Origin: a virus
Length of the DNA stretch: 37,324 nt
Reading direction: 5' to 3' (one strand)
IMG/VR virus record: IMGVR_UViG_3300025102_000099
Location: 1 to 37,324 of that record
The position numbers and the translations under genes were made by a program. The notes beneath the pieces are model-generated. The model searched no databases. It worked only from the letters and a program-made list of their open reading frames with translations, and was not told where the DNA came from. The first letter of the stretch is position 1, and each line of letters begins with the position of its first letter. Shown here piece by piece: positions 1 through 37,324 of the stretch.

Positions 1-847
1 TGGATTTATTGCACATTGTTTTAAACTAGCTGGTTCAACAACTACCAATGACGCTAGTGCTACAGGCGTTGGCACAATAGATTCGAGTTATCGTGCAAAC
101 CAAGATTCAGGTATATCAGTAGTTACTTGGACAGGCACAGGTGCAAATGGCACTATAGCTCATGGGTTAGGCAAAGCACCTGACTGTATAATAATGAAAG
201 ATATACAACAAGATGGTTACCATTGGGAAATGTATGCACATTCAGGTAATGCTGGTGGTAGTAATGAAAATAATGCATCATCAGATGAAGACCATCACAT
301 TAGATTTTTTGATAACTCTTTTGACGAACCTAATGATGACCATGAATATTTTAATGACACAAAACCTACTAGCACAGTATTTTCTATAGGTCCTAAGAAC
401 AATGTAAATCAAAGTGGCATATCACAAATGGCAATTTGTATTGCAAATACTAATGGCTCAGTAAGATGCGGTTCATATCAAGGTAATGGTAAAACACATG
501 GCTCGTATATCTTTACAGGTTTTAGACCAAGAGCAGTATGGACTTCAGGTATGTTAGCCGAAGACCCTCATTGGAAAACAGTTACAACTAGATTTACTAG
601 CAACACAAATGCAGCAGCATCAAGTGGTGGTGCTAATCATGGTAATCCAATAGAGCATAACTTAAAGTTTGGAGATGAATCATCATTAAATGAACAACAA
701 CAATGTAATCTTGATATCTTTAGTAATGGGTTTTCACCAGCTTCAACAGATGGTAAACACAATGGTGGCGGATATTATTATTACTACATAGCATGGGCGG
801 GTTCACCTATGGTTGGAACAAACAAAGTATTAGGAACTGCATTTTAG
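1..847 (+). CDS. Tail fibre protein, C-terminal part (5' end cut by window)
   Basis: The frame is open from base 2, so the gene starts before the window; base 1 is the last base of a codon. The visible 281 residues begin with an IAHCFK segment and then VTWTGTGANGTIAHGLG, a motif that recurs in large fibre-like tail proteins of marine phages with LamG and SPRY modules. The end (YYYIAWAGSPMVGT..) is also typical of that family. An internal ATG at 194 would be a poor start in mid-domain. The protein probably belongs to the same gene as the fragment starting at 36388, but the two frames do not join directly. The likely role is receptor contact at the tail tip (inferred). Confidence 0.75.
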   Translation, partial: GFIAHCFKLAGSTTTNDASATGVGTIDSSYRANQDSGISVVTWTGTGANGTIAHGLGKAPDCIIMKDIQQDGYHWEMYAHSGNAGGSNENNASSDEDHHIRFFDNSFDEPNDDHEYFNDTKPTSTVFSIGPKNNVNQSGISQMAICIANTNGSVRCGSYQGNGKTHGSYIFTGFRPRAVWTSGMLAEDPHWKTVTTRFTSNTNAAASSGGANHGNPIEHNLKFGDESSLNEQQQCNLDIFSNGFSPASTDGKHNGGGYYYYYIAWAGSPMVGTNKVLGTAF

Positions 848-858
848 GAGAAAATTAA

Positions 859-1599
859 ATGGGATTAGAAACAGGAACATATATATCAGACTTAAATAGC
901 TCAAACCCAGTAGCTGGAGACCCAGTTAACGAGGGTGATGACCATATAAGACTGGTAAAATCTACAGTCAAAGCAACCTTTCCCAGTATTACTGGAGCAG
1001 TATCAGCAACACATACAGAATTAAATTTACTAGATGGGGTTACAGCAAACACAACAGAATTAAATTATGTAGATGTTGCTTCTATTGGAACAGTAGAAGC
1101 ATCTAAAGCAGTAACAGTTGACGCAAGTAAAGATTCTACAGGCATGAGAAATTTAACAATTACTGGTGCGTTATCAGCAGGGTCAGGAACAATAGGTGGT
1201 AGTGCAATAGCTACAATAGCGAGTATATACCCTGTTGGTTCTATTTACATTAATGCTGCTGTTGCTACAAATCCTGCAACATTATTGGGTTTTGGAACTT
1301 GGACAGCATTTGGAGCAGGTCGTGTAATGGTTGGTTTAGATGCAACAGACAGCGATTTTGATACAGCACAAGAAACTGGTGGTGCTAAAACACATACATT
1401 AACTATTGCTGAAATGCCTTCTCATACACATACCTCTACATTGAGAGGTAACGGAGAAGACGAAAATCAAAACATTCCATCAGCATCTGATAACACAGAC
1501 CCATCATTAACAATGACAACAAATGCTACGGGTGGTGGCTCAGCACATAATAACGTACAACCATACGTAGTTGTATATATGTGGAGAAGAACTGCATAA
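859..1599 (+). CDS. Tail fibre / tail-collar domain protein
   Basis: This 246-residue protein starts 11 bases after the upstream stop with an AGGAG site. Residues about 50-80 carry the repeat-like segment THTELNLLDGVTANTTELN, common in marine phage fibres. The last 125 residues (YPVGSIYINA, GFGTWTAFGAGRVMVGLD, then TIAEMPSHTHT and NVQPYVVVYMWRR) match the phage tail-collar domain, in which a histidine-rich segment often forms a trimeric metal-binding knob. It is likely a short fibre or fibre tip. Its stop overlaps the next start as TAATG, so the two are translated together. Confidence 0.85.
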   Translation: MGLETGTYISDLNSSNPVAGDPVNEGDDHIRLVKSTVKATFPSITGAVSATHTELNLLDGVTANTTELNYVDVASIGTVEASKAVTVDASKDSTGMRNLTITGALSAGSGTIGGSAIATIASIYPVGSIYINAAVATNPATLLGFGTWTAFGAGRVMVGLDATDSDFDTAQETGGAKTHTLTIAEMPSHTHTSTLRGNGEDENQNIPSASDNTDPSLTMTTNATGGGSAHNNVQPYVVVYMWRRTA

Positions 1600-3140
1600 T
1601 GGCAATATTACAAGTATTAGGTTCTAAAGGAATGGTAAAGGACATAAATCCTACAGCATTACCTCCTGAATTTTTTTCACATACAGAAAATACTAGGTTT
1701 GAAGATGGTGCTGCAAAAAAAATACTTGGACATGATAGTGTATTTACTGCACCAGCAGTTGCACCATATTTTTTAATAAATCTTACTGGTACAAACAATT
1801 ATTGGTTTTACGCAGGGACAGCAAAAATATATAGAACAGACGGAAGCACTAATACAGACGTTACAAGAGCATCAGGTGGAGATTATTCTACTAATTTAAC
1901 AACAGTAGGCAATTGGGTAGGTTCTATTTTTAACGGATTACCATTGTTGTGTAACGGAGTAGATGACCCACAAATATATGACACAAGCACTACTAAATTT
2001 ATAGATTTAACTAATTGGCCGTCAAGTACTACTTGCAAATCTATTAGACCTTACGGAAATTATTTAATAGCATTAAACATGACGGAATCAGGCAACAACT
2101 TGCCTAATAAAGTAAGATGGTCAGATGCTTCAACTACAATACCTAGCACATGGGTAGCAGGAGCAACAAATGACGCTGGTACTAATACAATAGGCGATGA
2201 AGGAGATTTTATTGTAGACGGATTTCCTTTAAACAAATCATTTATAATATACAAAGAACAATCTACATGGTTAATGAATTATATAGGTGGAAACTTAGTA
2301 TTTAGTTTTCAAAAATTATTTAATGATACAGGTATTCTTTCTCGTAATTGTGCTTGTGAATACAACGGAAAACATTTTGTAGTAACAAACGGAGACTTAA
2401 TAGTACATAATGGAGTATCTAAACAATCTGTTGCTTCTAATGTTGTTAAAAGAACACTTTTTGCAGACTTAGATGGAACAAATTATGCTAATACATTTGT
2501 AGCTCATAATAAACAAAAAAACGAAATATGGGTATGTTACCCCTCTGTTGGTTCAACAAATTGCAATAAAGCATTGATTTTTAACTATAATATTAATTCA
2601 TTTAGCTTTAGAGATTTACCTAATATTTTGCATATTGCAACAGGAACAGTCAATCCGGGACAATCAGGTGTTCCTGTATGGTCTGGGCAGAGTGCAACTT
2701 GGGTATCTTACAATACTACAGAAAACTGGGGACAAAGAATTTATAATCCTACAGAAGTAAGTATTTTAATGGCAGGTACAGCAGATACAAAATTTTATAG
2801 AGGAGATAATGGGTTCGATTTTGCAGGTAACAACTTTACCATGTTGTTAGAAAGAAAAGGATTAACTCTTGATGGCAACACTAATACAGTAAAACAGGTA
2901 AGAAAAATTACTCCTAAGTTTGCTGGTACAGGTTCTGCTGAAATATTTATAGGTAGTTCAATGAGTCCTAACGGAACATATACTTACAAAACACAACAAT
3001 CTATAAATCCTAATACTCAAAATAAAGTAGATGCAAGAGCAACAGGCAAATATATTGCAATAAAATTTCAAAATACAACTTCTACAACTTTTGAATTAAA
3101 CGGATATGATATAGAATATGAGGTAATAGGAAACAGATAA
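1599..3140 (+). CDS. Nozzle-like tail protein (predicted beta-propeller)
   Basis: The ATG at 1599 (TAATG overlap with the upstream gene, GGAG site about 12 bases before) is preferred to the in-frame ATG at 1581, giving 513 residues. The sequence is rich in beta-strand repeats with aromatic and glycine residues (NYWFYAGTAKIYR, NGLPLLCNGVDDPQIYD, ENWGQRIYNPTE). This pattern suits the tail-nozzle or stabilisation proteins of short-tailed phages (P22 gp10-like, T7 gp12-like, SU10 nozzle). It lies between fibre genes and the ejection proteins, as expected for a tail tube component. The exact family is inferred from position and composition. Confidence 0.6.
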   Translation: MAILQVLGSKGMVKDINPTALPPEFFSHTENTRFEDGAAKKILGHDSVFTAPAVAPYFLINLTGTNNYWFYAGTAKIYRTDGSTNTDVTRASGGDYSTNLTTVGNWVGSIFNGLPLLCNGVDDPQIYDTSTTKFIDLTNWPSSTTCKSIRPYGNYLIALNMTESGNNLPNKVRWSDASTTIPSTWVAGATNDAGTNTIGDEGDFIVDGFPLNKSFIIYKEQSTWLMNYIGGNLVFSFQKLFNDTGILSRNCACEYNGKHFVVTNGDLIVHNGVSKQSVASNVVKRTLFADLDGTNYANTFVAHNKQKNEIWVCYPSVGSTNCNKALIFNYNINSFSFRDLPNILHIATGTVNPGQSGVPVWSGQSATWVSYNTTENWGQRIYNPTEVSILMAGTADTKFYRGDNGFDFAGNNFTMLLERKGLTLDGNTNTVKQVRKITPKFAGTGSAEIFIGSSMSPNGTYTYKTQQSINPNTQNKVDARATGKYIAIKFQNTTSTTFELNGYDIEYEVIGNR

Positions 3141-3397
3141 TGGCACAAGCACCTAAATATACACCAAATCCAGTACCTGATAACCCTGAAGATTTGCCTA
3201 AATATATATTTGAAGAATTTATAAAACTACAAGGAGCATTAGAAGAAAATCCTGCAACATTTATAGAAGTTAAGAATGTAGCTCCTAGCAGAATTAAACA
3301 AGGAGACATAGTATATGCAGACGGGTCTAATTTTAATCCGGGAAGTGGAGAAGGAATTTATTTTAGAAACGCAGCAGGAGCTTGGGTAAAACTATGA
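3140..3397 (+). CDS. Small virion-cluster protein of unknown function
   Basis: This 85-residue protein starts directly on the stop of the nozzle-like gene and overlaps the next start as ATGA. It is proline-rich at the N-terminus. The C-terminal half (IKQGDIVYADGSNFNPGSGEGIYFRNAAGAWVKL) looks like a small beta-rich domain seen in tail-associated proteins of marine phages. No catalytic motif is visible. Tight coupling to tail genes suggests a structural or assembly role. Confidence 0.6.
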   Translation: MAQAPKYTPNPVPDNPEDLPKYIFEEFIKLQGALEENPATFIEVKNVAPSRIKQGDIVYADGSNFNPGSGEGIYFRNAAGAWVKL

Positions 3398-3822
3398 TAT
3401 ATATAGCAGGAATTACATCTGACAAAATAGACTCCGTTTGGGATAGATGTGCAAAGTTTATAGAAATGGGTAATAGTCATAGCCAATACGAACTATCAGT
3501 AATGGATTATTATGAAAAATTAATTAATCAAGAAATGCAATTATGGATATTATACAACGATGAAAAAGAAATAGTATGTGCTTTGACTACTGAAATCGTA
3601 CAATATCCACAAAAAAAAGTATGCAGAATTATTAGTTTAGGTGGCAAAGATTTAGATAAATGGGTTGAAGAATGGCTAGATATTATAGAAAAATGGGCAG
3701 AAGAAAACGATTGCGATTCTATAGAAACCTATTGCAGGAAAGGATTTATTAAAAAACTAGAAAAATTTGGGTATTCAAACACCTATGTTGTTTTAGGTAA
3801 AGAACTCACAACAATACATTAG
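3394..3822 (+). CDS. GNAT-like phage protein
   Basis: The start is placed at the ATG overlapping the upstream stop (ATGA), giving 142 residues; an alternative GTG start lies 12 bases upstream. The layout LWILYNDEKEIVCALTTEI, a Cys-Arg-Ile strand, LGGKDLDKWVEEWLDIIEKWAEENDCDSIETYCRKGF and KFGYSNTYVVLGKEL resembles the acetyltransferase-like fold proteins found among tail and ejection genes of podoviruses. The usual acetyl-CoA loop is not clear, so activity is uncertain. It may instead be a structural relative. Confidence 0.6.
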   Translation: MIYIAGITSDKIDSVWDRCAKFIEMGNSHSQYELSVMDYYEKLINQEMQLWILYNDEKEIVCALTTEIVQYPQKKVCRIISLGGKDLDKWVEEWLDIIEKWAEENDCDSIETYCRKGFIKKLEKFGYSNTYVVLGKELTTIH

Positions 3823-3832
3823 AGGTAATATT

Positions 3833-4738
3833 ATGGGTAAATCAAGTGGTGGTGGTGGAACACAAGTACAGAAGATAGAGCCTTCTGACTTACAAGCACC
3901 TTATTTAGGAGACTTATACAGTCAATCCCAAAATTTATATAATCAGGGAGGTATAACGCCTTTTCCTGACAGGACTTTTGCACCTGTTTCAGATGATACT
4001 ATTAATGCAGAAGCAGCATTAAGACGTTTATCTGCTGGAGACCAACAAACAATGGTCAACAATATAGCAAATGCACAAAACTTTGCTTTAGCAGGGCCAC
4101 AAAATTTAGCTACAAATCCTTATTTAGCAGGAGCTACAGAAGCAGCTTTACGTCCAGTCTATGGACAAGCACAAGGTTTGTTACAACAAGCTAGACGTGG
4201 TGCTACAGGAGCAGGTCAACTTGACGGAAGTAGACAAGCTATTTTAGAACAAGGTGTAATTAGTGATTACTTAACAAAAGCAGGAGACATTTCCTCTAAG
4301 ATGTATTCTGACGCATATAAAGACGCAACATTAAATCAACAAAGAGCATTAGCGTATTCACCACAAACTCTACAGACTCTTACTACACCAGCATCAACAT
4401 TAGCTAGTTTAGGTCTTGCACAAGAACAAAGACAACAACAACAAATAGATGAAAATATGGCTAGATATATGGCACAACAACAACAACCTATTGACGCATT
4501 AAATCAATACAATGCTATTGTTGGGCAAAATACTGGCTTTAATACAACAACAGGAACTATGAACGCAGCAGACCCTACTATTGCATCAAGATTGCCCGGT
4601 GCAGCAGCAGCAGGTTATGGAGCATATGCACTAGGTAGCACAACAGCAGGTACAGCAGCTTTAGGTAAACTAGGATTAGCAGCAGGACCGGTAGGTTGGG
4701 CAGTAGCAGGTGCAGCAGCATTAGGATTATTTGATTAG
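3833..4738 (+). CDS. Internal virion / DNA-ejection protein candidate (301 aa)
   Basis: The first of four consecutive genes that fit the ejection cluster of podoviruses. It opens MGKSSGGGGTQVQ, has a central Gln-rich helical stretch (EQRQQQQIDENMARYMAQQQQ), and ends in an Ala/Gly-rich hydrophobic segment (AAAAGYGAYALGS to GWAVAGAAALGLFD) able to insert in a membrane. Such composition is typical of proteins stored in the head and injected with the DNA to form a channel. No enzyme motif is visible. Confidence 0.6.
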   Translation: MGKSSGGGGTQVQKIEPSDLQAPYLGDLYSQSQNLYNQGGITPFPDRTFAPVSDDTINAEAALRRLSAGDQQTMVNNIANAQNFALAGPQNLATNPYLAGATEAALRPVYGQAQGLLQQARRGATGAGQLDGSRQAILEQGVISDYLTKAGDISSKMYSDAYKDATLNQQRALAYSPQTLQTLTTPASTLASLGLAQEQRQQQQIDENMARYMAQQQQPIDALNQYNAIVGQNTGFNTTTGTMNAADPTIASRLPGAAAAGYGAYALGSTTAGTAALGKLGLAAGPVGWAVAGAAALGLFD

Positions 4739-4748
4739 GAGATAAATT

Positions 4749-6434
4749 ATGGCATTACCAGTAGTACCAATAGCATACGGAGTAATTAGAGGATTATTAG
4801 CTAGATATGGCTCTAAACAAGGTGTTAAAACACTTATGAGAGAACTGGGTGTTAATCAAAGAACAGCTAGTAATATAATGCAAACTTACAGAAAAGTAGG
4901 CAAAAAAGGAGATATAACTCAGAAATTAGGTGGAAAAGATGTTGTTAGCAACAGAAATGTTATAAATGTTCAATTAGGCGACTCAGCACAAGCTACTCTT
5001 TTAAAAAATAATCCTTTATTAAAAAGAGGAGGAGCAGGGCAAAAAGCAAATTTACTAGGTAGAAATACATTAAACCCTACTGCTGGTAGTAAAATGTACC
5101 CACAAGGCACAGGACAAGGTTTATTAAGTACAGTAAATCAAGGAATACGTACAGGAGCAAACGCAACAGGTCGTGGATTATTGGCTACTGGACGTTTTGC
5201 AGGAAGTCCGACTGGTATAGGATTAGGTCTTTTAGGAACAGGTGCATACGCAGCTATACCTGATGAAAACGCAGGATTAAACCAACCCGGCAGAGACGCA
5301 TATTATGACGGGCAAGGAAATTTAGTTATAAGAGACGGAGCAAATACTGGTAATTCTTATCAAGATAAAGTAAATTCAGGAGAAATTGTACCAAAAATAA
5401 CAAAACAATCTTACGAAGAATTTAAAAAACAAAAAGATATTTTTAATAACACGGGTAGCGTTACAGATAAAATGTTTTCAAGATTTACTGGTTCTGAAGC
5501 AGACCCTTCAAATAAACCTCAATTTGCAGAAGAAGCTGAATTATACAGATTAGAAATGGGTTTAGGTGGACCTAGACAAGATTCTATATATTCTGATGAA
5601 TACAATAAAAAAATTGCAGAAATGCAAAAAACTCAAAAAGGTAAATTTAATATAGCTTATAATGCTTTACCTGATACTGATGCAATTTCAGCAACAACAG
5701 CAAAAGCAGAACTAGGAAAATTAGATGATGCTATATCAAACATAACTACTGGTGCTGCAATGCTTGAAGGCAGTCAACCTCCTCAAAATATATATGGTGA
5801 TAGGATAGAAAGAGGAAGATATGATGAAAATGGAGATTTCCAACCTGACGAAATAGGAAAAGGAGAAGATAGAGGTATTATTGCTAGGACTTTTGGATTT
5901 GGAGACGAACCAATATACAGAGAAAAAATGTATGACCCTGAAACACAAAAATATATTTCTGACGACAATGGAAGAATACTTACAGAAGCTGATTTAGTAA
6001 GGGGTTCTAGGGAAGTTACTAATTTTCAAAGCACATCTTCAAACTCTCTTAATATAGCAGACGACCCTAGAAGCAATCCTAATAATATTGCTTTTAACGC
6101 AACAGGAGAAGGAATAGGCCCTGTTGTTGCTCCTACAGAAACTGTAGGCACAGGCACAAGCAGAACTATTTATACTAACCCTGATGGAACACAAGCTGTT
6201 GGAGGAATGAAATCAAACACAGTAAATGCTCCTGCTACTGGAGATTTAGCACAGATAATGGGTTTAGCTAACTTTTTGTCAAACCAAAACAAAAATCAAT
6301 ATATGGGAAATACAGGAAATTTTAATATGGGTATTTTTAATAATCAAACCCCAATGCAACAATACTATGGACAAAGACCTCTTGGGTTTTTAGACCCTGA
6401 GTTTTATAGACGTATTGGTGGAATGTTTCAATAG
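4749..6434 (+). CDS. Internal virion / DNA-ejection protein candidate (561 aa)
   Basis: It starts 10 bases after the upstream gene with a GGAG site. The N-terminal 60 residues contain a helix-turn-helix-like stretch (MRELGVNQRTASNIMQTYRKVG); then a Gly-rich hydrophobic part around residues 120-180 (GRFAGSPTGIGLGLLGTGAYAAIP) and a long polar region follow. The C-terminus is Asn/Gln-rich (NKNQYMGNTGNFNMGIFNNQ). Context suggests an ejection protein. The HTH-like stretch may be chance. Confidence 0.5.
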   Translation: MALPVVPIAYGVIRGLLARYGSKQGVKTLMRELGVNQRTASNIMQTYRKVGKKGDITQKLGGKDVVSNRNVINVQLGDSAQATLLKNNPLLKRGGAGQKANLLGRNTLNPTAGSKMYPQGTGQGLLSTVNQGIRTGANATGRGLLATGRFAGSPTGIGLGLLGTGAYAAIPDENAGLNQPGRDAYYDGQGNLVIRDGANTGNSYQDKVNSGEIVPKITKQSYEEFKKQKDIFNNTGSVTDKMFSRFTGSEADPSNKPQFAEEAELYRLEMGLGGPRQDSIYSDEYNKKIAEMQKTQKGKFNIAYNALPDTDAISATTAKAELGKLDDAISNITTGAAMLEGSQPPQNIYGDRIERGRYDENGDFQPDEIGKGEDRGIIARTFGFGDEPIYREKMYDPETQKYISDDNGRILTEADLVRGSREVTNFQSTSSNSLNIADDPRSNPNNIAFNATGEGIGPVVAPTETVGTGTSRTIYTNPDGTQAVGGMKSNTVNAPATGDLAQIMGLANFLSNQNKNQYMGNTGNFNMGIFNNQTPMQQYYGQRPLGFLDPEFYRRIGGMFQ

Positions 6435-6443
6435 GAGAAAAAT

Positions 6444-7403
6444 ATGAGCTTATTTGATGATATACAGGTAGTCGGTAGTCAATTAACATCGTTTTTTGAT
6501 GAAGATAAAAACAGAGTACAAGGTAGCCCTGAACCTAAAATGCCTAGTAGCATAAACCCACAAGACGTAGCTACGTTTTTTAACCCTAATTTAGCCCTTA
6601 TAGAAGGTGCTATTACAGGTAATGTTACTAAAGCAGACTTAGAAAAATATAAAGAAGCAAAAGGAATAAACGATATGTTTGCTCTTGCAGCTAGAACTGC
6701 ACCAAGCATAGGGCGAAATTCACAAGGTTTTCAAACTGCTAATCAAACATTAGCACAAGGGTTTGATGCACAAGACAAACAAGGAGAAGAATTGCTGAAT
6801 ACTTTAAATGAAACGAGGACAGCTATAAATGTTACTCCCCCTCCTATATCTTCACAAAGAGAGTATTCTATAGAATCACAAACACAAGATGCTTTAATAC
6901 CCGAAGCTTTTGGAGTTTTCGATGGTCTCCAAATGGGAGCTGCAAGATTCGGCTCTGCATTAGGTATTAGTAATCTAGAATCTAACAGAGCATTAGCAGC
7001 TAGAGAAGAATTAAATAGGTCAATATTATCTACCGGAGCAAGTCTTTATTCAGGTAGACCTTCAAAATTCTTATTAGAACAAATACAAAAAACAATGCCA
7101 ATAGGCACACTAGAAGGCGATGATTTAGCATATGCTAAATATTCTAGGTTAAAAAATATTTTTAAAGACCAAATTAAGCAAATAGAAGGTTTGTATAACA
7201 ACACAGAAAGCAAAAGCAAGAGAACAGAATATGAAAATAAACTTGGCGATTTAAATCATATGGTAGACCGGTTAACTGTGGTTCAAGGTGCTTTTGAAAA
7301 AAGTGGCTATGGAAACAAAGAGTTTTATGAAACAGAAGGTATGTTTGCTGGTGAATTTACAGAACAAGATTTAAATGATTTAAGTAACTATTTTGAGCAA
7401 TAA
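6444..7403 (+). CDS. Internal virion / DNA-ejection protein candidate (319 aa)
   Basis: A mostly helical protein with no recognised domain. It sits nine bases after the previous gene with an AGGAG site and is followed three bases later by the 813-residue protein. A charged coiled segment lies near residues 230-290 (KDQIKQIEGLYNNTESKSKRTEYENKLGDLNHMVDRL). Assigned to the ejection cluster by position only. Confidence 0.45.
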   Translation: MSLFDDIQVVGSQLTSFFDEDKNRVQGSPEPKMPSSINPQDVATFFNPNLALIEGAITGNVTKADLEKYKEAKGINDMFALAARTAPSIGRNSQGFQTANQTLAQGFDAQDKQGEELLNTLNETRTAINVTPPPISSQREYSIESQTQDALIPEAFGVFDGLQMGAARFGSALGISNLESNRALAAREELNRSILSTGASLYSGRPSKFLLEQIQKTMPIGTLEGDDLAYAKYSRLKNIFKDQIKQIEGLYNNTESKSKRTEYENKLGDLNHMVDRLTVVQGAFEKSGYGNKEFYETEGMFAGEFTEQDLNDLSNYFEQ

Positions 7404-7405
7404 TT

Positions 7406-9847
7406 ATGGATTTATTAGAAAGAAAAAAATTAGAAGATTCTATACAAGAAGAATTCAATAATTACAAAAGAGCAGGTTCTACTTTATTACAAGCAAACAG
7501 AATAGATGCTAAAAAATATTATGCTAATGTTAGAAACAAAGGCATACAACTAGGTCTTTTGACAGAAAATGACTATCCAACTGATTTGCCATCTTGGGCA
7601 GAACCTGTTATGCGTGTTACAGGTGCTACATTAGGTGCTGTTGCAGGTGGTGCAGTAGGTATAGCAGGTAAACAAAGACCTTTAAGGTCTGCATCAGTTG
7701 GTGCTGGTTTAGGTGGAGCAGCAGCTACAGCAGCTTATAGAGAACTAGCAGAATTATTAAATCCTGATTTACCTCTAGCTCCTATTGGTAAAAAAATGTC
7801 TGACGCTGGTATTGCAGGAGCAATAGATTTTGGTGGAACAATGGTTGTTGGTGGTCTTTTCAATGGAGTTGGAGCATTATTAGGCAAAGGAAAACAAATA
7901 TCTCAAAGAGGTGTTCAAAATTTAGGAAACAAATCTAATGAAGCTTTAAAAGATATAGCAAAAAATAAAATACAACCTAAAGTAGGTTTTTTACAAAAGA
8001 TGTTTACTAGCCAAGAAAAAAGACTCGATGGTTTAGTTGACCAAACAATGAAAGAAATGAGAGAACAGGGGCTTACTCCCTATATGGCGGCTATGACACC
8101 ACCTATTATAAAAAGTTATTTTGAAGCTGCTGGTGTAATGCCTATATTTGGTAGACCCGTTCATAAATTAGCACAAAACCAACAAAAAGAATTAGTTACA
8201 AGACTTGTAGAAGGTGTAAAAAGAGATGTTAGAAATGGTGGCGATATAGCACCTTTGTTACAAAAAGATTCTTTCTTTCTACAAGGTGGTAAAATAGTGC
8301 GTGGCAAATCTTATGATTTAAAAGGGAATGTTGTAAATAACGCACAAAAAGAAAATATAAATGCTCTCAATGGTGCAACATTTATGAAAATGGTAGAAAA
8401 AAATATAGATGATTTATCTAAACAAAAAAAAGATTTATACAAAATATATGATGATAGCGTAATAAATGTATCTCCTGTTGCTCTGCAAGGTACACAACTA
8501 TCAAAACAACTAGGAATTGGCACAAAAAATAAAAATGGTATTTTTTCATCAAATTTTAGTAGGTCTATTGCAGATGGCACACAAGAAGGAGCAAATGCTT
8601 TGCGTGATGCAGCAAGGTTATATATGACACCGGGCAGAGGAGAGTATATTTTGCAAGGCGTTGGGCAACATATAGCAAAAGGTAAAATTAATGGTAAAGG
8701 ATTAAATCAATTATATTCTAACGTAAGAGATTCTTTATCACTAATAAATAACAACGCAAGAAAATCAGGGGTAGCAGAAAAAGCTTCTGACCAAGTAGCT
8801 TTACCTAGATTATCTGTATTAAAAAAAACAATAGAAGAAGCAATAGAAAATTCCGGTGCAAAAGGTGCAGATGCAGCAAAAAAACTTTTAGCTGCAAAAA
8901 ACGCTGGACAACTATTTAGAACTGCTGTTAAACAAAACGCTGACGCTTTAAATGTTATGGGTTCTCAAAACGCATTAAAAATTTTATCAAAAGAAATGCC
9001 TGAATATAGTATTCAGGGTGTTCGAATGGGTACTGTAGACAAAGGTAGAGCAACTGTAACAGATGTTATTAATAAATATTACAATAAACCCGATTTAGAA
9101 TCCCAAAAATATTTAAAAAGTTTATTAGACGGCAAGGAAGGTTCTAAGTTTGGCGAATATAAAGCATTAGTTTCACAAGAAATAGATGATTTATTCTATC
9201 AAAATGTATTTAAATCTGTAAATAAAGGTGGGAACTGGAAAGGAACTGTAAATGATTACAATAAAGCTTTTGGTTTACATGGTGAAGGAAGTGGATTAAT
9301 GAAAGCTAAAATAAGAACAGCTTTTCCAGAAAAAGAAGCTAATAATATAATTAATAATTTAGGACAAATATCAAAAATATTAGATAATCATATGGTTACA
9401 CAACCTAATTTTAGCAAATATCTTGTTAGAAACGCAGCTATTTCAGGAACTTTAGGATTTGGAGTAGTTGGCATAGGTGGTGCTGCTTTAGGTGGATTAT
9501 TGGGAACAGCAGTAAGCATGGGAGCTGTTTATGGAATAGTAAGTTTTCTTGCAAAACCATATGCAAAAGGTCTTATTAATACAGCTATTAACCAAGCTGG
9601 AACAAGAGCAGGGACTGCTGCTGGAGAAAGAATTACAGCAGAAATTTCCCAACTTAGCAAACCTGCTGCCAAATTTAATGCAAAAAAAGAACAAATAATG
9701 TCTAAATTAAATCCTGAATTATATAACAAATTTAAATTAAGTTTAGAAGGTTCTAGACAAACAAGTATTGAAAGTTTAGCACAAACTGCTGATTTTATTG
9801 AAAGACCTGATGAAGATATATTAAATCCAGTAGGAGGTATAAGATGA
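7406..9847 (+). CDS. Large internal virion / DNA-ejection protein candidate (813 aa)
   Basis: The largest gene in the window. Residues about 70-120 (VTGATLGAVAGGAVGIAG.. to GAGLGGAAATAAYREL) and about 675-720 (AISGTLGFGVVGIGGAALGGLLGTAVSMG) are Gly/Ala-rich hydrophobic stretches flanking a long helical body, as in ejection proteins that build a trans-envelope channel. I looked for a lytic transglycosylase Glu motif, common in this class, and did not find one. Its end overlaps the next start by four bases (ATGA). Confidence 0.6.
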   Translation: MDLLERKKLEDSIQEEFNNYKRAGSTLLQANRIDAKKYYANVRNKGIQLGLLTENDYPTDLPSWAEPVMRVTGATLGAVAGGAVGIAGKQRPLRSASVGAGLGGAAATAAYRELAELLNPDLPLAPIGKKMSDAGIAGAIDFGGTMVVGGLFNGVGALLGKGKQISQRGVQNLGNKSNEALKDIAKNKIQPKVGFLQKMFTSQEKRLDGLVDQTMKEMREQGLTPYMAAMTPPIIKSYFEAAGVMPIFGRPVHKLAQNQQKELVTRLVEGVKRDVRNGGDIAPLLQKDSFFLQGGKIVRGKSYDLKGNVVNNAQKENINALNGATFMKMVEKNIDDLSKQKKDLYKIYDDSVINVSPVALQGTQLSKQLGIGTKNKNGIFSSNFSRSIADGTQEGANALRDAARLYMTPGRGEYILQGVGQHIAKGKINGKGLNQLYSNVRDSLSLINNNARKSGVAEKASDQVALPRLSVLKKTIEEAIENSGAKGADAAKKLLAAKNAGQLFRTAVKQNADALNVMGSQNALKILSKEMPEYSIQGVRMGTVDKGRATVTDVINKYYNKPDLESQKYLKSLLDGKEGSKFGEYKALVSQEIDDLFYQNVFKSVNKGGNWKGTVNDYNKAFGLHGEGSGLMKAKIRTAFPEKEANNIINNLGQISKILDNHMVTQPNFSKYLVRNAAISGTLGFGVVGIGGAALGGLLGTAVSMGAVYGIVSFLAKPYAKGLINTAINQAGTRAGTAAGERITAEISQLSKPAAKFNAKKEQIMSKLNPELYNKFKLSLEGSRQTSIESLAQTADFIERPDEDILNPVGGIR

Positions 9848-10275
9848 TACCAATGGAATTATTGTCAATGTTAGCGTCTACTGTTTTAGGTGGTGTTATG
9901 TCTATCATGGCACAGAAAGGACAAGCAGAAGCTGAAAGAGAAAAGATGTTAATGCAAAGAGCAGATTTTGCAGCTAAACAGACTGACAAAGCCCGTAATG
10001 TATCTGACCCTCACACCAAACATACTAGACGATGGATAGCTTTGATGTGTGTATTTTCTATTATCGTAGTGCCAATTGTTGCACCAATATTTACTGACGT
10101 TAATGTGGCATATCAAATTGTAACTGAAGCTGATAGTGGTTGGTGGATATTTGGCTCTACTTATGAAACATCATATTTTGAAGAAGGTAATACAATTTTT
10201 ATAACAAACCTACAATCACACACAATATTCTCAATTATTGGGCTATATTTCGGTGGTTCTTTAACTAGGAAATAA
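9844..10275 (+). CDS. Membrane protein, holin-like candidate
   Basis: This 143-residue protein has three likely membrane segments: near the N-terminus (LLSMLASTVLGGVMSIMA), the middle (RWIALMCVFSIIVVPIVAPIF) and the end (IFSIIGLYFGGSLTRK). A charged helix rich in Lys, Glu and Gln lies between the first two. Short multi-spanning proteins with this C-terminal pattern occur in marine phages between ejection and lysis genes and are often called holins. Function is inferred; no endolysin is recognisable next to it. Confidence 0.5.
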   Translation: MIPMELLSMLASTVLGGVMSIMAQKGQAEAEREKMLMQRADFAAKQTDKARNVSDPHTKHTRRWIALMCVFSIIVVPIVAPIFTDVNVAYQIVTEADSGWWIFGSTYETSYFEEGNTIFITNLQSHTIFSIIGLYFGGSLTRK

Positions 10276-10276
10276 T

Positions 10277-10528
10277 ATGGTAGCTAAAAAATATCAAAAC
10301 AAAACTGGGGGATTAAACGAAGCTGGTAGAAAATATTTTAAAAATAAAACAGGAGCTAATCTTAAAAGACCGGTAACTGGCAAAGCACCAAAAGGCTCTA
10401 AAGCAGCAGCAAGAAGAAAGAGTTTTTGTGCAAGAATGGGGGGTGTTAAAGGCCCTATGAAAGATTCTAAGGGCAGACCAACAAGGAAAGCACTAGCACT
10501 TAGGAAATGGAAATGTCGCAAATCCTAA
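10277..10528 (+). CDS. Small basic conserved phage protein (DUF6321-like)
   Basis: An 83-residue, highly basic protein with the conserved run GGLNEAGRKYFKNKTGANLKRPVT, then KAAARRKSFCARMGGVKGPM and KALALRKWKC. This pattern is frequent in phages of aquatic bacteria and I recall it as DUF6321; no function is known. Two conserved cysteines could bind metal. It overlaps the next gene by 16 bases. Confidence 0.7.
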   Translation: MVAKKYQNKTGGLNEAGRKYFKNKTGANLKRPVTGKAPKGSKAAARRKSFCARMGGVKGPMKDSKGRPTRKALALRKWKCRKS

Positions 10529-11115
10529 CAAAACAATGTTTATGGGTAATGATAGTAATTATATTGGCTTATGGTATAGCTGACGCTATTGGTGATGTAA
10601 CAAGTTCAGGAGCTACTACTAATACTCAATCAAATAACGCAGGTTCAAATACTGCAATAACGGGTGGGTATGAATCGAGTACAACGTACCAATCGGGTTC
10701 TAGCTCTAACAGCACAACAAATAACGAAACAAATAATAGTACAAATACTAAAACAGCAGTTAACAGCTCGTCAGCACCTGCTATGAGTGTTTATGGTCAA
10801 GATAGCTGTGTTATACCACTTGCAGCAGGAATTACTGTAATCGGCTTCTCAGGCACGTTTGGGAGTTATTATGTAGACCCTAACTGCGAAAGAAGAAAGT
10901 CTGTATCAGTATTAGCTAAATTAGGTATGAAAGTCGCAGCAATATCTTTGATGTGTCAAGATGAAAATGTATGGGAAGCTATGATGATGGCAGGTACACC
11001 ATGTCCTATAGACGGACTAATTGGAGAAAAAGCTAAAGCTAAATGGGTTGAAAAACGCAAACAAGAATTAACAGGAGCTACTCAAGCTAAACCGAGTATG
11101 ACTTGGAATGATTAA
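10513..11115 (+). CDS. Exported or membrane-anchored protein of unknown function
   Basis: The ATG at 10513 lies 7 bases after AGGA and is preferred to the ATG at 10507, giving 200 residues. A hydrophobic N-terminal helix (LWVMIVIILAYGIADAIG) looks like a signal peptide or anchor. It is followed by a Ser/Thr/Asn-rich low-complexity region to about residue 95. The C-terminal part has four spaced cysteines (DSCVIPL, DPNCERR, SLMCQDE, TPCPIDG) that could form disulphides. It sits between a membrane protein and a small lipoprotein, so a role at the cell envelope during lysis or superinfection exclusion is possible. Confidence 0.55.
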   Translation: MSQILTKQCLWVMIVIILAYGIADAIGDVTSSGATTNTQSNNAGSNTAITGGYESSTTYQSGSSSNSTTNNETNNSTNTKTAVNSSSAPAMSVYGQDSCVIPLAAGITVIGFSGTFGSYYVDPNCERRKSVSVLAKLGMKVAAISLMCQDENVWEAMMMAGTPCPIDGLIGEKAKAKWVEKRKQELTGATQAKPSMTWND

Positions 11116-11257
11116 GCAATATGTCTTTAAAAAAACTGTGTTAACATTTTATTTATCAATCTTAATAACTGGTTGTGCTACACATTCAGTAACATTGGGA
11201 ACGATGGAGGTATGGGGCAACAACGAAATAAAAGTTGACGCACCCACAAAACAATGA
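11108..11257 (+). CDS. Small lipoprotein (49 aa)
   Basis: This ORF starts inside the last codons of the upstream gene and ends in ATGA with the next start. The N-terminus is MIKQYVFKKTVLTFYLSILITGCATHS: two lysines, a hydrophobic core and a lipobox ITGC, so cleavage before the Cys and lipid attachment are expected. The mature part would be only about 28 residues. It could be an outer-membrane spanin subunit or another envelope lipoprotein. One of the palindromic GTGTTAACA elements lies within its coding sequence. Confidence 0.7.
   Translation: MIKQYVFKKTVLTFYLSILITGCATHSVTLGTMEVWGNNEIKVDAPTKQ
11126..11147. repeat. Palindromic element 1
   Basis: Left arm TTTAAA (11126), 6-base spacer, core GTGTTAACAT (11138). 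It lies within the lipoprotein gene at the end of the late block, the most isolated copy. Confidence 0.6.
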
Positions 11258-13008
11258 AATACTTAGTATTGTTATTCATTTGTTTTCCTATTTCCCTGTT
11301 TGCTGAGCAGACAGGGAATTTGGTTATTAACGGAACTTTTGAGAACAACAACTCTAACAACTGGACTACATCAGGAGATGTTCAGGTATTAGGCGACTGT
11401 TGTGGCAGTAATTACGACCTAGAGTTTGGAGATAATGGCAGTATAGAACAATCATTTGCCCTCATATCAGATGATATTACTCAACCAATGCTCAACAACG
11501 GCATAACTTTAAACTCTAGTGTTTTAGTGCAAAATGGAGAATGTGGTGTTTCAGGTTGTTGGGGAGGTAGTGGACTAGCAGATACTTTTACAATAAGATT
11601 ACAAATAAAAGACTCAGATAGTAATGTATTGGCTACTACAACGCAGGAGAGAACTAATGTTACAGGAATTAATGGCAAAGATTTTACAGATAGTGTCTCG
11701 TATACAGGTATTGGTAGCAACATTGGAAATATTTTTATTAGTGGGTCTGACGCTAATAGTCCTGCTAATCTTGGCGGCCCTAATGTAGACAACATATCAG
11801 TTATCATGACTTATGATTCAACAGTATTATCAGCAATACAAACATCACATATAACAACTACTTTTCAAGAAGTAGAAGAAGTATTGTCTACAGAAATAGA
11901 AACAGTAGAATTTATACCATTAGAAGAAATAGTTTTTGAAGTATTTGAAGAACCTGAAATGGTAGCACAAATATTTGAAGAAATATTTATTGAAGAAATT
12001 AAAAAAGAAGAAATAAACACAGGTATTATTAACATATTTTTTGAGCCTGTCGAAACAATAGAATTAACAGAACTCCCACCTATTGAGAGTTTTGAAGAAA
12101 TACCTATGGAGGTAGCATATGAAGAACCAACGACCATCGAAGCGTTCTCAGCAAAAATCGAAAGCTTTGAAGAAAACATTGAAACAAGAGAAAGTTTTAA
12201 CAACACGCCAACAGGCGAAATCATACAAGAGTTCTTTGAAGAAGAACGGCAGACCCTCATCGAAACCGAAAACCCTAGCAGAATCTCTCAGCGAGAAACT
12301 CCACTTGAAGAAGTTCGAGGAGGAGTTGAAGAAGAAACAAATGTTGAAGAAACAGCAAGAGGAGGAAATGAACCTGCACCAAGAGAAAATGAAGAAAGAG
12401 TTGCTTCAGAGCCTACAGGAACAAGCACAGTCGCAGAAAATACACCTGAAACTGTGGAAGAAACTGAAAGCAATGTTTCTGAACCTGAAAGAGAAACTGC
12501 AGTTGCTTCTGAAGAAGTAGATGAAACTATCGGAGAAGGAGAAACAACAGATAGTGAACGAGGAAATGGAGGAACTGAAACAGTTGCTCAAAGAGAAGAA
12601 ACCCTCGAAAGCAGTAATACAGAGGTGGAAGAAAGCAGGGATAGTAGAAACACTACAGTCAATACTCAAACTATTTCAATAGAATCTATAGAAAAGAAAG
12701 TCAATGAAACTCTTAAACGAGTAGACCAAAGACTAATTGCCACTTCCCTCATAGTAGCAAGGGCTATGGAAAGCCCACTTTCTATAGACAATTACGGACA
12801 AACCAACAATAATATATTTAATAATCAATTAGTTATTGATGGAGGTAGCTATGATGACCAAAGAGAATACCTTGATTTGCGAGATATATATGCTGAGAAT
12901 CAAATTGCATATAGTGACCCTATTGCAACAAGTCAAAAGATTCTTCAGGAATCTATAGATAATCGCATAAGAGCAGAAGAACATTTAAAAAGAATAAGAG
13001 GATATTAA
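11254..13008 (+). CDS. Large secreted acidic protein, adhesin-like
   Basis: Residues 1-18 (MKYLVLLFICFPISLFAE) form a signal peptide. Residues about 20-190 resemble a carbohydrate-binding-like beta-sandwich (NLVINGTFENNNSNNWTTSGD, later GPNVDNISVIM). Residues about 200-470 are an extraordinarily Glu-rich tract with FEE and VEE repeats. The last 100 residues form a helical domain with VNETLKRVDQRLIATSLIVARAME. A secreted protein of 584 residues in a late operon is unusual. It may coat the infected cell or bind calcium or carbohydrate; no enzyme motif is visible. The start overlaps the lipoprotein stop. Confidence 0.6.
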   Translation: MKYLVLLFICFPISLFAEQTGNLVINGTFENNNSNNWTTSGDVQVLGDCCGSNYDLEFGDNGSIEQSFALISDDITQPMLNNGITLNSSVLVQNGECGVSGCWGGSGLADTFTIRLQIKDSDSNVLATTTQERTNVTGINGKDFTDSVSYTGIGSNIGNIFISGSDANSPANLGGPNVDNISVIMTYDSTVLSAIQTSHITTTFQEVEEVLSTEIETVEFIPLEEIVFEVFEEPEMVAQIFEEIFIEEIKKEEINTGIINIFFEPVETIELTELPPIESFEEIPMEVAYEEPTTIEAFSAKIESFEENIETRESFNNTPTGEIIQEFFEEERQTLIETENPSRISQRETPLEEVRGGVEEETNVEETARGGNEPAPRENEERVASEPTGTSTVAENTPETVEETESNVSEPERETAVASEEVDETIGEGETTDSERGNGGTETVAQREETLESSNTEVEESRDSRNTTVNTQTISIESIEKKVNETLKRVDQRLIATSLIVARAMESPLSIDNYGQTNNNIFNNQLVIDGGSYDDQREYLDLRDIYAENQIAYSDPIATSQKILQESIDNRIRAEEHLKRIRGY

Positions 13009-13009
13009 T

Positions 13010-13237
13010 ATGGGAGTTAAAGAATGGCTAGGAATAGGCTCACTCATTATTACATTACTGGGATTTGCAATCTTTCAAGGAAAGCTAATCGAAAGAATTA
13101 ATGTGCTTGAATCTCAAAAAGCAGTAGATATTAAACCTTTGACAGCAGACATTGCCATTAATAAAGCAGAGATAGCAGTATTAAACGCTAAAGTTAATGA
13201 AATGAAAGCAAGGTCAGACAACCCGTTAGGACAATAA
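13010..13237 (+). CDS. Membrane-anchored coiled-coil protein (75 aa), spanin- or holin-like
   Basis: A single membrane helix at residues 7-24 (LGIGSLIITLLGFAIFQG) is followed by a heptad-like helix (LIERINVLESQ.. IAINKAEIAVLNAKVNEM). This topology matches inner-membrane spanin subunits and some holin accessory proteins. It lies one base after the acidic secreted protein and one base before the small terminase. Together with the lipoprotein at 11108 it could form a two-part lysis complex, which is inferred from layout only. Confidence 0.5.
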   Translation: MGVKEWLGIGSLIITLLGFAIFQGKLIERINVLESQKAVDIKPLTADIAINKAEIAVLNAKVNEMKARSDNPLGQ

Positions 13238-13238
13238 T

Positions 13239-13736
13239 ATGCCAAAAAAAGCAGACTTAGATAAAGAAGCCAAGTTTATAGAATTTTTTTGTGAGGGAGA
13301 TACACAAGGAAACGCTAAAGCTAGTTGTATAAAAGCAGGTTGGGATAAAGATAAAAGCCCTAGCCAAATGGGTTCTTATCTTCGCAAAAAACTATCTAAC
13401 GAAATTAGAAAGAAAAACGAAGAAAGGATAGCATCTACTTCTAGTTACGCAATTAGCAGATTACAGGATATGTTAAATTCAGAACAAGATTCTGTAGTTT
13501 TAAATTCTGCAAGACTTGTTTTAGAACTAGGTAATTTTAATCCTCAGACTATAAACTTAAATATAGATGACACCAAACAAAAATCTGACGCAGAATTGAT
13601 GGAAGAATTAGCTGTTTTAGTTAAAGATATGCCCGGTTTTGCACCAAAACTTCAAGAAATGGAAGAAAAAAAATCTAAAAAAATTATAAAAACAGTAAAA
13701 AAACAATCACCTAAACCATCATTGACTAAACATTAA
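13239..13736 (+). CDS. terS: Terminase small subunit
   Basis: 165 residues. The N-terminal part (DKEAKFIEFFCEGDTQGNAKASCIKAGWDKDKSPSQMGSYLRKK) is a helix-turn-helix layout typical of small terminases that read the packaging site. A helical centre (ISRLQDMLNSEQDSVVLNSARLVLELGNF) would form the ring, and a flexible acidic then basic tail follows. It is the last gene of the rightward late block and ends tail-to-tail with a leftward gene, overlapping by a few bases. The large subunit is about 12 kb away at 25826, an unusual separation. Confidence 0.7.
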   Translation: MPKKADLDKEAKFIEFFCEGDTQGNAKASCIKAGWDKDKSPSQMGSYLRKKLSNEIRKKNEERIASTSSYAISRLQDMLNSEQDSVVLNSARLVLELGNFNPQTINLNIDDTKQKSDAELMEELAVLVKDMPGFAPKLQEMEEKKSKKIIKTVKKQSPKPSLTKH

Positions 13737-13942
13737 AGCTCATATTTGGGGTCATGGTATAGACCTTTCTGAGGTTTTTTTTGTAATTTACGTACTTTTA
13801 CTTCTTTGCGTGTAAAAGACACAGTTTCAGGTAATCTTTCGCTATCTTTAACAACTTTGTCAATCGCTTCTTCTTCCGAAACTGCACCAACTGCACCACT
13901 AAATACAACTGTTGCTCTATAACAGTAGTAATTTTTTTTCAT
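13733..13942 (-). CDS. Hypothetical 69-aa protein
   Basis: The last gene of the leftward block; its start overlaps the upstream stop by four bases (ATGA). A compact N-terminal beta/alpha part (CYRATVVFSGAVGAVSEEEAIDKVVKDSE) is followed by a basic tail. I do not recognise the family. It converges with the small terminase gene. Confidence 0.55.
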   Translation of the reverse strand: MKKNYYCYRATVVFSGAVGAVSEEEAIDKVVKDSERLPETVSFTRKEVKVRKLQKKPQKGLYHDPKYEL

Positions 13943-14460
13943 ACATCTCCTAATTTATCTAAAGCACTAATCTCAATATCTATTAATTTTTCCATAATTA
14001 TTTTATATTTTTCTTTATTGAAATCTTTTTCTTTTACACCAACAAAGCTAGACCTTATTAAATCTGTATATATAAAATTACCTTCATTGCAATGTGGGCA
14101 GTTTTCTACGGAATTTTTGAATAAAAGCACACCAGTTCCATTGCAGAATGGACATTTTGTTATAATAGATTCTGTTATACCGGCTTGTACGTAGTTTGAC
14201 ACCAAATCGTTTGACACCAAATCATCATTTACACCAAATAAAATTTCTAATTCTTTTACTAAATTAAAATATATTTTTCCACGAGAAGAATCATCATCTA
14301 AAAACTTAGATAAAACGTAATATAATTCATTGTTGTTTAATCTTGCGTAAGAAAGTTTTAAAAGCACATCTTCTGACGTAATAGAGTCGTGGCTCTTTGA
14401 CCTTGTGGAAGACAAATCACATGATGAGGGCAATAGTTTTGCTAATAATTCAGCTTTCAA
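13939..14460 (-). CDS. Zinc-finger protein, possible Q-type late antiterminator
   Basis: The ATG at 14529 would overlap the upstream gene by 80 bases. A TTG at 14460, with GGA-rich sequence just before it and an 11-base overlap, is a more economical start (173 residues). The centre carries CPFCNGTG and CPHCNEG, a two-knuckle zinc site like those of DnaJ and the phage Q antitermination proteins of the phage 21/933W type. The protein is otherwise helical and basic at the end. A regulator that lets polymerase read the single long late operon would fit. An alternative is another zinc-binding DNA or chaperone-related protein. Confidence 0.5.
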   Translation of the reverse strand: MKAELLAKLLPSSCDLSSTRSKSHDSITSEDVLLKLSYARLNNNELYYVLSKFLDDDSSRGKIYFNLVKELEILFGVNDDLVSNDLVSNYVQAGITESIITKCPFCNGTGVLLFKNSVENCPHCNEGNFIYTDLIRSSFVGVKEKDFNKEKYKIIMEKLIDIEISALDKLGDV

Positions 14461-14665
14461 GCTTCCAAATCCTAAATTTTTCTTTTGCAATAGTACGAAA
14501 AGACACTTTAATGCCTTTTTGCCAAGCATAATGTCTTACTGCGTCAACAATTTTATATTCATTTACCACAAAAGACTCCCCCTTTTTCATGTTAATCATA
14601 GCTTGTATATATTCATCATACTTGCTTCTAGCACTTAAATGAACATCTTTTTCTATCTTAATCAT
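14450..14665 (-). CDS. Hypothetical 71-aa protein
   Basis: The ATG at 14665 overlaps the end of the HNH gene by eight bases and is preferred to the upstream ATG at 14779, which would sit deep inside that gene. The product (MIKIEKDVHLSARSKYDEYI.., then VDAVRHYAWQKGIKVSFRTIAKEKFRIWKL) is basic and predicted helical then strand. It resembles small DNA-binding proteins of phage early operons. No named family is recognised. Confidence 0.6.
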   Translation of the reverse strand: MIKIEKDVHLSARSKYDEYIQAMINMKKGESFVVNEYKIVDAVRHYAWQKGIKVSFRTIAKEKFRIWKLES

Positions 14666-14933
14666 TATTTTTGTACCATTCGTATAGTTCTTCTTGTGTA
14701 CCAAATTTTTCTTCGAATGTTTTTTTATTATGGTGTACTCCGTCTTTGCCCCTATGATGTAAATAACAAAGCCCGACAAATTTTTTTTCGTTCCTCAATC
14801 CCATTCCTGCCCCCGTTAAATGATGAATTTCACATTCTGAAAAAACCCCATATATTTTAGCACATACAACACAACCAAATGACGCACATTTTTTATATTC
14901 TTCTCGGGTTTGTTTGTTGGGTTTCTTAGCCAT
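14658..14933 (-). CDS. Ref-like HNH nuclease (RecA-dependent nuclease family)
   Basis: The 91 residues contain CASFGCVVCAKIYG, then CEIHHLTGAGMGLRNEKKFVGLCYLHHRGKDGVH and a closing FEEKFGTQEELYEWY. The ordered Cys and His residues and the HH pair match the C-terminal domain of P1 Ref, which nicks DNA in RecA-bound D-loops, and its many phage homologues. It probably acts in recombination or processing of replication intermediates together with the annealing protein and exonuclease encoded on the other side of 16.3 kb. A palindromic element at 14935-14956 lies at its start codon, and no Shine-Dalgarno site is visible. Confidence 0.8.
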   Translation of the reverse strand: MAKKPNKQTREEYKKCASFGCVVCAKIYGVFSECEIHHLTGAGMGLRNEKKFVGLCYLHHRGKDGVHHNKKTFEEKFGTQEELYEWYKNND

Positions 14934-14934
14934 G

Positions 14935-14956
14935 TTTAAAAATTATGTGTTAACAC
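14935..14956. repeat. Palindromic element 2
   Basis: Left arm TTTAAA, 6-base spacer, perfect core GTGTTAACAC at 14947. It reaches the start codon of the leftward HNH gene. Confidence 0.75.
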
Positions 14957-15001
14957 ACTTAGCTATACTCCCCCCAAAGTGCAGACCTAAATGTCTGACA
15001 C

Positions 15002-15220
15002 TTAATCGTCAAACGGGCTTTCCTCTTTTTCTACTTCTGAAAGATAATCTACTTGTATATCCCATTTAGATTCTAAATCATCACAAAAATCATTAGCTTC
15101 TTTTTCGCTAAATCCTACTTCTTGCAATGCTCTCACAGAATAATTCCTGTTGTAGTCTTCCCCCGAGTTTTCTATTTCTTCTATTGTATCAAAATAAAAA
15201 TAATTACACGTTTTGCTCAT
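15002..15220 (-). CDS. Hypothetical acidic 72-aa protein
   Basis: The start overlaps the stop of the upstream gene by one base. The sequence is strongly acidic with EKEANDFCDDLESKWDIQVDYL; the C-terminus EEESPFDD-like tail is acidic and aromatic. The family is not recognised. The leftward operon likely pauses after it, since 68 bases with a palindromic element follow. Confidence 0.55.
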   Translation of the reverse strand: MSKTCNYFYFDTIEEIENSGEDYNRNYSVRALQEVGFSEKEANDFCDDLESKWDIQVDYLSEVEKEESPFDD

Positions 15221-15573
15221 CAGCTTAACTCCTGATAAAATTTCTTTTCTCTGCGTACATTTGCAGATTGTGTTCTAAATAAATCACAAAACAATTCAGC
15301 AGACTTAATTTTATGCCTTAAACCTATGTATTTTTCTTTAGCTTCAGCTATCAAGTCTATGTAATCTATCACTTTTTGTTGTGTGTTAGCGATAGCTTCT
15401 CTCTCTTTTTGCGTCATTTTGTCATTCATTAGCTTTAAATATTCCATATCTCTATGATATTTCATTTCTGAGTTATATTTTTCATATAAACTCTCCCATT
15501 TGGCAAGTTCTTGCCCTAGCTCAGATATTTTGTGAACGGCTTTTTCTAATGTTTCGTCCCCGAGCTTAATCAT
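15220..15573 (-). CDS. Coiled-coil protein of unknown function (117 aa)
   Basis: Nearly the whole length is charged helix with heptad pattern (ISELGQELAKWESLYEKYNSEMKYHRDMEYLKLM.., AEAKEKYIGLRHKIKSAELF). It is translationally coupled to both neighbours. Proteins of this shape occur in phage replication and recombination operons, but no function can be assigned. Confidence 0.55.
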   Translation of the reverse strand: MIKLGDETLEKAVHKISELGQELAKWESLYEKYNSEMKYHRDMEYLKLMNDKMTQKEREAIANTQQKVIDYIDLIAEAKEKYIGLRHKIKSAELFCDLFRTQSANVRREKKFYQELS

Positions 15574-15833
15574 TTTTCTTCTTTAGGCACGATTGCCATT
15601 CCCTCGTTATTTTTTGTATTTACCAATTCTGTCAAAAGCTTTTCAATGAGAGCCAAAATTTCTTTTTTCCCGTCTTCATTTCCCATAATATAATCTTCTT
15701 GTGAATATACACCTTTTTTTTCAGATACTTTTGTTTCACTTACATAGATTATATAAAGCTCCATTATTGCTTTCTCATAAGTTTCTTTTGTATTGTTGGC
15801 TAATAGCCTGTGGAATTCGTTCATATCTATCAT
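15570..15833 (-). CDS. Hypothetical 87-aa protein
   Basis: A small helical protein (MIDMNEFHRLLANNTKETYEKAIMELYIIYV..) coupled by four-base overlaps to the helicase-loader-like gene before it and the coiled-coil gene after it. The family is not recognised. Confidence 0.5.
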   Translation of the reverse strand: MIDMNEFHRLLANNTKETYEKAIMELYIIYVSETKVSEKKGVYSQEDYIMGNEDGKKEILALIEKLLTELVNTKNNEGMAIVPKEEK

Positions 15834-16276
15834 TTAATCACTCCTATTAATTTATTTTTTACTTTTGTTGGCAAACTATCAAAGTTCTCTTTCGTTTTGT
15901 GGCTTCGATAAAGCTCAACAAATCTTTCTTCTATTTTTTCGTAATCTTTTTCGCAAGTTTTGTTCAATTTTAATCCCCCGAGCATTTGGTAAACCTTGTT
16001 AGCCGTTTCATCTTTTACTTCTTTTCTGTTAAAAAAATCCAAAAGATACTTCTTAATTTCTAAACTAGAATCAGACAGGTTTTTAACCACATCACAAACT
16101 TGTGGCTTCCATTCGCTTGATTGTGTATGTACTGAAAATGCCCTGATACAGTCTTCCATTTGATATGTTCTCAAAGCTAACCAAAAAAATCCTTTTTGTG
16201 TGTTATTGAGTAATTTCTGTTTAGGATATGCTTTATCTACTAACTCGATAAAAGCCTTAAATTCTTGTTCTGTCAT
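15830..16276 (-). CDS. Helicase-loader-like / replisome organiser candidate
   Basis: 148 residues, first gene of the leftward block. The order EQEFKAFIELVDKAYPKQ, then QKGFFWLALRTYQMEDCIRAFSVHTQSSEWKPQVCDVVKNL follows the pattern of phage helicase loader proteins of the G39P type, in which a short helical domain ends in a W/F-P-x-I/V-x-D/E-V segment. Such proteins recruit the host replicative helicase to the phage origin. No phage helicase is found here, so it would have to use the host enzyme. The assignment rests on this pattern alone. Confidence 0.45.
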   Translation of the reverse strand: MTEQEFKAFIELVDKAYPKQKLLNNTQKGFFWLALRTYQMEDCIRAFSVHTQSSEWKPQVCDVVKNLSDSSLEIKKYLLDFFNRKEVKDETANKVYQMLGGLKLNKTCEKDYEKIEERFVELYRSHKTKENFDSLPTKVKNKLIGVIK

Positions 16277-16473
16277 TATTCCTTGTTCCTTAGTTATTTA
16301 TAACTTATTTATTAATAACTATAGTTAATTATAAATATATATGTTTATTTATATATAATTATACATACATAGTTATCTATAATTATTAGAAAGTCAATAT
16401 AAAAATTATTCAAATATTCCTTGCATTGTATAAATCTTTGTATTATTGTGGTATTTGAAACAAGGAGAAAACA
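16277..16473. promoter_or_regulatory. Divergent AT-rich intergenic region, possible promoters or origin
   Basis: About 200 bases between the leftward replication-like genes and the rightward recombination genes. It is almost only A and T, with TATA-rich runs and a 12-bp palindrome TAACTATAGTTA at 16316-16327. On the minus strand TTGACT lies near 16400 with weak -10 options. On the plus strand TATAAA and TATTAT lie upstream of AAGGAG. No copy of the GTGTTAACAC element is present. Divergent promoters are expected; an origin is possible. Confidence 0.4.
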
Positions 16474-16986
16474 ATGAAATTTGATAAAGAAACGAAAGTT
16501 TTTATGGAAACCTACGATTTAGACGAAAATCTATTTTGGGATTGTCATGGAAGCCCTATCCTTTTGCATAGAGGTTGGCTAAAAGTAGCCAATAAATTAG
16601 GCATTGCAGATTACGAACTTACCGAGATAGAATTTAATAGCCAAGCAGGAATTTGTGTTATCAAATGCTCTGCTACGTTAGACGGAATTACTCATACAGA
16701 CTACGGGGAATCTTCCCCAAAAAACAATACCAATGCTTATATTTGGGCAATGGCTATCAAAAGAGCAAAAGACAGAGTTATTAGGGAATTTACAAATGTG
16801 AGTGGTGTAGTTTATTCTGACGCAGATTTAGTAAAAGGAAAAGACGGAAAACTGCAAATGGCAGATAAAGTCGATGCTTTTGAAAGAACAACAGATGAAC
16901 AAGTAGCCGAAGCTATTGCAGAAGTCAAAAACATAAAAAACAAAAAGGTTATAAAAGATGAAAAATCTAAATCTAAGAAGCAGTAA
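16474..16986 (+). CDS. Rad52-like single-strand annealing protein
   Basis: 170 residues. The pattern FWDCHGSPILLHRGWLKVANKLGI, then beta strands, then GESSPKNNTNAYIWAMAIKRAKDRVIREF is the layout of Rad52-superfamily annealing proteins: a strand-rich core followed by a helix with A-x-K-R-A-x-x-R. The C-terminal tail is Lys-rich. It would anneal single strands produced by the exonuclease encoded immediately downstream, a Red-like pair. The start has AAGGAG nine bases before it. The family assignment is from motif reading only. Confidence 0.65.
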   Translation: MKFDKETKVFMETYDLDENLFWDCHGSPILLHRGWLKVANKLGIADYELTEIEFNSQAGICVIKCSATLDGITHTDYGESSPKNNTNAYIWAMAIKRAKDRVIREFTNVSGVVYSDADLVKGKDGKLQMADKVDAFERTTDEQVAEAIAEVKNIKNKKVIKDEKSKSKKQ

Positions 16987-17632
16987 TTTTATAAATTATA
17001 TTTTTGGAAAATATGTTTCTCGGGAAGAACAGTTAGCACTTGATTTAGAGGGAAAAGAAAGAGAAATCGAGGGAGATTGGCAAAAATACATAATGAATTA
17101 TGGGAATCTTCACGAAAAGCATGGAATTGCAGAATGGGTTGTATGGGCAGAAGAAATGCCAAACTATATACTCGATAAACAAAAGTCGTTTTCCGTCCCA
17201 AATTGGCTCGATTTAGACCAAGAAGAAACAATTAGTCTAAGTAGCACTCCTGACGGGATAAAATCAGATTTTAGCTGTATTCTTGAAGTCAAATGCAGTA
17301 TGGGTGGCAAGTCATGTTATAAAGATTTACCAAAAGATAAGCTTCCTCAAATATACGGGCAACAAATGGTGTTGAATAGTTGGTTAGAAAGCCAAAAAAA
17401 CAAAGAAAGAGTAGAAAAAACTCATTTAATTAATTGGACACCGAATCACACTAAAATTTGGGAATGTAAAAGAAACGAAGAATTTGAAAATTATCTTAAA
17501 AAATATTTAGAAATATATTCATGGGCATTACTGAATGAAAAAGATGATGAATTAAAAAAACCAATAGAACAATTTAAAGGAGAAATAGAAAAAAGTATTA
17601 GCTTAATATATGAAGCTAAAGTATGTGTTTAA
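16958..17632 (+). CDS. YqaJ / lambda-type exonuclease (PD-(D/E)XK)
   Basis: 224 residues; the start overlaps the annealing protein by 29 bases. The motifs are an N-terminal GNLHEKHGIAEW (Glu at about residue 50), SSTPDGI (Asp near 97), ILEVKCS (Glu-x-Lys near 110) and LPQIYGQQMVLN (near 130). This order of residues is that of the YqaJ and lambda exonuclease family, which resect double-stranded ends 5' to 3'. With the upstream annealing protein it forms a recombination module for genome concatemers and repair. Confidence 0.8.
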   Translation: MKNLNLRSSNFINYIFGKYVSREEQLALDLEGKEREIEGDWQKYIMNYGNLHEKHGIAEWVVWAEEMPNYILDKQKSFSVPNWLDLDQEETISLSSTPDGIKSDFSCILEVKCSMGGKSCYKDLPKDKLPQIYGQQMVLNSWLESQKNKERVEKTHLINWTPNHTKIWECKRNEEFENYLKKYLEIYSWALLNEKDDELKKPIEQFKGEIEKSISLIYEAKVCV

Positions 17633-17649
17633 AAATAAAGTGTTAACAC
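17628..17649. repeat. Palindromic element 3
   Basis: Left arm TTTAAA overlapping the exonuclease stop region, 6-base spacer, perfect core at 17640. It lies 10 bases before the -35 of the structured-RNA promoter. Confidence 0.75.
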
Positions 17650-17659
17650 AGAGAAGGGA

Positions 17660-17688
17660 TTGATGTCGTTAGTTGGGACAGTTATACC
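17660..17688 (+). promoter_or_regulatory. Sigma70-like promoter for the structured RNA
   Basis: TTGATG at 17660, 17-base spacer, TATACC at 17683. It has the same -35 hexamer and spacer length as the promoter at 21007. A GTGTTAACAC element ends 10 bases upstream. A transcript would begin near 17695 and run into the stem array. Confidence 0.6.
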
Positions 17689-17694
17689 TCGAAA

Positions 17695-18205
17695 GAGATG
17701 TAGAATACTATTAACAATGGCTCTTGCGTATAGATGAAACCATTGGGCATTAATAGGGATAGATAGGTAATAGCATACAAATTAATTGTATTGGTCAGTA
17801 TGCAGACACTTTACAAACCTATCTATCCTTAATGAATTGCCTAGTGAAATAGACAAAAGGAATTGTAAACAATGGAAAACGGCTAGGTAATGGGATAGAT
17901 AGGGAGCAATGGTGTAGGTATACCGACTGCGACTAAGGATATGCAAACAGAAGCAGACCAAGCATACACCTATCTATCCTTAATGAATTATACATAACAT
18001 GGGAGTACGCAAGTGTTATGTATGGGTGGGTGTAATCTAGAATATGCACTCACCTTAATGAATTGCTCATGGGGATATAATGGACATGAGTATGGGATAG
18101 GTAGGCATAGATGGTTGGTGATTCTTAGTCCTTGAAAGCCAACATAAAGACTACCAAGATGACTATGTATGGAGCAAAACTAGTCTATCTATCTCTTAAT
18201 AAATT
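17695..18205 (+). ncRNA. Candidate large structured RNA: four-unit stem array with pseudoknot
   Basis: No ORF of note covers this 600-base gap, yet it is full of exact complementarity. Four units each hold a small hairpin, then a long-range stem, then the linker TTAATGAATT. Small hairpins: 17715-17720 with 17740-17745; 17839-17844 with 17882-17887; 17990-17999 with 18014-18023 (10 bp); 18065-18071 with 18085-18091. Long stems: 17757-17768 with 17817-17828 (12 bp); 17893-17903 with 17969-17979; 18025-18032 with 18047-18054; 18094-18104 with 18185-18195. Linkers start at 17829, 17980, 18055 and 18196. Unit 3 uses a different stem sequence that still pairs. Unit 4 has crossing helices (18114-18118 with 18139-18143; 18126-18130 with 18149-18153). 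Local G content is higher than around it. It may belong to a known class such as GOLLD or ROOL, which I cannot test. Confidence 0.75.
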
Positions 18206-18231
18206 AACAAGGAGATATAGGAGGATAACAA

Positions 18232-18390
18232 ATGAGTGAAAAAATAACATATCATGAATATGGAGATATCAAAACCGAAAACATCAACGAATACGGGGAC
18301 ATTATAAGGCTTGACAAGAATATAAAAGTTTGTCAATATTTAAGTATTGAACAAACAAGGAGAAGCCAATGGCTAAAAAAGACAGAATAA
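18232..18390 (+). CDS. Hypothetical 52-aa protein downstream of the structured RNA
   Basis: The start has the strong site AGGAGG seven bases upstream, directly after the last linker of the RNA array. The product is polar (MSEKITYHEYGDIKTENINEYGDI..) with an internal repeat EYGDI. It overlaps the next gene by 22 bases in another frame. Function unknown. Confidence 0.6.
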   Translation: MSEKITYHEYGDIKTENINEYGDIIRLDKNIKVCQYLSIEQTRRSQWLKKTE

Positions 18391-18617
18391 TTAACGGGTG
18401 GAACGTGTCTAAACCCGAAACAAAAATAGAGAAAGTGTTAGCACATCTCATGGAAAAAGAAACTATTACATCATGGGAAGCTATAACAAAATACAAAGCA
18501 ACAAGACTATCATCAATAATTTTTAATTTAAGAGTACATTTCAATATAAAATCCGTTGAAACTCGGGTAGGAAAATCACATTTTGCTACATACGTTTATA
18601 AAGGTAAGAAAAAATGA
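18369..18617 (+). CDS. Small winged-helix DNA-binding protein (HTH_39-like)
   Basis: 82 residues. The core KVLAHLMEKETITSWEAITKYKATRLSSIIFNLR followed by FNIKSVETRVGKSHFATYVYKGKKK fits the phage HTH_39-type winged helix, where a three-helix bundle with T-R-L-S/A-x-x-I-x-x-L-R leads into a basic wing. It is a candidate for binding the dispersed GTGTTAACAC elements, which is speculation from co-location. It has AAGGAG upstream and overlaps the next start as ATGA. Confidence 0.7.
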   Translation: MAKKDRIINGWNVSKPETKIEKVLAHLMEKETITSWEAITKYKATRLSSIIFNLRVHFNIKSVETRVGKSHFATYVYKGKKK

Positions 18618-18850
18618 ATGAAAAATATATATATGAAGTAAGCGAATCATCTGTTGATGTTAGGTCATGGACTATTGAAAGTGATAAACAGCTAACAGAA
18701 GAAGAAGTTTCAGACATCTATCAAGACTCACGGATAGAAGATGTGAGTAAGGAATATCAATATTCAAAAGGTATTACGATTACTTATGACGGAACAGAGT
18801 ACGGAGATGACGCACAACCATTGCTTGAGGGAGATTTTAAAGATGAGTAA
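18614..18850 (+). CDS. Hypothetical acidic 78-aa protein
   Basis: A strongly acidic protein (VRSWTIESDKQLTEEEVSDIYQDS..) coupled to both neighbours by overlaps of four and eight bases. A beta-alpha-beta pattern can be guessed. The family is not recognised. Confidence 0.6.
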   Translation: MNEKYIYEVSESSVDVRSWTIESDKQLTEEEVSDIYQDSRIEDVSKEYQYSKGITITYDGTEYGDDAQPLLEGDFKDE

Positions 18851-19064
18851 ATTAAAAACTAACGCATGGAATGATAAGCCGAGAGAGTATTGGGTTTCAT
18901 GGGACTATGATTTACCAAATACAGATTTAGCAGATTTATTGTTATCAGAAATAAACGAGTTAGTAAAAAAACATGGCATAAGCATAGGCTATGTTTATGT
19001 TGAAGATGAAGAAAATGGGAATAATTATAGAATAGAATTAACAACAGGGAAAGCTAATGAGTAA
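18843..19064 (+). CDS. Hypothetical 73-aa protein
   Basis: The ATG at 18843, overlapping the previous stop by eight bases with a GAGGGAG site, is preferred to the ATG at 18786. The product reads MSKLKTNAWNDKPREYWVSWDYDLPNT.. and ends NNYRIELTTGKANE. No family recognised. Confidence 0.6.
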   Translation: MSKLKTNAWNDKPREYWVSWDYDLPNTDLADLLLSEINELVKKHGISIGYVYVEDEENGNNYRIELTTGKANE

Positions 19065-19407
19065 AGGCGACAGAGTAAGAAAATTCAACAAAGAGAAGTT
19101 TAACACTAATTACGACAACATATTTAAAAAAGATGTGTTAACACAAAAAAAACCAATTACACGGGAAGAAGAAGAAAAGATGATGAGAGAATTTTACGCA
19201 GAAATGAAAGAACAAAAAATTGTTGAATTGTCTGAAATTGTATATACAACAGTAGTAGATAATTTAGTCAGAATAGATAGAGAGTTAGAAGAATCTTTTT
19301 ATAAAAGAAACGAGGAGTCTAAGGTCATGGAAAACACTTACAGAGGGAACTCTTTATACAATGACATAGAGTATGAGATTAGAGAATCGGGGATAATCAC
19401 GGAGTAA
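19057..19407 (+). CDS. Hypothetical charged 116-aa protein
   Basis: A helical, highly charged protein (KKPITREEEEKMMREFYAEMKEQKIVELSE..) overlapping the previous gene by eight bases. A full GTGTTAACAC element with a TTTAAA arm lies inside the coding sequence (19123-19144), encoding part of KDVLTQK. Function unknown. Confidence 0.55.
   Translation: MSKGDRVRKFNKEKFNTNYDNIFKKDVLTQKKPITREEEEKMMREFYAEMKEQKIVELSEIVYTTVVDNLVRIDRELEESFYKRNEESKVMENTYRGNSLYNDIEYEIRESGIITE
19123..19144. repeat. Palindromic element 4 (inside a gene)
   Basis: Left arm TTTAAA, 6-base spacer, perfect core at 19135, entirely within the gene at 19057-19407. Confidence 0.65.
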
Positions 19408-19409
19408 GT

Positions 19410-19577
19410 ATGAGTCAATTAAATAAGATAGAGGGGTATTGTTTGAGAGTTATAAAAGAATCGAAAGAATTTTTTAGCAACCCAGCAAATGATGATTTTA
19501 TAGATGTAAATACACATCACGAAAGACAACAAATGGCAGAAAACATATTAAACATAATACAGGAGAACAAAAAATGA
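19410..19577 (+). CDS. Hypothetical 55-aa protein
   Basis: A short ORF filling the gap between two genes. It starts with ATGAGTCAATTAAAT two bases after the previous stop, with GGAG eight bases upstream, and ends in ATGA with the next start. The product (MSQLNKIEGYCLRVIKESKEFF.., ending ENILNIIQENKK) is helical. Coupling on both sides supports it as real. Confidence 0.6.
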   Translation: MSQLNKIEGYCLRVIKESKEFFSNPANDDFIDVNTHHERQQMAENILNIIQENKK

Positions 19578-19900
19578 CGGATAAACCAATATTTGAAAAT
19601 CTATTTATTAACGATAAATACCAAAAAGAAATGGAAGAATTGTTTGATAAAGCAAAAGATTTGTATATGAACGAGGGCAAAGCTTTCCCCTTGTTTCAAA
19701 ACAATAATTTTTTGTCTAGCCAAGACGCAGAGCCACAATCCATATCTATTTGGTTAAACGAAAAAGACGGCAAGAGATTTGTGACGTACAAAAAAGAGAA
19801 AAGAAAAGTATTCTCTAAAGAAAACAAGCCAAAACAAGAGAACAAAGAAGACAATGAATATGCAAGGGTAAAGAATGGGGACGATGATTTACCATTCTAG
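19574..19900 (+). CDS. Protein with SSB-like acidic tail (DDDLPF end)
   Basis: 108 residues. The C-terminus NGDDDLPF is the acidic tip that in bacterial single-stranded DNA-binding proteins docks partners such as RecO, RecG, exonuclease I and primase. The middle (PQSISIWLNEKDGKRFVTYKKEKRK) looks like a pair of beta strands with basic residues, and a Lys/Glu-rich linker precedes the tip, as in SSB. It is shorter than a full OB-fold SSB, so it may be a compact phage SSB or a tail mimic that attracts host SSB partners. Confidence 0.5.
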   Translation: MTDKPIFENLFINDKYQKEMEELFDKAKDLYMNEGKAFPLFQNNNFLSSQDAEPQSISIWLNEKDGKRFVTYKKEKRKVFSKENKPKQENKEDNEYARVKNGDDDLPF

Positions 19901-19906
19901 ATATTA

Positions 19907-19928
19907 ATGTTAACACATGGAGAATTAA
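19907..19928. repeat. Palindromic element 5
   Basis: Core ATGTTAACAC at 19907, spacer containing the GGAG ribosome site, right arm AATTAA. It abuts the start codon at 19931. Confidence 0.6.
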
Positions 19929-19930
19929 AC

Positions 19931-20224
19931 ATGACCTATTGGACAGAATACTATAAAAAAAATGCTGAAAAAATAAAAGAAAGACAAAAAAACAGATACG
20001 AAAATCTCTCTCAGGAACAAAAAAAAGAATTATTAGAAAAAGGTAAGCTAAAAAGAAAAACAGAAGCCAAAGAAGAAAGAGAGGTAAGACTATCTAAGCA
20101 AAAAGAAAGATATTTAAAAAACAGGGACGCAAGACTTGAATATCAGAAAAGGTATAATCAAGATAAAAAAAATTATACTAAACAATTAGAAGAAAAACTA
20201 AAGTCTTTAGAAAATAGAAGTTAA
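19931..20224 (+). CDS. Hypothetical basic coiled-coil protein (97 aa)
   Basis: The ATG at 19931, eight bases after GGAG, is chosen. The in-frame ATG at 19907 lies inside the palindromic element and lacks a ribosome site. The product is almost entirely Lys/Glu/Arg helix (YYKKNAEKIKERQKNRYENLSQEQKKELLEKG..), resembling small phage proteins of unknown role that often sit near HNH genes. The element at 19907-19928 covers the ribosome site, so a bound protein could block expression. Confidence 0.55.
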   Translation: MTYWTEYYKKNAEKIKERQKNRYENLSQEQKKELLEKGKLKRKTEAKEEREVRLSKQKERYLKNRDARLEYQKRYNQDKKNYTKQLEEKLKSLENRS

Positions 20225-20239
20225 CACAAAAATAATAAA
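20218..20239. repeat. Palindromic element 6
   Basis: Core AAGTTAACAC (8 of 10 positions), 6-base spacer, right arm AATAAA. It lies upstream of the promoter at 20253. Confidence 0.5.
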
Positions 20240-20252
20240 TGCTTAACTGCCA

Positions 20253-20281
20253 TTGACAATAACAACAATATTGACTAATAT
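20253..20281 (+). promoter_or_regulatory. Strong sigma70-like promoter, leaderless gene at 20288
   Basis: Perfect TTGACA at 20253, 17-base spacer, TAATAT at 20276. The expected start site (about 20287-20289) coincides with the ATG at 20288. A palindromic core ends 25 bases upstream of the -35. Confidence 0.7.
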
Positions 20282-20287
20282 TTAATT

Positions 20288-20602
20288 ATGACTAATAATT
20301 ATTTAAAAGATTGGAGAAAATCTAGGAATAAAAAATATTACAAGAGATGTTTAGAACAGGCTAAAGATTTTGATATGTATCATAAATTCATATCATGTTT
20401 TAAAAAAGCAAAAGATAAAGGACTTGATATCGAACCCTCTTGTGATTACGCATTGGCTATGTGTCGCTTACCTAAACCAAAAGGCAAATGTTGTGCCTGT
20501 CGTACTGAATGCAAATTCAAAGGAATGAACCATTATGGTAGAGGTTATGACCAAGACGGGAACGATATTGATGAGCTTTTAGCATGGTACTTGCAAATTT
20601 AA
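20288..20602 (+). CDS. Cys-rich protein from a likely leaderless transcript (104 aa)
   Basis: A near-perfect promoter ends six bases before the ATG and no Shine-Dalgarno site is present, so the mRNA probably begins at or next to the start codon. The product is basic at first (KDWRKSRNKKYYKRCLEQAKDF) and has KGKCCACRTECKFKGM near residue 70, a possible zinc site of four cysteines. Function unknown. Confidence 0.6.
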   Translation: MTNNYLKDWRKSRNKKYYKRCLEQAKDFDMYHKFISCFKKAKDKGLDIEPSCDYALAMCRLPKPKGKCCACRTECKFKGMNHYGRGYDQDGNDIDELLAWYLQI

Positions 20603-20625
20603 ACAAATAAATAACAGGAAACATA

Positions 20626-20958
20626 ATGAAAAAATATACAAAAGACGAAATAATTGAAGAAGTGACAAGCACTATGATTTATTTTTTTGAAAACAATGGT
20701 TGGGAAAAATATAATAAAACAGAAGAATCGGGTAAAATTGTCGTAGATTGTATGATGAATGTCGTGCTAGAGAGTATACACCATTGCATAGTGATGTCAG
20801 CTAAAAGTCGGAAATACTCGGAAGAAGAATGTTTTATGATTTTAGAACAGCTTATGCAAGATATCGTTAGCGAGTGGATAGAGGTTGAAAGAGAAGTTTT
20901 AGATATAGAGAAAAAGAAAAAAATTGTAGTAAAGAATAATACTAGAACAAAACATTAG
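20626..20958 (+). CDS. Hypothetical helical 110-aa protein
   Basis: The start has a CAGGAA site eight to ten bases before it. The product is acidic and helical (EIIEEVTSTMIYFFENNGWEKY.., ECFMILEQLMQDIVSEWIEVEREV). The family is not recognised. It precedes a palindromic element and a new promoter. Confidence 0.55.
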   Translation: MKKYTKDEIIEEVTSTMIYFFENNGWEKYNKTEESGKIVVDCMMNVVLESIHHCIVMSAKSRKYSEEECFMILEQLMQDIVSEWIEVEREVLDIEKKKKIVVKNNTRTKH

Positions 20959-20960
20959 CA

Positions 20961-20994
20961 TTTAAAATTATTGTGTTAACACATTAAAAATAAA
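20961..20994. repeat. Palindromic element 7 (both arms)
   Basis: TTTAAA, 6 bases, perfect core at 20973, 6 bases, AATAAA. It lies upstream of the promoter at 21007. Confidence 0.75.
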
Positions 20995-21006
20995 GATATA
21001 AAAAGT

Positions 21007-21035
21007 TTGATGTTATACTATAACAATGCTATACT
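21007..21035 (+). promoter_or_regulatory. Sigma70-like promoter for genes 21067 and 21291
   Basis: TTGATG at 21007, 17-base spacer, TATACT at 21030. The palindromic core ends 24 bases before the -35. Confidence 0.7.
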
Positions 21036-21066
21036 AATTTATATTAATTGAAACAAGGAGAAACTT

Positions 21067-21294
21067 ATGGAAATATTTAAAAAACAAGAAACAGAACCAA
21101 AGAGAACATTAAGATATGGCATCGTCTATACATCAGAGTACAGCACAAACAGTATGTACACTCATGCGTCAGAAACATGGGAAGATGAAGACAAAGTAAT
21201 AGACTTAAAAAATGCTCTACAAAAAATGTCGCCAAAAAGAAATTATCAAGTAGTAGTCTTTATGGAAGAAGAACATTTAGAAGCCGTAGAATGA
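21067..21294 (+). CDS. Hypothetical 75-aa protein
   Basis: First gene behind the promoter at 21007, with the leader GAAACAAGGAGAAA that also precedes the annealing-protein gene. The product has a beta-rich core (TLRYGIVYTSEYSTNSMYTHASETW.. YQVVVFMEEEH) and overlaps the next gene as ATGA. Function unknown. Confidence 0.6.
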   Translation: MEIFKKQETEPKRTLRYGIVYTSEYSTNSMYTHASETWEDEDKVIDLKNALQKMSPKRNYQVVVFMEEEHLEAVE

Positions 21295-21596
21295 AACTAC
21301 ATACAGACAGAGATATAATGACTATGGCTTCAGAAAAAGAGGTATCAGAGGGAAACAATTACTCTGATACCGAGATTAGAGCCAATGAAATACAAAAGAA
21401 GTGTACTAAGATAGGCATAAAAGGTCTTAGATTGCTTCATAGTCACTACTTAGACAACGTAAATAACACCAATTTATGTACTCTTGCTGATTGCATATGG
21501 CTTATGGCGATAAAGCAAGAGATAGCAAGAATAAAAGCAAAGTATGGGACAGGTTGTCCCGAGAAAATAAATGAGATGAAAGAATCAGAAAAATGA
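21291..21596 (+). CDS. Hypothetical 101-aa protein
   Basis: Second gene of the short transcript from 21007. A helical protein (YSDTEIRANEIQKKCTKIGIKGLRLLHSHY.., IWLMAIKQEIARIKAKYG). It ends just before a palindromic element and a hairpin shared with the convergent leftward gene. The family is not recognised. Confidence 0.55.
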   Translation: MKLHTDRDIMTMASEKEVSEGNNYSDTEIRANEIQKKCTKIGIKGLRLLHSHYLDNVNNTNLCTLADCIWLMAIKQEIARIKAKYGTGCPEKINEMKESEK

Positions 21597-21618
21597 TTTA
21601 TTTTTTTTGTGTTAACAC
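21597..21618. repeat. Palindromic element 8
   Basis: TTTATT, six T bases, perfect core at 21609, at the end of the gene at 21291. Confidence 0.7.
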
Positions 21619-21634
21619 TTTTATTAAAAACAAC

Positions 21635-21666
21635 AAAAAAGGCAAGTCGTTAAACTTGCCTTTATG
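21635..21666. terminator. Terminator between convergent genes
   Basis: GGCAAGT at 21641-21647 pairs with ACTTGCC at 21654-21660 (6-base loop). On the minus strand it is followed by a six-T run, on the plus strand by TTTAT. It serves the leftward gene well and the rightward gene weakly. Confidence 0.75.
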
Positions 21667-21672
21667 TTATAA

Positions 21673-22065
21673 CTATATAACTGCTTCTTCCTGTAATTCA
21701 GGGAAAGAAACATTTTTACCCTCTATTCTTTCTTTTAAATAAGTAGAATGTTTTATATCGTTATATATTTCACGTTGCATTTCTTCAACGTGTGGGAGTA
21801 AAGGTTTCAAATCTACTCTCTTAATGATTTTTGTTAACTCGCCATTTTCGTCTGAACAAGTTTTTAAAACTCTATCTTGGCTTGTTTGCAATTCCTTAAT
21901 TAACAATCGCAAAGCCGTCAAGGTTAAAAACCTTTCGTCAAGCTCAGAATCTTCACTGAGTCTTGGGTTATCAACAGTAATCATCTCAATCAAGTCTGCC
22001 ATAATCTCATCTCTTGATAAACATAATGTCTTACTTGATATATTTTTTGTTGCGTCTTTTAACAT
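21673..22065 (-). CDS. Hypothetical helical 130-aa protein
   Basis: A leftward gene with AGGATAT before its ATG and a promoter at 22134-22162. The product is helical and acidic (RDEIMADLIEMITVDNPRLSEDSELDERFLTLTALRLLIKELQ..). Palindromic elements lie on both sides of the promoter, so it is likely tightly regulated. No homology recognised; a small regulator is possible. Confidence 0.55.
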   Translation of the reverse strand: MLKDATKNISSKTLCLSRDEIMADLIEMITVDNPRLSEDSELDERFLTLTALRLLIKELQTSQDRVLKTCSDENGELTKIIKRVDLKPLLPHVEEMQREIYNDIKHSTYLKERIEGKNVSFPELQEEAVI

Positions 22066-22080
22066 TTTTCATATCCTAGT

Positions 22081-22102
22081 GTGTTAACACACTCATTTTA
22101 AT
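22081..22102. repeat. Palindromic element 9
   Basis: Perfect core at 22081, 6-base spacer, TTTAAT arm. It sits between the promoter and start of the leftward gene. Confidence 0.7.
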
Positions 22103-22133
22103 TGTGTAGTCAAATCACTTAACTACTACAGAT

Positions 22134-22162
22134 ATGATAAGTAATTATTGCAATAACGTCAA
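22134..22162 (-). promoter_or_regulatory. Sigma70-like promoter for the leftward gene ending at 21673
   Basis: On the minus strand TTGACG (22162-22157), 17-base spacer, TATCAT (22139-22134). A palindromic core starts 24 bases upstream of the -35 (22187) and another lies downstream at 22081. Confidence 0.6.
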
Positions 22163-22174
22163 CATTTATTATGA

Positions 22175-22196
22175 TTTATTTTTATTGTGTTAACAT
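22175..22196. repeat. Palindromic element 10
   Basis: TTTATT arm, 6-base spacer, core GTGTTAACAT at 22187, upstream of the same leftward promoter. Confidence 0.7.
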
Positions 22197-22349
22197 TTTA
22201 GACAGCTAATATATTACACCATTGTAAGTTATTGATTTTTATAGATATTTTGCCCTTGATTTTGCCCTCAAAATAATCTTCATGAGTAATACATCATCAA
22301 TATTTATTTTAAAGGCATTATGAAGCTGTCAAAGAGCCGATTTTTTCAG
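22197..22349. other. Non-coding stretch with attachment-site-like sequence
   Basis: It contains TGTAAGTTATTGATTTTTA at 22223, nearly repeated at 23525 (TGTAAGTCATTGATTTTA), and two TTTTGCCC copies near 22249-22267. Sequence of this style is often seen next to integrase genes or att sites, but no integrase is present. No ORF is supported here. Confidence 0.3.
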
Positions 22350-22895
22350 CTAATCAATTCTCGCCCTCTGTTTTGCCGTTTCTTCCTCTCCGTCAAGCTC
22401 ATCTTCTATTACTACCCTATCATCAAAACCAAGAGGAATTAAATAGTCTTTCGGGAATACCCAGAGATGATATTGGTTAGCCGTATCTACTAGTCTTTTT
22501 TCATTTGGATATAATTGTATCGCTTCCGAATCTTCTCCACATATTTGATTTTTTATATCTTGCAAATCTCTCCAATCCTGTATGGCTTCCCTGTCATGCC
22601 TTTTTATGCTTAAATATCTAATTCTTCCCTTGAATTCTTCGTAAGAATATTTCATATCATCTACCATTTTTTCATTATAATATATTACTTGGTATATATC
22701 GTTAACGTATAATTTAGCATTTTCAAATTCTCTATATAATTTTTTTGCCGTATTCCAAGTCATGCTAGGAGCATTTTTACCCGTAGTGGGGTTAATTTTT
22801 TTTCTGCATTTTTCATAGTCATCAATAATTTTTTGAATACGTTGTTTTACGTTTCTCCCGTGATGATTTGTTGTTGTTAATTCTAGTTTTTTCAT
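22350..22895 (-). CDS. Hypothetical 181-aa protein
   Basis: A leftward gene with GGGAGAAA directly before its ATG. Charged and helical (NVKQRIQKIIDDYEKCRKKINPTTGKNAPSMTWNTAKKLYREFENAKLYV..), ending in a very acidic then basic tail (EDELDGEEETAKQRARID). A small GGGC/GCCC hairpin sits upstream of the ribosome site. The family is not recognised. Confidence 0.55.
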   Translation of the reverse strand: MKKLELTTTNHHGRNVKQRIQKIIDDYEKCRKKINPTTGKNAPSMTWNTAKKLYREFENAKLYVNDIYQVIYYNEKMVDDMKYSYEEFKGRIRYLSIKRHDREAIQDWRDLQDIKNQICGEDSEAIQLYPNEKRLVDTANQYHLWVFPKDYLIPLGFDDRVVIEDELDGEEETAKQRARID

Positions 22896-22946
22896 TTTCT
22901 CCCTCTTGGGCTTCCATGCCCGTTAAATGATTCCTTTATTTTTTAA

Positions 22947-22968
22947 TTGTTAACACTTGATTTTTAAT
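22947..22968. repeat. Palindromic element 11
   Basis: Core TTGTTAACAC (9 of 10), 6-base spacer, TTTAAT arm touching the end of the gene at 22964. It lies upstream of the leftward gene starting at 22895. Confidence 0.6.
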
Positions 22969-23221
22969 TCAAGTCTTTTAGTTGATATATACCCTCTTTG
23001 ATTTTGTACGATGTGATTTTTTTATCTTCTCCTAGAAAAGCATTTCTATGCTTACCTGTTGTTAAAGAGTAATCCCATGTTTTATTATCGAGAAAAGTTT
23101 TCCCGTCATAGAACTTAATAGCTATTAATGAATCGTAGCTATAAAGACGTAAACAATCATCATCCGATAATACAAAATAATTACTACCTCTTTCAGATAC
23201 TTTTAAATTTTCAATATTCAT
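22964..23221 (-). CDS. Hypothetical beta-rich 85-aa protein
   Basis: A leftward gene. The product has alternating strands (SERGSNYFVLSDDDCLRLYSYDSLIAIKFYDGKTFLDNKTWDYS..), probably a small beta-barrel. Its 5' leader contains an 8-bp hairpin at 23244-23264. Its stop overlaps an arm of a palindromic element. Function unknown. Confidence 0.55.
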   Translation of the reverse strand: MNIENLKVSERGSNYFVLSDDDCLRLYSYDSLIAIKFYDGKTFLDNKTWDYSLTTGKHRNAFLGEDKKITSYKIKEGIYQLKDLN

Positions 23222-23325
23222 ATATTTACCTTTTATTTAATTAGTATGATTGAATCACTCAATCATTAATATAATTCTACAATTAATTAGTTAGAATTTA
23301 AACTTTTATTTTATAATAATAATGA

Positions 23326-23359
23326 TTTATTTTTTTAGTGTTAACATAAAATTTTTAAA
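23326..23359. repeat. Palindromic element 12 (both arms)
   Basis: TTTATT, 6 bases, core GTGTTAACAT at 23338, 6 bases, TTTAAA, in the long non-coding region. Confidence 0.75.
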
Positions 23360-23396
23360 CATATTACTTGCTCTTGATATTGTTCTTGCTCATGTG

Positions 23397-23430
23397 ATTA
23401 AATTTTTAGTGTTAACATTTCAATTTTAAA
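23397..23430. repeat. Palindromic element 13 (both arms)
   Basis: ATTAAA, 6 bases, core GTGTTAACAT at 23409, 6 bases, TTTAAA. Its core lies 71 bases from that of element 12. Confidence 0.7.
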
Positions 23431-23521
23431 CACGGCATAGATTAAAATAATAGTAAATAGTAAAACGTAAAATATAAATAAAATAAAAGTTGACTTTCTA
23501 AAATATTACTAAATAAAAATC

Positions 23522-23580
23522 CTCTGTAAGTCATTGATTTTACGTGGCTCGAAATCATGCCCATTTTGACGTTTTTACAA
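23522..23580 (+). repeat. Repeat unit A (CTGTAAG ... TTTTGACGTTTTTACAA)
   Basis: It starts CTGTAAG, contains TGATTT/AAATCA as an internal hairpin, includes GGCTC, and ends CATTTTGACGTTTTTACAA. Unit B repeats the start, GGCTC and the end. TGTAA at the start is complementary to TTACA at the end. Confidence 0.5.
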
Positions 23581-23615
23581 TGTCCCGTGTATGATTATAC
23601 CTTAAAGGTTGTTAT

Positions 23616-23657
23616 CTTCTGTAAGCTCCTTATCGGCTCATTTTTGACGTTTTACAA
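23616..23657 (+). repeat. Repeat unit B, shorter copy of unit A
   Basis: CTTCTGTAAG, then CGGCTCATTTTTGACGTTTTACAA, matching both ends of unit A with a shorter centre. Such direct repeats beside a parS site could be iteron-like sites. Confidence 0.45.
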
Positions 23658-23742
23658 AAGTCAAGCATTATTTAATTTAATTTCAATATTTAAATTATTC
23701 AATACTATATATATATAGTATAAACCCGTATTCAAATAAAAA

Positions 23743-23764
23743 TAGTTAACATTTTCTTTTTAAA
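23743..23764. repeat. Palindromic element 14
   Basis: Weaker core TAGTTAACAT, 6-base spacer, TTTAAA arm four bases before the -35 of the parS promoter. Confidence 0.5.
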
Positions 23765-23768
23765 TATG

Positions 23769-23796
23769 TTGATTAAAGCGTCCAATTTGATATAAT
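23769..23796 (+). promoter_or_regulatory. Sigma70-like promoter upstream of parS
   Basis: TTGATT at 23769, 16-base spacer, perfect TATAAT at 23791. Transcription would start near 23803, so parS would sit in the untranslated leader. An operator-like element (23743-23764) ends four bases before the -35. Confidence 0.65.
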
Positions 23797-23833
23797 TTAA
23801 ATATGGATAAAGTGATTTTATTCAGTAAATAAA

Positions 23834-23849
23834 TGTTTCACGTGAAACA
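23834..23849. promoter_or_regulatory. parS: Perfect parS site (host ParB/Spo0J binding site)
   Basis: TGTTTCACGTGAAACA is the 16-bp palindrome bound by chromosomal ParB across most bacteria, matched at every position. I found no second copy and no parA or parB gene in the window. It sits between a promoter and the ribosome site of the next gene, so bound ParB could affect both partition and expression. Confidence 0.85.
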
Positions 23850-23862
23850 GGAAGAAAAAAAA

Positions 23863-24165
23863 ATGAAAACATTAAACAAAAAACATCTAAAAACTATCAA
23901 TGACCTTATTTTTACAATAAGAACTAATAATGATTGTAGAAATAATATTGATAATAAAGATGTACAGACAGATGAAGAAAAAACATTTTCTACCTATCTT
24001 TTTTGGGATACAAGGTTAGTAAGTGTGGAGCTATATGAAAATTATGGTATCGCTTTACTTAACAAGTGTACATTAGAAAATGTTATAGCAGAAAAAGAAG
24101 CAATCATTTCTCGTCATGACAGAGCATACATTAGGTGGCAGGAAGCAAAACAAAAAGTCGCATAA
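23863..24165 (+). CDS. Hypothetical 100-aa protein downstream of parS
   Basis: The ATG at 23863 follows AGGAAG by about ten bases. The in-frame ATG at 23833 begins within parS and would give an MFHVKQ N-terminus, a known annotation artefact of parS. The product is polar and helical (TLNKKHLKTINDLIFTIRTNNDCRNN.., DRAYIRWQEAKQKVA). The family is not recognised. Its expression may respond to ParB bound upstream. Confidence 0.6.
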   Translation: MKTLNKKHLKTINDLIFTIRTNNDCRNNIDNKDVQTDEEKTFSTYLFWDTRLVSVELYENYGIALLNKCTLENVIAEKEAIISRHDRAYIRWQEAKQKVA

Positions 24166-24179
24166 GGCAACAATAAACC

Positions 24180-24203
24180 GAGAGGAGAAATAAATCTCCT
24201 CTC
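24180..24203 (+). promoter_or_regulatory. Hairpin before the SprT-like gene, possible ribosome-site switch
   Basis: GAGAGGAG at 24180-24187 pairs fully with CTCCTCTC at 24196-24203. The same CTCCT arm could instead pair with AGGAG at 24209-24213, the ribosome site of the next gene. Two exclusive structures are therefore possible. Confidence 0.5.
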
Positions 24204-24221
24204 ATAACAGGAGAAGACAAA

Positions 24222-25310
24222 ATGAAAACGGCAACAAGAAAAAAAACAGAAAGAAAAAGCGATTATAAAAATTATGCTCCTTTTAACAATCCGTCTAATA
24301 AGCCGAGAGTTAAAGGGTTAAACATAATTCAATCAATCGCAGGAGAAAATGACAAGTTCAAAAAATTTCTTAATAAGAGAATTGATATGAATCTTGTTAA
24401 TGATTTTCTTGCACATTTAGAAGAAGACGGCAAATATAATCTTGCTAAATTCTTCGGACAGTTCGGGGATAAATTTTATATTAATAAAGATTATCCTCAA
24501 CATAGAAAAGATGATATTTTAATTACTAAATACGTTAGAAAATATCATAATATAGAAAACAACAAAGAAAGAGAAATATCAAAATCTAAAGTGAAAGAAT
24601 CTGAACATATTATTAGACAAAAAATAATAGATAAGATTCTCCCAATGATAGCAAAAACATTTTTAGATAAATCAACAGATACTTTTAATCCGTCTGATAT
24701 AAATGTTTCTTTATCTCATATATCAAGCAGAGGAAAATCAAAAGTTCTCGGAAATTGTTATACTAAATCATGCGACAGGCAAAACAAAAAAATGACGCAG
24801 ATACATATAAATATTGATACTCTTTATCATGATGAAGAAAAGAAAAAACTTAAATGGTCAGTAAAAAACTTTTATGATTTTTTAGAAGTTCTTATTCATG
24901 AGTTAGTTCATGCGACAGATAATTGCAAAAGCTCACACGGAAAAGAGTTCAAGAGAATTGCGAAAGCCGTTGGTCTTGATGGTATTGGTGGTAAGTCGGG
25001 TAAAGATTTTACTAGCACAAAACCAAATGACGAGTTTGATATCATGTTTAAAGATGTTATCAAAGAGGGCAAGAAATGGTTATTCACTGAATGGAATTGG
25101 GAAAGCAAGAAAAGAATTTGTAAAACAAAAACCTACAAATGCGAAACTTGTGGAAGCAGATTCTCAGTGACTAATCAAAACGCAAAGCATACAAATGTTA
25201 AATGGGAATGTAATCACGCAGGGACAGATTACGAAAATGAAGACTCTACTGAAATGGTTGAAACAACAAAACCACAAAAACCATTAGAGCCTAATCCGTT
25301 TAACAAATAA
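24222..25310 (+). CDS. SprT-like zinc metalloprotease
   Basis: 362 residues. The zinc site is LIHELVHATDN near residues 224-234 (HExxH) with a third His in SSHGKEFKRI near 240. A zinc-ribbon-like end follows (KCETCGSRF near 305 and WECNHAG near 330), the order found in SprT and Spartan proteins, which cut proteins crosslinked to DNA. The N-terminal 190 residues are basic and unrecognised, longer than in host SprT. It has AGGAG ten bases upstream and is followed by a terminator. It may remove covalent protein blocks from phage DNA before packaging, which is inferred. Confidence 0.8.
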   Translation: MKTATRKKTERKSDYKNYAPFNNPSNKPRVKGLNIIQSIAGENDKFKKFLNKRIDMNLVNDFLAHLEEDGKYNLAKFFGQFGDKFYINKDYPQHRKDDILITKYVRKYHNIENNKEREISKSKVKESEHIIRQKIIDKILPMIAKTFLDKSTDTFNPSDINVSLSHISSRGKSKVLGNCYTKSCDRQNKKMTQIHINIDTLYHDEEKKKLKWSVKNFYDFLEVLIHELVHATDNCKSSHGKEFKRIAKAVGLDGIGGKSGKDFTSTKPNDEFDIMFKDVIKEGKKWLFTEWNWESKKRICKTKTYKCETCGSRFSVTNQNAKHTNVKWECNHAGTDYENEDSTEMVETTKPQKPLEPNPFNK

Positions 25311-25326
25311 TACATAACGGAAAACT

Positions 25327-25360
25327 AAAGAGCATTATTAATTTAATGCTCTTTTTTTTT
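25327..25360 (+). terminator. Rho-independent terminator after the SprT-like gene
   Basis: AAAGAGCATTA pairs with TAATGCTCTTT over 11 bp with a six-base loop, followed directly by a T-run. It closes the rightward early transcript. Confidence 0.85.
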
Positions 25361-25362
25361 GT

Positions 25363-25396
25363 TTTAAATTTAACGTGTTAACATTTAATATTTAAA
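25363..25396. repeat. Palindromic element 15 (both arms)
   Basis: TTTAAA, 6 bases, core GTGTTAACAT at 25375, 6 bases, TTTAAA, then TACGTA. It follows the terminator at 25327-25360 directly. Confidence 0.75.
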
Positions 25397-25520
25397 TACG
25401 TATCAAGTTTTCATTGTAGTGGTCTAATAAAAAGATAAAGATTCATAAGTCGCAGAAAACCTTTTATTACTTATTCTTTAGACAGATATAACTATAAAAC
25501 ATTAATGAATTATAATTAGA

Positions 25521-25542
25521 TTGTTAACACGTAAGATTTAAA
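25521..25542. repeat. Palindromic element 16
   Basis: Core TTGTTAACAC at 25521, 6 bases, TTTAAA, then TACGTA as in element 15. Confidence 0.65.
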
Positions 25543-25769
25543 TACGTAGTGAATGAATAGTTTATAGCCACGCACTTTACCTTGAAATAAATCTTGCAGA
25601 ATAAAAAAACAATTAAACAATAACCAAAAATTATTCCATGATTACAATTCCTAGATATCAATTACACCCTCACCCCCTCTAATACATAAACACAAACACC
25701 TTCGTTCACTTCACGCTATGGTGGGAAATATAAGACCATAAGCATCTACTAATATTGTTATAAAAAAAC

Positions 25770-25799
25770 TTGATATGATGCAAAAAAAAGTGTTATATT
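25770..25799 (+). promoter_or_regulatory. Candidate late promoter for the terminase-structural operon
   Basis: TTGATA at 25770, 18-base spacer, TATATT at 25794 (or TTATAT with a 17-base spacer). Transcription would start near 25806, twenty bases before terL. The long block downstream has few other promoters visible. Confidence 0.55.
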
Positions 25800-25825
25800 T
25801 AGAAGTGGATTAGTGTGCATAAAAT

Positions 25826-27244
25826 ATGAGCCAAGAGAAAATACAAGAAATAATCACCACGCTAAAGAAACGGCACGAAGAAAACAGGCTTAATTACTAT
25901 AAACCTTATAAATTTCAAAAGAGTTTCCACGAAGCTGGAGCAGAAGCTAATCAAAGATTGCTTATGGCAGCGAATAGGGTAGGTAAGAGTTATGTGGGTG
26001 CTATGGAAATGGCAATACATTTGACGGGATTATACCCTGATTGGTGGGTAGGAAAAAAATTTTTAAAGCCCATTCGGGCTTGGGTTTGTGGTGCGTCCAA
26101 TGAAACCACAAGAGATATCTGCCAAAGCGAGTTATTTGGGCAACCTGATAATCCTAGAGATAAGGGTAAAGGTAGCATACCAAAGCACTTAATTGGCGAA
26201 ACGACTAGAAAACCCGGTGTACCAAACGCACATTCCTCCGTATTGGTTAAACATTCATCGGGTGGTTGGTCAAGAGTAGCCTTTAAAGCCTATGAAATGG
26301 GTGCTGAAAAATTTATGGGGGAGTCTATAGATTTGGTGTGGTTAGACGAAGAACCAGCACAGGATATCTATTCACAATGTATTACTCGTACCCTAGACAG
26401 ACAAGGGCAGGTTTACATGACATTTACCCCTGAATCAGGCATGACAGAGGTAGTACAGAATTTTACAACAGAATTAAGACCCAAACAGGCTTTAATATCG
26501 GCAGGTTGGGAAGACGCTAGTCATCTAACAGAAGACATGAAAGAACAGATTTTGGCAGCATTACCTCCACATGAGAGAGAAATGAGGTCTAAAGGGATTC
26601 CAACAATAGGTAGTGGACTCGTTTTCCCTATCCTAGAGGAGAGTCTAGCTTGTGAACCCTTCACTATACCAGAGCATTTCGCTAGAATCGCAGGACTAGA
26701 CTTTGGTTATGACCACCCTACAGCAGTAGCTTGGTTGGCTTGGGACAGAGACGAGGATATTGTCTACGTTTATGACTGTTATAGCATGAGTAAACAAATA
26801 CCTAGTTATCACGCAAGTCATATAAACGAAAGAGAGGGGAGTCATTATATCCCAATAGTATGGCCACATGACGGATATCAACATGATAAAGGCTCGGGCA
26901 AGACACTAGCAGAGCAATATAGGGAAGCTAGAGTCAATATGATGCCTTTTCATTTTGAAAATCCACCTGCATTGGGAGAAAATAAGGGAGGAAACTCGGT
27001 AGAACCCGGATTAATGGAAATGTTGAATCGAATGGAAACAGGAAGATTTAAGGTTTTTAATACTCTATACGATTGGTTTGGAGAGTTTCGTATGTATCAT
27101 CGTAAAGATGGTAAATTAGTAAAATTAAAAGACGATTTAATGTCGGCTACTAGATATGCAACTATGAGCCTAAGACACGCAGACACAGAAACATCAAAAT
27201 GGCACACAAAAGGCAGGTTAGGGCCTGATATATCAATAGTTTAA
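25826..27244 (+). CDS. terL: Terminase large subunit
   Basis: 472 residues. ATPase motifs: Walker A MAANRVGKS near residues 47-55 and Walker B IDLVWLDEE near 168-176, with the catalytic Glu. A coupling motif is likely at VYMTFTPESG. The nuclease domain begins IAGLDFGYDHPTAVAW near 288, the first acidic residue of the RNase H-like fold. The length and motif spacing fit podovirus large terminases. It powers DNA packaging through the portal encoded next. No clear Shine-Dalgarno site precedes the ATG. The small subunit lies far away at 13239. Confidence 0.93.
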   Translation: MSQEKIQEIITTLKKRHEENRLNYYKPYKFQKSFHEAGAEANQRLLMAANRVGKSYVGAMEMAIHLTGLYPDWWVGKKFLKPIRAWVCGASNETTRDICQSELFGQPDNPRDKGKGSIPKHLIGETTRKPGVPNAHSSVLVKHSSGGWSRVAFKAYEMGAEKFMGESIDLVWLDEEPAQDIYSQCITRTLDRQGQVYMTFTPESGMTEVVQNFTTELRPKQALISAGWEDASHLTEDMKEQILAALPPHEREMRSKGIPTIGSGLVFPILEESLACEPFTIPEHFARIAGLDFGYDHPTAVAWLAWDRDEDIVYVYDCYSMSKQIPSYHASHINEREGSHYIPIVWPHDGYQHDKGSGKTLAEQYREARVNMMPFHFENPPALGENKGGNSVEPGLMEMLNRMETGRFKVFNTLYDWFGEFRMYHRKDGKLVKLKDDLMSATRYATMSLRHADTETSKWHTKGRLGPDISIV

Positions 27245-27253
27245 AGGAAAATA

Positions 27254-29287
27254 ATGGTAAAAAAATACAAAAAAATGACCGAAGACGAATTAATTGCTAA
27301 ATTATCGTCAGAAATAGACTCATCTACTGGACATATGAGCAGCGAACTCTCACACCAACGAGAAGAAGCTATGAAATACTATCTAGGAGAGCCTTTTGGC
27401 AACGAAATTGATGGTAGGTCAGAAATAGTAACAACCGATGTAAGAGATACTATTGAATACATTATGCCTAGTCTTATGCGTATATTTACAACGCATAACA
27501 ATATAGCTGAATTTGAGCCACAAGGCCCTGAAGACATAGAAATGGCTAAACAGGCTACTGACTATGTTAATTATGTCTTTAACAAGCAAAATAACGGCTT
27601 TAAGGTCTTATATGACGCTTTTAAAGACGCATTAATAAGCAAAACAGGAATAGTTAAGCATTATTGGGAAGAAAACAAAAAAATAACAACAGAAAACTAC
27701 GAAAATCTTACAGATATTGAATATCAGTCTATTTTAGCTAATGATGAGCTAGAAGTCTTAGAACATACAGAGACTCAAATAGAAAAACAACAAGTAGATG
27801 ATTTTGGCAACTTAATTAGCCCTGCTGTAGTACAACATGACGTTAAAGTTAAATGTACTAAAAATTATGGACAAGTTAAGGTAGTTTCTGTACCTCCTGA
27901 AGAATTTTTAGTATCAAGACGAGCAGTAGATTTAGAATCTGCTACTTTTGTCTGTCATAGAGTTAAAAAAACAGTATCTGATTTGATTTCTGAGGGTTAT
28001 GACAAGAACCTTGTAGATAATTTGCCTACTTATTCTCAGTCACAAGGAGAATGGGACGAAGAAAGATTGGCTAGATTTAGCTATGATGATGAAAGTATGC
28101 CTTCAGATGAGGGAACAGGTGCAACGAGAGCCGTTTGGATAGAAGAATGTTATATGCACATTGATTATAACGGAGACGGCATAGCAGAATTAAGAAAAAT
28201 TACAAAAGGTGGCAATGTAATACTAGATAATGAAGAAATAGACATGATTCCGTTTTCTACTATTTGCCCGTTGCCGATTCCTCATAAATTTTACGGAATG
28301 AGTATTGCAGACACAGTTTCTGACATACAGTTGATAAAATCTACAATAATGCGTAATCTTTTAGACAATATGTATCTAACTAATAACGCAAGATATGCAG
28401 TATTAGCAGGACAAGTAGAATTAGATGACTTATTAACATCTAGACCGGGTGGAATTGTTAGAATGAGGTCTCCTAACGCTGTTACACCACTTCCCACACC
28501 ACAAATACAACCATATGCCTTTCAAATGGTGCAATATCTAGACGGAATTAGAGAAGAAAGGTCAGGTGTATCTAAAATGTCGCAAGGATTAAACCCTGAT
28601 GTGCTTACATCTCATGTAACGTCAGGAGCTATATCAGCAGCAACAGAGTCTGCTATGCAAAGAGTAGAGTTAATAGCTCGTATGTTTGCTGAAACAGGCA
28701 TAAAAGATGTGTTTAGAAGCATTTATAACCTAGTACAAAAATACGAAGATAGAAAAAAAATTGTTTACCTTAACAACAAGTTTGTGCCTTTAGACGTTTC
28801 TCGTTGGAAAGAAAAACTTAATTGTACTGTAAATGTAGGCATTGGTAGTGGAAATCATCAATCTAAAATGCAAACAACTTCTGCAATTATGAATATTTTA
28901 CAAAAATTAATAGAAAATGGTGGAATGGGGACTATGGTAACTACAGAAAACATTTATAATACTATTTCTGAGTTTATACAGCAGTCAGGTTATTCTAATC
29001 CTGACCAATTTATAACTAATCCAGCAAATATGCCACCACCACCTCCTCCTCAACCGAGTATTGACGAAAAAATAGCTACTCAAAAAGCACAAATTGAGGT
29101 TCAGAAACTACAAATAGACACAACAATGGCTCAAGCTAAACTTAAACTAGAAAAAGATATGGCAACAGTAGAACTTGCAATAAAACAACAAGAGTTAGAA
29201 CTAAAAAAACAACAAATGGAAATAAACAAAGCAGAACTTGCTTTAGAAGCTACACAAGGAAGACCGGTAGGAATAGGCCCACAATAA
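27254..29287 (+). CDS. Portal protein
   Basis: 677 residues, directly after terL. An N-terminal acidic region is followed by SEIVTTDVRDTIEYIMPSLMRIF, a hallmark start of podovirus-type portals of the SU10/epsilon15-like groups. A central domain contains VSVPPEEFLVSRRAVDLESA and PIPHKFYGMSIADTVSDIQLIKSTIMRNLLDN. The C-terminus is a long Gln/Lys/Glu coiled coil (residues about 600-665) that may reach into the capsid as a barrel. It forms the ring through which DNA is packaged. The stop overlaps the next start (TAATG). Confidence 0.9.
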   Translation: MVKKYKKMTEDELIAKLSSEIDSSTGHMSSELSHQREEAMKYYLGEPFGNEIDGRSEIVTTDVRDTIEYIMPSLMRIFTTHNNIAEFEPQGPEDIEMAKQATDYVNYVFNKQNNGFKVLYDAFKDALISKTGIVKHYWEENKKITTENYENLTDIEYQSILANDELEVLEHTETQIEKQQVDDFGNLISPAVVQHDVKVKCTKNYGQVKVVSVPPEEFLVSRRAVDLESATFVCHRVKKTVSDLISEGYDKNLVDNLPTYSQSQGEWDEERLARFSYDDESMPSDEGTGATRAVWIEECYMHIDYNGDGIAELRKITKGGNVILDNEEIDMIPFSTICPLPIPHKFYGMSIADTVSDIQLIKSTIMRNLLDNMYLTNNARYAVLAGQVELDDLLTSRPGGIVRMRSPNAVTPLPTPQIQPYAFQMVQYLDGIREERSGVSKMSQGLNPDVLTSHVTSGAISAATESAMQRVELIARMFAETGIKDVFRSIYNLVQKYEDRKKIVYLNNKFVPLDVSRWKEKLNCTVNVGIGSGNHQSKMQTTSAIMNILQKLIENGGMGTMVTTENIYNTISEFIQQSGYSNPDQFITNPANMPPPPPPQPSIDEKIATQKAQIEVQKLQIDTTMAQAKLKLEKDMATVELAIKQQELELKKQQMEINKAELALEATQGRPVGIGPQ

Positions 29288-29445
29288 TGAACAGATTTAA
29301 ACAAAGAGTAAACAGTAAAGCAGAGTACAACAGATTATTTAGCAATATGGTTAGAAAATTAAGGAGTCAAGGGTTGTCTCAGAACGATGCAGTTGCAAAA
29401 GCATTTACTACATTAGGTAAAAAAGCAACTGGCAGACGAGCATGA
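29287..29445 (+). CDS. Small basic protein (52 aa)
   Basis: A short ORF coupled to the portal stop and to the next gene (ATGA). The product is MNRFKQRVNSKAEYNRLFSNMVRKL.. ending ATGRRA. It is basic and helical. It is one of several tiny proteins between portal and scaffold; function unknown. Confidence 0.6.
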   Translation: MNRFKQRVNSKAEYNRLFSNMVRKLRSQGLSQNDAVAKAFTTLGKKATGRRA

Positions 29446-29648
29446 AAGATTTAAACGAATTAAATATAGAAATAGAGTTAATCAAGAAAGATATTAATGA
29501 TATAAAAAACAATCACTTACAGCATATTGAGAGAGATATGAGAGATGTAAAGATTGAAGTTTTTAGATTTAAATATGTTATCTGGGGAGCTTTAGTTATA
29601 TTTATATTAATGACAGATAAATTTACAGAACTAATGAGGTTATTATAA
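29442..29648 (+). CDS. Coiled-coil protein with C-terminal membrane helix (68 aa), XhlA-like
   Basis: A charged helix (LNIEIELIKKDINDIKNNHLQHIERDMRDVK) is followed by a membrane segment (YVIWGALVIFILMTDKF) near the C-terminus. This topology resembles the XhlA-type holin partner of other phages. No endolysin neighbour is present, so the role is open. Confidence 0.6.
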   Translation: MKDLNELNIEIELIKKDINDIKNNHLQHIERDMRDVKIEVFRFKYVIWGALVIFILMTDKFTELMRLL

Positions 29649-29705
29649 TGTACGGATATAAAAAACCAAAGAAAGGCAAAAAGAAAGGAAAGGGCAAATG
29701 TTAAC
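29649..29705 (+). CDS. Lysine-rich micropeptide (18 aa)
   Basis: ATG directly after the previous stop; the product is MYGYKKPKKGKKKGKGKC, more than half lysine or glycine. It overlaps the next gene by eight bases. It is very short and could be a translation relay rather than a functional peptide, but similar Lys/Gly tails occur in marine phage clusters. Confidence 0.4.
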
Positions 29706-29844
29706 TAAAAGACAAAAAGCTACTCTTGCAAAACATAAAGTTCATCATACTGCAAAGCATATGGCTTTTATGCGTAAGGAAATGAATAAAGGTAAAACAT
29801 TTACACAAGCACATAAATTAGCAATGAAAAAGGTAGGAAAATGA
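29698..29844 (+). CDS. Small basic His/Lys-rich protein (48 aa)
   Basis: The product starts MLTKRQKATLAKHKVHHTAKHM and continues with KGKTFTQAHKLAMKKVGK. This pattern recurs as a tiny protein near the portal in marine phages. It is coupled on both sides. It could bind DNA or the capsid interior; function is unknown. Confidence 0.65.
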   Translation: MLTKRQKATLAKHKVHHTAKHMAFMRKEMNKGKTFTQAHKLAMKKVGK

Positions 29845-29987
29845 GTCTATACAGAAATATAAACAAAAGAAAAAAGGCAGGAACAAGTAGAAGTAAAAAA
29901 AATTCTACAATATCAGCTAAAGCATATGCAAATATGAAAGCTGGGTTTCCTAAAAAGAAAAAAAAGAAAACAAAAAAGAAAAAATAA
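29841..29987 (+). CDS. Lysine-rich protein with polylysine tail (48 aa)
   Basis: Starts in the ATGA overlap and ends in FPKKKKKKTKKKK, 11 lysines in the last 13 residues. It resembles a charge-neutralising DNA-binding tail. The third of three successive lysine-rich products. Confidence 0.55.
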   Translation: MSLYRNINKRKKAGTSRSKKNSTISAKAYANMKAGFPKKKKKKTKKKK

Positions 29988-30191
29988 TTGAGTAAATTAA
30001 CTGAAAAATCAGAACTTACAAACACAGAATTACAACAACTTATGTTGAAATATCGCATTTCAGTAAATGAGTTACACTTGAAGACATCTATTCCTAAGAA
30101 TGATATTCATGGGTATCTCGCTGGGAGAAAAACTATAACCACTTATATAGTGGATAGAATCAACCAAATAGGAGCAGAAAATGGTAGATAA
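29988..30191 (+). CDS. Small XRE-like helix-turn-helix protein (67 aa, TTG start)
   Basis: A TTG codon directly after the previous stop is the likely start. The core ELQQLMLKYRISVNELHLKTSIPKNDIHGYLAGRKTITTYIVDRINQI has the spacing of a Cro/XRE fold, with IPKNDIHGYLAGRK as recognition region. It lies within the late operon and would be a regulator made late; it could also be a structural relative. It is one candidate to bind the GTGTTAACAC elements. Confidence 0.55.
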   Translation: MSKLTEKSELTNTELQQLMLKYRISVNELHLKTSIPKNDIHGYLAGRKTITTYIVDRINQIGAENGR

Positions 30192-30438
30192 AGACAAGCA
30201 AATACAGGAAGGGCAAAGAGCAAAAGAACTTTTAGAAAATCCAATGGTATCTAACGCACTCAATAACATATTGAATGACGGATATCAAAGTTGGATTTCC
30301 ACAGAAGCTTCAGATAGTAAAGCGAGAGAAACGCTTTATCATCAACAAATTGCAGCTTTAAAATTTAAACAAGTTTTGATTAACACTATTGAAAACGGAG
30401 TTATATTAGAACAGGAAAATAAACAAGGAGTTAAATAA
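30181..30438 (+). CDS. Conserved small protein between portal and scaffold (85 aa)
   Basis: The start overlaps the previous gene by 11 bases and the stop overlaps the scaffold start by one base. Pattern GQRAKELLENPMVSNALNNIL.. W.ST..SDSKARETLYHQQIAALKFKQVL. Similar proteins stand before the scaffold in other marine phages. An assembly role is likely but unproven. Confidence 0.6.
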   Translation: MVDKDKQIQEGQRAKELLENPMVSNALNNILNDGYQSWISTEASDSKARETLYHQQIAALKFKQVLINTIENGVILEQENKQGVK

Positions 30439-31463
30439 TGGCTAAAGAAGATATACCTGTATTAGAAAGCAAAAATAAAGGAATTCCAGTAACTGATGTC
30501 AGGTCAGCACAGGAAGCAATGATGGCTCAATTACAGTCTCCAGCAACGGAACAACCTGTAGAGGAAGAATTGCAAGAAGAAGTCGAGGAAATGACTTCTG
30601 AACAGGACATGGAGTCCGAATCAGTTAAAACGGAAGAAGATGACCCTAACGAGTTGTCTCCTGAAGATTTGGTTGACGATGAACAGGAAGTAGAGGACGG
30701 GACACCTAACTTATACACTATCAAGGTAGATGGTGAAGATAAACAGGTTACTCTTGAAGAATTACAGAATGGTTATAGTAGACAAGCTGATTACACAAGA
30801 AAAAGTCAAGTATTGGCAGAGCAACGCAAAAAAGCTGACGATGAATTAGCTGCGACTCAACAGGAAAGACAGCGTTACTTATCACAACTTGAACAATTTA
30901 ACAGTCAAGCAGATACTAAATTAAAAGAATTTGCAAATACAGATTGGAATAAACTCAAGGAAGATGACCCTATGGAGTACATGGCAAAGCGAGATACTTT
31001 CCGAGAACTTCAAGAAAATAGGAGACTTTTAAAAGAAGAACAAGAACAAGTAGTACAAAAACAACAACAAGAGCAATTAAGACAATTTGAAGAAGCTAAA
31101 AAAGTTAATTATGATGATTTAATTCAAAGATTGCCTGAATGGGGAGACCCTGAGAAAGGTAGTCAAGTAAAACAAGCTGTTAAAAATTATGCAGTAACAA
31201 AAGGTTTTACTGAACAAGAATTAAATACTTTAATAGACGCTAGAAGTGTAGAGGTTTTACACAAAGCTATGCTTTATGAAAATTTATTAAAAGCTAAAAT
31301 TTCTAAAAAGAAAACTAAAGTTGTTCCAAAAGTACAAAAACCGGGTTCAGGTACTTCTAAGTCTGAAGTTGCAAGTGATAAAGTTAAGGCACTAAGAGCA
31401 AGAGCAAAGAGAACAGGGAACGTCAAAGACGCTGCAAAGCTTCTTGAATCTTTTTTCTCATAA
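30438..31463 (+). CDS. Capsid scaffolding protein
   Basis: 341 residues directly before the major capsid gene. Acidic N-terminal 90 residues (PVEEELQEEVEEMTSEQDMESES..), then NLYTIKVDGEDKQVTLEELQNGYSRQADYTRKSQVLAEQ, a motif of scaffold proteins in this phage group. A long coiled coil and a basic C-terminal helix (KVKALRARAKRTGNVKDAAKLLESFF) that would bind the capsid protein follow. It shapes the procapsid and leaves before or during packaging. Confidence 0.85.
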   Translation: MAKEDIPVLESKNKGIPVTDVRSAQEAMMAQLQSPATEQPVEEELQEEVEEMTSEQDMESESVKTEEDDPNELSPEDLVDDEQEVEDGTPNLYTIKVDGEDKQVTLEELQNGYSRQADYTRKSQVLAEQRKKADDELAATQQERQRYLSQLEQFNSQADTKLKEFANTDWNKLKEDDPMEYMAKRDTFRELQENRRLLKEEQEQVVQKQQQEQLRQFEEAKKVNYDDLIQRLPEWGDPEKGSQVKQAVKNYAVTKGFTEQELNTLIDARSVEVLHKAMLYENLLKAKISKKKTKVVPKVQKPGSGTSKSEVASDKVKALRARAKRTGNVKDAAKLLESFFS

Positions 31464-31500
31464 CTCTTGATATACTAACTTTTACCATAGGTGTAATAAA

Positions 31501-32445
31501 ATGGGACAATTAACAAACACATTTGAAACATATGATGTAACGGGTAATAGAGAAGATTTAGCAAATATAATCTACAATATTACTCCTACAGATACTCCGT
31601 TCATGTCAGCAATCGGAACTGGCACAGCTACGTTTACTAAACATGAATGGCAAACAGACTCGTTGGCAGCAGCAGCAGCTAACGCACAAGCAGAAGGCGA
31701 AGACTCACCAAGTGCTGCAATGTCAGCTACTTCAAGAGTATTAAACTATACTCAAATTTCTTACAAACCAGTCATGGTTTCAGGAACACAAGAAGCAGTT
31801 GTTCATGCAGGTGTTAACTCTGAGTTAGCATACCAAGTAGCAAAAGCTGGTAAAGAGCTTAAACGTGATATGGAACTTGCTATGACTGGCAAAGTTGCAG
31901 CAGGTGCAGGTTCAGGTAACGCAGCTTCAGCTCGTACTTCAAGAGGTTTTGAATCTTGGTGTACTAGCAATGGTTCACACGGAACAGGTGGCTCTACTAA
32001 CGGTTCAGGTGTAGTTACAGATGGAACTCAGAGAGTTTTAACTGAAGCACTACTTAAAGGACAGCTTAAAGCTTGTTATGACGCTGGTGGAAATCCAGAT
32101 ATGCTGATTGTTGGCTCTTTCAACAAACAAAAAGTATCAGGTTTTACTGGTAACTCAACAAGAATGGACATGGCAGAAGATAGAAACCTAGTGGCTACTA
32201 TTGATGTTTATGTTTCTGACTTCGGTGAAGTTAGAGTAGTAGCTGATAGAGTTCTAAGAGGTAGTGGAAGAACTGCTTTAATTGCTGACACAGAAATGTG
32301 GTCTACAGCGTATTTAAGACCTTTCCAAACTATGGAACTAGCAAAAACTGGAGATGCAATGAAAAGACTACTCTTAACAGAATGGACTTTAGTTGCTAAA
32401 AATGAAGCAGCTAACTCGAAAGTTGCTGACTTAACAACTTCATAA
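31501..32445 (+). CDS. Major capsid protein (SU10 / DUF5309-like)
   Basis: 314 residues. The opening FETYDVTGNREDLANIIYNITPTDTPFMSAIGTGTA and the motif KHEWQTDSLAAAA are typical of the SU10-type major capsid family with the HK97 fold. Residues GKELKRDMELAMTG form the spine helix, and FGEVRVVADRVLR and RPFQTMELAKTGDAMKRLLLTEWTL the end of the A domain. It has its own long spacer upstream and a strong hairpin downstream, consistent with high expression. Confidence 0.92.
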   Translation: MGQLTNTFETYDVTGNREDLANIIYNITPTDTPFMSAIGTGTATFTKHEWQTDSLAAAAANAQAEGEDSPSAAMSATSRVLNYTQISYKPVMVSGTQEAVVHAGVNSELAYQVAKAGKELKRDMELAMTGKVAAGAGSGNAASARTSRGFESWCTSNGSHGTGGSTNGSGVVTDGTQRVLTEALLKGQLKACYDAGGNPDMLIVGSFNKQKVSGFTGNSTRMDMAEDRNLVATIDVYVSDFGEVRVVADRVLRGSGRTALIADTEMWSTAYLRPFQTMELAKTGDAMKRLLLTEWTLVAKNEAANSKVADLTTS

Positions 32446-32461
32446 TTTAGTTATTATGTTA

Positions 32462-32505
32462 GGGGGAGTAGTTGCACTCCTTGTTTCACTCCCCCACTTT
32501 TAAAA
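32462..32505 (+). terminator. Hairpin after the capsid gene, partial terminator
   Basis: GGGGGAGT pairs with ACTCCCCC over 8 bp; within the loop a shorter GGAGT/ACTCC alternative exists. ACTTTT follows, a weak T-run. It may lower read-through so that capsid protein is made in excess. Confidence 0.65.
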
Positions 32506-32579
32506 TTTAGATACATTTAATAATGACCTTGAAGAAGGTATCGCTTCGGAACGAGGGTTATTAATTTTGGAGAAATTTA

Positions 32580-32927
32580 ATGAGAACATTAAATGATTAT
32601 TTTGTAACAGCAGAGATAGAAGACATATCTACTGCATCAAGCACATTTGTAGCTGTACCTGATGGTGGGAATATTGTAAAAATTATTACTGCATTACAAG
32701 GAGCTATAAGTGGTGGAAACGCTGCAATTAGTTTTGAAATTGGTGGTACTGCCGTAACAGGTGGTGGCATTACAGTTGCACACTCAGGCTCAGCAGCAGG
32801 TGATGTTGATTCAGCAGAACCAACAGCACTTAACAGAGTCGAAGAAGATGGAACTATCGAAATGATTACAGATGGTGGCTCTACAGGTGCTAAAAAATTA
32901 TTGGTAACATTCGTAATTAGGAGATAA
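32580..32927 (+). CDS. Head decoration or minor head protein candidate (115 aa)
   Basis: It lies downstream of a 130-base leader that can fold. The product is beta-rich with Gly/Ser (VAVPDGGNIVKIITALQGAISGGNAAISFEIGGTAVTGGG..). It follows the capsid gene, a common place for decoration proteins. The family is not recognised. Confidence 0.5.
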   Translation: MRTLNDYFVTAEIEDISTASSTFVAVPDGGNIVKIITALQGAISGGNAAISFEIGGTAVTGGGITVAHSGSAAGDVDSAEPTALNRVEEDGTIEMITDGGSTGAKKLLVTFVIRR

Positions 32928-32929
32928 AG

Positions 32930-33217
32930 ATGGCAAATTGGCTAGGTGGTTACAGAGTTATAGCGAATCACACAAGAACGACAAGTGGAACTTCGGCACA
33001 AACATCAGCTTTTAATGCTAGTATTGAATATGTAAGAGTAACAACTACTGGCCCTGTATTTATTGAGTTTGGAGCAAATCCTACAGCAGTGGTTGCTACT
33101 TCAATATACATGGCAGGAGATGAATCTATCATCTTCAAAATAGATGGTGGCATGAAGATGGCAACTATACATGGTAGTGGAACACCTACTGTTTTTGTTC
33201 AGGAGCTTAGTGAATAA
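32930..33217 (+). CDS. Small beta-rich head-associated protein (95 aa)
   Basis: Two bases after the previous gene. It reads as a beta-sandwich (EYVRVTTTGPVFIEFGANPTAVVATSIYMAGDESIIFKI..) as in short decoration or head-fibre proteins of marine phages. Not recognised further. Confidence 0.5.
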   Translation: MANWLGGYRVIANHTRTTSGTSAQTSAFNASIEYVRVTTTGPVFIEFGANPTAVVATSIYMAGDESIIFKIDGGMKMATIHGSGTPTVFVQELSE

Positions 33218-33516
33218 TGAAAAGAAAACTTGACAGAAATCAGGTTTTTCATTTTCACGATGCTACTAACGAGTTTGCTATAGAGCATATAGAAGATATC
33301 AAACCCCTGATAGACTCTAATCAAAGATTACGAGATAATGACCATAGTAGTAAAGACGAATTTCGTTTATCTGCTAGGATACCATTAACTGTAGTTTACG
33401 AATGGAAGAATAAATATGGGGTTGATATTAATAATAAAAATCACATGGAAGCAGTAAAAAGGCTATTAAATAGTCCTGATTACAGGTATCTAAAAACAAC
33501 AAATAGAGTAATATAA
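33217..33516 (+). CDS. Conserved hypothetical 99-aa protein before the tail adaptor
   Basis: Coupled at both ends. The helical pattern IPLTVVYEWKNKYGVDINNKNHMEAVKRLLNSPDYRYLKTTNRVI is familiar from the same position in other marine podoviruses. Function unknown. Confidence 0.55.
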   Translation: MKRKLDRNQVFHFHDATNEFAIEHIEDIKPLIDSNQRLRDNDHSSKDEFRLSARIPLTVVYEWKNKYGVDINNKNHMEAVKRLLNSPDYRYLKTTNRVI

Positions 33517-34142
33517 TGGCAATATCAACATACGCAGAACTAAAAACAGCAATAGCTAGTTGGCTAGATAGAGAAGATTTAACAAATATAATTCCTGATT
33601 TTATTGCTTTAACAGAATCAAGACATAGACGTGATTTTAAAATAAGAAGAATGGAAACTAGAGTAACAGCTAGTACAATAGCTGACACAGAATATTACAG
33701 TTTACCTGATAATTATGTAGCTATGCGTAATATACAATTAAATACTGACCCTAAAACTTCTTTAGAATATTTAACTCCTGAAATAATGGACAGAGTTAAA
33801 GGTGGAAGCTCAACAGGAAAACCTAAAGCTTATTCTATTATTGGCAATAATTTTCAATTAAGACCGATACCCGATTCGGTTTATGAAATAGAAATGCTTT
33901 ATTATAAATATTTTACTCCTCTTTCGGATTCTAACACTACAAACGATATGCTTACATATCACCCTGATTTGTATTTATACGGCTCTTTAGTTGAAGCAGA
34001 ACCTTATTTGCAAAATGATAAAAGATTACAAACATGGGCAAGTTTATATGATAGGGCTAAAAAAGATTTAATAGATACAAACGAAAGAGATAGACATTCA
34101 GGAACAGCTCCAACAACTAGAATAGATTACGGGGCAGCTTAA
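33516..34142 (+). CDS. Head-tail adaptor protein (SU10 adaptor-like)
   Basis: 208 residues. YAELKTAIASWLDREDLTNIIPDFIALTESRHRRDFKIRRME, then SLPDNYVAMRNIQL, GKPKAYSIIGNNFQLRPIPD and YYKYFTPLSDSNTTNDMLTYHPDLYLYGSLVEAEPY match the adaptor / tail tubular A-like proteins that sit under the portal. It would form the ring between portal and nozzle. Confidence 0.8.
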   Translation: MAISTYAELKTAIASWLDREDLTNIIPDFIALTESRHRRDFKIRRMETRVTASTIADTEYYSLPDNYVAMRNIQLNTDPKTSLEYLTPEIMDRVKGGSSTGKPKAYSIIGNNFQLRPIPDSVYEIEMLYYKYFTPLSDSNTTNDMLTYHPDLYLYGSLVEAEPYLQNDKRLQTWASLYDRAKKDLIDTNERDRHSGTAPTTRIDYGAA

Positions 34143-34351
34143 TGACAACGTGGGCGACTGTAAGCACAAGTAGCACTTCTTGGACAAATGTACCAGAAAC
34201 AGCACAAGGTTATATAGAAACTGAAGACAATCTATTGTTAATAGCTACAGAAAATAACGAATTAATACAACAAGAAGACAAAACTGATATTGCACCGGGA
34301 AATTGGCAAGATGCACCAGCAATATCTACAACCACTTGGACAATACAATAA
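34142..34351 (+). CDS. Small tail-associated protein (69 aa)
   Basis: Coupled to the adaptor and followed without a gap by the fibre gene. It is Thr/Trp-rich with repeated ATVSTSSTSWTNV and ISTTTWTIQ ends. No domain is recognised. Confidence 0.5.
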   Translation: MTTWATVSTSSTSWTNVPETAQGYIETEDNLLLIATENNELIQQEDKTDIAPGNWQDAPAISTTTWTIQ

Positions 34352-36388
34352 ATGGCAACTAAAAAGATTTCAGATTTTACAGCAACTACTACGCCAACAA
34401 GTAGTGCAATATTTCCTATTGTTCAGTCTAGTTCTAACTTAAAAGTTACTTTAGCAAACATAGCAGCAAATATGCCTGAATTAACTGCAACGAGTATTAC
34501 TTCATCGGGAACAATAACGGGTACTGGTGGTTTTGTTGGGAATTTAACAGGAAATGTAACGGGAACAGCATCTTCTGCAACTTTAGCTGCTAGTGCAACT
34601 GCTTTAGCTACAGGTCGTACAATAGGTATGACCGGTGATGTTACTTGGACATCAGCATCTTTTGATGGTTCAGGGAATGTAACAGGAACATCAGCTATTG
34701 GCACAGGCGTTATTGTAAACGCAGATGTTAATACAAGTGCAGCAATAGCTTTTTCTAAAATGGCAGATTTAACAGCATCAAGACTGTTAGTATCAGACGG
34801 TAGTGGCGATGTTAGTGTATCAGCAGTAACTTCTACAGAAGCAGGTTATTTAGATGGCGTAACATCAGCGATACAAACACAATTAGACGCAAAAGCATCA
34901 TCAAGTTATGTACCTACTGCAATTACTGTTGCAGATGAATCCTCAGACACTACTTGTTTTCCCTTGTTTACAACGGCAGCGACTGGGGATTTAGGTCCAA
35001 AGACAGCATCAGGATTAACTTTTAACTCAAGCACAGATGTATTGTCAGGTACGTTTTCAGGAAATTTGACAGGCAATGTAACAGGTAATACTTCAGGAAC
35101 ATCAGGTTCAACCACAGGAAATGCAGCAACTGCAACAGCATTAGAAACTGCAAGAAATATTGGTGGTGTTAGTTTTAATGGTACAGCAAATATTGATTTG
35201 CCGGGTGTTAATGCCACAGGCACACAGAATACATCAGGACAAGCTGGTACAGTAGAAAGAACTAGAGGTAAAGACTACAAATCAGATTGGGGAAGTGCAT
35301 CTTCTCCTATATCGTTTGAAGTTAAAGTAATTACCAAAACATCAGCACACCCCTATACAGGTGTGGGTTCTAGCAACGCATACACAATAGATGGAGTTGA
35401 GGGTGCTGTATTAAACTTTGATGGTGCAGATACAGGTAAAACTTATTACTATAGGTTTGACCAAGCTGACTCTAGTAACGCTAGTCATCCATTAAGATTT
35501 TATTTAAACGCAGCAAAAAGCACAGCTTATACAACTAATGTAACAACAAATGGTACACCCGGTAGTGCTGGTGCGTACACTCAAATACAAGTAGATGAGT
35601 ACACTCCAAACCTATTGTACTATCAATGTAGCAGTCATGCTCATATGGGTAATTACATACATCATATTTCTAATATGCACAATAGTAATGGCGTGTTGTT
35701 TAAAATGCCAACATCAGATGGCTCTGCTGGACAATTAATGCAAACTGATGGTTCAGGTGTTTTATCTTTTACAGCAGCAGGTGGCACAAGCCCAACTGTT
35801 ACAGGGGTAAGCCCTTCAACAATGGGGAATACTGCAACATCTTTAGCAATAACAGGAACAAATTTTGTAATTACACCTAATGTAGAATTTATTAATTCAT
35901 CAGGCGTTATAACAACTCCAAATAGTATTACAAGAGATTCAGCTACACAGCTTACAGTCAATGTAACATTAGGCACAGATGGAACATATTTTATTAGAGT
36001 TGAGAATCCTGATGGTTTGGCAGCTCGTAGCTCATCAGCAATACTTACAGTATCAGACGCACCTACATGGTCTACGTCTGCTGGAAGTTTAGGCGAGGTT
36101 GCAGCAGGGGCATCAGTATCTTTAGATGTAGATGCTTCATCAGACTCAACAGTAGCGTTCAGTGAAACTACAAGTGTGCTAACCAGTAATACTGACACAC
36201 CTGCAAGTACCATGAATTTGACACTTAACTCATCGACAGGTGCAATTACAGGCACAGCTCCTAACGCAACGAGTGATACAACATATAATTTTACCTTACG
36301 AGCAACAGATGCAGAATCGCAAACAGCAGACAGGGCATTTAGTATTACAGTAGCGGTAGGAATTAACAACTCAGGACAATTTAACTAA
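34352..36388 (+). CDS. Tail fibre with cupredoxin-like and Ig-like domains
   Basis: 678 residues. The N-terminus ATKKISDFTATTTPTSSAIFPIVQ is a frequent fibre anchor. Gly/Thr repeats (SGNLTGNVTGN) run to about residue 300. Residues about 320-430 look like a cupredoxin: ASHPLRF, then TPGSAGAYTQIQV and YYQCSSHAHMGN supply His, Cys, His and Met as possible copper ligands. An IPT/TIG-like domain (PTVTGVSPSTMGNTATSLAITGTNF) and an Ig-like repeat (TGAITGTAPNATSDTTYNFTLRATDAESQTA) finish the protein. It likely contacts the cell surface. Confidence 0.75.
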   Translation: MATKKISDFTATTTPTSSAIFPIVQSSSNLKVTLANIAANMPELTATSITSSGTITGTGGFVGNLTGNVTGTASSATLAASATALATGRTIGMTGDVTWTSASFDGSGNVTGTSAIGTGVIVNADVNTSAAIAFSKMADLTASRLLVSDGSGDVSVSAVTSTEAGYLDGVTSAIQTQLDAKASSSYVPTAITVADESSDTTCFPLFTTAATGDLGPKTASGLTFNSSTDVLSGTFSGNLTGNVTGNTSGTSGSTTGNAATATALETARNIGGVSFNGTANIDLPGVNATGTQNTSGQAGTVERTRGKDYKSDWGSASSPISFEVKVITKTSAHPYTGVGSSNAYTIDGVEGAVLNFDGADTGKTYYYRFDQADSSNASHPLRFYLNAAKSTAYTTNVTTNGTPGSAGAYTQIQVDEYTPNLLYYQCSSHAHMGNYIHHISNMHNSNGVLFKMPTSDGSAGQLMQTDGSGVLSFTAAGGTSPTVTGVSPSTMGNTATSLAITGTNFVITPNVEFINSSGVITTPNSITRDSATQLTVNVTLGTDGTYFIRVENPDGLAARSSSAILTVSDAPTWSTSAGSLGEVAAGASVSLDVDASSDSTVAFSETTSVLTSNTDTPASTMNLTLNSSTGAITGTAPNATSDTTYNFTLRATDAESQTADRAFSITVAVGINNSGQFN

Positions 36389-37324
36389 TGGCAAATTCAT
36401 ACTTAACAAAAGATTTTGGTAGTGCGGGGAATAGAAAAACAATGACTTTTAGCTTTTGGGTTAAAAGAAATGTTATTGGCTATGGTGGAGATACTCAAGA
36501 ACTATTTATAGGAGATGCACAAACAAGTTATCCATCACACTTTATTGATTTTGATAGTGCTAATAAATTAGATATTAGGAGTCAAGCTGGAATTGGTGGT
36601 GCAACACTTAGGTTTACATCAGTTAGAGAATTTATAGACACAACGGCTTGGTATCATGTTGTCGTAGCAATAGATACAACACAAGCGAGTGCTGGAGATA
36701 GGTGTAAAGCATGGGTAAATGGAGAACAAATAACAGCATGGGGTACATCAGACCAAACAAATGGATTTGGACAAAACAGCGATACTAATTTTAACTCAGG
36801 TGCAAGTACAGAATATATAGGTAAACATTATAATTTCCATTCTAATTTTAACTTAGCTCATTATCATTTTGTAGATGGCACAGCTTTAACACCATCAACT
36901 TTTGGTGAAACTGATAGCACTACTGGAATATGGAAACCAAAAACTAATCCATCGGTTACTTACGGCACACATGGGTTCTTTCTTAAATTTGAAAATGCTG
37001 GTGCATTAGGTACTGATTCATCAGGAAACTCCAAAACATGGACAGTTAATGGCAATCTCAAACAATCTATATCAACACCTAATAATAAATTTCCAAACTT
37101 AAACCCAAGAGGTACACATACCGATTATGATACTCCAGTTTATAATCTTAATGCTGGAACTACTGCTTTAATGACAACAGGTGTAAACAGAGTACAACCT
37201 ATAGATATGTGTTTTCAAGGTGGTAAATGGTATTGGGAGTGTAAGATTGAAAAAGCAAATAACTCATCAACACTTGGTGTATATATGACTGACTTCTCAT
37301 CTCCAAAAAGAATAGAACAATTTA
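36388..37324 (+). CDS. Large tail fibre with LamG- and SPRY-like domains (3' end cut)
   Basis: The ATG overlaps the previous stop (TAATG). The 312 visible codons show a LamG-like lectin domain (TFSFWVKRNVIG.., WYHVVVAIDTTQ.. WVNGEQITAWG) and then the beginning of a SPRY-like domain (GGKWYWECKIEKANNSSTLGVYM). The frame is open to the last base. The remainder is probably the protein whose C-terminus is at 1-847, with an unknown number of codons missing between. Confidence 0.75.
   Translation, partial: MANSYLTKDFGSAGNRKTMTFSFWVKRNVIGYGGDTQELFIGDAQTSYPSHFIDFDSANKLDIRSQAGIGGATLRFTSVREFIDTTAWYHVVVAIDTTQASAGDRCKAWVNGEQITAWGTSDQTNGFGQNSDTNFNSGASTEYIGKHYNFHSNFNLAHYHFVDGTALTPSTFGETDSTTGIWKPKTNPSVTYGTHGFFLKFENAGALGTDSSGNSKTWTVNGNLKQSISTPNNKFPNLNPRGTHTDYDTPVYNLNAGTTALMTTGVNRVQPIDMCFQGGKWYWECKIEKANNSSTLGVYMTDFSSPKRIEQF

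Follow-up and report, generated by a model that had tools for sequence, protein, structure and literature searches.

What occupies a gap of about 600 bases in a phage genome that holds no gene but repeats its own architecture? The question arises from the virus record IMGVR_UViG_3300025102_000099, which was analysed as a whole (37,324 bases, 34% G+C) and is called the window here. From the letters of the sequence, an original prediction had described in this gap a four-unit array of structured RNAs with a shared linker, in which each unit is closed by a long-range stem and carries a different payload.

The gap and its phage

The gap measures 599 bases and lies between a co-directional 224-aa gene (16958–17632, + strand) and a 52-aa ORF that starts with the ATG at 18232. 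This ORF is preceded by the ribosome-binding site AGGAGG at 18219–18224 (site and ORF together 18219–18390, + strand), the site that had been noticed just downstream of the array. The upstream gene is common to near relatives with one, two, or four units, and had no match in Pfam or PHROGs. As expected for a gap described as gene-free, no ORF of at least 60 aa lies wholly inside it, the longest one seen having 59 aa, a TTG start, and the minus strand. Homologous modules also differ by single-base gaps. The array thus does not show the conserved open frame of a protein-coding region, a frame that the original prediction had named as counting against itself.

The window encodes terminase, portal, and ejection-type proteins, and the names of these protein families suggest a P22-like podovirus. 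Among 428 records, the best match of its terminase was that of Pelagibacter phage EXVC032P Baldr (61% identity), which points to SAR11 bacteria as the probable host of the window phage.

Four units of the array

Four RNA units fill most of the gap, and the array is about 550 bases long. The plan of a unit is a hairpin domain (A module), a domain closed by the standard stem of the GGGATAGATAGG/CCTATCTATCC type (B module), and the linker TTAATGAATT. Stems and linkers were located at all four units, so that the array stands as predicted; its extent had to be revised, because the first domain of unit 1, also present in other phages, is 93 nt long and not the small hairpin proposed for every unit, and the array therefore starts near 17662, about 33 bases before the predicted 17695.

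The A module of unit 1 (17662–17754, + strand, as are all features of the array) is a 93-nt structured RNA of the A0/A6 family with the closing stem GATGTC/GGCATT. Copies with 0–4 ungapped mismatches over 93 nt were found in L003, L005, L006, L043, L053, and L095 (L numbers label the loci compared), and in the alignment with the A6 family the closing stem shows compensatory changes. In the B module (17756–17828), the standard stem GGGATAGATAGG/CCTATCTATCC (17756–17767 with 17817–17828) encloses a 50-nt payload, whose cluster is also present in L003, L006, L015, L023, L024, and L025. The linker TTAATGAATT follows at 17829–17838, where it fits the RNase E motif RN/WUU as GA/AUU. Unit 2 opens with the hairpin GCCTAG...GCTAGG (A module, 17839–17888), which among the loci compared occurs in the window and L003 only. 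Its B module (17892–17979) has the standard stem (17892–17903 with 17968–17979) around a 65-nt payload that is also found in L015, L025, and, partially at the contig end, L003, with a variant in L096; the linker TTAATGAATT is at 17980–17989.

Units 3 and 4 depart from the standard stem in the manner predicted. In unit 3, the hairpin ATACATAAC/GTTATGTAT (A module, 17990–18023) is followed by a B module (18024–18054) with the divergent stem GGTGGGTG/CACTCACC (18025–18032 with 18047–18054), which differs in sequence yet still pairs, with one G-T, and by the linker TTAATGAATT at 18055–18064; no copy of either module was found among the other loci compared. Unit 4 consists of the hairpin CTCATG/CATGAG (A module, 18065–18091) and a B module with a long payload (18094–18195), in which both stem arms are changed (GGGATAGGTAG at 18094–18104 with CTATCTATCTC at 18185–18195) and pair with two G-T wobbles, G-U in the RNA. 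The last linker, TTAATAAATT (18196–18205), continues into the leader AACAAGGAGATATAGGAGG. Within the window the unit interiors are unrelated, as had been claimed, whereas other phages carry the interiors of units 1, 2, and 4 as well.

The 21-mer CCTATCTATCCTTAATGAATT, composed of stem and linker, has two copies, and in 100 shuffles with up to three mismatches allowed the largest number was 0. The linker alone with one mismatch was found 19 times against 13.2 expected, a number reached in 6 of 100 shuffles and not clearly above chance. The 526-nt array RNA folds at −157.3 kcal/mol (z = −6.7), and none of 100 shuffles folded as well. A search against Rfam, proposed with GOLLD, ROOL, HEARO, and OLE in mind, gave no match in the window to any of the full 4227 families at the gathering threshold, these four being taken as included, and nothing credible at a relaxed threshold; ARAGORN found no tRNA in the window.

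Related arrays in viral contigs

Two pattern scans of viral contigs yielded 28 and 66 stretches. With the window included, the parser recognized 123 B modules in 75 arrays on 73 contigs and 50 payload clusters, drawn by a loose k-mer rule under which some clusters may be one family (B17 and B18 look related by eye); an earlier clustering run had given 46 clusters of 115 modules. One B module was present in 38 of the 75 arrays, two in 28, three in 8, and five in 1, all lower bounds because many contigs are fragments. The IMG/VR contigs with arrays appear to be marine, judging from their numbers and relatives.

The B modules are 35–172 nt long, start with GGGATAGATAGG, and end with CCTATCTATCC; their interior varies, and TTAATGAATT or a variant of it comes next. 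The A modules are diverse RNA domains with a closing stem of their own, mostly followed by TAAT. When perfect stems were sought on the array strand without a linker requirement (about 38), the next sequence was mainly TTAATGAATT (23) or TTAATAAATT (7), many of the contigs involved having been fetched via the linker. Some last modules have divergent ends, such as TTTAAATTAACA in L004, L022, L026, L027, and L035. The stem-linker word was confined to one region each in 16 of the 19 records searched; it had no match in Baldr, in Pelagibacter phage EXVC031P Hodr, or in G014, which has an array with a variant ending.

The count of 123 modules leaves out window units 3 and 4, with their divergent or G-U-rich stems, as well as L005, L010, L013, L022, L027, and L035, where the module ends differently, and, of the 66 contigs found by the stem-linker pattern, L038 and L074, where the pattern occurs without a module and apparently in coding sequence, and L069, which meets the contig end. 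The duplicates L001, L002, and L028 were removed before counting. L097, on the same contig as L006, was removed from the 123-module count, and its single module remains in the mismatch, promoter/linker, and neighbour-gene counts; L003, from almost the same phage as the window, was retained. Two of the 75 arrays (L014+ and L053+) run in the reverse direction to the main array of their contig and were kept in the count, although they are probably chance matches. The AG family, an A-module family, was left out of the array strings and neighbour-module counts and was counted by a separate module search.

Beyond these contigs, the cultured phages Hodr and Baldr had no array by pattern, module search, or AG model, and comparing whole arrays with cultured phages and plasmids by DNA similarity gave nothing credible. 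Matches of about 40–50 nt in a Brevibacillus phage and Bacillus phage G were weak, lay inside annotated genes, and were rejected; L082, in a Chlamydiae MAG and the sole match in the genome collection, is without linker and was taken as chance. One weak match was accepted as real, namely a distant copy of an A module in the single-cell marine virus AG-345-A17. This AG module stands alone, with no array or linker, in the single-cell marine virus and in one other contig (L091 2971–3046 and L094 6182–6257). In Rfam, 14 other loci matched only tRNA at the gathering threshold, and two arrays searched at a relaxed threshold (E up to 5), that of the window among them, gave nothing credible. A gap in Hodr (L092, 12030–12376), where no array module was found, folds as a long structured hairpin at −109.5 kcal/mol, a value without shuffle control.

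tRNA-Asn as a module

ARAGORN detected tRNA-Asn (GTT) in 2 of 39 loci and in 0 of 46 further loci. A scan for the tRNA 5ʹ end preceded by GAATT found six contigs, including both ARAGORN loci; as this pattern includes the linker end, the scan is blind to tRNA copies elsewhere. In all six contigs the tRNA follows a linker within the array, with differing neighbours, and where the contig continues (five of six) it leads into CAGTAATGAATT or CAGTAATAAATT. Because L098 and L101 represent almost one locus, about five of the tRNA arrays are independent. The copy in L024 scores 72.7 bits in Rfam. Read by eye, the tRNA modules have no encoded CCA, so the transcript would have to be cut at the next linker for the tRNA to work. 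A tRNA in the same array is thus a property of six contigs and not of the window, and neither it nor the exchange described below was part of the original prediction. A common small A module, GCCTAGTGATAGGT, resembles tRNA-Asn with the middle removed, which is a resemblance only.

Exchange of modules between phages

A relative of the gene upstream of the window array is encoded at eight loci, of which six are 99–100% identical over the whole protein, one is partial, and L008 is 49% identical and has no array at that place. Near relatives that include the downstream side differ in unit number: L004 and L005 each have a single unit, L006 has two, and L002, which matches the window without a difference over 660 bases, has four. 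In L004 the unit 1 payload is retained behind a different first domain, indicating that modules can be replaced singly.

The payloads recur as discrete units in other arrays, in line with the predicted different payload per module, and their company changes. Payload B3 (10 copies) has five kinds of preceding and five kinds of following recognized module, payload B11 (12 copies) three and five, and the A0/A6 family (17 copies) nine and eight. The A hairpin of unit 4 is identical over 26/26 nt in L046, L065, and L081, and the interior of its B module over 85/86 nt in L039, L051, L055, and L060. The terminase of the L065 record is 80% identical to that of Hodr, while L060 has a third terminase type, 40% identical to Hodr's. 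Since the unit 4 modules are common to phages with two other terminase types, modules cross between otherwise distant phages, and by these comparisons the window array is a mixture of modules found in various phages.

Neighbouring genes and promoters

The nearest ORFs of at least 50 aa belong to 24 families upstream (69 genes) and 31 families downstream (61 genes), and none of these families is constant beside the arrays. Homologues of Hodr genes 030 and 031 (29–38% identity) flank the array in L046, L065, L072, and L081. In Hodr itself, where there is no array, the two genes overlap by 32 bases as annotated; this is consistent with an array gained in one lineage or lost in the other.

The commonest upstream neighbour is a small basic protein family, with 12 of the 69 upstream genes (L015, L018, L023, L025, L026, L031, L043, L053, L058, L066, L067, and L095). 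An 83-aa example from L035, MGYNKGYYEQNK..., had no PHROGs match. The small genes beside the arrays vary between relatives (downstream in L005, L026, L027, L035, and others) and share a leader like AAATTAACA.GGAGATATA ahead of the start codon. As this leader resembles the array linker, the latter may serve more generally as a junction sequence.

Of 69 arrays, 18, several of them close relatives, have a TTGACA-type promoter in the 220 nt ahead of the array, against 3.7% of random windows and 2 of 69 on the opposite strand. In eight arrays the −10 box ends 8–11 nt ahead of the first stem, so that the RNA would start at the stem. The promoter predicted just upstream of the window array was not found: on the + strand from 17500 on, there is no sigma-70-type promoter ahead of the array.

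Such promoter positions would also suit 5ʹ leader elements of the downstream gene, with the mRNA beginning at a stem and its stacked hairpins stabilizing or regulating the message without giving separate RNAs. Many arrays do end about 10–45 nt from the next ORF. This explanation accounts poorly for 31 families among the 61 nearest downstream ORFs, for payloads that recur as units while changing place and order, for a complete tRNA as one unit in six contigs, and for the one to four units in near relatives of the window. We consider it unlikely, though deserving of attention.

Evidence for structure at the RNA level

If the arms paired only in DNA, G-T and A-C mismatches would be about equally frequent, and an excess of G-T therefore points to RNA of the array strand. 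Under a selection rule that is neutral between the two mismatches, 69 distinct B modules contain 39 G-T and 8 A-C mismatches (p = 5.5e-6 if the modules are independent), and 44 distinct arm pairs contain 33 and 8 (p = 1.1e-4). These arm pairs also hold 30 double changes that still pair, compared to 8.8 ± 2.5 after shuffling, a number reached in 0 of 2000 shuffles. A preference of the module finder for paired arms inflates the double-change contrast, though not that of G-T with A-C, and related modules are not independent in either statistic. That arms co-vary and G-T exceeds A-C in relatives bears out the earlier argument for RNA structure from pairing kept despite sequence change.

Covariation among homologues, the lack of which had been named as refuting the original prediction, was seen in two A-module families with co-varying closing stems. 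In the AG family (A4 alignment, including the distant copies in AG-345-A17 and L094), 100% of cells are paired in two helices and the covariation score exceeds all 500 shuffles, but doubly changed pairs number only 2 of 10, which was equalled or exceeded in 90 of 500 shuffles. In the A0/A6 family (A3), the closing stem is fully kept with two doubly changed pairs, 3 of 17 pairs are changed on both sides (reached by 188 of 500 shuffles), and two proposed crossing helices are weaker, with 88% and 76% paired. The counts of further pair types were reached by 90/500 shuffles for the AG family and 500/500 for the A0/A6 family, and both structures were derived from the same sequences as were tested. 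Conserved loops (CTTAATGAG, CTATTAACAATG) occur next to stems that change, which suggests selection on the payloads themselves.

The asymmetry of G-T over A-C and the joint changes, which point to a transcribed strand, bear on another explanation, namely that the repeats are a DNA junction or boundary system or small non-autonomous mobile elements, in which inverted repeats aid recombination and RNA structure is incidental. The near-identity of the unit 4 parts (26/26 and 85/86 nt) in phages with other terminase types would fit such elements, as would the overlap of the flanking-gene homologues in array-free cultured Hodr and the likeness of the linker to the leaders of the neighbouring small-gene cassettes. 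The interiors, however, are wholly different, unlike copies of one mobile element, and no neighbour gene is constant among the nearest ORFs. As the whole explanation a DNA element seems improbable, a little more so than a leader; as a secondary role it is compatible with RNA cassettes and could coexist with them.

Comparison of the sequences thus shows RNA-level structure, modularity, exchange between phage groups, and the membership of a tRNA, and it supports the original prediction of modular structured RNA with a different payload per module.

A proposed mechanism of linker cleavage and release

Our preferred reading, to which we assign a probability of roughly 0.6, is that the array is a cassette array of small structured RNAs in phages with a probable SAR11 host, horizontally shuffled, cut at the linkers, and giving stable small RNAs. 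Stem-closed RNA domains of both kinds, A modules with a stem of their own and B modules with the standard one, would be the cassettes, and in some phages tRNA-Asn would be one of them. The cassettes would be transcribed together on the array strand, in some phages from a start right at the first stem, and host nucleases would release them by cuts in the single-stranded AU-rich linkers. The cutting enzyme would most likely be RNase E, acting at UUAAUGA/AUU, while RNase P and a 3ʹ nuclease would complete maturation of the tRNA. The short identical linkers and stems would double as points of cassette gain, loss, and swapping between phages, and the released RNAs would probably act as stable small RNAs during infection.

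RN/WUU is an RNase E motif from Salmonella data (PMC5222698), and in the alphaproteobacterium Rhodobacter sphaeroides AU is enriched around part of the sites (PMC6238624); we assume that RNase E is present in SAR11. The motif occurs in all four linkers of the window and in 113 of 120 linkers overall against 15.6% of random 10-mers, which is to be read as a fit and not as enrichment, because the modules were selected for a linker like TTAATGAATT, which holds the motif. Linker cleavage, the enzyme, and any action of the payloads are thus what we infer from sequence, and payloads for counter-defence or host takeover are a guess. Several points speak against the cassette reading: linker conservation could come from recombination rather than from cleavage, the window lacks a recognizable promoter, some last modules end differently from TTAATGAATT (as with TTTAAATTAACA), and the leaders of small genes resemble the linker, which is perhaps a general junction sequence.

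More tentatively, and with less confidence than in the cassette array itself, we suggest that SAR11 phages share a standardized pool of RNA cassettes, in which a common adapter stem and cleavage linker are set on unrelated folded RNAs, including a tRNA. Any payload would fit any array, a host nuclease would release it, unrelated phages would exchange it, and the RNAs would probably serve host takeover or counter-defence.

Comparison with known systems

With tandem short RNAs and variable payloads in a fixed frame, the arrays resemble type III antitoxin or guide arrays. That they work as RNA antitoxins, decoys, or guides with one dedicated adjacent protein is nevertheless very improbable, as no protein family is constant beside the arrays, the units are unequal in length and sequence, and Rfam matched only tRNA in the loci searched. 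Type III toxin-antitoxin loci contain tandem short structured RNAs, as the arrays do, and cut them from one precursor. Their near-identical repeats and single toxin family were not found here, where there are 50 payload clusters and 31 downstream families.

Integron arrays also consist of ordered, exchangeable units with short conserved folding boundary sequences. Integron cassettes are genes, whereas the array units are short RNAs with no constant neighbour gene family, and no dedicated integrase is constant among the nearest neighbours (24 upstream and 31 downstream families). Phage T4 makes RNAs C and D, stable RNAs whose role is unknown, from the transcript of its tRNA cluster. The likeness lies in small RNAs made together with tRNAs from one phage transcript, which for the arrays is a prediction; T4 has two fixed RNAs among several tRNAs, whereas the arrays have many families, one tRNA per array where present, and a standard closing stem and linker.

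GOLLD and ROOL are large structured phage RNAs of unknown function, often near tRNA islands, and the GOLLD linker region sometimes holds tRNAs (PMC12286853). The arrays are likewise structured RNAs of phages, in six contigs with a tRNA inside, but GOLLD and ROOL are each a single large conserved fold, in contrast to many short interchangeable domains. No match to the covariance models of GOLLD, ROOL, HEARO, and OLE was obtained, either at the gathering threshold (window and 14 other loci) or at the relaxed one (two arrays). In Pelagibacter ubique, candidate structured RNAs were reported from GC-richer gaps of the SAR11 genome (PMC2704228); these lie in the host genome and the arrays in phages, and the main text of that report contains no word beginning with "phage". 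A listing-level search of the open-licence literature found no description of such arrays. The parts, namely phage small RNAs, tRNA clusters, and RNase E processing, are of known kinds, and the arrangement is new, since neither GOLLD and ROOL nor the T4 RNAs have interchangeable units with a common adapter stem.

To our knowledge, little is understood of how phages control SAR11 bacteria. These bacteria are among the most abundant on Earth (PMC7029224). If SAR11 phages do share such a pool of cassettes, the arrays would be an RNA counterpart of gene-cassette arrays and would show phages trading non-coding parts. The pool, with its dozens of families of structured phage RNA that had no Rfam match in the loci searched, would then form a large new source of functional RNA. 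The design predicts that RNA ends lie in the linkers and that any payload works once plugged into the frame.

A further repeat in the window

Another short sequence, GTGTTAACA or TGTTAACAC, occurs at 14 places in the window, mostly in gaps between ORFs (11138, 14947, 17640, 19135, 19908, 20973, 21609, 22081, 22187, 22948, 23338, 23409, 25375, and 25522), whereas 50 simulated sequences with matching dinucleotide composition held 0.4 copies on average and never more than 2. The repeat resembles an operator or stoperator-type site, and the copy at 17640 sits immediately ahead of the array.
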